Source: Phototrophicus methaneseepsis (GTDB lineage: Bacteria; Chloroflexota; Anaerolineae; Aggregatilineales; Phototrophicaceae). Taken from it: a stretch of DNA of 64,000 bases. How positions within the stretch are numbered: position 1 is the first letter of the stretch; every line of letters begins with the position of its first letter. Under the pieces are notes generated by a model. It made no database searches, had not been told where the DNA came from, and saw only the letters and a list, made by a program, of their open reading frames with translations. Positions 1 through 64,000 of this stretch are shown here, piece after piece. The stretch is from positions 3,596,001-3,660,000 of the forward strand of contig NZ_CP062983.1 in assembly GCF_015500095.1 (NCBI RefSeq). Reading direction: 5' to 3'. Both the position numbers and the translations under genes were made by a program.

Positions 1-1497
1 CGCAGCCGCAGGCTCGGGCTGAGGCGTGGTGACGACAGGCGCGGGCACAATCAACCGCTGACCATAGTAAATGCGGTTCGGGTTGCCGATGTTATTGAGC
101 TGAACAAGGGTCGCAACAGTCGTGTTAAAACGGCTTGCTATGCGCAGCAGCGTATCACCTGGCTGCACCACATAGGTGTTTGTACCACTTGGTGCGCTTG
201 GCGGCTGTGTGGGCACTTCTGCCTGATTTTCCGGCGGTTGTGTCGCAATGGGTGTTGGCGACGGCACAATTGTTGCTGGGATGATCCGTACCGGGACAAA
301 CAACGCCTGATTGATGAAAATAAGCGCATTGGTATCGAGGCCGTTTGCCTGGATGATTGCTTCGATTGTGCTGCCATACAGTGCTGCGATGCGCCCGACC
401 GTTTCGCCACGTCGTACCACGTGGATGATCTGGCCTGGGAAGTCCTGAGAGATAGGGCCTGTCGTGCCATTATCGGGCGGGGCCTCGATGTCTCCCGTTT
501 CCGTGGCCGTTGGCTGTGCCGAGGCTGTTGTCGCCGTTGGCTGCGCCGAAACAGGTGTGGCTGTGGCTACAAGGCCTGTATCCTCTTGCGTGGGGGTTGG
601 GTCATCACTGCCACCTGAACTGGCTGTCGTTGCCGTTGGCAGCGGCGTCGAGGTACTCGTTGGCAGAGGTGTGCTCGTTGGTTGTTCAGTTGGTTCTTCA
701 GTCACGACTTCGGTTGGTTCTTCAGTCGGTGCCTCTGTTGGTTCTTCTGTGACGACTGCTGTTGGCTCTTCAGTCGGTTCTTCTGTGACGCTACCGCCGG
801 ATTCCGGGGTCACTTCAAGTACAGCATCATCCAAATAGATTACCGTATTACGGACGGCATCGGCGACTGTTGTACGGACGAAGACCGTAACGGTATCGCT
901 TTCTGCGGTAGCGATAACGGAATACTGGCGGAAGGTGTCATAAAAGATGCCCGGTGTTGAATAAACGACTGACGCTGCATCAGGATCCGTTCCACCTGAG
1001 GTATCAATGCCGACGCGTAAGGCTACACCACCATCGTCTTCGCTGACGTTGAAGTCATCATAGGTCGTTGACCAGACATGAGCATAGATGCTGAATCGCA
1101 GCTCTGTCCCTGGCTCAATACCGCTAATTTGTTGATAAATGCCGCCATCGTGCGTTTCATAGAATGAATAGTAAATTTGTGATTGGTTGCCTGAACGCAC
1201 ACGTGGCAAGATGCCCATTGCATTGGCCGTTGTTGACCCGATGTAATAGGGGCGGGCGTTCTGGTAGTCTGGCATATCTGCTGTGTGGGGCATATGCCAT
1301 GGCTCCCAACCATTGGCGACTGTAAGGAGTTCCTCATTTTCCCGGGCAACGAAAGCATCCTCAAAACCGGGATTGGTGAGCAGGTTGTTATCCTGTCCCT
1401 GGATTGTCGTTACAGAAAATGAGAAAAGTAAAAATGAAAGAAGAAGTAAACTCAACCTCAAGGGCAATATAAACTGCATCCTAATTGAGGGCTTCAT
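1..1497 (-). CDS. Secreted LysM-repeat protein with jelly-roll-like N-terminal domain (3' end cut off)
   Basis: The reading frame stays open through base 1, so 499 residues are visible and the C-terminus is missing. Residues 1-35 form a signal peptide with a long Leu/Phe core. Residues 36 to about 230 start with [12 protein letters not shown] and look like a carbohydrate-binding jelly-roll; that is inference. Residues 231-352 are a Thr/Pro/Glu-rich linker with an 8-residue tandem repeat. Two LysM domains follow at about 357-401 ([18 protein letters not shown]) and 441-480 ([18 protein letters not shown]). LysM domains usually bind peptidoglycan or other GlcNAc polymers. The ATG at 1497 has AGGAG five bases upstream. 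Probably an exported envelope or extracellular protein; ligand unknown. Confidence 0.85.
689..784. repeat. Four tandem 24-bp repeats coding for a Thr/Pro/Glu linker
   Basis: Four imperfect 24-bp units, each beginning GTTGGYTCTTC on the plus strand, lie head to tail at 689, 713, 737 and 761. Read on the minus strand they give an 8-residue unit of the type EEPTExxT in the linker of the LysM protein. Unit length is a multiple of three, so gain or loss of a unit would keep frame. Confidence 0.8.
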
Positions 1498-1536
1498 ACG
1501 GTCTCCTGACAGTGGGCGAGAAATCATGATATTCAT

Positions 1537-1564
1537 AGTATAATTTTATCTGTGAATTATACAA
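1537..1564 (-). promoter_or_regulatory. Putative promoter of the LysM gene
   Basis: On the minus strand a -35 like TTGTAT (1559-1564) and a -10 TATACT (1537-1542) are separated by 16 bp, about 40 bp upstream of the LysM start codon. Prediction from consensus only. Confidence 0.5.
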
Positions 1565-1718
1565 CTACGCGAAAAGGTGCTGAGATATGATTTGACCTTG
1601 ATGAAAATGGTCAGATTACAGCTTGGGCTGCATTAGAAAACGGTATATCATAGCGGGCAAGGCGTTACCTTTTACTTTGTTCAGTTACAAGGATGCTGGC
1701 CTTTTCACCAGCGAAGCT

Positions 1719-2015
1719 ATGGCGAAAGCGATCATTGGTTTATGTGAACTTGAGTTTTATCTCCCCGATTCAATGTCCTTAAAAGACAAGCGCAGCATTG
1801 TAAAATCTCTGCTCAAACGTGTTCATCAACAGTTCAATGTAGCTGCATCTGAAACAGATCTCCTGGATTCTGTACAATCTGCCAAGATTGCTATTGTCTC
1901 TGTGAGCAATTCTAACCGTCATCTACAGAGCATGATGCAAAATGTGATTAGCTGGATTGAGTCTCATTATCCCCAGGCAATGATTGTTCAGGAAAATATC
2001 GAGACGCTTTATTAG
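1719..2015 (+). CDS. DUF503 (YlxP-like) family protein
   Basis: A 98-residue protein with the family pattern: a first beta strand (AIIGLCELEFYLP), the SLKDKRSIVKSLLKRV helix, a strand rich in small residues, and the C-terminal helix ending VQENIETLY. DUF503 proteins are about 95 residues and often sit near rbfA and infB; a role in ribosome or RNA biology has been suggested but is not settled. I chose ATG 1719 because it gives the family length; the frame is open up to another ATG at 1623, which would add a 32-residue tail unlike the family. No strong ribosome binding site is seen. It stands alone here, convergent with the Bat operon, whose last stop is two bases away. Confidence 0.75.
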   Translation: MAKAIIGLCELEFYLPDSMSLKDKRSIVKSLLKRVHQQFNVAASETDLLDSVQSAKIAIVSVSNSNRHLQSMMQNVISWIESHYPQAMIVQENIETLY

Positions 2016-2017
2016 CG

Positions 2018-2779
2018 TCATTTTGTAGCGGCTGGGCACGACTGCACACGCTCAATTTGATTGCTCATAAGCCAGCCGATTTGTCCATTATGGGTTGTAA
2101 ATCGTAGCCAGTCGCCTTCCGTTGCTGTGATGCGTATATCTCGTGCTGCAGGCAGCGTATAGAGCAAGGGATAGCTTTCGGCAGGGCCACTGCGGACGAT
2201 AGTGTCCTGCATAGTCACGGCGGCTGGCTGTGAGGTGGTGCGATAGAGATTGACCCCAAACAAGCTCATATTGACTGCGAAGATGAGGGCCGTAATCGCT
2301 ATGAAGAGCGCTGCCTGGCTTCGTCTGTTTGGTTGATACATGATGAGCAGAATTTGTAACCAGAACAGGCACCATAGAATAAATCCGACCAATGCTAATT
2401 CATTGGCTGTGAAACTTTCTGTAATCGCAAATGGGTCTGTATTGGCATCTGTCGTCGTGAGTTGTCCTGTCCGTGCCTGGAGTAGGGCAATCTGTTGTTG
2501 AAGGACGACATCTCTTGGGTTTAATGCTTGTGCACGACGATAAGCTAATAATGCAGGTGCATAATCCCCCATAGCATAATAGGCATTGCCGAGGTTGGCA
2601 TAGATGGCAGGATTCTCGTCCTGCTCAAGCATGGATGTTAGTTGCTCTATCGCCTTCGCATAGTCATTTGAAGTGTAAGCTTGTTCAGCAGTTTGAAAGC
2701 TAGTTTCTTGCGCAGCCAAAGAAAATACGCCTAAAAAGCAGTATAAAAGCAGAAAATATTTCCCCAAGTTGCGCATCAT
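2018..2779 (-). CDS. TPR protein with C-terminal SH3-like domain (BatE-like)
   Basis: Last gene of the Bat-type operon. After a signal peptide (about 20 residues) there are two TPR-like repeats (AEQAYTSNDYAKAIEQL, then AIYANLGNAYYAMGDYAPAL), two membrane segments around the middle (VGFILWCLFWLQILLIMY and ALFIAITALIFAVNMSLFGV), and a C-terminal bacterial SH3-like domain (TIVRSGPAESYPLLYTLPAA ... GDWLRFTTHNGQIGWL). That order is typical of BatE. The ATG at 2779 follows the stop of the upstream gene by one base; an in-frame ATG at 2797 would overlap it. Function unknown; likely an envelope scaffold working with the VWA proteins encoded upstream. Confidence 0.8.
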   Translation of the reverse strand: MMRNLGKYFLLLYCFLGVFSLAAQETSFQTAEQAYTSNDYAKAIEQLTSMLEQDENPAIYANLGNAYYAMGDYAPALLAYRRAQALNPRDVVLQQQIALLQARTGQLTTTDANTDPFAITESFTANELALVGFILWCLFWLQILLIMYQPNRRSQAALFIAITALIFAVNMSLFGVNLYRTTSQPAAVTMQDTIVRSGPAESYPLLYTLPAARDIRITATEGDWLRFTTHNGQIGWLMSNQIERVQSCPAATK

Positions 2780-2780
2780 A

Positions 2781-4010
2781 TCACCGTTTAAGCTCATTCA
2801 AAATTTGCTGTTTATAGATCTCAGCAGAATAAGTCGATGCAGGCGCAAAACGCGCATTCTCTAACTGCTTGACCATATGGGGCCATGGCTCCTCATGTAA
2901 CGAGAGTGCGGAAGCTTGCAAGAGTTTAAGCATAGTCTCGCAAGCTTGCTTCTCATCATCTGTAGAAACAGCGCTAATCTGACGACGTAAAGCGCGTACG
3001 CCAACGATTTTGTTTCGGCTGGTCGGCTTCCTACTCTGTAAACGATTAATAGCCCATAGCCCACCTACCAGAACCAATGGTATTAACCATAACAACCAGA
3101 ATAAAGGGGCATTCACAATCCGCAAGTCGATAAATTGGCTCATCGGCACCCATTCCGGCACTTGGGAATTAGATGCTGCGGCTGTGGCAGGGATTGAACG
3201 GGTTGAGGTTATCGCTGCATCCGAGGCCGCTACATGGACGTTAAAAGGCGCGGTTGTCAACGTCTGGTAGGCTTGTTGCTGCGGATTGAAAGTCGTTACG
3301 GGCATTGGCTCAATGATGTAATCACCTGCCTGGGTTGGTATCAAGCGCCAGGTGAATTGTTTGCTACCCAGCCCCGTGGCAAGCGTCTGATAGGTTGGCT
3401 GGGCATCAAACACACGCCACTCTGATGGGAATGCGACTGTCGGCGCAGAAATTTGCTGAAGATTACCGATGCCTGTCAAGGTAAGGCTATAGCGTAGTTG
3501 CTCGTTAAGGGTAACTTGTGATGAATCCAACTCTGCTTGAATCGAAAATTGACCAATGGCATTCACGAATGAATCTGGCTGATTTTGTGGAAGGGGCCGC
3601 ACAGAAACGTTGAGCGGCACGCTTTCGATAATAGTTTCATCTTGAAAAGGCGATGGCGGGACTGCCAGCCGAAAAGGTTCAATCTGTATCTCACCCGTGC
3701 GCAGCGGCAAGAGCGTCATTTCTAAGATGACTACACTGTATAGCGTGTTCTCACGCCGATCTGTGGTGCTGGAATAATCTTCTGTGATTCGTCCGAATCC
3801 CTCAAAATTCGGCCAGACAACATCAGCTTGATCGGCAATTTCTGAATCCAGCGTGCTATACCAACGCACTGTGTAGGTAATTTGCTCACCCACATAGGGG
3901 GTGTTCTGGCTCAATTCAACTTCGACAAAGTCGGTTGTTGAGGATTGGGCCTGTATAGTGGCACCAAAGCACATCATCAAGGCCAGAAGTGCAAGACAAT
4001 ACCGCGACAC
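2781..4010 (-). CDS. BatD-like membrane-anchored protein ('oxygen tolerance' family)
   Basis: About 409 residues. Signal peptide ending near residue 21 (FGATIQAQ), then Ig-like beta domains that begin with the BatD signature VELSQNTPYVGEQITYTVRW, and a membrane segment at about 303-323 (FWLLWLIPLVLVGGLWA) followed by a cytoplasmic tail. The start is GTG at 4010, directly after the TAA of the previous gene, with AAAAGGA eight bases upstream. BatD proteins occur with BatA/BatB VWA proteins and MoxR ATPases; their biochemical job is not known. Translational coupling with both neighbours is likely from the spacing. Confidence 0.82.
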   Translation of the reverse strand: MSRYCLALLALMMCFGATIQAQSSTTDFVEVELSQNTPYVGEQITYTVRWYSTLDSEIADQADVVWPNFEGFGRITEDYSSTTDRRENTLYSVVILEMTLLPLRTGEIQIEPFRLAVPPSPFQDETIIESVPLNVSVRPLPQNQPDSFVNAIGQFSIQAELDSSQVTLNEQLRYSLTLTGIGNLQQISAPTVAFPSEWRVFDAQPTYQTLATGLGSKQFTWRLIPTQAGDYIIEPMPVTTFNPQQQAYQTLTTAPFNVHVAASDAAITSTRSIPATAAASNSQVPEWVPMSQFIDLRIVNAPLFWLLWLIPLVLVGGLWAINRLQSRKPTSRNKIVGVRALRRQISAVSTDDEKQACETMLKLLQASALSLHEEPWPHMVKQLENARFAPASTYSAEIYKQQILNELKR

Positions 4011-4772
4011 TTACCAATCCTTTTCCGATTGTGTGCTGGAAGGCGTTGCCTCTTGCTGTTTGAAATCTCCCAGTACATCCGCATCAAGTTTGATCTGGTC
4101 CAGGATGCGTTCCGCCTGGTCTATTGTCAGGTCGCCATCGACTTCTGGCTGTGGTGTGGAGCGCATATCTTCAATGGGGGCACCATCGGAGCCTTCATCA
4201 ATTGGCGTCGGGCCAATGCGTGTACCTTCTGGTGGCGGGGTTGGCGTTGGCGTCAGCTGAGAAATATCACCTGGGGCAGGTGTAGGTGTCGCCTGCTCAT
4301 TGACGGGGCTGTCTTCTGGTTCTGTTTGCATTTCCAGGGCGGTTGGTGTGGGTTGCAGGATGCTGGCGAGGGCAAGCTCCAGGTTAAAACGTGCATCGTT
4401 ATTATCTGGCGTCAAGCGTAGCACTTCCTGGAAGGCGAAAATTGCTTGTTCATAATCTTCACCCAAGAAGTAAATACGCCCCAGATTATAGTAAGCAACC
4501 GCTTTGAGATCATCATCTCCCTGTGCAATTGCAAATTCGAGCGCTTCTACCGCCGCTGTAACGCGATTCGCTTGTTGGAGCGCATCAGCGGCATTGTAGT
4601 ACAACACAGCATTATCTGGTTCAAGCACCTGTGCTTGTTGATAGGCGGCAATTGCTGATTCAATCTCGCCTGTCTGTACATCATGATTGGCGGCATTATT
4701 GCGTTCAGCTGCACTGGGTGTGCAACCTGCTATCCCGAAGCAAACAATCGCCAATAACAATTTTCGCTTCAT
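4011..4772 (-). CDS. TPR lipoprotein (BatC-like)
   Basis: The N-terminus MKRKLLLAIVCFGIAGC is a lipoprotein signal with Cys17 as the lipidated residue. Residues 20-130 hold about three TPR units (SAIAAYQQAQVLEPDNAVLY, then AVAYYNLGRIYFLGEDYEQA). The rest is a Pro/Thr/Glu-rich tail with short acidic stretches. The ATG at 4772 overlaps the TGA of the upstream VWA gene (ATGA) and follows a GGGGGCG box, so I prefer it to an in-frame ATG four codons earlier. Probably bound to the outer leaflet of the cytoplasmic membrane and pairing with the VWA proteins through its TPRs; this is inference from Bat operons. Confidence 0.8.
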   Translation of the reverse strand: MKRKLLLAIVCFGIAGCTPSAAERNNAANHDVQTGEIESAIAAYQQAQVLEPDNAVLYYNAADALQQANRVTAAVEALEFAIAQGDDDLKAVAYYNLGRIYFLGEDYEQAIFAFQEVLRLTPDNNDARFNLELALASILQPTPTALEMQTEPEDSPVNEQATPTPAPGDISQLTPTPTPPPEGTRIGPTPIDEGSDGAPIEDMRSTPQPEVDGDLTIDQAERILDQIKLDADVLGDFKQQEATPSSTQSEKDW

Positions 4773-5773
4773 CGTCGCCCCCATATTTGTGGCAATACAA
4801 TTTCCAGCGACAGTGCGATAAACGCGATTAAAACAAATAGAATACTTTGATCAGCAGGGCGGGTGAGGATTTGCGGTCCAAGTTCTCCGGGTGTTAGTGA
4901 TTGAATCACAGAAGCTAGTTCGGTTACATCGGCCCCTGTTGCGGGTTGGAGATAACTTCCATCGGTCAACTCCGCCATATCTTGGAGCAGTGTGCTGTTC
5001 AATCGGGTTTCGACCAGAGTGCCGGAACTGTCCGTCTTATAGTCAACCAGTGCGCCTGTTGCATTATAAATGGGGATTAACCCGCCTTCGTCTGTGCCAT
5101 AGCCGACAGCATAGAAGTGAATGCCTTCTTCTATGAGCGGCTGGATTGCGTCATGTGCATTACCCTGATGATTTTCGCCGTCTGTCATCAAGATGAGGAC
5201 ACGTTCTGTCTCTGTGCGCATGTCGAATGATAGCATGGCCCGGTTGATGGCCGCGACTATATCCGTTCCCTGGTTGGTGAGCGCTTGTGTGTTAACTTGT
5301 TCGAGGAAGGTATCGATTACATCAATATCGAATGTAAGGGGTATATAGGTTACTGCATCCTGAGCAAACAAGACTATCGCAATGTCATTGCCTTCAATTT
5401 CCGTAATAATCGACTGAATATCCAGTACGGCTCGTTCCAGGCGGCTTGGGACCATGTCCTGGGCGTCCATACTCCGGCTGACATCTAATGCGAAGACGAC
5501 CTGTACCCCACTGCTCTGGACAATTTCTGTTGTGATGCCCCAGGCTGGCTGGGCTGCTGCGAAAATGATCGCCATAACGGCGATGAACCAGAGAATCGTT
5601 TGAATGCGTCGCCGAATAGGATGGGTCTGGGCGACAAGCTGTTGTACCAGTTCGTCATTGCCCAGGCGTTTAAGCACACGACGACGAACCTGATCACGCC
5701 AGAGCATGAACACAATCACGATGGGCAAGATCGCCAGAAAGAGTAGGTTCAATGGACTGAGAAATTGCATCAA
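4769..5773 (-). CDS. Membrane-anchored VWA domain protein (BatB-like)
   Basis: 334 residues. A membrane segment at about 7-25, a second at 59-75, then a von Willebrand factor A domain with a complete MIDAS start (FALDVSRSMDAQDM, Asp97-Ser99-Ser101), followed by the threonine loop (NQGTDIVAAI) and the DGENHQ motif. A last hydrophobic helix near the C-terminus (SILFVLIAFIALSLEIVLP) anchors the domain. BatA/BatB proteins bind metal-dependent ligands on the outer face of the membrane and act with MoxR AAA ATPases; the substrate is unknown. It is the second VWA gene in tandem and shares an ATGA overlap with the following lipoprotein gene. Confidence 0.85.
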   Translation of the reverse strand: MMQFLSPLNLLFLAILPIVIVFMLWRDQVRRRVLKRLGNDELVQQLVAQTHPIRRRIQTILWFIAVMAIIFAAAQPAWGITTEIVQSSGVQVVFALDVSRSMDAQDMVPSRLERAVLDIQSIITEIEGNDIAIVLFAQDAVTYIPLTFDIDVIDTFLEQVNTQALTNQGTDIVAAINRAMLSFDMRTETERVLILMTDGENHQGNAHDAIQPLIEEGIHFYAVGYGTDEGGLIPIYNATGALVDYKTDSSGTLVETRLNSTLLQDMAELTDGSYLQPATGADVTELASVIQSLTPGELGPQILTRPADQSILFVLIAFIALSLEIVLPQIWGRR

Positions 5774-5793
5774 ATAATCGCTTATGGAATCAA

Positions 5794-6753
5794 CTAAGGA
5801 ATCGTCTGGAAGATGCTGTGACGTAAGATGCGCTCTAAGAGTAATGCCAGCAGCGCTGCGATTAAGAAAGGCTGCCCCATATCTTGCCAGCGGATATTTA
5901 GCTGGCTATCGACATTGACTGTTTCCAGGTTATTGATTTCATTGTAAATATCAAATAAATCGTCGGTATCGAGCGCCAGATAGTGACGCCCATTGGCGAT
6001 ACTGGCAATGCGCTGTAGGGTGGCAAAATCCATATTGCCGCTTGTGCCACTGTTCACCCCAATGCCAATGGTATAAATGCGGACGCCGACAGCGCGAGCT
6101 GCTTCGGCGGCTGTAATTGGGTCAATTTGCCCGGCGTTATTCTCACCATCTGTCAGCAGGATTATGACCTTGCTGGGTGCGGTGCTGCTGCGGAGCATAT
6201 TGGTGGCTGTGGCAATGCCCAGGCCAACCGCTGTTCGGTCGCCCAACCCCAGATCATGCGCAAATGGAGCCGATTCAACCAGTTCGAGCAAGATATTATA
6301 GTCAACTGTGGGCGGGGCCTGATAAAACGCTTGTTCAGCAAACACAATCAATCCGATTCTGTCACTGATACGGTTGGATACAAAATCCGCAATGACTGAT
6401 TTGGCTGCTTCTAATCGGTTCGGAGCAAAGTCATCCGTTGCCATGCTATCGCTAATATCCAGGGCGAGCACAATATCAATGCCCTGGCCGCGTAGCTCAA
6501 CGCTTGTATTGCCCATTTGAGGCCGCGCCAATGCTGTAAGCAAACAAATCCAGGCCAATAGGCGCAATATATTCGGGAGTTGGCGCAGTCTCAGGCGTGT
6601 ACTGGCGTCTAAATTGCTGAGAAGGCTGGTATCACTATAACGTAGGACCGGACCATTGCTGTGGTAACGGTTGCGCCACCATAAGGCTATAAAGAGGACA
6701 GCCGGGACCAGCAGCAACCACACAAGCGGATAGGCAAAACGGAAATCACTCAT
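5794..6753 (-). CDS. Membrane-anchored VWA domain protein (BatA-like)
   Basis: 319 residues with the same plan as the next gene: membrane helices at about 9-25 and 62-78, a VWA domain with intact MIDAS (LALDISDSMATDD, Asp99-Ser101-Ser103), DRTAVG and LLTDGENNAG motifs, and a C-terminal helix (FLIAALLALLLERIL). The pair probably arose by duplication and is typical of Bat operons. The start codon overlaps the end of the upstream gene by 8 bp, and 20 bp separate it from the next VWA gene, so all are probably on one transcript. Confidence 0.86.
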   Translation of the reverse strand: MSDFRFAYPLVWLLLVPAVLFIALWWRNRYHSNGPVLRYSDTSLLSNLDASTRLRLRQLPNILRLLAWICLLTALARPQMGNTSVELRGQGIDIVLALDISDSMATDDFAPNRLEAAKSVIADFVSNRISDRIGLIVFAEQAFYQAPPTVDYNILLELVESAPFAHDLGLGDRTAVGLGIATATNMLRSSTAPSKVIILLTDGENNAGQIDPITAAEAARAVGVRIYTIGIGVNSGTSGNMDFATLQRIASIANGRHYLALDTDDLFDIYNEINNLETVNVDSQLNIRWQDMGQPFLIAALLALLLERILRHSIFQTIP

Positions 6754-7753
6754 CGCTCAGGCTGCTTTCTGCAGGTTGCTCAGACGGTGCCAAATCGTCT
6801 ACGTTACGAACCCAACGAATGGCGAACGCGATGATTTTTTGCAGTAGGATGCTATCTGGCTGATGCTGTGCAAATTTAGTCAGGTCCGCCTGATTGAGAA
6901 TTTGCGCAAGTTGCTGCCGCCGTTGGACCGGTAACACATCCGTGAGGGATTGTAATAGCTCCACGGTCGTTTGTTCAGTCGCTGGGATGTGAAATCGTTC
7001 AACCAGATAAATACGCAGTGTATCAGCCAGTATGGGCAGCGCTGCAATAGCGGGCAGATTTTGCTCATTCAGATCGCTTAAACGGGCGATTGCGCGTTGT
7101 GAAGGGGTTGCTTGTGTCAACTGGCGTGTACGTCGCACAGTACCACCTAATAAGCGAAATAAAAGCCAGATCACTATAATCAGGAGGACCCCTGCAACAA
7201 CGTACAGGGCAGGTGTCGTATAGGGCAAGTCGATTGTCGGCGAAGCAGGCCGCAAATCTCGTTCGGCTGATGTATCGAGCAGACTCGGCACAGTGATACT
7301 GACAGAGCGAACTGGTGCTGCGCCCCTTGCGCCGCCGCTGGTCTCATACAATATAGGGATTTCTGGTGTCATGTAGGCCCCTGTCTGCCAGAGCCGCACA
7401 GACAGATTTTGCGTGTATTGAACGCGATTGCCACTATTAGTTTCTTCGAACTCAGATGCATCGATAACTTCGATAGTGGGATCATCTTGTGGCAGAGCAG
7501 GCCACGCTGTAACGAGGGTGCCCGGAGCGACATCAATTGTTATCGTTAGTGTAAAAGGCTCGCCAAGTTGAGGGGCTTCATTATCTGCTTCGATGAAGGC
7601 ATCAACCAGATCCGTTGGTTGAACAGAAACCATCGTTATATCAATCGTTGGTGTGGCCTCAGGCGTGATTGTTGCTTCAGGGGGTGCTGTTTGGGCAGCA
7701 ATGCCCTGACTACAGCATATGAGGAGCAACATAATGAGACGAAGGCGCTTCAT
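6746..7753 (-). CDS. Membrane protein of the MoxR/VWA operon
   Basis: 335 residues. Signal peptide to about residue 20, a Thr/Pro/Glu spacer, an extracytoplasmic beta-rich domain (QLGEPFTLTITIDVAPGTLV resembles the repeats of BatD proteins), one membrane segment at about 180-200 (ALYVVAGVLLIIVIWLLF), and a helical cytoplasmic domain that resembles the C-terminal part of DUF4381-like partners of MoxR operons (LRIYLVERFHIPATEQTTVE). I do not recognise a named family with certainty. Position between the DUF58 gene and the VWA genes, and its 8-bp overlap with the latter, place it in the same complex. No catalytic motif seen. Confidence 0.72.
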   Translation of the reverse strand: MKRLRLIMLLLICCSQGIAAQTAPPEATITPEATPTIDITMVSVQPTDLVDAFIEADNEAPQLGEPFTLTITIDVAPGTLVTAWPALPQDDPTIEVIDASEFEETNSGNRVQYTQNLSVRLWQTGAYMTPEIPILYETSGGARGAAPVRSVSITVPSLLDTSAERDLRPASPTIDLPYTTPALYVVAGVLLIIVIWLLFRLLGGTVRRTRQLTQATPSQRAIARLSDLNEQNLPAIAALPILADTLRIYLVERFHIPATEQTTVELLQSLTDVLPVQRRQQLAQILNQADLTKFAQHQPDSILLQKIIAFAIRWVRNVDDLAPSEQPAESSLSDE

Positions 7754-7756
7754 ATC

Positions 7757-8641
7757 TTAGCTTTGTTTGCCCACAGATTGACCAAAGAAGCGAATCAGCG
7801 TCGGAATATAGTCTGCGTCCTGGCTCAGCGCAACTGTAGGAACACCTGCTCGCTTAAAAGCATCATCCCGTGCTGTTTGTAAGGTTGTGCGCTGTTGGGC
7901 AAACGCTTTTTGCCATTTCTTAGAGGCCGTATCCACCAGGTGAACATCGCCTGTTTCGCTATCTTGAACGTGCAGCAGACCAACAGATGGTATGACTTCT
8001 TCCATAGGGTCTGTCAGCATAATTGCAGCGACATCATGGCGCTGTGCGACGATAGCCAGTTCTTTAGCATAATTTTCTGGCGGGACCAGAAAATCCGACA
8101 GCATGATAATGATGGAGTGCTGTGGCAGGACGCGGTTCGCTGTGCGTAATGCTGCGCCGAGATCGGTATTCGTGCCTTTAGGCGTATAGGTGAGCAAGTC
8201 CTGCAATAACCTGAGGATATGCTTACGGCCTTTAGCTGGCGCGACATAATGCTCTAGATGATCTGTGAAGATCATGATGCCTGCTTTGTCATTGTTGAAG
8301 ATTGCGCTATACGCCAGGATGGCCCCTAGTTCAGCCGCATATTCGCGTTTCTGGCGTTCCTGGGTGCCGAACATGAGAGATGCACTGCCATCAATGAGGA
8401 TCATTAATGAAAGCTCTCGCTCGGCTACATATTGTCGAATGTGGGGGATTGACGTGCGCGCTGTGATCTTCCAATCTATGGCGCGAATATCATCCCCAGG
8501 CACGTAGGGGCGCACGCTGACGAAGGACATGCCCTGGCCGCGGTATCGAGATCGGTAAGCCCCTGTGAAGGATGACGTCACTAATCTGCGGGTGCGATAT
8601 TCAATTCGTCGGATCGTGCGCAATAGATTCGCGTTTAGCAT
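7757..8641 (-). CDS. DUF58 domain protein
   Basis: 294 residues without a membrane segment. The DUF58 signature is visible: GQGMSFVSVRPYVPGDDIRAIDWKI at about 35-59 (the motif is longer than quoted here in most relatives), followed by a VWA-like fold with the MIDAS-like strand MILIDGSASLMFG and the loop KGTNTDLGAAL. DUF58 proteins are nearly always coupled to MoxR ATPases, as here, where moxR lies 28 bp upstream. They are thought to deliver or adapt substrates for MoxR. A second DUF58 gene lies at 27.9-29.1 kb, but that one has membrane helices. Confidence 0.87.
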   Translation of the reverse strand: MLNANLLRTIRRIEYRTRRLVTSSFTGAYRSRYRGQGMSFVSVRPYVPGDDIRAIDWKITARTSIPHIRQYVAERELSLMILIDGSASLMFGTQERQKREYAAELGAILAYSAIFNNDKAGIMIFTDHLEHYVAPAKGRKHILRLLQDLLTYTPKGTNTDLGAALRTANRVLPQHSIIIMLSDFLVPPENYAKELAIVAQRHDVAAIMLTDPMEEVIPSVGLLHVQDSETGDVHLVDTASKKWQKAFAQQRTTLQTARDDAFKRAGVPTVALSQDADYIPTLIRFFGQSVGKQS

Positions 8642-8669
8642 AATTAGTCAATATGACTCGGCATTTGCC

Positions 8670-9656
8670 TTACGGCACTTCGACACGGCGTAGTAGATGC
8701 TCAATGATTTGTTCTGTAGTGATAGCCTCTGCCTGGGCTTCAAAGCTCAAAATGAGGCGATGTCGTAACACAGCAGGGACCATAAATTTGATGTCATCCG
8801 GCGTGACGTAGCCACGTCCTTCCAGGAATGCATGGGCTTTGGCGCTGCGCACGAGGAAGAGCGTCGCACGGGGCGAAACCCCGTACTCGATCATCGCTGC
8901 TAACTTCTTCATGCCTAATGCCGCCGGGTCACGCGTCGTAAAAATGAGGTCGAGTACGTATTCCTTCAAACGGTCATCGACGTAAACTTGATCAACGACT
9001 GTACGAGCATGTAGGATGGCTTCTGGCTCGATGACAGCTTTGGCTTCTTCAATCGTATGGCCGGACATGCGGTCAATGATGGTGCGTTCTTCTGTACGGT
9101 TAGGGTAGTTCACCAGGATTTTTAGCATAAACCGATCGAGCTGAGCTTCTGGCAGGGTATATGTCCCTTCTTGCTCGATGGGGTTTTGGGTTGCCAGTAC
9201 GAGGAACGGCTCTTTCATGTGGAAGGTTGTGTCGCCGAGTGTCACCTGGCGCTCTTCCATGGCTTCTAGCAGGGCAGACTGTACTTTGGCCGGGGCACGG
9301 TTGATCTCGTCAGCCAGAATGATATTGCTGAAGATAGGCCCGGGGCGTGGTACAAAGGTATGATCGCCTGGGTTGTAAATCTGTGTGCCGATAATATCCG
9401 AGGGCAGTAAATCTGGCGTAAATTGGATGCGTTTGAAGTCAGCATTCAATGTCGAGGCCAGGGTTCGTACTGCCAGAGTTTTTGCGAGGCCAGGGACGCC
9501 TTCGATCAAGGCGTGACCATCTGCCAGCAGCGCGACCAACATATGCCGGATGAGATTATCCTGACCGACGATGATGCGTTGTGTTTGCTGTAAAATATCC
9601 GCGACAAAAGCTGCTTCGTCGCGGATACGACCATTGAGCGTTTCCAGTGAAGTCAT
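8670..9656 (-). CDS. MoxR family AAA+ ATPase (first copy)
   Basis: First gene of the eight-gene minus-strand Bat operon. 328 residues: Walker A GVPGLAKT at 53-60, Walker [11 protein letters not shown] at about 112-121, sensor 1 ATQNPIEQEGTYTLPEAQLD, and the C-terminal lid domain with RATLFLVRSAKAHA. MoxR ATPases act as metal-insertion or complex-maturation chaperones together with VWA proteins, which are encoded next to it. The second copy at 29.1-30.1 kb has the same core motifs but a longer N-terminus. Confidence 0.9.
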   Translation of the reverse strand: MTSLETLNGRIRDEAAFVADILQQTQRIIVGQDNLIRHMLVALLADGHALIEGVPGLAKTLAVRTLASTLNADFKRIQFTPDLLPSDIIGTQIYNPGDHTFVPRPGPIFSNIILADEINRAPAKVQSALLEAMEERQVTLGDTTFHMKEPFLVLATQNPIEQEGTYTLPEAQLDRFMLKILVNYPNRTEERTIIDRMSGHTIEEAKAVIEPEAILHARTVVDQVYVDDRLKEYVLDLIFTTRDPAALGMKKLAAMIEYGVSPRATLFLVRSAKAHAFLEGRGYVTPDDIKFMVPAVLRHRLILSFEAQAEAITTEQIIEHLLRRVEVP

Positions 9657-9683
9657 ATAACCGTCCGATACACTTCTTGTCTC

Positions 9684-9712
9684 AGTGTACAGTCAGTGTG
9701 TATCCAGAACAA
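9684..9712 (-). promoter_or_regulatory. Putative promoter of the MoxR/VWA operon
   Basis: Minus strand: TTGTTC (9707-9712), 17 bp, then TACACT (9684-9689), about 28 bp upstream of the moxR ATG. Consensus match only. Confidence 0.45.
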
Positions 9713-9742
9713 TTGAAAGTACGCTGGATTAGTACTTCTGGT

Positions 9743-10336
9743 TCAGGAGGTTTCTGTCGCAGGTTGCAGACGTGGAACGCTGTGACACTTACGGCAGCGG
9801 GCTTCGTAGCTTTCTTGCGCGCCGACCATAATAATAGGGTCTTCGTAATGGGCTGGCTCATTATTTACCAGGCGCTGTGTCCGGCTGGCGAGGTCGCCAC
9901 AGACGACACAGATAGCGTGTAACTTCATCACTTCCTCAGCAACACATAGCAACTCTGGCATGGGCCCAAAAGGCTCTCCACGGAAATCGAGGTCCAGGCC
10001 CGCAGCGACAACGCGCAGCCCACTGCTAGCAAGCTGTTGCACAACATCGACAATACCTTCTGAGAAGAACTGAATCTCATCAATGGCGACAACCGTCGTT
10101 TCAGGTTCGATGTGGTCAATGATGGCTTCTGGTGTGGCGACGGGGATTGCTTCCACATTTTGACCATCATGACTTTTGACGACCTCAATCCCATAGCGAT
10201 CATCAATCTGTGGTTTGAAAACCTGTACCGCTTGCTTGGCAATGATGGCGCGGCGCACTCGGCGAATCAGTTCTTCTGTTTTGCCGGAGAACATGCTGCC
10301 ACAAATAATCTCAAAGCGGCCCGAAAGATGCTTCAT
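9743..10336 (-). CDS. tdk: Thymidine kinase
   Basis: 197 residues, normal for type II (zinc-containing) thymidine kinase, which phosphorylates thymidine to dTMP with ATP in nucleotide salvage. Walker A GSMFSGKT at 13-20; DEIQFF at 86-91 with the likely catalytic Glu87; the lasso loop carries zinc ligands in two pairs, Cys143/Cys146 (CVVC) and Cys181/Cys184 (CRKC). A GGGGG ribosome binding site lies upstream of ATG 10336. It follows the rplU-rpmA-rpmE operon but is separated from it by a strong hairpin and 228 bp, so it is probably transcribed on its own. Confidence 0.95.
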
Positions 10337-10511
10337 CGTGGGAACCCCCTAACCCTGGTTCTGTAAATTGGCGGATATGCAGATGCGCGACAAATAGGCA
10401 AAAATTTGCTTATGAAATTGGCATCAAACACAACAAATAAATCGCCAAAAGTAAGGTTGGCAATAAGCTGTTTGATGATGACTTTGCACGATACTGTCTG
10501 TTTTAGCATAT

Positions 10512-10549
10512 AAAAAGCAGATGCGCTGTTGAGCACACCTGCTTTTTTT
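10512..10549 (-). terminator. Rho-independent terminator after rpmE
   Basis: The stem GCAGGTGTGC/GCGCATCTGC (minus strand, with G-T pairs) encloses a 6-base loop and is followed by TTTTT on the minus strand; seven T on the other side make it potentially bidirectional. It sits 15 bp after the rpmE stop codon. Confidence 0.8.
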
Positions 10550-10564
10550 CTGAGAGGATTGAAT

Positions 10565-11050
10565 TTACTCTGCGACTTCTTCGCTGTCTTCCTGGACTGG
10601 CAGCTCATAGCCACGAGCACGCAGGCTCTTCTTGATATCGCTGAGGGCCTGACGACCAATGCCAGAGATGCTCAGGATGGCGTCGTCACCATCGCTAGCA
10701 AGGCGGTCTAACACATCCTGAACGACATTGATGTCGTTTTCATTGAGGATGTTGAGGTGGCGCTTGCTCAGCCCTAATTCACTTAGTGGCAAGTCGGGCG
10801 GTGTCAGGGCCTGACGTTCTTCATCCAGGCGATTCTGGATTTCGTCACGCATACGCAGACGCTTCATGAAGGTATCAACGCGGCCTTCGGTGTCCACAAT
10901 ACGCTGCTGGCCTGTGTAGAACGGATGGCAGTTCGCGCAAATTTCCGTTTGCATGGTAGGAACAGTTGCGCCGGTGCGCCATTCAGTGCCGCAAGACACA
11001 CACGTCACGACGGCATCCGGATACCATTCCGGATGAATTTCTTTCTTCAT
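10565..11050 (-). CDS. rpmE: Ribosomal protein bL31 fused to an RNA polymerase alpha-CTD-like domain
   Basis: 161 residues, about twice the usual bL31 (65-80). Residues 1-70 are a zinc-type L31: MKKEIHPEWY start, Cys17/Cys20 and Cys38/Cys41 as zinc ligands, and the hallmark CANCHPFYTGQQ. Residues 75-100 are a charged helical linker. Residues 103 to about 152 match the alpha subunit C-terminal domain of RNA polymerase: PLSELGLSKRHLNILNENDI, then a long VVQDVLDRL helix, and the helix-hairpin-helix ILSISGIGRQALSDIKKSL. The tail is acidic (DSEEVAE). The frame is continuous with no stop at the junction. In known alpha-CTDs this fold binds UP-element DNA or activators; whether this copy binds DNA, rRNA or the polymerase is unknown. 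Confidence 0.9.
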   Translation of the reverse strand: MKKEIHPEWYPDAVVTCVSCGTEWRTGATVPTMQTEICANCHPFYTGQQRIVDTEGRVDTFMKRLRMRDEIQNRLDEERQALTPPDLPLSELGLSKRHLNILNENDINVVQDVLDRLASDGDDAILSISGIGRQALSDIKKSLRARGYELPVQEDSEEVAE

Positions 11051-11129
11051 TCTCGATTGCTCCTTACAACACGGCTCTGCTTTTTATAGCAGGGTGGCGT
11101 GATGCATAAATGGGTTTGTTGGAACGTAA

Positions 11130-11402
11130 TTAGTGTTTTGGTGCTTCTGATGAGACGCTGATCTGCTTTTGGCCGTCACGATTACGCATACGTTCGAAGA
11201 CGACATAGCCTTCTGCTGTTGCGAAGATGGTGTGATCTTTGCCAATGCCGACATTTTCACCAGCGTGGAATTTGGTACCGCGCTGACGTACGATGATGTT
11301 GCCAGGAATGACATATTCACCACCGAACTTTTTAATACCCAGGCGCTTCGATTCACTATCGCGCCCGTTGCGGGTTGAACCGCCACCTTTTTTATGCGCC
11401 AT
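11130..11402 (-). CDS. rpmA: 50S ribosomal protein bL27
   Basis: 90 residues of standard bL27: [20 protein letters not shown] start, then [20 protein letters not shown] and the C-terminal strand [14 protein letters not shown]. The protein lies at the peptidyl-transferase centre, with its N-terminal tail reaching towards the tRNA CCA ends. It starts MAHKK with no Firmicutes-type N-terminal cleavage extension. It is the middle gene of rplU-rpmA-rpmE and is co-transcribed with them judging by spacing and the single strong promoter upstream. Confidence 0.96.
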
Positions 11403-11449
11403 GAGAGGTGCCTTTCTGCTTTATTTGACGATACTTACGAATATGGAAA

Positions 11450-11764
11450 TTAGTTAACGGAAATGTCGCCAATGCGCAGGCGGGTGTGATACTGACGGTG
11501 CCCACGCTTCACGCGGTAGTTGGTGCGCTGGCGATACTTAAAGACGATGACTTTTTCACCGCGGAACTGTTCTTCGACTGTAGCCGCTACAGTTGCACCG
11601 GGAACGTTGGGCGTGCCAACAACGGTATCTTCACCGTCGCCGATCATCAGGACATCGTCGATGACGATTTCTTCGCCAACTTCTTGGGGAAGGCGCTCAA
11701 CATCGAGAATCGCGCCGGTTTCCGCACGGTACTGGCGGCCTGCAATACGAACAATAGCATACAT
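11450..11764 (-). CDS. rplU: 50S ribosomal protein bL21
   Basis: 104 residues, the usual length: [17 protein letters not shown] start, [20 protein letters not shown], and the C-terminal [16 protein letters not shown], the conserved rRNA-binding segment. ATG 11764 has GGAG eight bases upstream and matches the family start; an in-frame upstream start would add seven non-conserved residues. First gene of the operon, downstream of a near-consensus promoter. Confidence 0.96.
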
Positions 11765-11891
11765 GGTTTTTACTCCAACCTTCACTTACCTCCGCTGCCG
11801 AAGCCAGGATTGGGTCAACAAACGGGGAAAATTGGTGAATGATTTGATTTTCACGAACAAAAATAGCCCGCATCTTGTGCGAAGCTAAAGG

Positions 11892-11920
11892 ATTATACGA
11901 GTTGAGTTTGGGTGCGTCAA
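11892..11920 (-). promoter_or_regulatory. Strong promoter of rplU-rpmA-rpmE
   Basis: Minus strand: TTGACG (11915-11920), exactly 17 bp, TATAAT (11892-11897). This near-perfect sigma-70 promoter gives a leader of about 120 bases before rplU. The 326-bp gap between rplU and the cupin gene otherwise shows nothing I can name. Confidence 0.8.
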
Positions 11921-12090
11921 CGCTGAGTTATGGGGTAGAATCCGTTTTTGTGATGCCAATTGCCCTGCAGCGAACGCTATATATAAGACGTATAAACCGC
12001 AGCAACCTTACGGCTGTCATGTAATGATCTTATCAATACGCATATGTATGATGAGCATATGCTTCCAGGTGTGACAAGGCTTGATGAATC

Positions 12091-12480
12091 ATGGTTAATT
12101 TTGTGACGACTCAACTCAGCGCGGAATATGATGTACTGGCCCCAGATGGCTCTGAAATACGGCTCTTGCCACAATTGAGGGGTGGCAGCATGGCCCATGC
12201 AAAGTTGCTGCCTGGGCAAGTTTCGCTGCCTGTCGCCCATAAAACCGTTGAAGAAATTTGGTATGTATTGGCAGGTACAGGCGAAATCTGGCGCAAATCG
12301 GAAGATAGTGAAGCCATCACCACATTAGAGTCAGGTGTTGCCATTACGATCCCGCTGGGGACGCACTTCCAATTCCGCAATATATCCGACGTGCCGCTTG
12401 AGATCCTCTTGATCACCATGCCGCCTTGGCCCGGTGAGGATGAGGCCTATTCTGTCTTGGGTAGGTGGCCTACTGAATGA
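12091..12480 (+). CDS. Single-domain cupin protein
   Basis: 129 residues with one cupin barrel: motif 1 is around SLPVAHKTVEEIWYVLAGTG (His and Glu ligands seen) and motif 2 around IPLGTHFQFRNISDVPLEIL with a His. The spacing fits a metal-binding small cupin. No substrate can be assigned; relatives include mannose-6-phosphate isomerase-like and sugar-binding cupins. Single gene, convergent with queA. Confidence 0.75.
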   Translation: MVNFVTTQLSAEYDVLAPDGSEIRLLPQLRGGSMAHAKLLPGQVSLPVAHKTVEEIWYVLAGTGEIWRKSEDSEAITTLESGVAITIPLGTHFQFRNISDVPLEILLITMPPWPGEDEAYSVLGRWPTE

Positions 12481-12520
12481 AAAAAGACGTTTTTAGCGTT
12501 CTCTATGCGTGGCGTCTTCT
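12481..12520. terminator. Possible bidirectional terminator between cupin gene and queA
   Basis: AAGACG (12484-12489) pairs with CGTCTT (12513-12518), with a T run following on the minus strand. The stem is short and its loop long, so this is a weak call. Confidence 0.4.
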
Positions 12521-12521
12521 A

Positions 12522-13589
12522 TTAGCGGATGAACATGGCATCGCCAAAAGAGAAGAACCGATAGCCTTCTTCTTTGGCTGTTTCGTAGGCGCCGAGGACG
12601 TTATCCCGGCCAGCGAAGGCGCTAATCATTATCAGTAATGTTGATTTGGGCAGATGAAAATTCGTGATAAGGCCATCGAGCACCCGCCAACGATACCCCG
12701 GGTAGATGAAAAGGCGCGTATCTTGCTCAAAGGCAATGACGGGCCGCCAGGGGCACATATTCTCTGATGCTGCCGGATTTGCGGGGTCACCGCCTGCACT
12801 CAGGATGCCCGCTGTCTCTAGCGTTCTTGCAGATGTTGTGCCGACTGCGATGATACGTCCACCTGCCAGCTTGGCATCATTGATGATTTTTGCGTTGGTC
12901 GCGTCGAGCGTTGCATATTCGCTGTGAATGTGATGCTCTTCAATGTCGTTAACCTTGACGGGCTGGAAGGTATCCAGGCCGACGTGCAGGGTACAATAAG
13001 CGAGCTGCACGCCTTTGTCGCGCAAAGCAATGAGCAAGTCTGGCGTAAAATGCAATCCGGCGGTTGGGGCTGCTGCAGAGCCTTCGATGCGGTTGTAGAC
13101 CGTCTGATAGCGTTCATCATCTTCTAGCCGCTCATGAATATAGGGTGGGAGTGGCATTTTCCCCTGTTCTTGCAGCAAGTCACCCACAGGCGCGCTGAAC
13201 TCTAATACACGCTGAGGGCCATCGCGTGTTTCGATGACGGTTGCAGTAATGTGACTGCCTTCAAAGCTCAGTGTGCGGCCATCGGTGATATTTTTGCCAC
13301 CCACGATAACAAGCCAGTTCGTATCTGTAAGTTGGCGTAACAGCAGGACTTCTGCTTTGCCACCACTATCTTGCTTAATGGCTTGCAAACGAGCTGGAAT
13401 CACACGCGTATTGTTCAATACCAGCACATCACCCGGATTGAGCATCTCCACCATATCGGTAAAGATGTGATGCTCAATCGCGCCTGTGTCACGATCTAGC
13501 ACCATTAAGCGGGAACTGTCACGGGGTTCGACAGGGTGCTGTGCAATGAAGTTTTCCGGGAGGTCGTAGTCGAAATCGGTTAATTTCAC
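12522..13589 (-). CDS. queA: S-adenosylmethionine:tRNA ribosyltransferase-isomerase
   Basis: 355 residues, the normal length. QueA moves the ribosyl part of SAM to 7-aminomethyl-deazaguanine in tRNA to give epoxyqueuosine. Family motifs: start MKLTDFDYDLPENFIAQHP, DVLVLNNTRVIPARL, a central GLHFTPDLL, TLHVGLDTFQPVK, and the C-terminal NFHLPKSTLLIMISAFAG. The frame ends 4 bp after ruvB ends upstream, so ruvB-queA form an operon, a common order. No tgt, queG or queH is in the window. Confidence 0.96.
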   Translation of the reverse strand: MKLTDFDYDLPENFIAQHPVEPRDSSRLMVLDRDTGAIEHHIFTDMVEMLNPGDVLVLNNTRVIPARLQAIKQDSGGKAEVLLLRQLTDTNWLVIVGGKNITDGRTLSFEGSHITATVIETRDGPQRVLEFSAPVGDLLQEQGKMPLPPYIHERLEDDERYQTVYNRIEGSAAAPTAGLHFTPDLLIALRDKGVQLAYCTLHVGLDTFQPVKVNDIEEHHIHSEYATLDATNAKIINDAKLAGGRIIAVGTTSARTLETAGILSAGGDPANPAASENMCPWRPVIAFEQDTRLFIYPGYRWRVLDGLITNFHLPKSTLLIMISAFAGRDNVLGAYETAKEEGYRFFSFGDAMFIR

Positions 13590-13592
13590 GGT

Positions 13593-14621
13593 CTAGAAAA
13601 GCCTGCGTTGATTATTGTCACTGTTGTCATATTCGATATTGAGGTGATGATACGCATGCTCTGTGGCAATGCGGCCTCTGGGCGTGCGATCAATAAACCC
13701 TAGCTGGATGAGATAGGGTTCGTATACATCCATAATCGTTGAGCTATCTTCACTTATAGACGCTGCGATAGTCTCTAATCCTACGGGGCCGCCGCTGAAT
13801 TTTTCGATAATCGTGCGGAGGATGCGCCTGTCAATTTCATCGAGGCCTAGCTCATCAATATGCATCAATGAAAGGGCTTCTTCTGTGACGGCTTCCGTAA
13901 TGACACCTTCCGCACGTGTTTGCGCATAATCGCGGACGCGGCGTAATAGCCTCAGACCAATACGGGGTGTCCCGCGTGACCGACTGGCGATTTCACTCGC
14001 GCCTGTCGGGTCAATTTCAATTTTGAGCATACTGGCCGCATTCGTCACGATTTGTTCCATGGCTTCCTGGCTGTAAAAATCGAGCCGGAAGCGCGCTCCA
14101 AAACGATCTCTCAATGGCCCTGCCAACAAGGCAAGGCGCGTTGTCGCACCAATCACAGTGAAGCGGGGGAGGTTGAGCCGTACAGTTTTGGCAGCGGGAC
14201 CTTTGCCAATGACAATATCAAGTACGAAATCTTCCATAGCGGGATAGAGGATTTCTTCAACGGCTTTACCCAGGCGATGCACTTCATCAATGAAGAGGAT
14301 GTCGCCTTTTTTGAGATGCGTCAAAATAGCTGCTAGGTCGCCCGCGCGTTCGATTGAAGGGCCGGCTGTCACACGGATGTTGGCTTCCATTTCATTGGCG
14401 ATCACATGGGCCAATGACGTTTTGCCGAGGCCTGGTGGCCCATAAAAGAGAATATGATCAATCGGTTCGCCGCGCATTTTGGCAGCGTCGATGATGATCG
14501 ACAAATTATCCCGTACGCGATCTTGCCCAACCATACCCTGTAATGATTTGGGGCGTAATGCGATATTTTTGCGATCATCACCCCTTGGCTGAGGCGTCAT
14601 CATTCGTCCGTCGTCGGACAT
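13593..14621 (-). CDS. ruvB: Holliday junction branch migration ATPase RuvB
   Basis: 342 residues from ATG 14621. Walker [10 protein letters not shown] at 61-69, Walker [12 protein letters not shown] at 109-119, sensor region [20 protein letters not shown], arginine finger region [13 protein letters not shown], and the winged-helix C-terminus with [13 protein letters not shown]. RuvB hexamers drive branch migration with RuvA; ruvA and ruvC are not here. GGAG lies seven bases before ATG 14621; the frame is open further upstream, but those residues are not conserved and overlap the upp promoter region. Confidence 0.96.
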
Positions 14622-14667
14622 GGATTGTCTCCGAGACATTGGTTTATTTGTTCTAGTGCTTGTATGT

Positions 14668-14695
14668 ATTGTAACGGAAGCCATCTTCCGTGCAA
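14668..14695 (-). promoter_or_regulatory. Putative ruvB promoter
   Basis: Minus strand: TTGCAC (14690-14695), 16 bp, TACAAT (14668-14673), about 45 bp upstream of ruvB. Back to back with the upp promoter. Confidence 0.55.
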
Positions 14696-14741
14696 TGCTC
14701 AGATCAAATGGCCTATTCTGCTTAATCTGACAGGCTCGGCT

Positions 14742-14770
14742 TTGACATTGGTACGCTGGGCGCATACACT
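14742..14770 (+). promoter_or_regulatory. Putative upp promoter
   Basis: TTGACA (14742-14747), 17 bp, TACACT (14765-14770), 28 bp before the upp ATG. The -35 is a perfect match to consensus. Confidence 0.65.
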
Positions 14771-14798
14771 TGGGCGATGCTGGATTAAGGGGGATAAG

Positions 14799-15422
14799 AT
14801 GCAACAATTACATGTATCTGAGCATCCACTTGTGAAACACAAACTCACTGCCTTGCGTGCGACGAGTACGGATCATCGCACCTTCCGTGAGTTGGTTCGC
14901 GAGCTTTCGATGTTGCTGTGTTATGAAGCCACGCTCGATATGGAGACCAAGCCTAAACAGGTTGTAACGCCAATGGGTGAGACAACGGGCGCAGAAGTTA
15001 AAGAGACGATAGGTCTGGTGCCGATTATGCGCGCAGGCATTGGCATGACAGATGGTATTATGGAACTGCTGCCCAGTGTGCAAGTGTGGCATATCGGCCT
15101 GTATCGTGATGAAGAAACACTGCGGCCCGTGTCCTATTACAATAAGCTGCCTCAAGCGCCGACAGTACAGGTCTGCCTTGTGTTGGACCCGATGCTAGCG
15201 ACGGGTGGCTCCGCAATTGCGACGGTAAATATCCTCAAAGAATGGGGCGTGGCACGGATTAAGTATGTTGGATTGCTGGCTGCCCCTGAAGGGGTCGAAG
15301 CTTTCTCCAGTGCACACCCGGACGTGCCCATTCATGTCGCTGCCCTAGATGAGCGCCTGAATGACATCGGCTTCATCGTCCCGGGGTTGGGGGATGCTGG
15401 TGACCGGATGTTTGGCACCTAG
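14799..15422 (+). CDS. upp: Uracil phosphoribosyltransferase
   Basis: 207 residues; converts uracil and PRPP to UMP in pyrimidine salvage. Start [20 protein letters not shown] is typical, the PRPP loop is [10 protein letters not shown] at 130-139, and the C-terminus has [15 protein letters not shown], the uracil-binding loop. ATG 14799 follows a GGGGG box; the frame is open back to 14625, but that part would overlap ruvB and is not conserved. Followed 14 bp later by a WecA-like transferase. Confidence 0.96.
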
Positions 15423-15436
15423 ATAACGAGCGCTCA

Positions 15437-16495
15437 ATGTCATTATTTGAATGGGGCGCCTTTGCCCTGGTTTTTTTCCTTTCGCTAACTGTGAGCCTGG
15501 CTTTGATGCCGCTGGCTATCCATCTGAGCCGCCGCTGGAACGTCATGAGCCAACCTGGTGGCCGACGTCGTGAAGAACAGCCCCTGCCCAAGTTAGGTGG
15601 GTTGGCCGTCTTCGGCGGATTTACGGTTGCGGTTATCGTGGCGCAGTTTTTACCTGTGCCACGGTTTGATTCGTTGGAACTCGTGCGTTTGACAGGGTTA
15701 TTGCTCGGCGGAACTTTGATTTTCTTCGTCGGCGTGTTGGATGACCTCTACGAACTCAACTATTTCTGGCTGTTTTTGGCGCAGATTGCTGCCTCGGCTA
15801 TTGCAATTCTCTTTCAAGTATTCATTGAGTATTTCAACAACCCTATTACAGGCAGCCAGACGGACGCGTGGCCTTATCTGGTCACGGTGATCTTGACGAT
15901 GTTCTGGCTCATCTTGATGATGGATACTGTGAACTTCCTCGATGGCCTTGATGGGCTTTCCTCAGGGGTGGCTATCATCGCAGGGATTTTATTGTTCGTG
16001 AACAGTGCATTCCGCCTGACGCCGCCTCAAACGAGTGTGAGTTTATTGCCTCTGGCGCTTGTAGGTTCCTGTCTTGGGTTCCTGATTTATAACTTTCATC
16101 CATCGCGTGTGTTCCTGGGAGGCTCTGCTGTTTACCTGGGGTATCTTCTTGGGACGCTGAGCATCATCGGTGGGGCCAAAATGGCGACCATTTTACTGGT
16201 TATGGGGTTGCCCTTGATGGATCTGGCATGGCAGGCCTTTAGCCGGATAGCGCGTGGACGTAATCCATTCAGCGGCGATAGAGGCCATTTGCATTTTCGC
16301 CTGCTGGATAGTGGACGACTGGGTTATAGACAGATTGTCGTTGGCTATTATGCGTTTTGTGCCTTCTTCGGTGGGTTGACGCTGTTATTGGAAAGCCAGC
16401 TCTATAAATTCATTGCTTTTGGGGTCATGCTGATATTGATTGGTGTTGGCTTTGCGATTGTAGCTCGCTGGCGTACGGGGCAATCACAGGATTAG
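15437..16495 (+). CDS. WecA/MraY-type polyprenyl-phosphate sugar-1-phosphate transferase with altered active-site loop
   Basis: 352 residues with about ten membrane helices. Family motifs: KLGGLAVF at 52-59, Asp-Asp pair VLDDLYEL at 100-107, NFLDGLDGL at 166-174 (WecA/TagO type), and HLHFR at 284-288 in place of the HIHH loop. WecA enzymes load GlcNAc-1-P or a related sugar onto undecaprenyl phosphate on the cytoplasmic face to start cell-wall polymer or polysaccharide synthesis. The usual F-M/L-G-D-[ST]-G motif reads FLGGSAV at 226-232, so the conserved Asp is Gly. Activity is therefore not certain. Its stop overlaps the end of the convergent gene by 4 bp. Confidence 0.85.
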   Translation: MSLFEWGAFALVFFLSLTVSLALMPLAIHLSRRWNVMSQPGGRRREEQPLPKLGGLAVFGGFTVAVIVAQFLPVPRFDSLELVRLTGLLLGGTLIFFVGVLDDLYELNYFWLFLAQIAASAIAILFQVFIEYFNNPITGSQTDAWPYLVTVILTMFWLILMMDTVNFLDGLDGLSSGVAIIAGILLFVNSAFRLTPPQTSVSLLPLALVGSCLGFLIYNFHPSRVFLGGSAVYLGYLLGTLSIIGGAKMATILLVMGLPLMDLAWQAFSRIARGRNPFSGDRGHLHFRLLDSGRLGYRQIVVGYYAFCAFFGGLTLLLESQLYKFIAFGVMLILIGVGFAIVARWRTGQSQD

Positions 16496-18075
16496 AACGG
16501 CTCATCGTCGACATCTTCATAGTCATCATACTCGTCGTCGACGTCTTCATAAACGAGTTCGTCGTCATCGTCACTGTCTAGAGATTCGTCATCATCATCT
16601 GTGGCTGATGCAGCGAAAGGCCGAATGCCTGCTGCTGAAGATGCGGGCCGGGCAAACGGGCTTGTTGTTGATGGCGGCGGGTTCGAGAGCGCTTGTAGGC
16701 GCTGTTGGAAGGGCGAGAGGGGTATATCAGCGCTTTCTTCTCCGCTATCTGATTCACTGTTTTCTTCGTCATCTGTTGTTTCTTCGGCTTCGCTGTCTTC
16801 GACCTCGTCGATATCTTCCTCGTCGATATCATCATCAATATCGTCATCGCTATTATCATCTTCCTGCGATGCTGCAGGTGAGGCAGATATTGAAGGTGTG
16901 CGTGTGAACGGTGAAGTTTGGCGTGCCGGGCTGTTGATTGTCATGGCGCTAGATTGTTGATTTTCTTCTTCTTCATGGTCATCATCTTCATCGTTTGACA
17001 TTGGCGGGAGGGAGCGACTGGGAACAAAACGTGGTCCCTGCTCTGATTCACGCGAGATGGTTGCTGTGCCTATGCGGCTTTCTGATTTAGTCGGCTCCCC
17101 ACTGCTCAGGCGGTTTCCTCCTTGTTCCTCTGTTTCATCATCAATATCCAGCAGGGTGGGTTGTGTCCTGAGTAAGGGTTCTTCTCCCGGTGCGCCTGGT
17201 ACTGGGAGCGTCAGATGGTAAACGCTTGGGATGACGACTTCTTCTGATTGGCTGTGGCGGCGAGCCTGGGCCGCACGTTGCCGTTGCCGCTCGCGGTCTC
17301 TGGCGGCGATGGCTTCTTCGCGGGTCATGGTGATCATCTTGCCACGGCGGAAAGTTGCGCTGCGCCCGGTGATGCGCTCAATAACAGACTCGATTGTGCC
17401 AAAGACGAGCACTGTAATAATGTTGATGCCGATAATCAGCGTGAGCGTGCCTTCCAGCACATTCAGCGACGTGGTTAGTGGCACGGCAATTGCTGAGAAG
17501 ATGGAATTGCCCACACCCAGCACAAACAGAATGAGAAATGCAATGGCTAGGGCTGCTGCAATGGCACGCCAGCCCTGCAAATCTTTAGGGATTGTCGGGA
17601 ACATGGTATTGCTGATAGTGAAGACAATGTAAAACCACAGCCAGAAATCCGGCGTGCTGAGCAATTGGTTGAATCCAGCTGCAACGTCTGTGAGTTCGCC
17701 GCTGCTGATTATCTGCATAAACGCTGCAACGTCGAAGATATTGGTGGCAATAAACCAGATGATGAACAAACCCGCAACGAGAGGAGCCGCTGAGATGACT
17801 GCGCGTGGTAGGCGGCCTGTCCGCCGAGCCAACTGGACGAAGTTGAGCTTTAGTTCGCCGACTTCTTGCTTTTCAGGCCATTTGATGGCGTGTTCTGCCC
17901 GGACGTTAAGCACACCTGCGACGAGCCAATAAATCAACTCATGCAGGACCACGCCGGGCAGAAAAAATGTGTAGTATAGGATTGTCGTCGTCTCGTAATT
18001 TTGGGTGAGCAACCACCCGACTTTGAACAGGTGTTGATGCAGCCAACGATCAATGCGGCGAAAAACAATGAACAA
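16492..18075 (-). CDS. Membrane protein with degenerate metalloprotease motif and long acidic tail
   Basis: 527 residues. The first 230 hold about five membrane segments. The segment FFLPGVVLHELIYWLVAGVL at 37-56 looks like the active-site helix of site-2/M50-type proteases (HExxH), but the second His is Tyr49. AISAAPL-like (VISAAPLVAGLFI) and SNTMFPTIPKD segments follow, as in membrane proteins of that fold. Residues 250-300 are charged (RDRERQRQRAAQARR); the last 200 residues are low-complexity and strongly acidic with runs of Asp/Glu and Ser, probably disordered. I cannot assign a function; it could be a catalytically dead member or a different fold. Convergent with the WecA-like gene; 46 bp downstream of tpiA. 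Confidence 0.7.
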   Translation of the reverse strand: MFIVFRRIDRWLHQHLFKVGWLLTQNYETTTILYYTFFLPGVVLHELIYWLVAGVLNVRAEHAIKWPEKQEVGELKLNFVQLARRTGRLPRAVISAAPLVAGLFIIWFIATNIFDVAAFMQIISSGELTDVAAGFNQLLSTPDFWLWFYIVFTISNTMFPTIPKDLQGWRAIAAALAIAFLILFVLGVGNSIFSAIAVPLTTSLNVLEGTLTLIIGINIITVLVFGTIESVIERITGRSATFRRGKMITMTREEAIAARDRERQRQRAAQARRHSQSEEVVIPSVYHLTLPVPGAPGEEPLLRTQPTLLDIDDETEEQGGNRLSSGEPTKSESRIGTATISRESEQGPRFVPSRSLPPMSNDEDDDHEEEENQQSSAMTINSPARQTSPFTRTPSISASPAASQEDDNSDDDIDDDIDEEDIDEVEDSEAEETTDDEENSESDSGEESADIPLSPFQQRLQALSNPPPSTTSPFARPASSAAGIRPFAASATDDDDESLDSDDDDELVYEDVDDEYDDYEDVDDEPF

Positions 18076-18121
18076 CGTCGCAATGATGCATCCCTGTACG
18101 AGAAGTGTCAGACCTTCCAGG

Positions 18122-18892
18122 CTAGGCGCCTTTCACCTCGGCAGCAATTTTGACGAGCTCTGTAAACGCATCGACTTTTAATGATGCACCACCAACAAGG
18201 GCACCGTCAACATCCGGTTGGGACATATATTCAGCCATATTATCTGGCTTGACGCTGCCACCATATTGGATGCGGATTTTCTGTGCTACTTCATCGCCGT
18301 ACAGATCAATTAAAACAGCACGGATTGTCCCGCCAATGATATTTTGTGCGATTTCTCCACTGGCGCTTTTGCCTGTGCCAATTGCCCAGATGGGTTCATA
18401 TGCGATGACGACCTTGGGCATATCTTCAGCAGAGATGCCTTCTAGGGCGGCACGTACCTGCCCCCCGACGAAGCTACTGGTTTCACCAGCTTCATTTTGC
18501 TCCAGGCTCTCGCCAACAGCGATGATCGGCTTAATCCCATGAGCGAGGGCTGCTCTGGCTTTTTTGTTGACTTCTTCATCTGTCTCGCCCAGATATGCGC
18601 GGCATTCCGAGTGACCAATGATGGCATATGTCACCAGGTCCTGGATCATGACCGGGGCGATCTGGGACGTATATGCACCTTCGTCTTCCCAGTGAATGCC
18701 CTGTGAGCTGACGGCAATATCGGTGCCTGAGAGGGCTTCTGATACTGCAGCCAGAGCGACATAAGTCGGGCCGACGACGCGTTCGACGCTGGTATAGGGC
18801 GCAAGTGCCGGGGCTAATTCCTTGACGAAGGCGACCGATTCCGGCAGTGTTTTGTTCATTTTCCAGTTGCCAGCGATGATAGGTGTTCTCAT
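18122..18892 (-). CDS. tpiA: Triosephosphate isomerase
   Basis: 256 residues, normal length, cytoplasmic glycolysis/gluconeogenesis enzyme. Asn9 and Lys11 in NWKMNKT, the electrophilic His94 in IIGHSECR, the catalytic Glu166 in AYEPIWAIGTGK with its flexible loop, and the phosphate-binding GGSVKPDN and GALVGGASL. The ATG overlaps the TGA of the upstream kinase gene (ATGA), so translation is probably coupled. pgk and gap lie 3-5 kb upstream on the same strand. Confidence 0.97.
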   Translation of the reverse strand: MRTPIIAGNWKMNKTLPESVAFVKELAPALAPYTSVERVVGPTYVALAAVSEALSGTDIAVSSQGIHWEDEGAYTSQIAPVMIQDLVTYAIIGHSECRAYLGETDEEVNKKARAALAHGIKPIIAVGESLEQNEAGETSSFVGGQVRAALEGISAEDMPKVVIAYEPIWAIGTGKSASGEIAQNIIGGTIRAVLIDLYGDEVAQKIRIQYGGSVKPDNMAEYMSQPDVDGALVGGASLKVDAFTELVKIAAEVKGA

Positions 18893-20781
18893 GATGCGCT
18901 TTCTAACTCCTTGAGTTTAATTTCTGCTTGCTGTTGCACCCATTCAGGCGCACGATCATTGTCTAGTATAGCGCGCAATGCCAGGACTGCGCGTGCATTT
19001 TGGCCGCGTTTTATGTGTAGATCAGCCAGTAGTAAATCGGTCACAGCTGCAAACTCATCGGTGTTTTCAAGGTCAACAATGGAACGGTTGGCGAGTACCA
19101 GATTGCCTTCCTGTAAGAGCTTGATTGCTGTGATGTAGGTTGCAATAGGGGAATCTGCGATGTTGCGTATCGTTAGCTGGCCATCCGTCAGACGGAACAG
19201 ATCACCCGACAGATCATTAAGTTGTAGATTTTCCATTGTACCAACGTACGTATATAGATATTCAACGCTGGCATCCCGGATTGCCTGCGTTTCTTCTGTA
19301 TTCGACGAAGGATTGAGCAGGGCCAAAACATGGTAAATTAAGGCCGATTCCGCATCATCGTACTGATCTGCGAGGGCTGCCGCATTGATAAAGTAGATGT
19401 TCGTGTCGTTTGCCGCGCCGATACCATGGCTGACCGTTTGTTGAGCTGCCAGGTCATCACCGTCTGCCCATTGTGCCCTGGCGAGCGTTAAATACGATGT
19501 GGCGGAATCTGGTTCTGTCGCCACAAGGGCCTGGGCATCTGCAACGCTGAGTGAGTCAACAGCCATAACGGGGTAATCAGCACCTTCGTTTAAGGTGTTA
19601 TCTGGAGCACTCTCAGGAACGACCGTTGGGTTATTCCCTCTGGCGAGGTCCAGCTCCCTGAGTTCCAGCATATTGTTAGCTGTCCCAAGGACGATCAGGC
19701 CGCTGATCAATAAGCTAATCAGGAATCCGGCACAGCCGATGCCACGCCATAAACGCCCTCTGTTCGCTGTTTTGGCTCGTCGAGTTTGCGTTGCCATCGG
19801 CGCAGGTGCGCTGGCTGATGCTTCTTGTGTGCCTAAGCGAGCAAAGGCAGCCTGAGACGGTGTCGAGTCATGGGGGACAGCCCATTTAGTTTTGCTGCGC
19901 TCCCAGGCTATGGAGGCTGTTTCTATACGGGATTCGCTCAAGGCCTCTAAATGCGTTTGTTCAATAGCCGCTTTTAGGGCGGCGACCATGTCATCACCTG
20001 TCGGATAGCGATCTTCGCGGTTCTTAGCAAGCGCTTTGAGTAAAACATCTTCAACGGCTTCCGGGATTTCAGGGTTGAGCAACGAAGGGCGTGGAAGTGG
20101 TGAGTAGATATGATCGTGAATGATGGCATAGGGCGTATCGCCTGTAAAAGGCACATGCCCAACGAGCAATTCATAGAGTATCACGCCCAGGGCATACAGA
20201 TCGCTGCGTCCATCCAGGTCCCGGTCGCCACGCGCTTGCTCTGGCGCAATGTAATGGGGTGTGCCTAAGAGCATATCAGCACTCAGGGTCGATTCTCCCA
20301 GATGAACCATGCGCGCCAGCCCAAAATCTGTGACATAAGGCACATTGTCTCTATCAATGACGATATTTGATGGCTTAATGTCGCGGTGGAGGATGCCATG
20401 TTCATGCGCATATGTGAGAGCACTCCCGACAGCAGTCATCAGACGCAGAATTTCATCCAAAGGCAATGTGCGCTTGATCAAATGTTGTTTTAGCGTACGG
20501 CCTTCGATGAATTTCATCACAAGGTAGGGCTGGCCTTCATGCTGGCTATAATCATACACAGGGACGATATGCGGGTGATCCAGCAGGGCCACAATGCGTG
20601 CTTCACGCTGAAAGCGCGACACAAAGCCTTCATCATCCTGGTAATTTTGCAACATGACTTTAAGGGCGACATGCCTATCTAGCTGTGCATGATAAGCTTT
20701 GTAGACGGTTGCCATCCCGCCCTGGCCAATCATTTCTTCAATTGTATAAGGGCCGATTTGCGCTCCCTCGTGCCAGGCCAT
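18889..20781 (-). CDS. Transmembrane Ser/Thr protein kinase with C-terminal TPR region
   Basis: 630 residues, PknB-like. Kinase domain 11-275: glycine loop IGQGGMATVY, Lys41 in VALKVM, catalytic HRD at 132-134 (ILHRDIKPSN), DFG at 152-154, and APEQARG. All key residues are present. A variable linker leads to one membrane helix at about 343-368 (GFLISLLISGLIVLG), then an outside part with TPR-like helices (ATSYLTLARAQWADGDDLAA). This is the plan of a membrane sensor kinase, with the TPR part perhaps binding an external partner. It is embedded between glycolytic genes and overlaps tpiA by 4 bp, which may link its expression to central metabolism. Confidence 0.92.
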   Translation of the reverse strand: MAWHEGAQIGPYTIEEMIGQGGMATVYKAYHAQLDRHVALKVMLQNYQDDEGFVSRFQREARIVALLDHPHIVPVYDYSQHEGQPYLVMKFIEGRTLKQHLIKRTLPLDEILRLMTAVGSALTYAHEHGILHRDIKPSNIVIDRDNVPYVTDFGLARMVHLGESTLSADMLLGTPHYIAPEQARGDRDLDGRSDLYALGVILYELLVGHVPFTGDTPYAIIHDHIYSPLPRPSLLNPEIPEAVEDVLLKALAKNREDRYPTGDDMVAALKAAIEQTHLEALSESRIETASIAWERSKTKWAVPHDSTPSQAAFARLGTQEASASAPAPMATQTRRAKTANRGRLWRGIGCAGFLISLLISGLIVLGTANNMLELRELDLARGNNPTVVPESAPDNTLNEGADYPVMAVDSLSVADAQALVATEPDSATSYLTLARAQWADGDDLAAQQTVSHGIGAANDTNIYFINAAALADQYDDAESALIYHVLALLNPSSNTEETQAIRDASVEYLYTYVGTMENLQLNDLSGDLFRLTDGQLTIRNIADSPIATYITAIKLLQEGNLVLANRSIVDLENTDEFAAVTDLLLADLHIKRGQNARAVLALRAILDNDRAPEWVQQQAEIKLKELESAS

Positions 20782-20905
20782 AACCGTTCTCCGTGTTGGA
20801 TGGCTGATTACTTTTACGGTTTATCGCTTGTTCGGTTGCCATAATACCGATCTTAAGCATTATAGAGGGTTTTGTTGTTCTATTCATGCCTGGTTTGGGT
20901 ACAAC

Positions 20906-21715
20906 TTAGGGTTCGATGAGATGGCGCAGATAGGCATCAGGGTTATCTAAAAAGGACCGCATGACGTTAACGTGTTCCAGGTCTTCGTAACGGCTCTCCT
21001 GGAGTGTTTCGCCATCGCAGCTCAGGATTTGCGCGCCGGGATAAGCTAACAGGATGGGTGAGTGAGTTGCAATAATAAATTGTGCGTTTTGTTTGATTGC
21101 CATGCTCAACATAGTGAGAAACGTGAGCTGCCGTGTGGGTGATAGGGGAGCTTCTGGCTCGTCTAGCAAATAGAGCCCATCAGGAACGAGGCGCTTTTGG
21201 AACAACTTGAAGAAACTCTCCCCGTGGGATTGTGCGTCGAGCCCATCGCCATATGATTCTTTGAGCGCGCCGAGTTGGCCCGCTGCGCTCATCTTCGCAA
21301 GGGTCTTGGCATAGTCGGACCGATCTTTATAGTCTCTGTCTACTTGTTCCAGGTCCGCCCTTAGGTCGGCTTGTGTCTGTGCGATTTGTTTGGCATAGCC
21401 GAAGAAATCTTCTGAACGCATAAAGAAACCCCGCCGGGTGCGCTTGTTCCAAACGAGTTTGAGTTCATCTGCAAATGCCTGTATGTGACGTAAGCTTTGA
21501 TCTTGGCTGACACTTTCGCTCCCCACGGTAATAGAGCCTGCCGCGGCTGCGATGCCTTCCAGTAGGGTCGATTTACCGGAACCATTCTCACCAACCAGAA
21601 ACGTAATGTCCGCTTTAAAACTTATTTCCGTCAGGTTGCGAATAAGTGGCATCGAAAAGGGGAATGTCTTCTGTGTCGGTATGCGTTTTAGGGCAATTGA
21701 GCGCAGATGAATCAT
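20906..21715 (-). CDS. AAA/ABC-type ATPase (RecF/SMC-like fold, stand-alone)
   Basis: About 269 residues from ATG 21715, which has AAGG seven bases upstream. Walker A GENGSGKST near residue 43-51, Walker B LYLLDEPEAPLSP, and the switch His in FIIATHSPILLA. There is a signature-like SHGESFF before Walker B, as in ABC ATPases; the short helical insert RADLEQVDRDYKDRSDYAKT lies between. No membrane partner is adjacent. Relatives annotated as predicted ATPases act in DNA repair, defence or unknown processes; I cannot choose. An in-frame upstream start exists at 21781, but it has no ribosome binding site. Confidence 0.8.
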   Translation of the reverse strand: MIHLRSIALKRIPTQKTFPFSMPLIRNLTEISFKADITFLVGENGSGKSTLLEGIAAAAGSITVGSESVSQDQSLRHIQAFADELKLVWNKRTRRGFFMRSEDFFGYAKQIAQTQADLRADLEQVDRDYKDRSDYAKTLAKMSAAGQLGALKESYGDGLDAQSHGESFFKLFQKRLVPDGLYLLDEPEAPLSPTRQLTFLTMLSMAIKQNAQFIIATHSPILLAYPGAQILSCDGETLQESRYEDLEHVNVMRSFLDNPDAYLRHLIEP

Positions 21716-21780
21716 CTTGTGGCCTTTTCGCGAGCGTAAACTGAAGTGAACTGTCGTTAGCGTTTGCGAATGGGGGAGCA

Positions 21781-21801
21781 AGGCCCCTGTGAGCGGGGCC
21801 T
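21781..21801 (-). terminator. Hairpin after pgk
   Basis: AGGCCCC and its complement GGGGCCT enclose a short loop 22 bp after the pgk stop. There is no T run, so it may stabilise the 3' end or pause rather than terminate. Confidence 0.45.
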
Positions 21802-21823
21802 ATGCATGGTTGGGATAGCGTCA

Positions 21824-23011
21824 CTATTTGTCGTTAAGTGCGACAAGCCCAGGCAGATCTTTGCCTTCGAGCAGTTCCAGGCTGGCACCACCACCGGTTG
21901 AGATATGTGTCATCTTGCTGGCGAGGCCGGCCTGCTCAACGGCGGCTGCGGAGTCGCCACCACCAATGATGGTTGTCGCGCCTTCAGCCGTCAGTTCCGT
22001 GAGCATATCAGCGATTGCGAATGTGCCTTTGGCAAAGTTTGGCATTTCGAAGACGCCCATCGGCCCGTTCCAGACGACTGTCTTAGCACCTTTGAGTTCT
22101 TCACGGTACTTTTTCACCGTCTCAGGACCAATATCGAGCGATTCCCAGCCTTCTGGTACGCCATTTTCCATTGAGTAAACGGTTGATTCAGCTTCGTTGC
22201 TGAAATCATTTGCTGCAACGCCATCAACGGGCAGCACGATTTTATCGCCGTTTTCTTCGTAGAGGCTCTTGGCTGTATCGAGCGCTTCTTTTTCCACAAG
22301 GGAATTCGCCATACTGCGACCAATGGCAGCACCGAATGTGTTCGCCATACCGCCGCCAATCAGCAGTTTATCGACCTTGTTCAACAGCGCTTCGATCACT
22401 TTGATCTTATCGGATACCTTCGCACCACCCAGAATAGCAATGAAGGGGCGTTCCGGGTCTTCGATAGTGTTGGAAAGATAGTCGATTTCTTTTTCCAGCA
22501 GCAGGCCCGCCACAGCGGTCAACTTCTCAGAAACGCCAACATTGGAAGCGTGGGCGCGATGCGCGGTGCCGAAGGCATCATTGACGAAGATATCGCCATT
22601 TTCGGCCATTTTTGCGGCAAGCTCAGGATCGTTTTTGCTCTCGCCCTTGTAAAAGCGGGTGTTTTCTAGCAGGAGGACGCCGCCTTCTGGCAGATCTTCG
22701 ATGGCAGCTTTGACTTTGTCGCCAATGCAGTCATCGACGAAAGCTACGTCTTGACCGAGCTGTTCAGCTAAAGCTGGGGCCACAGGTGCCATTGAAAATT
22801 CCGGGTCTGGTCCATCTTTGGGGCGGCCCAGGTGCGACATTAAGATAATGGCACGCGGCTTTTGTTCCAGGACATACTGAATGGTGGGGACGGCAGCACG
22901 GATACGTGTGTCGTCGGTGATCTTGCCATTTTCCAGCGGGACATTGAAGTCCACACGCATCAGGACACGCTTACCTGTCAAATCGACATCACGCACAGTG
23001 AGTTTGTTCAT
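21824..23011 (-). CDS. pgk: Phosphoglycerate kinase
   Basis: 395 residues; transfers phosphate between 1,3-bisphosphoglycerate and [22 protein letters not shown] near the N-terminus, the HLGRPK substrate motif, the central [29 protein letters not shown] nucleotide-binding motif, and the C-terminal [13 protein letters not shown] with [13 protein letters not shown]. All are intact. It follows gap by 77 bp with a hairpin between, so the two probably form a gap-pgk operon with an internal processing or attenuation site. Confidence 0.97.
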
Positions 23012-23043
23012 AACATACTCCCTATTGATAGATCAAATTGAAG

Positions 23044-23070
23044 AAGGCGAGCCCTATAAGCTCGCCTTCA
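23044..23070 (-). terminator. Intercistronic hairpin between gap and pgk
   Basis: Perfect 10-bp stem GAAGGCGAGC/GCTCGCCTTC with a 7-base loop, 18 bp after the gap stop. On the minus strand it is followed by TTCAATTTGA, too poor in T for a clear terminator; more likely a partial terminator or an mRNA-stability element. Confidence 0.5.
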
Positions 23071-23088
23071 GGTTGATGATGGGTCGTT

Positions 23089-24141
<1,053 letters not shown>

Positions 24142-25461
24142 CTAGGAAGAAAGTGCAGTTGGAATAAGTATACCTTTTGCCTGCTGTGGCTTAAACAAAT
24201 CCATAATTGCATGCGCTAGTTTTGTGGAATCATGTCGCCAGGGGCGTTCTTCATCCGTTAAGTCCGTGTATCTTACCTCATACCGCTGATGTATCTCGTG
24301 ATGTGCCGGGGCAGGCAGGACGTAACGTGTGATACCTGCATTGCGGCTTGGGTATACATTATTTGCCAGCACTGCCTGGAAGACGCCGCGTCCGATGTGT
24401 TTTTCCATCGCCATGACGTGGTCTGCCATGGTGTAGTTGGTTGTTTCTACAGGTTGTGTTGCGACGTTGCAGACGTAGATTTTATAGGCATCTGTCGCGC
24501 GCAATGCTGCAACAATTTCAGGGACCATCAGGTTAGGTAGAATGCTTGTATATAAGCTGCCCGGACCAATGACGATAAGCTCCGCATCAAGGATAGCTTG
24601 CACACTCGGTGGATGTGCCGGAACATCTTCAGGATTCAGCTGAATGGATTCAACCTGCCCATCGACTTCCTCAATTTGGGATTCGCCTTTGACTTTGATG
24701 AGACGATCTGAGTTTGCTAACCTGATTTGCGCTGTCAGATAGACATCGGTCAGCGTTGCTGGTAGGACACGACCCTTGATGTTCAGGATACGTTGTGTTT
24801 CCAGCAAGGCGACTGTCAGGCTATTTTGTACCTCAGCGTTCTCATCGACGGTCAAATCGGCCAAGGCTGCAATAAGTAAATTGCCAAAGGAATGACCTTC
24901 TAGCTCCCCAACGGAAAATCGATACTGAAACAGGCGTGTCATCAAGCTTTCATCATCGGCCAGGGCTGCGATGTTGTTTCGCAAATCGCCCGGGGGCAAA
25001 ATGCCCATCTCTCGCCGTAAACGTCCACTGCTGCCACCATCATCAGCGACTGTGACAATGGCTGTGATATTGTCCGTGTAGGATTTAAGGCCGCGCAGCG
25101 TTGCCGGGAGTCCCGTTCCCCCGCCAATAGCGACGACGGAGATATCACGTCCACGTTTTGCCACATCCTGTAAGATGCTGCTCTGGCTTGCCGTATAGCT
25201 TGATGAACTATCCGCAAGGCTTTTGACCAACTGCCTGAACGATATGATGATTAGTCCGCCAGATAAGATTGTCGCGACGGCAAATATCAACAAATTATCC
25301 TGAAGGCTGGATGCCTCTACCTGGCCGATGATCACACCGAGACATAGAGACAGCACAACCACCCCAAGTAGGAATAAGATCGTCCAATACTTAGGTGTCA
25401 TGTGCGATAAAAGCCAATTTCGGAATCGTTGTGTCATGAAATGACGTGTTCCATCTGGCAT
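24142..25461 (-). CDS. YvcK/CofD-like protein (gluconeogenesis factor family) with N-terminal membrane anchor
   Basis: About 439 residues. Two membrane helices near the N-terminus (YWTILFLLGVVVLSLCLGVI and LLIFAVATILSGGLIIISF), then the YvcK core: VVAIGGGTGLPATLRGLK, VADDGGSSGRLRREMG, PPGDLRNNIAAL, and LEGHSFGNLLIAAL. YvcK proteins bind UDP-sugars and are needed for growth on gluconeogenic carbon sources and for cell-wall homeostasis; most are soluble, so the anchor is notable. Position next to gap and pgk fits that role. I chose ATG 25461 with a weak AGAAG box; an in-frame GTG at 25482 is also possible. Confidence 0.87.
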   Translation of the reverse strand: MPDGTRHFMTQRFRNWLLSHMTPKYWTILFLLGVVVLSLCLGVIIGQVEASSLQDNLLIFAVATILSGGLIIISFRQLVKSLADSSSSYTASQSSILQDVAKRGRDISVVAIGGGTGLPATLRGLKSYTDNITAIVTVADDGGSSGRLRREMGILPPGDLRNNIAALADDESLMTRLFQYRFSVGELEGHSFGNLLIAALADLTVDENAEVQNSLTVALLETQRILNIKGRVLPATLTDVYLTAQIRLANSDRLIKVKGESQIEEVDGQVESIQLNPEDVPAHPPSVQAILDAELIVIGPGSLYTSILPNLMVPEIVAALRATDAYKIYVCNVATQPVETTNYTMADHVMAMEKHIGRGVFQAVLANNVYPSRNAGITRYVLPAPAHHEIHQRYEVRYTDLTDEERPWRHDSTKLAHAIMDLFKPQQAKGILIPTALSS

Positions 25462-25498
25462 AGCTTTGCTTCTATAACGCACTCATTCTAGCAGAAAT

Positions 25499-26206
25499 TC
25501 AGGCTGAATCTAACCGTTGATGCAATTTATAGCGGCTAAACAGGAATAATATCACCGCTCCGAGTGATGTTATTCCCCCAATGACGAGAGCTGCCTCAAA
25601 CCAGAACTGTTCTGGATATAGGCGGATGAGCGTATCGGAGTACAAAAATTGCCAGGTGCCTTCCGTGAAGAACAGCGCATGGAACAGGTTGAAGAATTCA
25701 TCCCAGGCGACGAGCGCAGCAACTACAATAGCGATAATCGCACCGATTGTAATCAGGCTGCCACTCTGTATACCTAGGAGGATGTTCTTTTGATAGTCTC
25801 GCCAGAATAAGACACATATGATGACGATGAGGACTAAATCAACAAGGGCAACTGCAAATGCGGCCTGTGCCACGTTCTTTACATCGACCATATGTTGTAA
25901 CTCGAAGTCATTGAACATGGAGCAGGGTGATGATTGAGCAGGCCAGCACTTCTCACCAGGTAGCGTGAGTTCGCCTAAGTAGGAGATGTCTTCGCCGTTG
26001 AGGATATATTCAACGCCATAGGGACCATATGCCAAGCGATCTTCTGTTGTGAAGCCATAAAAATCGGGTTGGAAGTCGTCACGTGTATATTCCAATTGTA
26101 GGAATAAGGGCGTCATCACAACCCTGACACTCCCAATCACAAGCAGAAGTGGGACAGATAAGGCGATTACCCACTGAATAAACCATTGAATTGATCTGTT
26201 TCGCAT
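25499..26206 (-). CDS. DUF1461 (TIGR01906-like) integral membrane protein
   Basis: 235 residues with about four membrane helices: one at the N-terminus, three in the second half. Between them is an outside loop with FNDFELQHMVDVKNVAQAAF, and near the end FTEGTWQFLYSDTLIRLYPE, both typical of DUF1461. Function unknown. The gene ends 37 bp before the YvcK-like gene and begins 2 bp after the spermidine-synthase-like gene, so the three are probably one transcript. Confidence 0.8.
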   Translation of the reverse strand: MRNRSIQWFIQWVIALSVPLLLVIGSVRVVMTPLFLQLEYTRDDFQPDFYGFTTEDRLAYGPYGVEYILNGEDISYLGELTLPGEKCWPAQSSPCSMFNDFELQHMVDVKNVAQAAFAVALVDLVLIVIICVLFWRDYQKNILLGIQSGSLITIGAIIAIVVAALVAWDEFFNLFHALFFTEGTWQFLYSDTLIRLYPEQFWFEAALVIGGITSLGAVILFLFSRYKLHQRLDSA

Positions 26207-26208
26207 TT

Positions 26209-27795
26209 TTAACGTAATTCCTCAACGCCACCGCTGAGCAGGAAGTTCACGACGATAGAATCAACTAGCGTCTCTACAGGGGCGTGATCATCTGTGAAGA
26301 CCATATCATTTTGCACTGTTGGCACAAGGGACTCTGAAGCCAGCGCCAACGTGTCATAGAGTAACGGATGTTGTTCTGGGGAAAGGGTACTGAGATTCGC
26401 AATGAGGTTGGTGCTGAATGTGGCCTGCTTTGTTGCGACGACGATCGTATTAAAAGAGCCGGGGACATCCATGGTGTGGATGGTGGGGAAGACATAACTG
26501 AGCGTATGGGTCAGCGCTTCGACAAGTCTGCGATCCGTGCTGGTGCGGCCTACGTTGATGACGAGAACACCGTTATCCGCCAGTTTACGATCAATCTCCT
26601 GGAAGAACTCCATTGTGGTGAGGTGCCAGGGGATGTAGGGCGGTCGGTAGGCGTCAACGCCGATGACTGTATAAGGACCTTCTAGCTGGTTCAGGACGTA
26701 GCGTCCATCTTGGGCATATGTCGTCAGGCTTGGCATGTCCTCCTGATTCATATCGAAGTAACGTTCGCCAGCTTCGATGATTTTCGGGTCAATCTCGACG
26801 CCATCAATCGGTAAATTCCCATAGATAGCGATATGCTGCCTTGCGATGGTGCCTGTTGCTAAGCCGATAACCAGCAGCGATTGCATATCTTCTGGTTGGA
26901 AATCGGCATTAAAGTAAGGGGCTGACAGAAAAAAATCCCAAGTGCGGCGGTAGGTGATTTGCGAGGGATGCCATTGGCTATGGATCCCCTGGCCCTCATT
27001 GAGGTAGAGATAGCGATAACCCTGATCGTCTTCCGTCACCTGAATGTAGTTATAGCCGCTCTCTGTCTCGTAGAGGATCTGCTCACCCTCATTAGGCGGG
27101 CGTAAGGGTCCCGTCAGCAAGAAGACGGAAAGAACGGCGATTAGAATAGGCATCCAGAGATACAGCGCTGCCTGGCGTAGCGTCGTTGCACGCCACATGC
27201 CGACCCATGCAACGGTGTACAGTGCTGCAGCGAATATCAAGAAGGTCATGTTGGTGCCAAAAGCGTCAATGAGCACGAGCGTTGGTAGGAAGGTGCCCAG
27301 CAAGCTGCCCACCGTGCTTAATGCGTAGATTTGCCCGGCGACTCTACCACTGGTTTGTATGTTTGTCGTCGCTAGGCGGATTGCAAATGGGGAGGTCATC
27401 CCCATGAGCGTGACAGGTATGGCAAAGAGGATAATGACAGCGACGAACGAACCCACTGTGAGTGCGGCTTCAAAATTTGAGAAGGCACGCGCTGCAAATT
27501 GCAAAATAGGATGGGCAATCAGTGGGATTGTGGCACATAGGAACGCCGCCCATAGTAAGACTTTAAAGAGTGTCTTTTGCCTGGGGGAGCGATCTGCAAG
27601 CCGCCCTCCCAGGAAGTACCCCAGCGTTAGATAGAGCAGAACCAGCCCGATGATATTGGCCCAAACAAGGTTACTGGTGCCAAATGCACGCCCCAGCAGG
27701 CGAGAAGCAGACATCTCTATAGCCATGGTCGTCATACCACTGACGAAGACAACGAGATAGAGATACCTATTTTTTTGATTTTCTGCCGCTTCCAT
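26209..27795 (-). CDS. Membrane-fused spermidine synthase-like methyltransferase-fold protein
   Basis: 528 residues. The first 230 form seven or eight membrane helices (VVFVSGMTTMAIEMSASRLL is characteristic), followed by a spermidine-synthase Rossmann domain at about 235-490: LLVIGLATGTIARQHIAIY, the acidic strand end DGVEIDPKIIEAGERYF, and the AQDGRYVLNQ motif. The catalytic acid segment reads VIGVDAYRPPYIP, lacking the DSSDP-type loop of true aminopropyltransferases, so polyamine synthesis is not assured. Such fused proteins are common in Chloroflexota and of unknown function. Confidence 0.83.
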   Translation of the reverse strand: MEAAENQKNRYLYLVVFVSGMTTMAIEMSASRLLGRAFGTSNLVWANIIGLVLLYLTLGYFLGGRLADRSPRQKTLFKVLLWAAFLCATIPLIAHPILQFAARAFSNFEAALTVGSFVAVIILFAIPVTLMGMTSPFAIRLATTNIQTSGRVAGQIYALSTVGSLLGTFLPTLVLIDAFGTNMTFLIFAAALYTVAWVGMWRATTLRQAALYLWMPILIAVLSVFLLTGPLRPPNEGEQILYETESGYNYIQVTEDDQGYRYLYLNEGQGIHSQWHPSQITYRRTWDFFLSAPYFNADFQPEDMQSLLVIGLATGTIARQHIAIYGNLPIDGVEIDPKIIEAGERYFDMNQEDMPSLTTYAQDGRYVLNQLEGPYTVIGVDAYRPPYIPWHLTTMEFFQEIDRKLADNGVLVINVGRTSTDRRLVEALTHTLSYVFPTIHTMDVPGSFNTIVVATKQATFSTNLIANLSTLSPEQHPLLYDTLALASESLVPTVQNDMVFTDDHAPVETLVDSIVVNFLLSGGVEELR

Positions 27796-27862
27796 ATTCT
27801 CCTCGGATGCGATGAATCATGCGGCAACGTCCGCATGTGTTGTTAAGGGTAAGTCGTCCAGG

Positions 27863-29119
27863 TTAAATTGTAGGTCGCTGAGCGAGTGCCTGCGTGATGT
27901 CATCATCTTTCTGGATGCGGATGTAAGGTATTTTGGCAAGTTGCATCGTCCCCCTGATTTCCGAAGAATCCAGTGACGGGTCGAAGCTCGACGGATCAAT
28001 GAAGATGCATAACAAACGAATCCCACGGCGTGCCAGGATTTGCGCTTCTTGCAGCCAGCTTGGGTCTAGCGATGATGTCACCAAGACCAGTGTTGTGCCA
28101 CGGGCAAAGCTGTGTGCTTCTAGAGCGAGCATCTCTTGCAATGTGCGCTCAGACTTATTATGTGCAACGGCCAGGGCTTCTAGAATGCGAGTGAGCTGGC
28201 GGTGCCCTCTCTCCGGTTGATAAATTTCTCGGTGGGGTAGATAAGCTGAAAAGCCGAGTGCCCGTTCCAGTTGCACAAAGTAGCGTGCGAGTGACGCCGC
28301 AACGACGACGCTATACTCTTCTGTCGTTGGGGGGATTGTCTGTGAGCTTGTTTGTGTATAGAAAGTTTCGCTCATATAGCGCATACGTATATCTTCAACC
28401 AGCGACTGTGTCGAGAAATCGGCAAAGAGCCAGATGTCGACCATTGGGTCTAGCTCGAATTCTTTCACCATGAGTTTGTTGCGACGTGCTGTTGTCTTCC
28501 AGTGAATCCGGTTGATTGTATCCCCTGGTACATATTCTCGGACGCCTGCCGCATTTGTGGTGACGTTGTGCGTTAAGAAATGTTGGGCTTCGCCACCTGT
28601 CAGCAAACCAATAGGCAGCTCCACATTTGTGACCGGGACAATGGCCGGATAAACGACGATACGTTCTCTGGCGTCGATATGGCGAGGCAGCGAAAACAGG
28701 CCAAATGGATCGCCACTCGTAATGGTTAGGGGGCCGAGGTAGAACTCCCCACGTCTTGTACAGATTGTCTCAGTTTGCCACTGATAAGCGTTTCGCGGCC
28801 ATATGGCCGGGACGACCTGGCTGGCATGATAGCCAGGCATCGTGGAGAAATCGCGTACTTCTAGCCAGAGCTTCGGCAGCACGCCCGTATTACGTATCGT
28901 GAATCCCTCAGAGAAGGGGCGTCCTACCTGGGAACGGCGGGTGCGTGTATGGCGTGCAATACGTATCCCACGCACAGCAAACCATGCCCATACTGCTGAA
29001 AGGAGCATGATCCCGGCAAGAACATAAACCATAGTGAAGAAGATCGCCTGTCCGGTGAACAGGCCTGCGATCAGTGTGATAATTGCCGTCAGGTATATGG
29101 CGTTACGTCGATTGGGCAT
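27863..29119 (-). CDS. DUF58 domain protein with N-terminal membrane helices (second copy)
   Basis: 418 residues from ATG 29119, ten bases after the moxR stop. Two membrane helices at about 7-50 (AIYLTAIITLIAGLFTGQAI and MVYVLAGIMLLSAVWAWFAV), an extracellular or cytosolic beta domain, then the DUF58 signature REYVPGDTINRIHWKTTARR and a VWA-like core (DPMVDIWLFADFSTQSL). Coupled to the second MoxR. The frame is open upstream to 29308, but those residues are the moxR coding region read in another frame. Confidence 0.86.
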   Translation of the reverse strand: MPNRRNAIYLTAIITLIAGLFTGQAIFFTMVYVLAGIMLLSAVWAWFAVRGIRIARHTRTRRSQVGRPFSEGFTIRNTGVLPKLWLEVRDFSTMPGYHASQVVPAIWPRNAYQWQTETICTRRGEFYLGPLTITSGDPFGLFSLPRHIDARERIVVYPAIVPVTNVELPIGLLTGGEAQHFLTHNVTTNAAGVREYVPGDTINRIHWKTTARRNKLMVKEFELDPMVDIWLFADFSTQSLVEDIRMRYMSETFYTQTSSQTIPPTTEEYSVVVAASLARYFVQLERALGFSAYLPHREIYQPERGHRQLTRILEALAVAHNKSERTLQEMLALEAHSFARGTTLVLVTSSLDPSWLQEAQILARRGIRLLCIFIDPSSFDPSLDSSEIRGTMQLAKIPYIRIQKDDDITQALAQRPTI

Positions 29120-29129
29120 GGGTGCACGC

Positions 29130-30137
29130 TTATCGAGATGATGCGCCAGGTACGGGTGTGCTGTTGAGAATATCCTGAATAATTGTACGGGAGGAAATAT
29201 CCTTGATACGTGCACTCGGACCAACGATGGTGCGATGAGCCAGCGTCGTTTCTGCCAGGGCTTTGACGTCATCGGGGATGACGTAATCGCGGCCAGCCAT
29301 CGCTGCACGTGCCTGGGAAGTACGAAAGAGTGCGAGCGACCCGCGCGGGCTGCTGCCTAAGTAAACATCCGGGTGCTGGCGCGTCGCGTTGACTAGCGTA
29401 ATGATGTATTGTTTGATTTCATCCGCAACGTAGACTTGCATGATCGCTTCCTGCGCTCTAACCAAGTCCTCGACGCTAATGACCTGTTGCAAGTTGTTGA
29501 TTGGATGTTGGTACTGCTGTGCACTGAGAATGGTTAGTTCTTCCATGGGGGAAGGGTAGCCCATCTGGATGCGCAGCAAGAAACGGTCGAGCTGAGCTTC
29601 TGGTAGGGGGAAGGTACCTTCATACTCAATAGGGTTCTGTGTCGCCAGGATCATGAACGGGTTCTTCATCTGGTATGTGATGCCATCGACTGTAACCTGG
29701 CGTTCTTCCATCGCCTCTAGTAGGGCAGCCTGTGTTTTTGGCGTCGCGCGGTTGATTTCATCCGCCAGTACGATTTGCGCCATGATCGGCCCAGCCCGGA
29801 ATTCAAATTCCCGGCTTTGCTGATTGAAGATCGAGACACCTGTGACGTCTGAAGGCAGCATATCGGGCGTGAACTGGATACGACTGAAGCTGCATCCAAT
29901 TGCTTTTGCCAGGGAACGCGCCATCATTGTTTTGCCAACGCCTGGAATATCTTCTAGCAAGATGTGCCCACGACATAACAAGCCGAGGATGGCTAGGCGG
30001 ACTTCATTACGTTTGCCGATAATGACTTGCCCGACACTTTGTGCGATGCGTTCGGCAGAATCTTGCACAAAGCGGATGTTCGGGGCATCGTTGGAGCGAC
30101 GTGTTTGCTGGCGTGTTTGCTGTGGATATTCGGTCAT
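29130..30137 (-). CDS. MoxR family AAA+ ATPase (second copy)
   Basis: 335 residues: Walker A DIPGVGKT at 63-70, Walker [14 protein letters not shown] at 122-134, sensor [20 protein letters not shown], and the lid [16 protein letters not shown]. The N-terminal 25 residues are Gln/Arg-rich and not conserved. With the following DUF58 gene it forms a minimal two-gene module that lacks the VWA and TPR genes of the first MoxR operon. It starts 403 bp from the divergent Roadblock gene. Confidence 0.9.
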
Positions 30138-30388
30138 CTTTGCCGACTCACTCTCAATTGGCTTAACTTTCGCGTCTAGTATGCGCTATACGCAGCAAAT
30201 GTTAACGGACGTATACCCTACGGGTACCCGGCAATCAGTATAGCGAAGAAATGTTTGATGAACAGGTTGCACGCATTTTGCTCAATTTATCCGAATCTGC
30301 CACATTTCTGGAAAAATAATAAAATACAAATAGTATCCGATCCGGCTCTGTGGCATAATGTCACTATAAACGTACCCCACACGTTAAC

Positions 30389-30417
30389 TTGATAGCCTGC
30401 GTGACTTGCAATACAAT
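30389..30417 (+). promoter_or_regulatory. Putative promoter of the Roadblock gene
   Basis: TTGATA (30389-30394), exactly 17 bp, TACAAT (30412-30417), predicting a leader of about 115 bases. The gap 30138-30540 holds this promoter and two inverted repeats (next entry). On the moxR side I see no clear promoter, although the region is AT-rich. Confidence 0.6.
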
Positions 30418-30432
30418 AATTTCTATGTGATC

Positions 30433-30475
30433 TACAATATATGTTGTAACATCTATTGAGTTCAACAAACTCAAT
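30433..30475 (+). repeat. Two inverted repeats in the leader of the Roadblock gene
   Basis: First, TACAA (30433-30437) and TTGTA (30444-30448). Second, a perfect 8-bp repeat ATTGAGTT (30455-30462) and AACTCAAT (30468-30475) around CAACA, followed by TTTGA. In RNA the second would form a hairpin about 30 bases into the transcript. It could be an operator or an attenuator; nothing decides between them. Confidence 0.5.
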
Positions 30476-30540
30476 TTTGAGGTTAATGATGTAGCATCTG
30501 CTTAGTTGCATGCTGCGGGCCTGCCAAGAGGAGTACAAGC

Positions 30541-30912
30541 ATGGCAAAATCTCGGACCGACTTAATGGTCGAGCGCTTACGTGATTTGCAGAGTACCACA
30601 CCGGAGATTGAAGCATCGGCAGTTGTGAGTGTGGATGGCCTGATTATGGCATCTGCTCTGCCGACGGGTGTCGAAGAAGACCGCGTTGGCGCGATGTCTG
30701 CGGCTGTCTTATCCCTGGGTGAGCGTATTTCTAGTGAACTGGGACGTGGTATGCTCGATCAAGTCTATATTAAAGGGATTGATGGCTATGTAATTGTCAT
30801 GTCCGTGGGGGATGAAGCTGTGCTGACAACCTTAGTGCGCCAAAATGCTAAATTGGGCTTGATCTTCCTCGATATGCGTCGATCTGCGGATGATCTCAAA
30901 AATCTTGTGTAA
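30541..30912 (+). CDS. Roadblock/LC7 domain protein
   Basis: 123 residues, one Roadblock/LC7 domain: SAVVSVDGLIMASALPTGVE, VGAMSAAVLSLGERISSELG and the strand VIVMSVGDEAVLTTLVRQNA. Bacterial proteins of this family (MglB type) often regulate small Ras-like GTPases; no GTPase gene lies nearby. GAGGAG precedes ATG 30541. It appears monocistronic: own promoter, long leader and a terminator at 30961-31000. Confidence 0.88.
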   Translation: MAKSRTDLMVERLRDLQSTTPEIEASAVVSVDGLIMASALPTGVEEDRVGAMSAAVLSLGERISSELGRGMLDQVYIKGIDGYVIVMSVGDEAVLTTLVRQNAKLGLIFLDMRRSADDLKNLV

Positions 30913-30960
30913 GGTGATATGAGAGCGTACGAATTTTTCTCTAGTTTTGTTGATAAGCTT

Positions 30961-31000
30961 GTGAAGGCGGGTAGATTTAGTCTCCCCGCCTCACTTTTTG
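30961..31000 (+). terminator. Terminator after the Roadblock gene
   Basis: GTGA-GGCGGG pairs with CCCGCC-TCAC, with one bulged A, around a 13-base loop and is followed by TTTTTG. Confidence 0.75.
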
Positions 31001-31035
31001 TATAGGCACTTTGTACGAGCACTTTGTATAAGCAG
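30997..31035 (+). repeat. Three tandem 13-bp repeats upstream of pyrG
   Basis: TTTGTATAGGCAC, TTTGTACGAGCAC and TTTGTATAAGCAG follow each other without gaps, starting in the T run of the preceding terminator and ending 71 bp before pyrG. The regular 13-bp step could be a repeated binding site for a regulator; this is inference. Confidence 0.6.
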
Positions 31036-31094
31036 GATGTCAATCATTCTGGATAGTTGGTTAGGGTAGGTCATTGTGATACATAGTGGGATAG

Positions 31095-32765
<1,671 letters not shown>

Positions 32766-32785
32766 TTTTGACTGACAGCTAAAAT

Positions 32786-32820
32786 AAAAGAACCGCCCCA
32801 CAAAGGGCGGCTCTTTTTTT
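32786..32820. terminator. Bidirectional terminator between pyrG and hsp20
   Basis: AAGAACCGCCC / GGGCGGCTCTT stem with a 6-base loop and T7 on the plus strand (A-rich on the other side). It touches the hsp20 stop codon. Confidence 0.85.
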
Positions 32821-33271
32821 ATTCATCAGGGGATACTTCTATATTCTTATAGCGCTCTGTATCGACTGGCAAGGTAATTGTCAAAATCCGGTTTTTGAGC
32901 TTAGCTTTTGCTTCATTAGACAGGACGGGAATATCAATCGTCACTGACCGAGCAAAGATGCCAAAGCGGCGCTCTTGTAGCAAATAAGAGGCATTTGCCG
33001 GGACTTCTTCGGGTGTGGTTTCGCCGCTGATCGTCAGTACATTGCCTTCCATGCTGACGTTCAGGCTGCCTTCAACAACTTCGCCATCAATGGGTGCTGT
33101 GCGGACAACGACAGTGTCCTGATATTCGTAAACGTCAATCTTGAAGGGATTGGTATTGGTGATGGCCTGCACCTGACTAATACCCTGATTGATGCCTTGC
33201 TCAATGACTTTACCCATTGTGTTGCCAATACGGGCAAGCTCTCTCATAGGGTCGAATTTTTGCTCTGACAT
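32819..33271 (-). CDS. Small heat shock protein (Hsp20/alpha-crystallin family)
   Basis: 150 residues. N-terminal arm of about 50 residues, then the alpha-crystallin domain beginning FKIDVYEYQDTVVVRTAPID, with VSMEGNVLTISGETTPEE and the end ARSVTIDIPVL...AKLKNRILTITLP. The final I/V-x-I/V-type strand (ILTITLPV) is present. ATP-independent holdase. It lies between pyrG and dnaK on the dnaK strand; TATAAT at 33309-33314 on the minus strand may be its -10, but no good -35 is seen. Confidence 0.92.
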   Translation of the reverse strand: MSEQKFDPMRELARIGNTMGKVIEQGINQGISQVQAITNTNPFKIDVYEYQDTVVVRTAPIDGEVVEGSLNVSMEGNVLTISGETTPEEVPANASYLLQERRFGIFARSVTIDIPVLSNEAKAKLKNRILTITLPVDTERYKNIEVSPDE

Positions 33272-33371
33272 AGCATTCTTCCTGATGACTTATTTCCTGG
33301 ATACATAGATTATACGTGATTCGTATCGCCCTCGTTGCTCGATGGCGTGTGAACTCTATTAGAATGGTAAT

Positions 33372-33400
33372 CAAAAAGCACCGACATGCGGTGCTTTTTG
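33372..33400 (-). terminator. dnaK terminator
   Basis: Near-perfect stem AAAAAGCACCG / CGGTGCTTTTT with a short loop and T5 after it, 35 bp beyond the dnaK stop. Confidence 0.85.
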
Positions 33401-33434
33401 GTTATTTCTTCTGGTTAGCTTGTAGATACAAGCT

Positions 33435-35327
33435 TTATGCCTGTGTGAACTCGCCTTCGATCACATCCGGGTCGCTTTCGCCCTGGCCATTGTTCCCTTC
33501 GGGCTGGCTACCTGGCTGACCAGGCTGTTCTGCATACATCTGCTGTGACAGCGCATGAGCTGCATTTTGCAGATTTTGGATGCTGTTGCGGATTGCATTG
33601 GCATCGTCGCGCTGCATCACATTGCGTAGATCGTTGAGCTGAGCTTCGATCTGGGCACGATCACTGTTCGGCACCTTTTCGCCCAGTTCATTCAGGGATT
33701 TTTCAACCTGGTAGGCGATAGCGTCCGCTTCGTTACGGGCTTGGATCAGTTGAGCGCGCTGCTCATCCGCTTCGCGGTTCTGTTCAGCTTCACGGACAAG
33801 ACGATCGACATCATTTTCGCTCAGGTTCGTGGAGGCAGTAATGGTAATTTTCTGCTCCTTGCCTGTCGCTTTGTCTTTAGCGCTGACGTTCAGGATGCCG
33901 TTCGCATCAATGTCGAAAGCCACTTCGATCTGTGGCAAGCCACGCGGTGCCGGGGCGATCCCTGTCAACTGGAACTGCCCAAGGGTCATGTTATCTGCTG
34001 CCATGGGGCGCTCACCCTGCAAGACATGGATATCTACTGCGGGCTGGTTATCAGCAGCCGTGGAGAAAGTCTCTGTCTTGCGCACAGGGATCGTGGTGTT
34101 ACGTTCAATGAGCTTGGTGAAGACACCGCCCATTGTTTCCACACCCAGGCTCAGGGGCGTTACATCCAGCAGCAAGATGTCTTTGACATCACCAGACAAG
34201 ACACCAGCCTGCAATGCTGCACCAACGGCCACAACTTCGTCTGGGTTCACGCTTTTGTTGGGGGTTTTACCCAGCAAGCGTTCTACCAGTTCTTGAACCA
34301 TGGGCATACGGGTGGAACCACCCACCAGCACGACTTCCTGAATGTCATTTTTAGTCAGGTCTGCGTCTTTTAAGGCCTGGAGTACGGGCGTTTCAACGCG
34401 CTTTAACAAGTCTGCGCTGAGTTGTTCGAACTTGGCGCGGGTCAATGTCAAGGTCAGATGCTTCGGACCACTGGCATCAGCCGTGATGAAGGGCAGGTTG
34501 ATTTCTGACTGTACCATGCTAGACAGTTCAACCTTCGCTTTTTCAGCAGCTTCCTTCAGGCGTTGTAGGGCCTGACGATCGTTGCGCAAGTCGATGCCAT
34601 TTTCGCGTTTGAATTCATCAACGATCCAATTAACGATAACGTCATCCCAGTCATCACCACCCAGATGTGTATCACCGCTCGTTGAGCGAACTTCGACCAC
34701 GCCATCGCCGACTTCAAGCACGGATACATCAAACGTACCACCACCCAGGTCAAAGACGAGAATGGTTTCGTTGGATTTCTTATCCAGACCATAGGCAAGC
34801 GAAGCGGCTGTTGGCTCATTGATGATACGCAAGACATCCAGGCCAGCGATACGACCAGCATCCTTTGTCGCCTGACGCTGACTATCGTTGAAATACGCTG
34901 GTACTGTGATTACTGCCTGCGTAACAGGTTCGCCCAAGTAGGCTTCCGCATCTTTTTTCAGCTTGCCCAAGATCATGGCACTGATTTCTTGCGGTGAATA
35001 CTGCTTACCTGTGACGGGTACGTTAACACGCGCATCACCACCAGGGCCGGAAACGACTTCATAGGGGAGTCGCTCACCTTCTGATTTGGCGTCTTCATAG
35101 GTCAAGCCCATCAAACGCTTGATTGAGAAAATGGTGTTTTCCGGGTTAACCACTGCCTGACGCTTTGCAGATTGACCTACAAGGCGTTCTTTGTTTTTGT
35201 TGAAAGCTACAATCGAGGGGGTTGTCCGATTGCCTTCTGCATTGGCAATGACAACCGGCTCACCGCCTTCAAGGACGGCAACAACAGAGTTTGTTGTACC
35301 AAGGTCAATGCCGACTATTTTACTCAT
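33435..35327 (-). CDS. dnaK: Chaperone DnaK (Hsp70)
   Basis: 630 residues. ATPase domain: [42 protein letters not shown]; linker [13 protein letters not shown]; substrate-binding domain with [19 protein letters not shown]; lid and a Gln/Gly-rich tail ending [12 protein letters not shown]. Complete. No grpE or dnaJ is adjacent and no CIRCE element is seen upstream; a different perfect inverted repeat lies at 35486-35508. Confidence 0.98.
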
Positions 35328-35485
35328 CTTAATACCTCACTCCGACAAAATTTCTGAGATGCTATTAGTGTATATTCGCAATGTCAGACAAATATCGGAT
35401 GGACGTAAGAGAGACGTAAGAGTTGCGAGCAGAATTACGGAAACACAATGTAAGCAGGTGGTAAGGCTTTGACGAGGCAATGTTC

Positions 35486-35508
35486 CAACTGAATGTCAAA
35501 TTCAGTTG
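35486..35508. repeat. Perfect 9-bp inverted repeat in the dnaK/ppgK divergent region
   Basis: CAACTGAAT, five bases, ATTCAGTTG. It lies 158 bp upstream of dnaK and 130 bp upstream of ppgK. The size and spacing fit a repressor operator better than a terminator, as no T run follows. The 310-bp gap also holds the predicted ppgK promoter; I cannot place a convincing dnaK promoter. Confidence 0.6.
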
Positions 35509-35538
35509 CTTTATGCCGAAGTATCAAGGCCAGTAATT

Positions 35539-35566
35539 TTGAGAGTCGTGTTAGATTCGCCATAAT
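35539..35566 (+). promoter_or_regulatory. Putative ppgK promoter
   Basis: TTGAGA (35539-35544), 16 bp, CATAAT (35561-35566), 71 bp before the start codon. Confidence 0.45.
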
Positions 35567-35637
35567 CGCTGCTCATAAAATCAAATCTGTTATTATTATG
35601 GTATAACTTGGCTCAGTAGCTTGATAAGGATGACTTA

Positions 35638-36375
35638 ATGGAAATTATGGGCATTGATATTGGTGGCTCTGGCATTAAAGGGGCACCAGTTGATCTTGAC
35701 CGAGGGGAGTTGGCGAGTGATCGCTGTCGTATCCCAACGCCACACCCTGCGAAGCCGGAAGCCGTCACAGATGTCGTAGCGCAGATTATCCAGTCATTCC
35801 AGTGGAACGGTCCAATTGGTTGTACGTTCCCTGCGATTATGAAAGATGGCATTGCCTATAGCGCTGCGAATGTCGATGATGATTGGATAGGTACAGACGC
35901 ACAGCGGCTTATTCAACGTAAGACAGGCGATCCTGTGAAGGTCATCAATGATGCTGATGCGGCTGGCCTTGCTGAAATGCGTTATGGTGCGGGCCGGGGG
36001 AAAATGGGTGTCGTGATTGTCTTGACGATAGGGACAGGTATCGGCAGCGCGATTTTTATTGATGGGCATTTAGTGCCGAATACGGAATTAGGCCATCTTG
36101 AGATCCGTGGCAAAGAAGGCGAACATCGTGCCTCGGATAAAGTGCGGGAAGATAAAAACCTGAGTTGGAAGAAGTGGGCTAAGCGCTTAAATGAGTACTT
36201 CCAGCATGTAGAATTTTTATTCTCACCGGATTTATTTATCGTGGGCGGAGGGGTTAGCAAGAAATACGATAAATATTTCCCCTATCTGGATTTACGGACG
36301 GAGATTGTGCCGGCCCAACTCCGTAATGAGGCGGGGATCATTGGCGCTGCTCTGGCTGCTGAAGAACTCATCTAA
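35638..36375 (+). CDS. ppgK: Polyphosphate glucokinase (ROK family)
   Basis: 245 residues, matching the short PpgK type. Phosphate loop [20 protein letters not shown] at the N-terminus, [39 protein letters not shown] and the [10 protein letters not shown] motif, which lacks the zinc-binding Cys cluster of other ROK kinases as is normal for PpgK. PpgK phosphorylates glucose using polyphosphate or ATP. Monocistronic between a divergent dnaK and a terminator at 36417. Strict polyphosphate use cannot be told from sequence. Confidence 0.9.
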
Positions 36376-36416
36376 ATAGCTCGTAAAGAAATAGCCTGAG
36401 AATTGCAAGACATAAG

Positions 36417-36440
36417 AAGAGCCGACATACATCGGCTCTT
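36417..36440. terminator. Terminator between ppgK and flavin reductase gene
   Basis: AAGAGCCGA / TCGGCTCTT perfect 9-bp stem, 6-base loop; followed by TGCTTT on the plus strand. Probably serves both convergent genes. Confidence 0.8.
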
Positions 36441-36444
36441 TGCT

Positions 36445-36930
36445 TTATTCATCAGCAACAAAGTGTCCCCATTGTCGATGGAAGTAAGCCAGCGGCTCGC
36501 CTTCAACAGAGAAGGACCCATCTGTGACTTCGCCTAAAATCAGAGTGCTTGCACCCACATCCACTGTCTGGTAAATGCGACAGTCCATCCAGGCAAACAC
36601 GCCTGGCAGAATAGGATTGCCACTTTTGGTGGTGCTGTAGACGATATTCTCGAAGCGATTTTCCCGGTCTGAGTAAAAACCTGCGAAGAGCTTACCCCAT
36701 TCAGCCTGGTCTTTTGTCAGGATGTTAATCGCAAAGGTGCCGCTCTTTTGGATAAGGTCACCGGCGTATAATGTTTTGCCCACGCTCATGGAAATAAGGA
36801 ATGGATCAATGCTCACACTGGCGAAGGAATTCGCCGTGAAGCCCTGGATTTCTCCCTCATAGTTGGTTGTTATCACGCTGATGCCCGTTAGCCAGCGCGA
36901 CATAATGTTCTTGAATACTTGAGAATCCAT
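36445..36930 (-). CDS. Flavin reductase domain protein
   Basis: 161 residues of the flavin reductase-like family: MSRWLTGISVITTNYEGEIQ, the flavin-binding GFTANSFASVSIDPFLISMS and the dimer segment FAINILTKDQAEWGKLFAG. Such proteins bind FMN/FAD and supply reduced flavin to a monooxygenase or act alone; no oxygenase gene is adjacent. Closest partner is the 3-hydroxyacid dehydrogenase gene 107 bp upstream on the same strand. Confidence 0.88.
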   Translation of the reverse strand: MDSQVFKNIMSRWLTGISVITTNYEGEIQGFTANSFASVSIDPFLISMSVGKTLYAGDLIQKSGTFAINILTKDQAEWGKLFAGFYSDRENRFENIVYSTTKSGNPILPGVFAWMDCRIYQTVDVGASTLILGEVTDGSFSVEGEPLAYFHRQWGHFVADE

Positions 36931-37037
36931 ATCGTGAAACTTTCATGCGTTTGAGTTACATGCTGCTGATTGTAACAAGCTGAAACGCTCTTGAATACTG
37001 TTCAAAGGGACAGTCCACACCGCCTGGATACACCTGA

Positions 37038-37940
37038 TTATGAAAGCTCAGTATCAGTCTGGACCGTTGTATTGGCGAGTGCTTCCAGAACAGTGACAAC
37101 TGCGCTGTTATCCAGATGTCCATTACCCATAGCGACCATGGCTTCAAAAAGTTGATGCGAAACGGCTGTTAAAGGTAAGGACGTGTTGAAAGTGCGGGCC
37201 GTATCAACAACGATCTTGAGATCTTTGGCTTGCATACTGGCCTTAAAACCCGGGGCCAGGTCTCGCTTGAATAACTTTTGAGGTTTGTTATCCAGTGCCC
37301 AGCATTGGGCTGCGCCACGGCTGATAGCCTCGACCACACGCGCCGGATCAACGCCACTTTTTTGTGCCAGAACGAGTGCTTCGGCCATTGCGACCATAGT
37401 TCCCGCAACGATGACCTGATTAGCGGCCTTAGCGATTTGTCCTGCTCCGCTTTCGCCAATGTATGTGATATTTTTGCCCATTGCTTGTAAGAGGGGGAGG
37501 GCAGTCTCATACGTCGTAGGATTACCGCCAACCATAATGGTTAGTGTACCTGCTTTTGCGCCAATATCACCCCCGCTGACAGGTGCATCAAGGGATTGGA
37601 TGCCGACTTTCTCTAATTCTTCAGCAATGAGGCGTGCTGTTTCTGGCTTGATGGTGCTGTTGTCAATGAAGATCAGGCCTTCATGGGCGCCTTCACGGAT
37701 GCCATCTGCGCCAAGGGTGACCTTTTCAACATCAGGGGAATCCGGCAGGTTCGTAAAGACGAAATCGCTTTGCTCTGCTACGGCCTTGGGGCTGTCTGCC
37801 GATGATGCGCCTTCCTTCACCAATTCTTCCACAATAGCCTGACTGCGATTGTGTACAATCAGTTTGTGCCCAGCCTTCATGAGGTTACGGGCCATAGGTG
37901 CGCCCATCAATCCCAACCCAATATATCCTACGTTAGCCAT
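37038..37940 (-). CDS. 3-hydroxyisobutyrate / tartronate semialdehyde dehydrogenase family
   Basis: 300 residues. Rossmann GYIGLGLMGAPMARNL at 5-20, the substrate motif DAPVSGGDIGAKAGTL, and the catalytic Lys in GQIAKAANQ (about residue 170). Members oxidise or reduce beta-hydroxy acids such as 3-hydroxyisobutyrate or tartronate semialdehyde (GarR/GlxR); the substrate cannot be fixed. Divergent from the M24-family gene, with AGGA-type ribosome binding site before ATG. Confidence 0.9.
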   Translation of the reverse strand: MANVGYIGLGLMGAPMARNLMKAGHKLIVHNRSQAIVEELVKEGASSADSPKAVAEQSDFVFTNLPDSPDVEKVTLGADGIREGAHEGLIFIDNSTIKPETARLIAEELEKVGIQSLDAPVSGGDIGAKAGTLTIMVGGNPTTYETALPLLQAMGKNITYIGESGAGQIAKAANQVIVAGTMVAMAEALVLAQKSGVDPARVVEAISRGAAQCWALDNKPQKLFKRDLAPGFKASMQAKDLKIVVDTARTFNTSLPLTAVSHQLFEAMVAMGNGHLDNSAVVTVLEALANTTVQTDTELS

Positions 37941-38089
37941 ATTTTTTCCTGTTTTGCACGTCCATTATCCATTGCCGACGATTCTAACATGGCAGGCTTC
38001 CGGTGGTATGAGTGGTCATAACTCTGGCGGGTTATAATAGCATTTCCACAGGTCGGGACCTCATTCGTATCCGTGATAGGAGATACTGC

Positions 38090-39283
38090 ATGGTTGTTCA
38101 AACGTTCCAGTTGAAGATTGCAGATAGTGAATTTGCAGAGCGCAAAGAAAAATTGCGTGCTTACGTTGAAGAAATGGGTGTAAGCGGGATTATCCTCTTT
38201 GACAGTGACTACATCCTCTATTTCACGGGCTTTAAGTTCATCCCCACCGAGCGGCCTATTGCCTTTGCTATGACTTCTCAGGGGAATAGTGGGCTTTACG
38301 TGCCACGTCTGGAATTTGAACATGCCAGGGCGAATGCGCTTATTGATCGTGTGGATTACTACAAAGAATACCCTGATAAGACGCATCCCGCGCAGGGCTT
38401 ACTGAACATGCTCAGCGATATGGGCCTGAATGACACGGTTTTAGCAGATCATGATGGATATCCCTGGATATTTGGCTATCGTGGGCCAGCACTGACCGAA
38501 AGTGGCTACACTGTGAAATCGCCCCGAGCTTTCATCGAAGATCAAATGGCTATCAAATCAGAAGCAGAAATCCGGCTATTACAGGAGAGTGCACGCTGGG
38601 GCAATCTTGCGCATCAACTATTGCAGCGCTATACAGTCGTCGGTGCGACGGAGACTGTGGTTGAGCAGCGTGCTTCTAACGAAGCAACGCTGGCGATGAT
38701 GGATGCTATCGGGCCAATTTATCGCGCTCAGAATACGAATGGTGCCTTTGCAGGGTATCGCGGGCAGATTGGTCGTAATGCTTCGATACCACACGCCCTG
38801 GCGAATAATATTACATTCCAGAAGGGGGATGTGTTGGTAACGGGCGCGACGGCGGGGGTATGGGGATATGTTTCCGAATTAGAGCGGACGATGTTCTTGG
38901 GCAACCCTACTGATGAGCAGAAACGACTTTTTGATCATATGCTGGCGCTGCAGGACCTTGCCATTGCAGCTATTGAACCGGGTAAACCGTGTTCGGCTGT
39001 GGATACGGAAGTACGTCAATATTTCGCAGATCATGATTTAACGGAGTATTGGAAGCATCATAGCGGTCATACGATAGGGATTCGTTATCATGAAGGGCCG
39101 TTCCTGGATGTTGGCGATGATACAATTATCCAACCGGGGATGGTTTTCACAGTAGAACCTGGACTTTATGCGCCTGGTATTGGCGGTTTCCGGCATTCAG
39201 ATACCGTGGTTGTCCGTGAGGATGGTGTGGCGTTTATTACTTACTATCCGCGTGATCTGGATAGCCTGATTTTGCCTGCATAG
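38090..39283 (+). CDS. M24 family (creatinase/aminopeptidase P-like) protein lacking the full metal site
   Basis: 397 residues from ATG 38090, AGGAG seven bases upstream. N-terminal creatinase-type domain (GIILFDSDYILYFTGFKFIP) and a pita-bread domain. In metallo members the dinuclear site is Asp, Asp, His, Glu, Glu. Here the Asp-Asp region reads TGATAGVWGYVSELERTMF (about 250-268), with neither Asp; His remains in HHSGHTIGIRYHEGP (near 323-337), Glu in TVEPGLY, and the last Glu is replaced in GGFRHSDTVVV. This pattern is like creatinase and ectoine hydrolase (DoeA) types, which do not use metal, so a hydrolase of a small C-N compound is more likely than a Xaa-Pro peptidase. Confidence 0.85.
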   Translation: MVVQTFQLKIADSEFAERKEKLRAYVEEMGVSGIILFDSDYILYFTGFKFIPTERPIAFAMTSQGNSGLYVPRLEFEHARANALIDRVDYYKEYPDKTHPAQGLLNMLSDMGLNDTVLADHDGYPWIFGYRGPALTESGYTVKSPRAFIEDQMAIKSEAEIRLLQESARWGNLAHQLLQRYTVVGATETVVEQRASNEATLAMMDAIGPIYRAQNTNGAFAGYRGQIGRNASIPHALANNITFQKGDVLVTGATAGVWGYVSELERTMFLGNPTDEQKRLFDHMLALQDLAIAAIEPGKPCSAVDTEVRQYFADHDLTEYWKHHSGHTIGIRYHEGPFLDVGDDTIIQPGMVFTVEPGLYAPGIGGFRHSDTVVVREDGVAFITYYPRDLDSLILPA

Positions 39284-39339
39284 GTTGATTTGGGCCGTTG
39301 GCGAGCTTGTTAAGAACTTCGCTCGATTGTTGAGAATGC

Positions 39340-39369
39340 TTGACCGTGTGATGGCCCTCTCGGTATACT
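39340..39369 (+). promoter_or_regulatory. Putative promoter of the aminotransferase gene
   Basis: TTGACC (39340-39345), 18 bp, TATACT (39364-39369), 59 bp before the start codon. Confidence 0.55.
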
Positions 39370-39428
39370 CGCATTTGTGCAATATATCTTGCGAGTTTAT
39401 ACAAAATCTATGAAAGAAGTGGTGTGGA

Positions 39429-40799
39429 ATGGTGTCCCATCAGAATGGGTTCGTCTTACGTGAACCCGGTGAAAAATCGCGTGATGTGATTCAGCGTGAT
39501 ATTAAGACGCTTTCTCCGTCCTATACGCGTAGTTATGGTTTTGCCGTTGATCATGGGCAAGGCGCTGAAGTCTGGGATGTTGATGGCAATCGTTACATCG
39601 ACTTTGCAGCGGGCATTGCCGTCCTGTCGACGGGGTATAGTCATCCGCGTGTGGTGAAAGCCATCACTGACCAAGCACAGAAATATTTACATATTGGTGG
39701 CACGGATTTTTTCTGCCCAAAGCCGGTTGAGCTTGCAGAACGTTTACAACAGATTGTTCCTATTCATCATACAGCCCCAGAAGATAAGCTTGTTTATTTT
39801 GCAAATTCAGGCACGGAATCCATTGAAGCTGCGCTCAAGCTAGCTCGCTACCAGGAGGGGCGCTCTCACGTGATTGCCTTCTATGGTGGTTTTCATGGTC
39901 GCACAATGGGATCGCTTTCGCTAACAGCGAGCAAATATAAGCAGCGCGAAGGCTATCCATACATCCCTGGTGGTGTGACGCATATTCCATATCCGTCACG
40001 TGCTGAATGCGATGATTGTGGTGAAGGCTCTGATTGTTCTGATCAAAGTTGGTGCGATGCTGTTGCCTTCATCGAAAAATTCGTCTTGAAGATGGTTTCT
40101 CCCTCTGAGATTGCGGCTGTTGTGGTTGAGCCAATCCAAGGCGAAGGTGGCTATCTTGTGCCGCGTGATGATTTCTTCCCCAAGCTGCGTGAATTCTGCG
40201 ATAAGCATGGTATTTTGCTTGTCGTTGATGAAATTCAATCGGGAGTAGGCCGCAGTGGTAAATTTACGGCCCTTGAGCATTGGGGTGTAGCGGCTGATAT
40301 CGTCTGTTTGGCTAAGGGACTTGGTTCTGGTATGCCAATTGGCGCTGTCGTTGCCAGCAATAAGGTTATGGGGCAGTGGGTGCCGGGCGCACATGCCAGT
40401 ACATTTGGGGGTAATCCTGTTTCCTGTGCTGCCGCACTTGCCACCCTTGATGTTTTTGAAGAAGAAGGCTTGCTCGCTCACGTTACGGAGTTAGGTGATT
40501 ATACGCTTGATCGCCTGACTCGCTTTAAGGCTGACCATCCGATTCTTAAGCGTATTGATGGTAAGGGCTTTATGATCGGGCTGGACTTCGTCGATGCGAA
40601 TGGTGAACCTGCCCCCAAGCTGCGCGATGCGGTCGTTAACCAGTGTTACCTGGATGGTTTGCTGACCCTGGGATGTGGCGCGAATGGCATTCGCTTTGCA
40701 CCACCGTTGGTGCTGACGCGCGAGCTGCTGGATGAGGGCTTGATGATTCTTGAACGTGCGATTGCGCATATTGAAGAAGAAATGTGGGAAACAACTTAA
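39429..40799 (+). CDS. Class III aminotransferase, 4-aminobutyrate aminotransferase-like
   Basis: 456 residues. PLP-binding fold: VWDVDGNRYIDFAAGIAVLS, FANSGTESIEAALKLARYQ, YGGFHGRTMGSLSLTASK, the acidic VVDEIQSGVGRSGKF and the PLP Lys296 in CLAKGLGSGMPIGAV. The C-terminus reads GANGIRFAPPLVLT. Closest to archaeal/Chloroflexota 4-aminobutyrate or omega-amino acid aminotransferases. A Cys-rich loop (AECDDCGEGSDCSDQSWCDA, five Cys) at about 194-213 is longer than usual. It follows the M24-family gene by 145 bp with its own promoter; both might serve catabolism of a nitrogen compound (inference). Confidence 0.9.
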   Translation: MVSHQNGFVLREPGEKSRDVIQRDIKTLSPSYTRSYGFAVDHGQGAEVWDVDGNRYIDFAAGIAVLSTGYSHPRVVKAITDQAQKYLHIGGTDFFCPKPVELAERLQQIVPIHHTAPEDKLVYFANSGTESIEAALKLARYQEGRSHVIAFYGGFHGRTMGSLSLTASKYKQREGYPYIPGGVTHIPYPSRAECDDCGEGSDCSDQSWCDAVAFIEKFVLKMVSPSEIAAVVVEPIQGEGGYLVPRDDFFPKLREFCDKHGILLVVDEIQSGVGRSGKFTALEHWGVAADIVCLAKGLGSGMPIGAVVASNKVMGQWVPGAHASTFGGNPVSCAAALATLDVFEEEGLLAHVTELGDYTLDRLTRFKADHPILKRIDGKGFMIGLDFVDANGEPAPKLRDAVVNQCYLDGLLTLGCGANGIRFAPPLVLTRELLDEGLMILERAIAHIEEEMWETT

Positions 40800-40837
40800 G
40801 TCGTTCAGCTTTAAGCAGGCAGGATATACAGGTTATT

Positions 40838-40869
40838 AAAAAGCCGACCTCACTATGGGGTCGGCTTTT
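40838..40869 (+). terminator. Terminator after the aminotransferase gene
   Basis: AAAAGCCGACC / GGTCGGCTTTT with a 9-base loop; also A-rich upstream, so probably bidirectional with the broken DUF4231 gene. Confidence 0.85.
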
Positions 40870-40894
40870 GTATTTCAGACTTGCGCCTAAAATT

Positions 40895-41781
40895 TTAATC
40901 TGTGCTGGGTGGAATAGGGGTGGAATAACTCACGGCTTGGTTAGGGATTGAATTGACATATTCATCCCCGTAACGATCAATAATCCCCTGAGCCATCTGC
41001 GCGGATTCCGTATCCTGGCTACGGCGTGCCTGAATCCAGCGCCCATTTTGCTGCGCAATGATTTCTTCTGTGAAGTTAACAAAATCAAGGAATGGCTGCT
41101 CACTCTCTTTATATGGCCCCAGAGCGAGTATCAAAGAGTGCTTTTTTCTGCATAAGTTCTTCTGCGGCGTTGCGATAAGAACTCCAATATTCCCCATATT
41201 ATAGAGTCGCTCTAGCCCGGCGGCGACAGCAAACGCTCAGGCTTAGGATAATCGTAATGACATCCATTACTGCTCGTGCAGCTTCCGACCCTGCGAAAAT
41301 GGCCTGTACGCTTGGTCCGATGCTAATCAGAACGGGCACAGCCACAGAGCGACTACAATAATGCCTTGCAGCAGCAGATACCGCTGTTTATTTTGTTCTG
41401 CGCGTTGGTCATAGTAACTCCACTGCCCATACCAACGATGCTCCATGTAGTGGCGCTCGCTCATCTTTGCATTGTTAGAGAGTAAGATGGGGGGCGGCCA
41501 CTTGGGATCAGGCGTAAAGGACGGTTGCTTCGTGGAGGTAACGGCACTTGTAGAGGCGGCTGCCTGCACGGCTGGCATCTGCCCGGAGATGAGTGCCGCA
41601 TCGGTGGGTGGAGTAGCGATGGGCATATCTTGCGAACTCTGGACCGTCGGTGTTGTGCCTGTACTGCGTGCTGAGGTTTCCACGGCGGGTGTCGAAAGGC
41701 GTGCCTTTGTCGGCGCGGGTGGCGATGACGGCAGTTTGGGCGTGTCACTCTTGACGGGTTTTTCAGTTCTTGTGTAGCCAT
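40895..41781 (-). pseudogene. DUF4231 membrane protein gene with about five frameshifts
   Basis: A DUF4231-like protein is readable across several frames. ATG 41781 has AAAGGA six bases upstream and begins MATQE; within ten codons the frame must change to read KPVKSDTPKL and a Pro/Thr/Ala-rich part to about 41510. Then YGQWSYYDQRAEQNKQRYLL and a membrane strand; a shift near 41345 gives VAVPVLISIGPSVQAIFAGS; one near 41230 gives AVAAGLERLYNMGN; one near 41187 gives YWSSYRNAAEELMQKKALFD; one near 41120 gives SGPYKESEQPFLDFVNFTEE to the stop. All pieces are family-like and none carries internal stops in its own frame, which points to base-call errors or very recent decay. DUF4231 proteins have two membrane helices; function unknown. 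Confidence 0.75.
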
Positions 41782-41952
41782 TGCTAATCCTTTGCCATTG
41801 GATGCCTTGGCACATCAATCAAACAAATCTCGCTAAATGTGCGTTGTTAAAAGCCACTTGGCAAAATGAGCTTGTTATCAACTGGTAACGAGTGGTATCA
41901 CATGTTGACTGTACCCATGCGTATTATCTCGTAAAATATCCTCACTTCGGCT

Positions 41953-43560
41953 TTATTTCGCTTCATTTGGCACCCATAGGGAATAATCAAAGCCATTGAG
42001 AGGGACGACTTCATCCACGTGGTAGTGATCGCCAATAGCTTTCAGGACAGGTTCTGGGTAAAAGCGTGCACGCAGGACGATGAGGCTGAACGCATGATCT
42101 TCGATCATCTTAATCAGGTTGGATGGGTCATACAGATGATTTTTGTAGAGGTTGTTGAGCTGGGTTGCGTTTGTAATGACGACTTGCCCGGCCTGGATCA
42201 TGAAGCTAGGGTCTTCTGTCATAGCCGGTTTATCTGCATTCTTGATGCGATCAACGATGTACCAACCATTTTCATAATCTTGTGGCGATGGAAAGTGCCC
42301 CGTTACAGCATAGCCAACTGTCCAGCCAGCAGCATCATAAAGAGGGTAGCGATGGCCTGGTGCTGGTGAGACATCTAATGCCTGGGCGATTGGTCCGAAT
42401 ATGGGGCCAGATGTTGGTAGCTTGATGACTGTTAGTGAATAGATGCAGAGCAAGGCCAAGCTACTTATAGATATGACCACTTTTGCGGGTTGCTTCGGGA
42501 GCCAGGGAAGTTGCCAGCCCTCACGGAGGGACTTTGCTACGAAATTGCCTGCCAGCAGGCAACTCGCAGCAATGGTTGTTGCGAAATAACTATCGCCTGC
42601 GCCCCATGTGCCAGAGGCAACTGTGCTAGCGAAGGAAATAATAAACCAGATGCTAAAGAGTGAGAGCCTTGTGGCGTATAACTCATATAAGACATATAAG
42701 CTGGATAATAGTAATAAGGGCCAGTGCAACCGGACGAACTGACGGAGCAACCCTGTATACTGCTCTAGTGTAAACGGATTGGTATTAGCTGAAATGAGAT
42801 TTAACATCCAATTGCCGTCTGTCGTCACATTAGCGATGACGAATACGGTGATCGCTGCTGTGATCAGACCAGCGCTATAGAGAAGTGCTGTACGTGGATT
42901 ACGTAAAAGTGCCCATAAAACCCACGGCAATACAGGTTGAGTAGGCTAATTGCTTTGTGTAGCCAGCAAATAGCAACAGCGTAAACCCAATGAAAAGCTT
43001 TCTTCGGCGTGTTGTATCGCTTACATCAAAGGCGTTGGCGAGGATAACGACTGCCAGTACCTCAAACATGACCATCAGGAGGTGTTGGCGCATTAATGGG
43101 CCTATATGGTAGATATAATTTGATGCCAGGAAGCACAATCCCCGCAGCGGACCGCGGCTGCTTTATGCTGTTGTGTTCGTTGTATGGCCCAGGCTATCGC
43201 ACTTGCAGTGATCACCGTTGCAATGAAAATAATTGCACGCCCATACCAGTATTGCGGGCCAAAGAGCCATACAAAAGGCGTCATCAGGAAGTGAAACACC
43301 GGCGGGTAGTTGCTAGCATAAAACGGATATGTCTCGTTTGCACAATATGGGCATTCGCCTCTGGCGAATAGGACAGCATTGTACAACTCATGGCCTTCTC
43401 CCTGATCGTAATCAAAGGGATAGGGGATGACGGCTGCAGCATAGGCGACGTAAATCAGCGTATGAACGATAAGGATGCCAATAACAACGGCTAGGATGAT
43501 CTGCTGCAATCGACGTGAAAAAGGTGTCTCTGATATGGATTGCGTCATGTTCGCTCTCAT
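41953..43560 (-). pseudogene. GT39-like membrane glycosyltransferase gene split by two frameshifts
   Basis: Three consecutive reading frames (43560 to about 43150, about 43150 to 42940, about 42940 to 41953) join into one protein of roughly 525 residues. The N-terminus has a membrane helix and the catalytic loop FDYDQGEGHELYNAVLF (acidic pair typical of the family), later YASNYPPVFHFLMTPFVWLF; then LRGLCFLASNYIYHIGPLMR; then QPVLPWVLWALLRNPRTALL and many helices, with a C-terminal outside part. Shifts fall near 43150 (GTCCGCTGCGGGG) and 42940. Such proteins move sugars from polyprenyl-phosphate donors at the outer membrane face. Each junction needs one base only. Confidence 0.78.
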
Positions 43561-43652
43561 GATGATTGATGCGGCTACACATTAACTATCTCCTGTGAGA
43601 AAATCAAGCATTGAGATTATGAACATGTTTGTCTAGCTAGAGGTTCCCCAGG

Positions 43653-43988
43653 ATGTCAGATTTACCCCAATTTCAGCAGCGTAAGACCTTTCAGGTTCTT
43701 CCCATCATTCAGGGGTGTTTTTAGTGGACATCTCTTGCGGCTAGAACCGTTGAAGATGGGCACTTCCGGGCAGTGTTCCGGCCTGATTATTTCGTCATGC
43801 AGGGCGATGCAACAGAACCCACAAAATCCCAGTGGAGTTCGCTGAAGAAGCGGATTAAGCGCCGTGATCATCGTATTTTTGTCTTCAAAGAGTATGGAAC
43901 AGTTCTGTGCCAGGCGGATGCTGAAACAGCAGATAGCACAAAACAATGTTTTTACATTGATTTCGGCTTTTTGAAGGATCTCTACTGA
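43653..43988 (+). pseudogene. Small gene of unknown function with an in-frame stop
   Basis: From ATG 43653 the frame gives MSDLPQFQQRKTFQVLPIIQ, then TAG at 43722, then a natural-looking protein to 43988 that ends FYIDFGFLKDLY, with FRPDYFVMQGDATEPTKSQW and a basic stretch KKRIKRRDHRIFVFKEY. If the TAG is a product of two nearby compensating indels, the gene encodes about 110 residues; otherwise the start is downstream (ATG 43773). I do not recognise the family. It ends just before a clear terminator pair. Confidence 0.45.
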
Positions 43989-44011
43989 GTCGCAATGTTT
44001 AGACGAGAGCA

Positions 44012-44056
44012 TTCATTTAAGCGCACGGGCCATAAAGCAACGTGCGCTTAAATGAA
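44012..44056. repeat. Perfect 16-bp inverted repeat
   Basis: TTCATTTAAGCGCACG (44012-44027) and CGTGCGCTTAAATGAA (44041-44056) with a 13-base loop. It lies between two convergent genes. The stem begins with A/T-rich ends, so it can act as a terminator in both directions. Confidence 0.75.
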
Positions 44057-44059
44057 GAT

Positions 44060-44092
44060 GCTCCCTATTTAGGCATTTAGGGAGCGTTTTTG
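44060..44092 (+). terminator. Second hairpin with T run
   Basis: GCTCCCTA / TAGGGAGC stem with a 10-base loop, then GTTTTTG on the plus strand. It overlaps the last codons and stop of the response-regulator gene on the other strand (stop at 44077). Confidence 0.7.
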
Positions 44093-44823
44093 TTCTTGAA
44101 GTCTACAAAGCGATAGCCGACGCCTCGTTCTGTCAGGATGTACTGCGGGTTGGACGGATCGGCTTCAATCTTCTCGCGCAGGTAATTGACATACAGACGG
44201 ACATAATGAGCTTCGTCCCGATACTCATAACCCCAAACTTTGGCTAACAACTGATCATTGCGGTACTGTCCAACCTGCATTTTCGATCAGATGATAGAGT
44301 AGGCGATACTCCGTTGGGCGTAGCTTGATATGCTCGCCTTCAACAATGACCTCACGCTGATTGAAGTCTACGCTCAGGCGATCATCAATCTTGAGTACAG
44401 CATCGTTGGGGGAGGATGAGGGCATATCTGCCCGGCGTAATACGGCTTTAATGCGGCTGGATAGCTCTCTCGGGCCAAAGGGTTTTGTGACGTAATCGTC
44501 AGCCCTAATTCCAGGCCATAGACCTTGTCGTTTTCGTCACCCTTTGCCGTTAGCATGATGACGGGCACAGTCGAAAACTCGCGCAGCATACGGAGCGTTT
44601 CGAAGCCGTCTAATTCAGGCATCATGACATCCAACAAAACGACATCCGGCAATTGAGTACGGATCGCTTCGAGGGCTTCCATGCCGTTATGTGCTTCAAT
44701 CACATGATGGCCTTCAAGTTCAAGGTTCATCCGGATGAAGCCAATCATACGAGGTTCGTCATCAACGACGAGGATACGTTTGCTATCGCGTTGTGCGTTT
44801 GATTTTGGTAGGTTATTTGTCAT
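44077..44823 (-). pseudogene. OmpR/PhoB-type response regulator gene with two single-base frameshifts
   Basis: Frame 1 (44823 to about 44484) is a receiver domain: RILVVDDEPRMIGFIRMNLE, phospho-acceptor Asp65 in VVLLDVMMPELDG, and [20 protein letters not shown]. One G is missing after GAATTAGGG (about 44499); restoring it gives [20 protein letters not shown], the linker and the start of the winged-helix domain to GWTVPQ and a stop. One extra C near 44264 hides the continuation [20 protein letters not shown] and the conserved GVGYRFVDF. With both corrected it is a complete regulator of about 247 residues. No histidine kinase gene is nearby; the DNA-binding part is of the PhoB type. Confidence 0.85.
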
Positions 44824-44825
44824 TG

Positions 44826-45071
44826 CTAATCATCACGATATGGTAATTCGAATTCAATTTGTTCTTCACCTGTGGGCAATATCTGTACAAAGTTGACACG
44901 CCACCACGGAAAAATGACGGTGGTTACCCCATCTTCCAGCCACGTGACTTCAGAATCTGTCCGCAGTCTGGGGTTTTTCCCGACAATACAGGTATCTTGT
45001 GGTGACGGTATATCATCGACATCTATCTTAACGGGTTCTTGGTTTGAGATATGCACCAGAATTGTATACAT
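44826..45071 (-). CDS. Small protein of unknown function
   Basis: 81 residues, beta-rich by appearance: MYTILVHISNQEPVKIDVDD, a Pro/Asp turn, then VTWLEDGVTTVIFPWWRVNF and an acidic end (EEQIEFELPYRDD). No membrane segment or known motif. It lies two bases before the response regulator start and 48 bp after the FHA gene on the same strand, so it is probably co-transcribed with both. The WW pair in a charged protein suggests a small beta barrel, but this is a guess. Confidence 0.6.
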   Translation of the reverse strand: MYTILVHISNQEPVKIDVDDIPSPQDTCIVGKNPRLRTDSEVTWLEDGVTTVIFPWWRVNFVQILPTGEEQIEFELPYRDD

Positions 45072-45119
45072 CAGTTCCTTTCCCCATTCTAGGCGGAAAA
45101 TGCGAGAATAGGATAAGTC

Positions 45120-45611
45120 CTACTTAAAATGAATGTGTGTAACAAGCCTTCCCAACCGGACCTCATCCCCATCGCGAACGACACGGGGTTGATTCGGCAG
45201 GAGGCGCTGTCCATTTAGGAAGGTGCCGTTAGAACTCCCCAGGTCCATAATGATAATCGTATCTTCGTTAACTTCCAGCACGGCATGCTGCCTGGATACC
45301 CCTTTGGATATAGCCCCATAAGGTGCCAGGTCCACGTCGGGGAAGGTGTTTGTGCTTTCGTCAGCGCGCCCAAAAATAAGCTGGCCTTTCGGTCGCAGCA
45401 TCAACGATTTGTTAGTATCCATAAAATCTATTTTAAGTGTATGTGTATCTGTAAGTTGTGCGCTACCCCATTTAACCGTATCAAGCACTTGTTCCGGTAT
45501 CGCATTATCCACGCGGGTTGTCATGTCATCGGTTGCTAATTGGATACCACATTGCTCACAGAATAGGGAGCCTTCTCTGTTTGCATGTCGGCAGTTTTTA
45601 CAAATAATCAT
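45120..45611 (-). CDS. Zinc-ribbon plus FHA domain protein
   Basis: 163 residues. N-terminal zinc ribbon with two CxxC pairs (CKNCRHANREGSLFCEQCG, Cys4/7 and 17/20), a linker, then an FHA domain: LIFGRADESTN, GVSRQHAVLEV (the phosphothreonine-binding Arg/Ser/His pattern) and LGSSNGTFLNGQRL. FHA domains bind phosphothreonine, so it is a likely target or adaptor for the kinase at 48.5-50.5 kb. It has no membrane segment. A GAGGAGG sequence lies about 35 bases before the ATG, too far to serve it directly. Confidence 0.9.
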   Translation of the reverse strand: MIICKNCRHANREGSLFCEQCGIQLATDDMTTRVDNAIPEQVLDTVKWGSAQLTDTHTLKIDFMDTNKSLMLRPKGQLIFGRADESTNTFPDVDLAPYGAISKGVSRQHAVLEVNEDTIIIMDLGSSNGTFLNGQRLLPNQPRVVRDGDEVRLGRLVTHIHFK

Positions 45612-45819
45612 AATCTTTGCGGTGATATATGCGAACCGCCGACCTCCTCTCTGTGTCCCATAATTTATTAAACTTTAATTTTTATTGCCAGCATGTGAGC
45701 CGTGTGCAATTATGACACATTGCATCACATTGTGTCCCATCTAACCAATTTTAGCTTCTGGTTATTCTAATGGCTATTCTACTGGAAAATCTCAAGGTGC
45801 GATATTTTTAGACGGGTCA

Positions 45820-47334
45820 TTAAATATCGTCATCCATCAAGGATGAAATTGCCTGGCTCAGATCATCTATGGATACAAGGGCCCGTGTGGAATATTTCAA
45901 AGTTTTGCGGCCCCTTTCGGATAATTTGCTCGTTTGCTTAAGCTGAGTTGCTTCTGACAGCGTGGTCGTTGCCAGGGCAGGATAACCTTGTTCCATCAAA
46001 CGAGTTGCCAGGTACTCTAAGCGTTGTGTGGCCATATCAATATCGCCATTATCCAGGTCACTCTGTGCTTGTTCTTGCATTCTATATAGCGTCAATTTGC
46101 TTAAAGCATCCATGACCACCTGTGGCGCATCATCTGGGGGCGGGTTGTGAGCCACTTCTATAGATACATCGCTGACAGCCTGGAATGACTGCGGTGTGTT
46201 TTGCAAGATATCGCCCGTTGCGACGAGGCGAGCCACAGTACGGAAACCCACATCCATGTGAGCCGGCATCTGGAATTGTAACAATACGACGATGGGCCGT
46301 TTTGCTTCTAAACTGCCAAGCGGTAAGCGTCCATTGACAACTTCCAGCGGTTGTGGATTCGGAGAGAGTTTAAAGGCCATCTCTAGGTTGACATCCGGGT
46401 CTGGTGCAACGGAAAAAGCCATATGCTCCGAAAATGAATCCGTCAAGCTGCGGACATGCTCATTGAAGAAAGGGATAATATCTGCCGCAGATTCAATATA
46501 TGTAGTCGACCCACCGGAGAATGAAGCCAATTTGTCGAGAAATTCGTCATTCCAATCTTTACCAAGGCCGACAGCACTCACTGTGATGCCTTCTTTGCTG
46601 CCTTCCTGCGCTATCTTTAAGCAGTTTTCCTGGTCCCCATAGGTATGACCATCCGTCAGGAGCAAGACATGATTGACGAGGTTAGGTCCCAGGAACTTAC
46701 GATTTTGTTCAATGCCCAGCGATAGACCTTGATAAATTTCCGTGCCTGCTGAGGCGTTCATAATGCTGATGCGCGCTTTAAGCTGTGGTTTGTCTTCAGC
46801 ACGCATCGCTGGGATGAGGACATTGGCACGGTCATTAAAGGCGACGACAGACAGAATATCGGATGGCTCCAGGGCATCAATCACACGCTGTGCGGCAGAT
46901 TTCACTTGGTTGATGCGATCGCCCGTCATGGAATTGCTTTGATCGAGCACCAGCGTAAGGTTGAGTGTCGCGTGTTTCTTGGATTTAACAGGCTGTTGTG
47001 GTGCTGCGTAAATTTCTGTGAGCAGGTAGATAATTTGCTCTTCTGGCATGACAGCAACGGAGCGCTTGCTTGGTGTGACCCTGAGTGTGAAATAGGTGTT
47101 TTCGCTCTTAGTTAGTTCCTCAAGGTATTTATCGACTTGCTCTTTGCCGATTGGGTCTGTCAGAATGTTATATGCCCAGGTGATATCCTGAAACTGTGCT
47201 GCGGCAGCTTCATTATTGGGATTAACATCAGGATGGAGACGACGCGCTAGCCGCCGATAGGCTCGCTTAATATCATTTTCGGTTGAATTCGAAGAGATAC
47301 CCAGTACGCCATACGGATCAAATTGTAGCTCCAT
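45820..47334 (-). CDS. J-domain / VWA domain fusion protein
   Basis: 504 residues, no membrane segment. Residues 5-65 are a J-domain (DPYGVLGISSNSTENDIKRA, with His34-Pro35-Asp36), which in DnaJ stimulates DnaK. Residues 120-300 are a VWA domain with MIDAS Asp131-Ser133-Ser135 (VLDQSNSMTGDR), Thr in GTEIYQGL and LLLTDGHTYGD. The remainder is beta-rich then helical, as in YfbK/TerY-type VWA proteins. J-VWA fusion is rare. It lies between the PP2C and FHA genes in a probable operon. Confidence 0.88.
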   Translation of the reverse strand: MELQFDPYGVLGISSNSTENDIKRAYRRLARRLHPDVNPNNEAAAAQFQDITWAYNILTDPIGKEQVDKYLEELTKSENTYFTLRVTPSKRSVAVMPEEQIIYLLTEIYAAPQQPVKSKKHATLNLTLVLDQSNSMTGDRINQVKSAAQRVIDALEPSDILSVVAFNDRANVLIPAMRAEDKPQLKARISIMNASAGTEIYQGLSLGIEQNRKFLGPNLVNHVLLLTDGHTYGDQENCLKIAQEGSKEGITVSAVGLGKDWNDEFLDKLASFSGGSTTYIESAADIIPFFNEHVRSLTDSFSEHMAFSVAPDPDVNLEMAFKLSPNPQPLEVVNGRLPLGSLEAKRPIVVLLQFQMPAHMDVGFRTVARLVATGDILQNTPQSFQAVSDVSIEVAHNPPPDDAPQVVMDALSKLTLYRMQEQAQSDLDNGDIDMATQRLEYLATRLMEQGYPALATTTLSEATQLKQTSKLSERGRKTLKYSTRALVSIDDLSQAISSLMDDDI

Positions 47335-47350
47335 CGTGCTGACCTAAGAC

Positions 47351-48523
47351 TCATTTGATTGGTGTTTTAAGCAAAAGCGCTGTGATGTTGTCGTGCCCTC
47401 CCTGGCGATTCGCCATGGCAACCAGGTTATCACAGGCTTCTTGCAGTGATTTTGCCTCTGTAATTGTTTTGACCATGTCCTCTTCGGTGACCTCGCCCCA
47501 TAGCCCGTCGCTGCAAAGCAAGATGTAGGCCGAGCCGGGTAAACGCCGGATGAGCGTGTCGACTTCAAGATCTTCACTGTGACCAATGGCGCGATAAAGG
47601 ACGTTACGATGTTGATAATCGCCGCGTTCATCAGCGGATAGTTGGTTAAGTTCAATGAGACGCTGAGCCAACGAGTGATCGCGGGTAAGTTGCTCAATCT
47701 TTTCATCGCGGATCATATAAGCTCGGCTGTCGCCAACATGGGCAAAGTGCGCAACATCTCCGAGCACCAGTACCGCGGTTAAAGTAGTGCCGCCGTCTGG
47801 CACAGTCCGTATCACTTGTTTGTTGGCCTCTTTGACAGCGTGATTGAGTATGTCGGAGATGGTGAAGGGCTCTTCATCATCCTCGTTGGATTTGTTGAGC
47901 AAAGGCAAGTACAGCGATTTAATCACTGCTGTGGCGATAAATTGAACAGTCGTCGCAGAGGCAAGCTCGCCATGATTGTGCCCACCCATTCCATCTGCGA
48001 CGATGAACAGACCGAAATCAGGGACGTTATCAACGGAATGATTTGATGCAAAGAAGCGATATGTTGCATCCTGATTATTATTTCTTACCATCCCTTGATC
48101 TGAACTATGCGCGAAGGTGAGATGGCCGGTTGCGGGTTGATAGATATCAAAAGGATCACCCTCCAACGGACGTGTGACACCTTCCGCCGGGTGAGGTAGA
48201 GTCTCTTCCGGTGCTAATTTTGCTGCTGGCGTAAAGGCCATTTCTGCATCAGGCTGCACAGGCTTTGTTGTTTCACCATTTTCTGAGCTCTCGATGGTTG
48301 TGGCTTCGTCCACTGCTTGAGCGAGTGGCGTCTCAGAAAGTGGCTCTGTCGTGACCTCATCAACCTTATCAGGATTTTCTTCTTCAATTACCTGTTCAGT
48401 TACCTGCGTTGTCTGTGGTTCAACGGCTGTGGCTGTGCTGGCTTCTAGAGATGCATCACGATCATTTTGTTCTTCGGTATTCGCGTTTGACTTGGCGCCA
48501 AAGAGACGGCGAAAGAAGCTCAT
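47351..48523 (-). CDS. PP2C-type Ser/Thr phosphatase
   Basis: 390 residues. The first 130 are acidic and low-complexity (Glu, Thr, Val), probably disordered. Residues about 132-385 are a PPM/PP2C domain: SDQGMVRNNNQDATYRFF, metal-binding FIVADGMGGHNHGELAS, FAHVGDSRAYMIRDEKIEQL, and ILLCSDGLWGEVTEED. All acidic metal ligands seem present. It likely reverses the kinase encoded 15 bp upstream. No membrane segment. Confidence 0.92.
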   Translation of the reverse strand: MSFFRRLFGAKSNANTEEQNDRDASLEASTATAVEPQTTQVTEQVIEEENPDKVDEVTTEPLSETPLAQAVDEATTIESSENGETTKPVQPDAEMAFTPAAKLAPEETLPHPAEGVTRPLEGDPFDIYQPATGHLTFAHSSDQGMVRNNNQDATYRFFASNHSVDNVPDFGLFIVADGMGGHNHGELASATTVQFIATAVIKSLYLPLLNKSNEDDEEPFTISDILNHAVKEANKQVIRTVPDGGTTLTAVLVLGDVAHFAHVGDSRAYMIRDEKIEQLTRDHSLAQRLIELNQLSADERGDYQHRNVLYRAIGHSEDLEVDTLIRRLPGSAYILLCSDGLWGEVTEEDMVKTITEAKSLQEACDNLVAMANRQGGHDNITALLLKTPIK

Positions 48524-48538
48524 AAGCTTTCCTAGGTG

Positions 48539-50476
48539 CTACTGACGAACTAAGGGCAGGGCATACAATGTGTGATCGAGCGAACCAAACAAAATCAGAT
48601 CATCGACTATATGGGCAGCGGATGTGATCGCGCCCTTCGTTTCGAATCGCCAGATTTCTTTACCATTCATCGCGTCAATAGCATGAAAGATACGATCGGT
48701 TCCACCAATGTAAACAACGCCATCATGAACGATGGGCGAAGCAACAATAGGCTTTTCTGTCTGGTAAGTCCAACGTTCTTTGCCTGTTTGGGTGTTGATG
48801 CAATACAAGCGACCATCTGCGGAGCCTATATAGACGAGATTGCGATGTACAGTCGGTGAAGAAATAATAGGCCCAGTTGTGCGTACGCGCCAATGGCTGA
48901 ACCCACTATCTGCATCAATGGCATAAATAAATCCGTCAAATGATCCTACGTAGCAAATGCCTTCAAGGTCTACATAGGGTGAAGATGTGACGGCTTTTTT
49001 CGTCCGGAGCACCCACTTACGTTGGCCGTTCAGTTCAAGTCCGACGATGTCGCCACCTTCGGTGCCAAAAATAACGCGCTCGTTGGTGATAAAGGGTTTA
49101 CTACGGACAGCAGAACCCGCGTCATATTCCCATTGATATCGCCCATTATCGGCTAAGAGGGCATAGAGTTTGCCATCATCACTGCCGAAGAAGACGTAAC
49201 CATGAGCAATATTCGGTGAGCTGCGGACTTTATTGCCTGTGATGTGCGACCAGTTAACGCGCCCATCGCGCATATTAATCGCACGGATTGTGTAGTCTTC
49301 CGAGCCAATAATAACCTGCCCATGATAGCTATCAATGCCGGGCGTTGACGCAATACCTGCATCTGAGGGGCGCTTCCAGATGAATTCACCACTTTGCTGC
49401 TCGATGGCCCATAAGTTCGTGTCATAGGAGCCAACGAAAACCACACCATCAGCTGAGGCGGGGCTACTGCGAATTTCATCTTCTGTCTCAAACGTCCAGA
49501 TAGGCTGCATCCGGCCATCCGCGCCAGAATCAACGAGTTCACGGCTGTTGGCGCGCGGCGTTGGGGCGCTTCCATTGGTTGCTGCAGACGCGACAGATGT
49601 GCCAATAGGCCGATAGCGAAGCGCCATAAAGGCTTCTTTCATTTCCGCACAACTTTGGTAACGTTTTTCTGGCTCAAAGCTGAGTGCTTTATCCAGGATG
49701 GCTGCTAATTCCGGCGTTGCTTCTTCGTTGTAATCCATGATATTGCGCTCGCTAAAGCTGAAGGGTGGCTCCAGCCGAGGATCTTTGCGCGTAATCACAT
49801 GGTGGAGTGTTGCGCCAAGGCTAAAAATATCGCTCAGGGGGTTGGCATTGCCTTTGTATTGCTCCGGCGATGAGTAGCCTTCTGTACCGATAGTGGTATG
49901 CTTGACGCCGCTCACAAAGATTTTAGCGATACCAAAGTCGACCAGCCGTACTTTACCCAGGCTGTCAATCATGATGTTAGCGGGCTTCATATCTCGGAAA
50001 ATGATGGGCTCTGGCTGATAACTATGCAGATATTGCAGCACGTCACAGAGTTCAATAGCCCACTCAACGATCTTATCGATCGGAATTTTCTTCGTTTTGA
50101 TGAGGATTTCTTCCAGATTGTTGCCGTTAATATACTCCATGATGAGATAGGCACTATTATTCTGATCGAAGAAATCGTAGATTTTCGGCGTGGCAGGATG
50201 ATTCAGCGTAGCCAGTATGTTGGCTTCGCGCTGAAATGTCTTCAAAGAAGACGCTCGGAGGCTGGGATCCGCCGTCATGACGGTCATTTCTTTAATTGCA
50301 ACGAGGCGGCGAGCATCGGGGAAGTTTAGATCCCGCGCTTGATACACAGCACCCTGACCACCACCACCTAACTTCGCATCGATCTTATAGCGTGCCAGTA
50401 AGATCGTGTTAGGGCGGAGATGACCTCCTTCATATCCGCTATCGTTTGCTCCAGGAAATTGAGTTGTTTCCGGCAT
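48539..50476 (-). CDS. Soluble Ser/Thr kinase fused to a PQQ-like beta propeller
   Basis: 645 residues. Kinase domain 29-290: glycine loop LGGGGQGAVYQARD, Lys62 in AIKEM, a catalytic loop that reads FRDMKPANIM (residues 160-169; the usual His of HRD is Phe) and DFG at 180-182; TEGYSSPEQY replaces APE. Residues 325-640 are seven PQQ-type blades (GVVFVGSYDTNLWAIEQQSG and similar repeats). There is no membrane segment between them, so the propeller stays in the cytoplasm, unlike the usual periplasmic PQQ propellers. HRD with non-His is found in active kinases too, so activity is likely. First gene of the signalling operon. Confidence 0.92.
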   Translation of the reverse strand: MPETTQFPGANDSGYEGGHLRPNTILLARYKIDAKLGGGGQGAVYQARDLNFPDARRLVAIKEMTVMTADPSLRASSLKTFQREANILATLNHPATPKIYDFFDQNNSAYLIMEYINGNNLEEILIKTKKIPIDKIVEWAIELCDVLQYLHSYQPEPIIFRDMKPANIMIDSLGKVRLVDFGIAKIFVSGVKHTTIGTEGYSSPEQYKGNANPLSDIFSLGATLHHVITRKDPRLEPPFSFSERNIMDYNEEATPELAAILDKALSFEPEKRYQSCAEMKEAFMALRYRPIGTSVASAATNGSAPTPRANSRELVDSGADGRMQPIWTFETEDEIRSSPASADGVVFVGSYDTNLWAIEQQSGEFIWKRPSDAGIASTPGIDSYHGQVIIGSEDYTIRAINMRDGRVNWSHITGNKVRSSPNIAHGYVFFGSDDGKLYALLADNGRYQWEYDAGSAVRSKPFITNERVIFGTEGGDIVGLELNGQRKWVLRTKKAVTSSPYVDLEGICYVGSFDGFIYAIDADSGFSHWRVRTTGPIISSPTVHRNLVYIGSADGRLYCINTQTGKERWTYQTEKPIVASPIVHDGVVYIGGTDRIFHAIDAMNGKEIWRFETKGAITSAAHIVDDLILFGSLDHTLYALPLVRQ

Positions 50477-50534
50477 TAGAGTGCGACCTCAATTATGATG
50501 CGCAAAATTATTAAGCATTACATGATCTTGATTA

Positions 50535-50563
50535 ATTATATTGAAGGTGTCACAATACTGCAA
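50535..50563 (-). promoter_or_regulatory. Putative promoter of the kinase-phosphatase operon
   Basis: Minus strand: TTGCAG (50558-50563), exactly 17 bp, TATAAT (50535-50540), giving a leader of about 55 bases before the kinase gene. Confidence 0.65.
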
Positions 50564-50579
50564 TTGAGGTTTGTAACGG

Positions 50580-51785
50580 ATGAGATTTAACTTGATAGCC
50601 CAGTCAGGCACTTTTGACGACACGCGCTTGCCCGTCTCTTTGTACCTCCACATCCCATTTTGCCGAACAATTTGTACATACTGCGCCTTTAATACCTATG
50701 CCGATCTTGATGATTTGATCCCGGCATTTGTTGACGCACTCTGCCAGGAAATGCGGTTTGTTGGTGCTTCCCGGTCCAATATTCAGCTTAAGACGATTTA
50801 CTTTGGCGGTGGCACGCCGTCATTGCTGACTGCAAAACAATACGAACAACTCTTTGCAACGATTGAGCAAGTTTTCGATACATCGCAAGTGGTAGAAACC
50901 ACTTTAGAGAGTAACCCCAACGATTTGTCATTCGGTTATCTGCGAGATTTGCGGGCCGTTGGCTTTAACCGCATTAGCATTGGTGCACAGACTGCGAATC
51001 AACGTGAGTTATCACTTTATGGGCGCCGACATGACTTTGATGAAGTCGTACATGCTGTTTCTGATGCGCGTCAGGCTGGTTTCCAAAATATTAGCCTAGA
51101 CCTGATTTACGGTGCGCCGGACCAAACTGTTGATGAATGGGGTGCGACCCTTGCTCAGGCGATTGCTCTACAGCCAGATCATTTTTCGCTGTACAACCTG
51201 GAATTGAAGGGTGGTACGGTACTCACACATCAGGTTGATGTGGGAGAACTGACGCGACCCGATGATGATGTCTCCGCTGATATGTATGATCTGGCGACGG
51301 ATTGCCTGGGGGAGGGTGGCTACCAACAATATGAAATTAGCAATTGGTCTCGGCCTGGGTACGAATCTGAGCATAATCTGCAATATTGGCGGAATTTGCC
51401 TTATCTCGGTTTAGGGCCGGGGGCACATGGCTTTGCAAGTGGGGTTCGCTATAATGTATTACGTTTGCCGCAACGTTACATTGATCGGCTTGCTGCTGCT
51501 CAGCATTCAGAAGAGTATCCTCGTACGCCTGTAACGGCCAAAGCAATTGCTGTTGACCGCGAGACGGATATGCAAGAGACGATTATGATGGGCATGCGCA
51601 TGCTGCAAGAGGGCATTCAGCGGGATACCTTCCGGCAGCGCTTCGGCGTGGATATTGTTGATGAATATGCCGACGCTATCAAGAAACACCAGAACTACGG
51701 GCTGTTATCCGTTGATGACGAGAAAATCAGCCTGACGCAGCAAGGACGCTTCCTCAGCAATGCTGTGATTCGCGATTTCTTCTAA
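50580..51785 (+). CDS. hemW: HemW-like radical SAM protein
   Basis: 401 residues. The radical SAM motif CxxxCxxC is at Cys28/32/35 (HIPFCRTICTYCAFN), followed by TIYFGGGTPSLLTAKQ, RISIGAQTANQREL and the HemW-type HNxxYW motif (SEHNLQYWRN). HemW is a haem chaperone; older annotation as oxygen-independent coproporphyrinogen oxidase applies to relatives with a different N-terminus. Divergent from the kinase operon, convergent with the isoprenoid genes. ATG 50580 without a strong ribosome binding site. Confidence 0.88.
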   Translation: MRFNLIAQSGTFDDTRLPVSLYLHIPFCRTICTYCAFNTYADLDDLIPAFVDALCQEMRFVGASRSNIQLKTIYFGGGTPSLLTAKQYEQLFATIEQVFDTSQVVETTLESNPNDLSFGYLRDLRAVGFNRISIGAQTANQRELSLYGRRHDFDEVVHAVSDARQAGFQNISLDLIYGAPDQTVDEWGATLAQAIALQPDHFSLYNLELKGGTVLTHQVDVGELTRPDDDVSADMYDLATDCLGEGGYQQYEISNWSRPGYESEHNLQYWRNLPYLGLGPGAHGFASGVRYNVLRLPQRYIDRLAAAQHSEEYPRTPVTAKAIAVDRETDMQETIMMGMRMLQEGIQRDTFRQRFGVDIVDEYADAIKKHQNYGLLSVDDEKISLTQQGRFLSNAVIRDFF

Positions 51786-51800
51786 TATCGAATTGATGCT

Positions 51801-52814
51801 CTAGAAGTTCCGTTGGAAAAGCATATCAACGAAAGCGTGTAGCGCTTCTGCTGCTTCGCCTGTGGGTTCTGCTTCTTCCAGGGCTGCCATTGCACGCGCA
51901 TGATAGCCTTCTTCCTGTTCTCTGGTGAAGGCTTGCGCCTGAATATCGTCGAGTATCTCGATGACTTCATTGGTCTCTGCCTGGGTGAATTCTGGCTTGC
52001 GATAAAGCTCCGTAAGGTGCTCGCTGTGTGCGAGCCCATAAAGCACGGGCAGGGATTTCTTCTTTGTTTCAATATCTGTTGCAGCCGATTTGCCGGTTAC
52101 GGATGGATCACCCCAGATGCCCAGAATATCATCCCGAATCTGAAATGCGATGCCAATATTCAGGCCGAATTCCGCAAATTTATTTGCACGTTCTCGGTCA
52201 CCTGTGGCAATGAGCGCGCCCATCTCTGTACAGGCCGATAGAAGGGATGCGGTTTTACCCTTTAGCATAGAGATATAACGCTCAGGAGAAACCGTTTCTT
52301 GTGTTTCAAAGCGCATATCCAGGTGCTGTCCACGTGTTAATTCCAGATTGGTTCTGTTGAAGATGTGCCATAAATCCAACGCGATGTTGGGTGCGATATG
52401 GGCTGAAGACTTTGCTAGGGCAGCATATGCCAGGGCGAACATCGCGTCACCTGCATTGATGGCATTTGCAATGCCCCAGACTTGCCACACAGTCGGGCGA
52501 TTATGGCGTAGAGGGCTATCGTCTTGAATATCATCATGGATGAGGGAGAAGTTATGGAGTAGTTCCACAGCCGCTGCCGCATAAATAGCGTCGTGCCAAT
52601 CGCCCCCGGCTGCTTCTGTCGTTAACAGTAACAACGTCGGACGCAGTCGTTTGCCAGTAGGGAGATGATATGGCTCCCCAGTCTCTGTTTCCCAGCCCAT
52701 AGCATAACGGACCATCAGCCCGAAACCTGGCTCGTCTGTAAGCTCTGTTTCAACAATACTCTGTAGCGTTGAATTGAGTGTATCCCAGTATCTTTGTACG
52801 AAGGTGGCAAACAC
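51801..52814 (-). CDS. Polyprenyl diphosphate synthase
   Basis: 337 residues of the trans-isoprenyl transferase family. First Asp-rich motif LIHDDIQDDSPLRHNRPTVW with the DDIQD at 94-98, second FQIRDDILGIWGD, plus KGKTASLLSACTEMG before it. It condenses IPP units to geranyl-, farnesyl- or longer chains; product length cannot be told. The residues before the first Asp-rich motif (VELLHNFSLIHDD) have small/aromatic residues that would suit a medium chain. It follows fni by 9 bp, so IPP isomerisation and chain elongation are co-expressed. Confidence 0.9.
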   Translation of the reverse strand: MFATFVQRYWDTLNSTLQSIVETELTDEPGFGLMVRYAMGWETETGEPYHLPTGKRLRPTLLLLTTEAAGGDWHDAIYAAAAVELLHNFSLIHDDIQDDSPLRHNRPTVWQVWGIANAINAGDAMFALAYAALAKSSAHIAPNIALDLWHIFNRTNLELTRGQHLDMRFETQETVSPERYISMLKGKTASLLSACTEMGALIATGDRERANKFAEFGLNIGIAFQIRDDILGIWGDPSVTGKSAATDIETKKKSLPVLYGLAHSEHLTELYRKPEFTQAETNEVIEILDDIQAQAFTREQEEGYHARAMAALEEAEPTGEAAEALHAFVDMLFQRNF

Positions 52815-52823
52815 GATGTTGGC

Positions 52824-53864
52824 TTAGTCCTTGTAGAGTTTAGTTTCTTGGAGCGCCTGGATAGAGTTTGCGCCACTGCACAGCATGGCAATACGGATTT
52901 GAGCAACGAGCTCCCGGATGAGTTCATTGACAGCTTCGACAGATTCGTTCGCTGCTTTGAGGAAAGGTCCGGCTAAGCCGCCAATTGTCGCGCCAAGCGC
53001 AATACACTTTGCCACATCGATGCCATCGCGTAGGCCCCCGCTGGCAATAACGGGGTGTTGAGGGGCACCGGCTTTTGCATATAGGATCGCATCTGCTGTT
53101 GGTATGCCCCAATCTGCAAAGCTGCGCGCGACTTTGGCGTGGAATGAGGTTGGTGCACGATGATACTCAACTTCGCTCCAGGATGTGCCACCAGAGCCAG
53201 CAACATCAATCGCAGCGACACCTGCATTGGCTAAATTACGCACATCGCGCTCGGAAAATCCCCATCCGACTTCTTTTGCAATGACGGGTACGCCGACTTC
53301 TTTGGTGACTTTTTCGACTTGCTTGAGTAAGCCTGCGAAGTTTGTGTCGCCTTCTGGCTGGACGGCTTCTTGTAACACGTTGAAGTGAAGGATAAGTGCG
53401 TCAGCTTCGATCATATCGACGGCACGACGGCATTGATCCGGTCCATACCCGTAGTTAAGCTGGACAGCTCCCAAATTCGCAAAAAGCAGAATATCCGGCG
53501 CGTACTGGCGTACTTGAAATGTCTTTACGAGATCAGGGTCTTCTACGGCTGCACGTTGTGATCCTAGCCCCATGGCGATGCCATGTTCCTGGGCTGCTAT
53601 CGCTAAATTCTGGTTGATGCGTCGTGCAAGTTCTGCGCCACCTGTCATGGAAGAGATGAGCAAGGGGGCGTTCAGTGTTTTGCCAAAGAGGCTGACTGAG
53701 CTATCGACTTCGTTCAGATCAAGCTCAGGAACAGCGGTATGCATGAAGCGGTATCGTTCCAGGCCAGTGGTAAGATGTGGGAAATTCACATTCTCATTGA
53801 GATTGATGCGAATGTGATCGACTTTTCTGCTTTCAGTTGTCGCCTCTTGCGTGACTTCCGCCAT
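52824..53864 (-). CDS. fni: Type 2 isopentenyl-diphosphate isomerase
   Basis: 346 residues from ATG 53864 (AGGGA upstream). FMN-dependent IDI-2: [14 protein letters not shown] (start), [74 protein letters not shown] and [17 protein letters not shown]. All flavin and phosphate motifs are intact. It interconverts IPP and DMAPP. Fused in expression to the prenyl synthase gene. Confidence 0.95.
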
Positions 53865-53904
53865 GAATTGGTGTTCCCTGATATAGTTGGCCTGTGGATC
53901 GCTT

Positions 53905-53933
53905 ATGCTACAGGTTAACGAACACTGTGTCAA
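53905..53933 (-). promoter_or_regulatory. fni promoter
   Basis: Minus strand: consensus TTGACA (53928-53933), exactly 17 bp, TAGCAT (53905-53910), about 40 bp upstream of the start codon. Divergent from the acpP promoter. Confidence 0.65.
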
Positions 53934-53972
53934 TAAGGCAAGAAATCCTGTCAGAATCCCAATTTTGTTATA

Positions 53973-54001
53973 CTGGCAGCGTGCCTATTATTCAGTATAA
54001 T
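53973..54001 (+). promoter_or_regulatory. acpP promoter
   Basis: CTGGCA (53973-53978), 17 bp, consensus TATAAT (53996-54001), 46 bp before the ATG, with AGGAGG at 54037-54042 as a strong ribosome binding site. Confidence 0.65.
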
Positions 54002-54047
54002 GGTCCAACGATTACCAAGTCCTTTGGCTCCCGAGTAGGAGGGAAGA

Positions 54048-54284
54048 ATGGCTAACATTCAAGAGCGTATTACCGCAATTGTTATTGATGTTCTAGGTGT
54101 TGATGAATCCCGTGTTGTCCCAGACGCACGTTTTCGTGAAGATCTGGAAGCAGATTCACTCGATCTTGTTGAACTGATTATGCAGTTCGAGGAAGAATTC
54201 GGTGGCGAAATCAGTGATGAAGATGCCCAGAAAATTGAAACGGTCGGGCAGGCTGTCACCTATATCGAAACCCACATGGACTAA
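54048..54284 (+). CDS. acpP: Acyl carrier protein
   Basis: 78 residues, acidic, with the phosphopantetheine attachment Ser37 in [20 protein letters not shown]. Standard fatty-acid ACP length and sequence. A strong AGGAGG ribosome binding site precedes it, as usual for this abundant protein. It stands alone: no fabD, fabG or fabF gene is adjacent. Confidence 0.96.
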
Positions 54285-54323
54285 ATTGTCCATTTTCTAA
54301 CTGGACAGTATATGTCATCAAAT

Positions 54324-54350
54324 GCGGGTAGCCTACAAGCTACCCGCGTT
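54324..54350 (+). terminator. acpP terminator
   Basis: GCGGGTAGC / GCTACCCGC perfect 9-bp stem, followed by GTTCTGTTTGTT. Its right arm overlaps the 3' end of the convergent membrane-protein gene (stop at 54340). Confidence 0.7.
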
Positions 54351-54963
54351 CTGTTTGTTGACTGCGTGTGATAAAAACCAGCACTAAGAAGAGTATATAA
54401 AGTATCAATATCCCTGCGGCGCCGATGCTGAGCGCGGCGCTAATGTTGAGAGTGTTTAGGGCGTCCAGGCTGCCCCATACCCCTCCGATCGTGCTGATAA
54501 TTCCCCCGATCACCAACCCAATGATGAATATGACCCATGGCCACTGTGGCTTGGTGATGATGCCAACGGTGCATATCAGGCTCAAGATAGCAAGCCCAAA
54601 CTGTTGAGCGTTGTTATTATCGTTGAAGATATTTGCAATACCATTAACGGGTGGTAACTGGGATAGAATGAGCAGGCTTGCCACAAGCAAACCCGCTACC
54701 CGGAAAGAAATGCGACTCTTCATAGCGTAAAAAGCCGCAATGACCGTCATGATGAATAAGTGCAGCCTGAGCAGACCACTTATGATCAGCGGTAATGTGC
54801 TTTGCTGTGAAGTTGCCAGAATGCTGTTCCATTCTGCCATATCGTAAGCATTCATTATGAATACATGCGTATCATGTTGTACCCATGGTAAAGCGTAGGC
54901 AATAGCAGCAAGGCCTAGCCATAACCAGGGCCATAAGGGCTTATAATCTCGCATAGGCGTCAA
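54340..54963 (-). CDS. Membrane protein of unknown function
   Basis: 207 residues with five or six membrane helices (WLGLAAIAYALPWVQHDTHV, TLPLIISGLLRLHLFIMTVI, then VAGLLVASLLILSQLPPV and later segments). No motif recognised. It begins directly at the base before the stop of the ChlI-like gene, so it is probably translated with it; the thioesterase, ATPase and this gene would then form a three-gene operon. Confidence 0.65.
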   Translation of the reverse strand: MTPMRDYKPLWPWLWLGLAAIAYALPWVQHDTHVFIMNAYDMAEWNSILATSQQSTLPLIISGLLRLHLFIMTVIAAFYAMKSRISFRVAGLLVASLLILSQLPPVNGIANIFNDNNNAQQFGLAILSLICTVGIITKPQWPWVIFIIGLVIGGIISTIGGVWGSLDALNTLNISAALSIGAAGILILYILFLVLVFITRSQQTERG

Positions 54964-56130
54964 TCAGTCTTGTGTCACTTCTTGTAGGATCGTTTCAATA
55001 GCTCGGTCTTGCTCTATTTGGTTTTCGAAAAAATTGCTCATAAATTCACTGTTGCGTTGGCGCAGGGCAAGTGGGGCGACGGTTTGTAGGTCCAGCATGG
55101 TTACTTCTGTGCGATCATCAGCCGCAGCATACGCGCGCGCAGCTTCGAACAAAGTATACTCAGCTCGGTGCGAGTCGATTTCCAAACGCAGGACTAGTTC
55201 CAGTCCCATTTCTAACACATCATCAGGGATTTGCGTCTTTTTTAGCAGCGAACGTGCATTAATAATTTCCGCTTCTGCGTTTGCTGTAGCGGCTTCCCAC
55301 TCACGTATAAAACGAGCCGGATTGTAACGATAGGCTCGTGCTCGCTTGTAGACCTCAGCACGATCTTCACGCGTGGTCAGGCCGCGCACGTACACTCTCA
55401 GGCCAAAGCGGTCCATAATCTGGGGCCTGAGTCGACCTTCTTCGGGGTTCATAGAGCCTATCAACACAAAGCGAGACCGATAAGTCCCAACTGCGGCACC
55501 TCTGCGAACAGTGTAGTTACCCTGTGCGGCAGCATCTAGGATGACATCAATGATCTGATCATCCAGCAAGTTGACCTCGTCAATGTAGAGCAGGTTGTTA
55601 TCTGCACGAGATAAGATGCCTCGTTCAATCTGGATTTTGTTGCGATGAATGGCTGCGCGTTCATTTGGTGCCCCAACAACGTCTTCAATGCGCGCATTGA
55701 GCGGTAATTCAACCAAGCGGACGGGTTCATAATGAGAGATTTTCTCGCCTTGCTTATATTTTTCATAGCAATCTGGGTACAGGTATTGCGCCTCTTCCTC
55801 TTCCAGGGCTTCTATATCTTCTTGGAAGACGCCTTCTTCACAATCGCTCACTTCTATATGTGGCAGCACGCTCGTCAGGCTGCGTACAGCTGTGGTCTTA
55901 CCCGTACCGCGTGGGCCAATGAGTAATACGCCGCCAATGGCCGGATTGATGACGGATAGCATCAGCGCAATACGCATTTCTACTTGGCCGACAATTGCCA
56001 GGAAGGGGTAGGGACGGTTTTCTGCTAGCCCCAGGTCTGGTTCTGGGATGTCTGTGATACGTCGGTAGCTGTTCTGGTTTAGCAGTCGCAGTAGGGCGGA
56101 GTCATGAGGGCCTGGCGTGTCAAACGTCAT
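54964..56130 (-). CDS. ChlI/BchI-like AAA+ ATPase
   Basis: 388 residues. PFLAIVGQVEMRIALMLSVI is the magnesium-chelatase subunit I start, then Walker A GPRGTGKT at 72-79, an acidic insertion with a YPDCYEKYKQGEKI segment, Walker B NNLLYIDEVNLLDDQIIDVI, sensor IGSMNPEEGRLRPQIMDRFG and the arginine finger. Long acidic insertions are typical of ChlI. In photosynthetic bacteria ChlI/BchI works with D and H subunits; neither is here. In others it partners a VWA protein. Function is therefore open; a chelatase role is not assured. Confidence 0.87.
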   Translation of the reverse strand: MTFDTPGPHDSALLRLLNQNSYRRITDIPEPDLGLAENRPYPFLAIVGQVEMRIALMLSVINPAIGGVLLIGPRGTGKTTAVRSLTSVLPHIEVSDCEEGVFQEDIEALEEEEAQYLYPDCYEKYKQGEKISHYEPVRLVELPLNARIEDVVGAPNERAAIHRNKIQIERGILSRADNNLLYIDEVNLLDDQIIDVILDAAAQGNYTVRRGAAVGTYRSRFVLIGSMNPEEGRLRPQIMDRFGLRVYVRGLTTREDRAEVYKRARAYRYNPARFIREWEAATANAEAEIINARSLLKKTQIPDDVLEMGLELVLRLEIDSHRAEYTLFEAARAYAAADDRTEVTMLDLQTVAPLALRQRNSEFMSNFFENQIEQDRAIETILQEVTQD

Positions 56131-56615
56131 TTGAGTTGCTTCTCCTGGCTGCGTTGTTGTTTACGAAAAGCTTGTCGCTCTTCTGCTAATTGAGCGCGCC
56201 TTTTTTCTTCATCTGTTTCGTAGGCAAGAGGTGGCACTGACTTAGGATGTCCATCACCATCCAGCGCGACATAGACGATATAAGCCGTATTGCTGATGCG
56301 TCGTTCCCCTGTGACGGGGTTTTCTTTGACGACTTCCACACGAACTTCCATGGATGTACGGCCAACGTAGGTGAGTTCTGCGTTAAATTGGACGAAGTTG
56401 CCGACGTAGATCGGTTCCATAAAGGTCATAGAATCGACTGAAACGGTCACTGTAGGCGCTTGTGCATGCCGCATGGAGGCAAGTGCCCCGGCTTCGTCTG
56501 CCAGCTTCATGATGACGCCGCCATGCACATTACCGTATCCGTTGGTATCCTGAGGACCCATCATCTGGCTGATGGTTACGCGTGATGCTGAGATCGGCTT
56601 GCCCTGGTCGGTCAT
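56127..56615 (-). CDS. Acyl-CoA thioesterase, hot-dog fold
   Basis: 162 residues of the YciA/acyl-CoA thioesterase type: TISQMMGPQDTNGYGNVHGG with the catalytic Asp/Asn segment, ADEAGALASMRHAQAPTVTV, SVDSMTFMEPIYVGNFVQFN, and a charged helical C-terminus (KRRAQLAEERQAFRKQQRSQ). It hydrolyses acyl-CoA thioesters; chain preference unknown. It overlaps the start of the ChlI-like gene by 4 bp (ATGA). Confidence 0.9.
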   Translation of the reverse strand: MTDQGKPISASRVTISQMMGPQDTNGYGNVHGGVIMKLADEAGALASMRHAQAPTVTVSVDSMTFMEPIYVGNFVQFNAELTYVGRTSMEVRVEVVKENPVTGERRISNTAYIVYVALDGDGHPKSVPPLAYETDEEKRRAQLAEERQAFRKQQRSQEKQLK

Positions 56616-56657
56616 TTCCGCTGCTCTTCCTTGTGGTTGTTCATATATGTTCGTTAA

Positions 56658-57794
56658 TTATGATAATACATGGGTATAGACCTCGCGCAAACGCTGTGCG
56701 GAGGCTTCCCAGGTGAATTTAGCGGCTTGTATCAGGCCGTGTTCGATGAGTTTAGCGTGTAGGTCGCTATCCGTTAGCACGCGTTTGATTGCGTGTGTCA
56801 ATGCTTCAGTGTCATATGGATCTACGATCAGGGCTGCATCACCAGCGACTTCCGGTAGAGAAGAGACATTGGATGTAATGACGGGTGTCCCGCAAGCCAT
56901 CGCTTCCAATACCGGGAAGCCGAATCCTTCATACAGCGATGGAAAGACCACACAGTTCGCGCTGCTATATAAAGTGGGTAGGTCTGCATCATCTGCGTAA
57001 CCAATGAGCTTCACGGCATCTTCCATGTGTGTATGCTTGATGGTTTGATGCATCTCATCCTGTAACCATCCCTTACCCCCGGCGATAACTAGGCAGAGAT
57101 CCATACCCTGGGCCCTTAGCTCTGCCAGACTATGAATAATACGGCTATAGTTTTTGCGCGGCTGGACGGTCCCCACAGAGAGCAAAAATGGCTGCTGGCC
57201 GATAGCGTATTTCTGACGCACGTGCTGTTGCTGGGCCGGGTCTGTTACGGGGCGAAAGGCCGTGCTAACGCCGCTGAGGACAACAGAAATTTGGTTTGCA
57301 GGGATACCATAAATGTCGATGATGTCGCTTTTCGTAGCGGCGGAATCAGCAATGATATGATCTGCACGTGCTAATGAGCGCGGCACAACCGTATCCAGAT
57401 AGGCTTTTAGAGGCGGGCTGGCAGCATCTGGCACTTTTACAAAGGATAAATCGTGTACGGTGACGATGGTGCGCGTTTTGGGCAATGTCGGCGGTAGGAC
57501 GAAGTCCGTCGCGTGGTACAGATCTGTTGGCCCTGTGAAGGCTTCTACAGGTAAAGGAATACGTGCGCGTTGCCAGATACGTGCGAACCATGTCGGTGTG
57601 ATGCGGGTTGGATAGAGCGTGAAATTGGGCGCTGGGGTAGGGGGTGGTGTATGCTTATTGGCCCCGGCTATGAACAGCTTATAATGCGTTGCCGTATCCA
57701 ATGAAGCGAGCGCGCCCGTCATTTCACGAACAAGGCGGCCAATACCAGCGCCTTGTTCGTATGCTGCTGTGTAATCAATCGTGATCGTGGTCAC
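56658..57794 (-). CDS. GT4 family glycosyltransferase
   Basis: About 378 residues from GTG 57794, which follows the GtrA stop by one base; a TTG at 57833 would overlap that gene. N-terminal domain begins ITIDYTAAYEQGAGIGRLVR, where GAGIGR is the GT4 glycine loop. C-terminal GT-B domain: FLLSVGTVQPRKNYSRIIHS, the donor-binding SLYEGFGFPVLEAMACGTPV (E-x7-E). It transfers a sugar from a nucleotide donor to a polysaccharide or lipid-linked acceptor in the cytoplasm. Part of the polysaccharide locus. Confidence 0.88.
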   Translation of the reverse strand: MTTITIDYTAAYEQGAGIGRLVREMTGALASLDTATHYKLFIAGANKHTPPPTPAPNFTLYPTRITPTWFARIWQRARIPLPVEAFTGPTDLYHATDFVLPPTLPKTRTIVTVHDLSFVKVPDAASPPLKAYLDTVVPRSLARADHIIADSAATKSDIIDIYGIPANQISVVLSGVSTAFRPVTDPAQQQHVRQKYAIGQQPFLLSVGTVQPRKNYSRIIHSLAELRAQGMDLCLVIAGGKGWLQDEMHQTIKHTHMEDAVKLIGYADDADLPTLYSSANCVVFPSLYEGFGFPVLEAMACGTPVITSNVSSLPEVAGDAALIVDPYDTEALTHAIKRVLTDSDLHAKLIEHGLIQAAKFTWEASAQRLREVYTHVLS

Positions 57795-57795
57795 A

Positions 57796-58401
57796 TTAGT
57801 CGACGTCGTTGTATGTCCAATAGCGATTTGCAAAGAAGTTCCAGATCATCACCGTGAAGACACCCACAAACAGTGTAACGTTGGTGCCAATTTTCGCGGC
57901 TGCCAATTCTGGCGACATATTGGCGAAGATGGAGAGATCGCCAATGATTGGATACAACATATCACCAATCGGTTGATATGCCAGGGTAACCCATAATGTG
58001 CGGGCGACCCAACCGGAGATGCTCACCAATGTGAACTGAATCAACTGGCGACGAACAGAGCTGGAGCGTGAGTCGGGGTAGGTCCATAACCTGTTCCAGA
58101 TAAAATTGCTCGTGATGGCTGCGATGAAAGAGATCGTGATGGCAATGGATACGTTGGTAGGGAGGTCGACCCCGTTACTATCCACAGGCGGTAAAATTGT
58201 CGACTGTAATATGTTGGTTGTGCCAAAATCGACAACGAAGCCAATCGTCCCAACGATGCAAAATTTGATGAATCGCTCAACCTCTTTGGCTTTGTTACCA
58301 CCGAACCGGGTTGCAATGGCACGGATCAAGCCATCAATGGGTGTTTGTATAGAATGACCTTTATGTTCATCGGGCACGGGGTTAGCGATCTGAGATGTCA
58401 T
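57796..58401 (-). CDS. GtrA-like membrane protein
   Basis: 201 residues with four membrane helices, the first within KFCIVGTIGFVVDFGTTNIL (GtrA signature), later AITISFIAAITSNFIWNRLW and MIWNFFANRYWTY. The N-terminal 35 residues are cytosolic. GtrA proteins are thought to flip polyprenyl-linked sugars across the membrane, or to act beside glycosyltransferases. Its ATG overlaps the stop of the O-antigen ligase gene (ATGA). Confidence 0.88.
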   Translation of the reverse strand: MTSQIANPVPDEHKGHSIQTPIDGLIRAIATRFGGNKAKEVERFIKFCIVGTIGFVVDFGTTNILQSTILPPVDSNGVDLPTNVSIAITISFIAAITSNFIWNRLWTYPDSRSSSVRRQLIQFTLVSISGWVARTLWVTLAYQPIGDMLYPIIGDLSIFANMSPELAAAKIGTNVTLFVGVFTVMIWNFFANRYWTYNDVD

Positions 58402-59915
58402 GCGACCCTTACTTTCGTATCACTCACTGTCTGACGATATAAAACAACCAGCAACCCCAAAAGGGTCCCAATATGAAGAAACAGGTTATTTACATACAGG
58501 TTATCGAGCAAACCATGAATCGCCAGATAAACCCAGGCAGCAACAAGGCCAATACCTATTGATCGAATGAACTGATCAGGATGCTGCCGAATCCGCCATG
58601 TGAAGTAAAGGATACTGAGCCACATGGCCACGTAACAAAACGCGCCAATAATGCCAGCCTCCCCTAGAATATTCAAGTAGTAGTTATGAGCGTGCCCCAG
58701 GGCTTCTTGCCAGTTGATGAGACGGTAATCATCATAGGCGACTTCGTAATTGCCCAGCCCCACACCTAACCACGGATTTTCGCGGGCCATGTTGAGTGCT
58801 GCTTGCCAATGGGCCAAACGCTCGACAACAGCATAATTCAGCGGCGTAATATCCACCCCTCGGACGTCATAAAGCGTGAAATACTCCGATGTGGCGCTGG
58901 TAACACGTTCCATAACCGAGCTTGGGATCAGTCCTGCAAACCATAAGGATGCAATCATCACGATACCCGCTAATGATATCGCGATGCTGTACCAGAGCTT
59001 TCTGGGGAGTAAGAAGATCATCACGCCAGCGGACGCAGCAAACCCCAACCATGCGCCCCGGCTCCAGCTCATGAAGAGGGCTAAAACAATAATGATAGAG
59101 GCTATGCTGTAAAACAGTACCTTATAAAAATGTACACGCGATACTCGTTTGTGACGAAGCCTGCCCTTTATGAGCTGATTTAACGAGGCATAAGTCATCA
59201 TCAGGCTGATTGGCGCGATGAGGCCCATAAAGCCACCGAAGGGGTTTGGCTGCTCGAACGTGCCAAATGCCCGGAAGAATCGGTCATTGATTGCAAAATG
59301 GTCCGCGCCACTACCGCCCAGGAAGATGAAAACACCTACCAGAGCATTCGCAAGCGCCGCCGCAATAAGGATAAAAACAATCCACTGCCAGCGATTTTTG
59401 CCAGCAGTATTTTCAACCATGAACATCATGATCAGGACAGAAAGCCACTTCAGCCATTCTGTCAGCCATGTGCCTATCGAAACAGCGTTGAAAACAGTCA
59501 ATCCACTAGCAGCGATAAATAGAATGACAGGTATATAAATGGGAGATAATGTAATTTTTGGCAGATAGAGACCATGTTGGGAGCCAGGTCGTATGACGTA
59601 ATGAACGACGCTGGCGCCAATAGCAGCCAAAAACATCAATTGACCAATATCAAAGGGTAGGGGCCATGCACCTGCCGTTGCTAGTAATGCCCTTAGGGGT
59701 GCTACAACCAGGAGGATAGCGATTGATGCCAATGGTGAGATCAACACTGCCAGGAAGGTGCCGACAGCCGCTATAAGCGGTACTGAGACTGTAATCGGCT
59801 GGCTTGCTGCAAGGAAGCCGATGATTATAGCGGTAAACAGCCCGAGAACAGACCAACTCCCTGGATAAGGGAGTGGTCTTCTGTTGCCGGGCATAGGTGT
59901 CGTATTTTGGGTCAA
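58398..59915 (-). CDS. O-antigen ligase/polymerase-like membrane protein
   Basis: 505 residues with about 11-12 membrane helices. The Wzy_C-type loop reads LGVGLGNYEVAYDDYRLINW followed by HAHNYYLNILGEAGIIGAFC, with the His of the H[S/A]HN motif that is conserved in O-antigen ligases. Probably joins or polymerises lipid-linked glycans outside the membrane, or transfers them to protein. Neighbours: UDP-glucuronate decarboxylase 15 bp upstream, GtrA gene downstream. Confidence 0.88.
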   Translation of the reverse strand: MTQNTTPMPGNRRPLPYPGSWSVLGLFTAIIIGFLAASQPITVSVPLIAAVGTFLAVLISPLASIAILLVVAPLRALLATAGAWPLPFDIGQLMFLAAIGASVVHYVIRPGSQHGLYLPKITLSPIYIPVILFIAASGLTVFNAVSIGTWLTEWLKWLSVLIMMFMVENTAGKNRWQWIVFILIAAALANALVGVFIFLGGSGADHFAINDRFFRAFGTFEQPNPFGGFMGLIAPISLMMTYASLNQLIKGRLRHKRVSRVHFYKVLFYSIASIIIVLALFMSWSRGAWLGFAASAGVMIFLLPRKLWYSIAISLAGIVMIASLWFAGLIPSSVMERVTSATSEYFTLYDVRGVDITPLNYAVVERLAHWQAALNMARENPWLGVGLGNYEVAYDDYRLINWQEALGHAHNYYLNILGEAGIIGAFCYVAMWLSILYFTWRIRQHPDQFIRSIGIGLVAAWVYLAIHGLLDNLYVNNLFLHIGTLLGLLVVLYRQTVSDTKVRVA

Positions 59916-59930
59916 GATGCTTCGAGTAAG

Positions 59931-60866
59931 TTAGGAGACTTTGCGAAAGTAAGCGATGGTCTTCTTGAGGCCTTCTTCGAGTGGCACCACGGGTTCCCAT
60001 CCTAAGATTTCGCGTGCACGGGTGTTATCCGGTTGGCGTGTCTGGGGGTCACCCTGAATGCGCAATTCTTCTTTGTAGATGATGCCAGCGTCGCTATCTG
60101 CGACTTTATTGACGATTTCAGCAAATTCTTTAATGGAGATTTCGCGTGTGGTACCGATATTAACTGGCTCTGAGAAGTCAGAGTTCAGCAGGCGGTAAAC
60201 CCCTTCCACAAGGTCATCTACATACTGGAAGCAGCGTGTCTGCGCGCCATCACCATACACGGTGAGCGGCTCATTGCGGATTGCCTGCCCGATGAAGTTC
60301 GGCACGACGCGGCCATCATCAAGGCGCATACGCGGCCCATAGGTGTTGAAGATGCGGACAATGCGTGTTTCCAGGTCATGATAACGATGGTACGCCATAA
60401 CCAGAGCTTCAGCATATCGTTTTGCTTCGTCATAGACGCCGCGTGGCCCGATGGGGTCTACATTCCCTGCATAGGATTCTTTTTGAGGATGTTCCAGAGG
60501 GTCACCGTAGATTTCCGAGGTAGAGGCGAGGACGAATCGTGCCCCTTTTGCACGTGCTAGGCCCAACGCGTTATGTGTACCCATGGCACCGACTTTAAGT
60601 GTCTGAATGGGGTATTTTAGATAATCAATTGGACTGGCTGGCGACGCAAAATGCATAACGACATCAACATCACCTTTGACGTGGATGAAGTTGCTCACAT
60701 CATGGTGGATAAATTCAAAATTAGGATTGCCCATGTTATGTTCGATGTTGGCGAGGCTGCCAGTGATCAGATTATCTAATGCGACAACCTGATGGCCTTC
60801 TGCCAGAAAGCGATCTCCAAGGTGAGAGCCGATGAAGCCTGCACCGCCGGTAATTACGATACGCAC
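59931..60866 (-). CDS. UDP-glucuronate decarboxylase family (NAD-dependent sugar epimerase fold)
   Basis: 311 residues. NAD-binding [10 protein letters not shown] at 7-16, [20 protein letters not shown] (characteristic of UXS), the active-site Ser/Thr region [14 protein letters not shown], Tyr145-Lys149 (YDEAK), and [23 protein letters not shown] makes UDP-xylose from UDP-glucuronate. Close relatives include other NAD-dependent epimerases, but the ASPASP motif favours UXS. It supplies a donor for the polysaccharide locus. Confidence 0.9.
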
Positions 60867-60965
60867 GATATGCCCCTTTTATGGTCTGGATCTATCCAGC
60901 GCAGAAGTTTACCACACGCGGTATCGAGTCTGCATCCCCTGTTTATAAACCCTGGGCTATGCAAG

Positions 60966-61532
60966 CTAACCAACACCCGCCTGTGAGTCTTCTGAACTGT
61001 CGAGTGAAACAATTTGTCGATTGAATTCGTTCTTAAATGAAGTGTAAGCGACATCGGACGAGACACAAATTAAGATGTTGCGGAGGTGTTTGATCGGTTC
61101 GTAAGCATAGTCGAGGATTTGCTCCATCATGATGTGAGCAGTTGCTTCTATAGGATGACCAAATTTGCCGATGCCAATGGGGGGTGTCGCTAATGTTTTG
61201 ATGTGGAGCGATTCCGCTAATTGCAGGATATCCCAGATTGTGTTGGCGAGTTTGCCCCGTGCGCTTGCCTCACCCCACTTGGGGGGTGCAGCCAGTATGA
61301 GTGTATTTGCATGGGGAAGTTTTGTGCTGACGCTAACAGCATGCCCAACGTCGCACCATCCGAGCAGGGTAACGGCTTCTGTCAGTTCAGCACCGCCCAG
61401 GGTTATGAGTTCTGGTGGCAAGGTTAAGATGGGATCAGTTGCCAATGCGATAGCATCAGCTTCTTGTTGAAGCAGATCAGCTTCTATAATCTGGATAGTT
61501 AGCTTTTTAACCTTTGATTTCATGTCCGCCAC
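60966..61532 (-). CDS. Stand-alone macro-domain-like protein
   Basis: 188 residues. IIEADLLQQEADAIALATDP, GGAELTEAVTLLGWCDVGHA, ILAAPPKWGEASARGKLANTI and the phosphate-binding loop IATPPIGIGKFGHPIEATAH-like (reads LATPPIGIGKFGHPIEATAH) make a macro fold. Such domains bind or remove ADP-ribose; the N-terminal domain of leucyl aminopeptidase is a distant relative. The usual ADP-ribose-binding Asn is not evident, so ligand is uncertain. 99 bp separate it from the UXS gene. Confidence 0.75.
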   Translation of the reverse strand: MADMKSKVKKLTIQIIEADLLQQEADAIALATDPILTLPPELITLGGAELTEAVTLLGWCDVGHAVSVSTKLPHANTLILAAPPKWGEASARGKLANTIWDILQLAESLHIKTLATPPIGIGKFGHPIEATAHIMMEQILDYAYEPIKHLRNILICVSSDVAYTSFKNEFNRQIVSLDSSEDSQAGVG

Positions 61533-61559
61533 ATGCCTTAACTCTTATAGAGAATTACA

Positions 61560-64000
61560 TCATCCTTTCTGTGAAGCGTCAATAGCATGGATGTTCTGTT
61601 TCCTTTGTGATAGGGCAAGGAGCAGCATGAAGACATAGGCGAGGTCGATGACGAAAAGGCTGTTATCCACAAGTCCATGCATGAGCAACCCCATCATGCT
61701 GGCCGCGGCCCCTATGGTAATCCATTGGGCCTGCGATGTCGGGAATTGGAGCGCATGACGTATATTCTGCCAGAATGAGAATTGCAACCAGCCAAAGATG
61801 AGTAAGCCGATGAAACTCAGGCGCAGCCATATATCGAGGATGAAATTGTGTGGATGGGAGAGGTCCGGGTCCCAGATGGCATCGGGGCGGATGTAGTGGC
61901 TGTGGAAGACATATAAGAATTGGTCCAGGCCCAGGCCACGAATCGGATGATCTGTCACAATATCCCATGCACTTTCCCACACGCGTAATCTTAAGAAGTT
62001 GGTTCCCTGCGTCCAATCCAGGAGATTTGCAAATCGTGGCGAGAAACTTGCCAACACGGCAAAGCTGATAACACCGCCAATCACTATGAGCCCGATGGGC
62101 AGTAGGGCTTTGCGACCAAACTTTAGAATGAGTACGACGATAATGGTCGTGGGCACGCTGAGAATGTAGGCGGCTACACTTTGTGTTAGGGCGATAGTGA
62201 CTAACATCAGGAGGAGTGCGAATGTTATGGCAATACGCCAGTTCAACTGTTTTGTCGCAAACCATGCGCTGAGCGCAAAAGGCAGGCATCGCACAATGTA
62301 AAGCGCGAGATTGTTCGGCGACCCGTAAATGCCTGCTAGGCGCCATGCACCATCTTCAGCCGTGATAATGGCATGACCCATGGCAAACTGAATCAGACTA
62401 ACTGCGGCGACAATTGTTCCTGAGATAACCAACGTGGCAGCCCACTGTTTTTGGTAGCTGTCTCTTTGGTTATTTGTGCGCAAGATGAGGTAGAAAATTG
62501 CTGGCTCAATGAAGAGGACACGCCATTCTGTGATAGCATAGCCTCTATATTGTGCCCATACTAAGGTAATCGTCGCCATGATGACCCAGGCGATTACCGC
62601 ATAGTCTATGGCGGATAATTTTTTAATTGCTGTTGAGATAGTGCCCTGTCGGTAGGCTGGCGGAGTGACCTGATAGGTCTGTGCCCATGTTAAGGCCTGT
62701 CGCGTTAACCATGCTGCGAAGGCTAATAAAACCAACACCTCAACAATTGGGAAAGCGAAGCTATAAAGCTCTACTGGGAAGACGTAGAACGGTGCATATA
62801 GGATGATGAGCGTGATGGCGACATTGCTGCTGCGTATAAATAGAAGCAATAGCACGATGATAGCCAGCAGCGTCAATAGAAAGCCGGGTTGTAGAGCGAT
62901 CAATCCACCTGTGATAACGACACCGAGCCCTAATTGAACAGCTTCACGGCGGAATATGAGCGGGCCACTATCCGTCCAGGTGAGCAGCATGCCTCCTGTT
63001 AAGATTAGGCTAGCCAAGAATGCCAATAGATATTCTGATGTGGTATTGAGAAATCCGCTGATGAAGGGGATCCGCTGGCTTAAGGTGCCCCAGGGTAAAT
63101 AGATGGCACTGACCAGAGAGGCGAGCAAGGCCGCGATTGTTGTCAGCATTGCAACGGCAATTTGCTGATCATAAGGCTGGCGTAGATTACCACTGCTTAC
63201 AGCGTAACCTGCCAGTGCCCAACGATCCCATCCGCGATCTGCTACGGCTTTTAGCGTGTGCACACCTTCGGATAGATTTTCTACAACGGGCACGAGTACT
63301 GTCTCCGGTTGGAGGGATGCGCTTCGTAAGAAGATGTAGCTGTTGCCCTGGTTATCGTGGGGAAGGGCGTTTGCTGTTTGATCGTCAACTGTGGGGTATA
63401 AAAAAGCAGCGACATCGCTTTTGCGGACGAGCATCGCCATATCTCTGCCATCGAATTGGAAGGATAAACGGCTATCGCTTGTTTCCAGCCATCCGATATC
63501 TGCACCGAGTGGCCCAAACGTCCATAAACCGCTGTAGGCAGCATAGGAAGTAACGGGGTGGTAGAGACCGTTTGTAGCGGCAGATGGGATATGTCGGTTT
63601 GCAATGGCGTTAAGTAGAGGGGTCGCTTCGCCCGTGGGGGTCAGCAAGGAAAATCCCCAGATTGCGTCTTGCTGTGCGGCATCTGGCTGCCACGTTTTCA
63701 GGATCATGCCACCTAGCCAGGGCCATTCGCGTTCCGCCCGTGCCAGGGCTTTCAGAGTGTAGTCCGTACGTGTATCGCTGTTGACCGTACCCCATATTGA
63801 TGATTCGCCTTGCCAGTCTTCCTGTGTGCTGTTCCAACCCCATTCACTGGCCCACAAAGGTTTGTGCCCATCATCATGGGCAACCATGACTTCTCTTAAA
63901 CCGATGATACGAGAGAAGTTAAGATGATTCTCCCTTACGGCACGATCTTCTGGTCCGGTGTCAAAGCCATAGGGTTTGGCTGCAACGCCATCCATATAGT
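61560..64000 (-). CDS. Glycoside hydrolase-like domain fused to O-antigen ligase-type membrane protein (5' end cut off)
   Basis: The frame is open to base 64000, so the N-terminus is missing; 813 residues are visible. The first 140 are the end of a TIM-barrel glycosidase-like domain: YMDGVAAKPYGFDTGPEDRA and KPLWASEWGWNST, where the Glu of ASEWGWN is the probable nucleophile (GH39/GH5-type, inference). Then a beta-rich domain (FQFDGRDMAMLVRKSD), followed by about 12-14 membrane helices with the ligase motifs RGLGLDQFLYVFHSHYIRPD and HPHNFILDIWLRLSFIGLLI. It may trim and join glycans at the outer membrane face. Neighbour genes belong to the same polysaccharide locus. Confidence 0.82.
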   Translation of the reverse strand, partial: YMDGVAAKPYGFDTGPEDRAVRENHLNFSRIIGLREVMVAHDDGHKPLWASEWGWNSTQEDWQGESSIWGTVNSDTRTDYTLKALARAEREWPWLGGMILKTWQPDAAQQDAIWGFSLLTPTGEATPLLNAIANRHIPSAATNGLYHPVTSYAAYSGLWTFGPLGADIGWLETSDSRLSFQFDGRDMAMLVRKSDVAAFLYPTVDDQTANALPHDNQGNSYIFLRSASLQPETVLVPVVENLSEGVHTLKAVADRGWDRWALAGYAVSSGNLRQPYDQQIAVAMLTTIAALLASLVSAIYLPWGTLSQRIPFISGFLNTTSEYLLAFLASLILTGGMLLTWTDSGPLIFRREAVQLGLGVVITGGLIALQPGFLLTLLAIIVLLLLFIRSSNVAITLIILYAPFYVFPVELYSFAFPIVEVLVLLAFAAWLTRQALTWAQTYQVTPPAYRQGTISTAIKKLSAIDYAVIAWVIMATITLVWAQYRGYAITEWRVLFIEPAIFYLILRTNNQRDSYQKQWAATLVISGTIVAAVSLIQFAMGHAIITAEDGAWRLAGIYGSPNNLALYIVRCLPFALSAWFATKQLNWRIAITFALLLMLVTIALTQSVAAYILSVPTTIIVVLILKFGRKALLPIGLIVIGGVISFAVLASFSPRFANLLDWTQGTNFLRLRVWESAWDIVTDHPIRGLGLDQFLYVFHSHYIRPDAIWDPDLSHPHNFILDIWLRLSFIGLLIFGWLQFSFWQNIRHALQFPTSQAQWITIGAAASMMGLLMHGLVDNSLFVIDLAYVFMLLLALSQRKQNIHAIDASQKG

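Follow-up and report, generated by a model that had tools for sequence, protein, structure and literature searches.

Ribosomal protein bL31 of many Anaerolineae carries an RNA polymerase alpha-CTD-type domain

As described in PMC9966373, the C-domain of ribosomal protein bL31 lies on the 30S head, contacts uS13 and uS19, reaches uS14 and ends at 16S helix 41, and the last eight residues of bL31 contribute to subunit association. The protein is nonessential under normal growth, according to PMC10931766. Ribosomes and the transcription machinery also touch directly: as given in PMC8116511, NusG binds uS10 in known expressomes, and Mycoplasma NusA reaches ribosomal proteins through a C-terminal extension. 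Helix-hairpin-helix (HhH) extensions are already known on other ribosomal proteins, namely L21 (PRK12278), S2 (PRK12311) and L32e (PRK12766). These resemble the protein described below in joining a ribosomal protein to an HhH domain, but the ribosomal proteins are different and the HhH domain belongs to another family. Among the open-licence papers that our searches listed, none appeared to describe an L31-alpha-CTD fusion.

In this study, we analysed the bL31 gene within a 64,000-nucleotide stretch of the Phototrophicus methaneseepsis genome (the window). The results confirmed that a complete zinc-type bL31 continues, in one unbroken frame, into a long helix and a domain of the RNA polymerase alpha-CTD type (Table 1), much as the initial annotation had proposed from the letters. 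Pfam matched PF01197 (Ribosomal_L31) over the N-terminal part with E 2.3e-26 and 92.2 bits against a cut-off of 27, and Cys 17, 20, 38 and 41 are all present in the translation, indicating the zinc (C+) form. Four NCBIfam L31 models also matched this part, two of them above cut-off. The C-terminal part scored 29.9 bits (E 4.6e-7) with PF03118 (RNA_pol_A_CTD), whose cut-off is 23.8. It also matched nine NCBIfam RNA polymerase models (eight alpha, one beta-prime), far under their whole-protein cut-offs, as expected because it is a single domain, and its top PDB sequence match was the Thermus alpha-CTD 1doq (E 2.9e-6). Among NCBIfam matches up to E 10, no L21, S2 or L32e core was found in the fused protein. 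The gene gave the single L31 match in the whole 5.63 Mb genome (5,631,885 bases, one contig), and RpoA is a separate gene elsewhere with a normal CTD; the domain described here sits on L31 and not within the RNA polymerase alpha subunit. The protein thus shares with zinc-form bL31 the complete domain, the cysteines, the ribosomal operon and the status of only genome copy, but ordinary bL31 stops near residue 70, whereas the fused protein continues with a helix and a folded domain.

Table 1. Features of the fused bL31 gene and its surroundings (window positions)
Feature	Position	Strand	Basis
rpmE-like gene, bL31 + alpha-CTD-type domain, 161 aa + stop	10565..11050	minus	ATG start, unbroken frame
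bL31 domain, residues 1-66, zinc form (C17, C20, C38, C41)	10853..11050	minus	Pfam PF01197 residues 1-64 + translation
Linker, residues 67-84, mostly second half of predicted helix 57-82	10799..10852	minus	AlphaFold model
Alpha-CTD-type (HhH) domain, about residues 85-150	10601..10798	minus	Pfam PF03118 residues 80-144; fold match residues 82-147
Helix-hairpin-helix stretch SISGIGRQALSDIKKSLRARG, residues 127-147, including K140, K141, R144	10610..10672	minus	alignment counts
R97 codon, equivalent of E. coli alpha Arg265	10760..10762	minus	alignment
rpmA (bL27), upstream neighbour	11130..11402	minus	Pfam
rplU (bL21), operon's first gene, from ATG (ORF tool start: GTG, 11785)	11450..11764	minus	open frame
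Promoter-like site TTGACG-17-TATAAT, 11/12, before rplU	11892..11920	minus	consensus match only
Terminator-like hairpin after L31 gene	10512..10547	minus	folding, -22.7 kcal/mol, z -4.68

The AlphaFold2 model, predicted from alignment A2 (see below), had a pLDDT of 79.4 and a pTM of 0.43, at which the placement of the domain against L31 is not to be read from the model. After the long predicted helix (57-82) come helices at 89-92, 96-104, 110-120, 122-126 and 133-145. In a Foldseek search, L31 chains came out on top, and the first alpha-subunit row stood at rank 28 (E 4.8e-3, probability 1.00). VIA aligned residues 82-147 of the predicted model with the alpha-CTD 9dvt (Z 10.3, rmsd 1.4, 62 residues), with Dmc1/Rad51 N-terminal domains lower (Z 8.0 to 8.7), and VIA itself warns that helical bundles may often give Z values below about 13. 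Because 10.3 is below about 13, the alpha-CTD assignment is carried by the profile match, and the predicted fold supports it. Profile, sequence and fold searches all put alpha-CTD first for the tail, and the profile search did not place it in an unrelated HhH family.

The gene order was rplU-rpmA-rpmE, followed by tdk on the same strand, in agreement with the operon membership, near-consensus promoter and own terminator that had been read from the sequence. The promoter-like site is weak evidence, because five such sites were found against 2.8 expected by chance. The scan that gave these promoter-like sites did not list the hairpin at 10547-10512. Across 110 loci, 15 of them unfused, the L21-L27-L31 order was seen in 108 and L27-L31 adjacency in 109.

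Extensions also occur on the L21 of this operon. In Chloroflexota CSMAG_2365 (L036:2130-2714, plus strand), an alpha-CTD (PF03118, E 3.3e-15) sits on the bL21 of the L21-L27-L31 operon, whose L31 is without one. We also checked six L21s that were among the longest listed L21 matches from 251 genomes (G195, G096, G180, G164, G179 and G018). None had an alpha-CTD at E < 0.001, which rules out a widespread L21-CTD fusion as far as these six go. The best score among them (E 0.0017, 12.3 bits) belonged to G096, a fused-L31 genome whose L21 (L316, minus frame from 79) bears another HhH type. This extension matched HHH_5 (E 6.9e-9) and DUF4332 (E 3.1e-5) in Pfam, RNA polymerase alpha models gave no match to it at E 0.01, and the protein matched all three NCBIfam models PRK12278, PRK12311 and PRK12766.

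We then searched other genomes with profile A1, made from five fused proteins, and scored as fused a match over at least 135 of 158 positions with at least 134.7 bits. The results showed fused L31 in 95 of 298 Anaerolineae genomes among the matches listed. The next match below this set had 128.1 bits over 86 positions, the longest listed match beneath the score gap (G442) ended at position 121, and two of the 298 genomes were without any match. The fusion spans 19 families by the tool's family codes. All 21 genomes of the window's own order (f1, f91-f95) carry the long form, so that L31 does not stop near residue 75 in these close relatives. Every genome was likewise fused in f2 (13/13), f5 (5/5), f10 (8/8), f12 (1/1), f121 (1/1), f125 (5/5), f129 (9/9) and f136 (2/2), and fusion was partial in f8 (15/16), f106 (5/6), f113 (1/3), f132 (8/10) and f135 (1/2). 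Seven genomes of fused families lack the full match: six show a weak match alone (best E 1e-16 to 1e-12), L31 perhaps being missing from the assembly, and the L31 of G445, the seventh, is unfused. When 400 genomes drawn from the phylum were searched with profile A2, the full-length matches among those listed came from 40 of the 55 members of the class and from none of the 345 remaining genomes. No CTD was found on the L31 of 76 loci (L036-L111; median length 70) or of 30 phylum loci (L002-L031). A scan restricted to close relatives, in which 84,980 species were represented by a single genome each, added four fused named records among the best 80 of 328 relatives. These results indicate that much of the class Anaerolineae has the fused form as its regular L31. 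In f53, long matches with a stop raised the idea of separate L31 and CTD genes. It failed for G135, whose match had continued into the adjacent gene, which by eye looks release-factor-like; in G135 and G381, L31 ends at 69 aa without a CTD.

Of the L31s from the 114 extracted loci, 15 were unfused and 99 fused, the latter being the 95 described above and those of the four named records. Thirteen of the 99 were read without ATG: six start with V, three with K and three with E; the thirteenth, L137 (G610), starts directly behind an in-frame stop within its L31 part, the one such row in the extracted set. For the other profile-match rows with a stop, the extracted frames were full-length where fetched, and L180 is truncated by a contig end. 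Alignment A2 contained 91 rows including the window protein, with L112, L114, L137 and L180 set aside and near-copies removed; the window protein represents L114 in it, and L032 represents L112. Over these rows, Pfam found L31 in 91 and RNA_pol_A_CTD in 73 at E 0.001. The residue analysis used 96 CTDs, leaving out L032, L033 and L180. Some fused L31s of f8 (L034, L035, L119 and other loci) were without the zinc cysteines (C-minus form) and retained the CTD.

Several observations bear on the origin of the domain. RpoA retained its own CTD in 70/70 genomes examined, ruling out that RpoA lost it to L31. A loop insert of about three residues was present in 63/63 Anaerolineae RpoA CTDs and 0/7 RpoA of other Chloroflexota classes, and the same insert was found in L31 CTDs of the main group (76/76) and of a smaller group of 19 sequences from f106, f125 and f129 (17/19). 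This shared insert points to a donor within the class. RpoA and NusA are the likely donors for the main group, with the scores divided between them: 24/76 main CTDs (0/19 in the smaller group) scored higher with the Anaerolineae RpoA profile than with that of NusA, and the nearest pairwise relative was RpoA for 47 and NusA for 19 of the 76. In G469, the L31 CTD is identical at 53/64 positions to the second of two CTDs in the genome's own NusA, against 37/63 for the best RpoA. The distance from the end of this NusA open frame to the L31 gene, on the same contig, is about 0.8 kb. Against profiles, with its own NusA copies excluded from the NusA profile, the G469 domain scored 82.9 for RpoA and 64.5 for NusA. 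G469 belongs to f113; of the two other genomes there, one has L31 in unfused form and the other gave just a weak match.

In a tree of RpoA minus its CTD (70 rows), fused and unfused states required four changes, with f106, f125 and f129 among unfused families and G469 apart, many forks being weak. The domain-only tree (180 rows, 65 columns) was too poorly resolved for the donor or the number of origins. Because of the RpoA-tree pattern and the match of G469 to its own NusA, gain or overwriting of the domain apparently happened two or more times; the remaining sequences may still share a single old origin followed by many losses. The best explanation is that the second domain came from a local pool of alpha-CTD and NusA-CTD domains. 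The Anaerolineae NusA with a C-terminal alpha-CTD-like domain would belong to the same pool, NusA being a transcription factor whereas L31 is a structural ribosomal protein. E. coli NusA has acidic repeats.

Related domains were seen elsewhere in these bacteria. The NusA of several Anaerolineae carries a C-terminal alpha-CTD-like domain (L303 and L304 by Pfam, below cut-off; L295, L297, L298, L299, L300 and L301 by eye), L295 being the two-CTD NusA of G469. The RpoC of G438 (L302, plus frame from 1908) contains an alpha-CTD-like insert at fragment residues 733-787, just under the Pfam cut-off (E 9.3e-5, 22.5 bits), and G442 and G088 have large frames with similar matches. The window genome holds a third alpha-CTD profile match in a 277-aa protein with an HhH-like start (L144:859-1692, minus strand). 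By eye, a 918-aa frame of G639 (L296, plus frame from 2061) has an alpha-CTD-like domain close to the N-terminal end, followed by a likely membrane segment.

To compare ligand positions, we numbered residue columns by E. coli alpha (sequence checked). We take the 265 determinant for DNA to be R265, N268, C269, G296, K298, S299 and E302, and columns 261 and 287 to stand for the sigma and activator surfaces of the alpha-CTD. All 70 RpoA sequences were E. coli-like at R265, N268, G296, K298, S299 and E302 (100%). The window protein keeps the R265, N268 and G296 equivalents, with Q at 298 and D at 302. Across 77 main-group sequences (G469 included), R265 was present in 92%, G296 in 92%, K298 in 64%, Asp at 302 in 62% and N268 in 37%; the corresponding values in 20 of the 21 sequences of the window's own order were 95%, 100%, 75%, 95% and 55%. 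Without G469, the residue at 97 (the Arg265 equivalent) was basic in 70/76 main-group sequences. Asn268 was retained in 29/76 of these and in 0/19 of the smaller group, and the 261 and 287 columns had drifted. The L31 domain thus resembles the RpoA CTD in profile match, predicted fold, Arg265 and Gly296 equivalents and the Anaerolineae-type loop insert, but it has a GxG hairpin where RpoA has NxG, is mostly changed at Asn268 and has lost the sigma and activator surface columns to drift. It also adds basic residues K140, K141 and R144 on the last helix, beside the hairpin. These are L31-specific, and positions 140, 141 and 144 were K or R in 76/76 main-group sequences each, which suggests a more general backbone-binding HhH. 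The net charge of the hairpin half was +3.7 in the main group against +0.8 in RpoA, and that of the whole domain was -1.25, little different from -1.6 in RpoA. The smaller group is without this patch (basic at 97 in 14/19, at 140 in 10/19, at 141 in 0/19 and at 144 in 1/19; hairpin-half net charge -0.9), and the G469 domain has E at 141 and Q at 144. Nucleic acid binding by the basic patch would therefore not be general.

The CTD is under purifying selection, with dN/dS of 0.04-0.33 in 11 of 13 close pairs and saturation in the other two. In all 11 computed pairs its dN/dS exceeded that of the L31 part, and pN was greater in the CTD in 12/13. Recurrence in 95/298 class genomes, together with this selection, indicates that the fusion is more than chance.

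Based on these comparisons, the main-group domain is probably a backbone-binding HhH displayed at the 30S head, and the ribosomes of many Anaerolineae probably display a nucleic-acid-binding module absent from ordinary ribosomes. We favour this reading because of the basic residues at 140, 141 and 144 and the charge of the hairpin half, and because the bL31 C-domain lies at the 30S head (PMC9966373). The HhH extensions modelled for L21, S2 and L32e also count for it. The L31 part would sit in bridge B1b. Its C-terminus would emerge near uS14 and 16S helix 41, and the domain would be held just beyond that exit point by the extended helix 57-82. There, the GxG hairpin with R97, K140, K141 and R144 may grip a nucleic acid backbone, most likely the 16S rRNA of the head or nearby mRNA, and such a grip would steady the 30S-50S link or hold RNA. 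The domain of the smaller group has no basic patch and may contact proteins instead. The small difference in whole-domain charge from RpoA and the faster change of the CTD count against backbone binding, as does the fact that alpha-CTD-type domains also bind proteins. Weighing both sides, we give about even chances to an L31 whose acquired domain binds nucleic acid backbone at the 30S head, probably rRNA or mRNA. To our knowledge, no ribosome structure has been solved for Anaerolineae. The fused L31 is a simple, testable candidate for an RNA-holding or coupling arm on the 30S head, and the presence, in 19 families, of an RNA polymerase-type domain on a core ribosomal protein is a natural experiment in part trading between the ribosome and the transcription machinery.

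RNA binding is our preferred function, and the bold rival is a built-in contact with transcription, a link kept open by the likely donors, RpoA and NusA. The domain might tether the ribosome to RNA polymerase by touching the alpha subunit, NusA or upstream DNA, a reading that we consider rather unlikely. It would fit the relatedness to RpoA and NusA domains, including the near-copy in G469, the alpha-CTD-like domains that some Anaerolineae carry on NusA and within RpoC (three Pfam-run cases under cut-off) and the position of the bL31 C-terminus at the 30S head (PMC9966373). The NusG-uS10 and Mycoplasma NusA contacts (PMC8116511) offer precedents. The initial annotation had likewise suggested a possible link to RNA polymerase, DNA or rRNA operon UP elements; of the DNA determinant, the mostly basic Arg265 position stood, but Asn268 was largely gone and the activator and sigma columns had drifted, which argues against such a contact. 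By eye, moreover, the NusA of the window genome has a degenerate alpha-CTD-like version at most, absent from the PF03118 matches, and other ribosomal proteins also bear HhH extensions, for which we know of no coupling role. A wider form, in which L31 is a ribosome-side docking module whose domain, exchanged with those of RpoA and NusA, binds NusA, RNA polymerase or its DNA, seems unlikely; if true, every ribosome of these bacteria would bear a fixed coupling arm to RNA polymerase.

It is less probable again that the domain is a folded spacer or stability extension under weak constraint and with no specific ligand. The faster CTD, its absence from related families and the variability of Asn268 and other ligand positions would suit a spacer, but the low dN/dS in the 11 computed pairs, three positions basic throughout the main group and apparent acquisition or overwriting at least twice speak against it. 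An annotation artefact, by which a frameshift or chimeric assembly joined L31 to a neighbour gene, might be suspected from the length of about 70 residues in other L31s, but is ruled out to near certainty by the same architecture in 95 genomes and four named records and by the single contig of the window genome. A tail of another kind was observed in Dehalococcoidia (L038, from 3001, plus strand), where a 144-aa L31 ends in EVTPEA/EVSPEA hexapeptide repeats.
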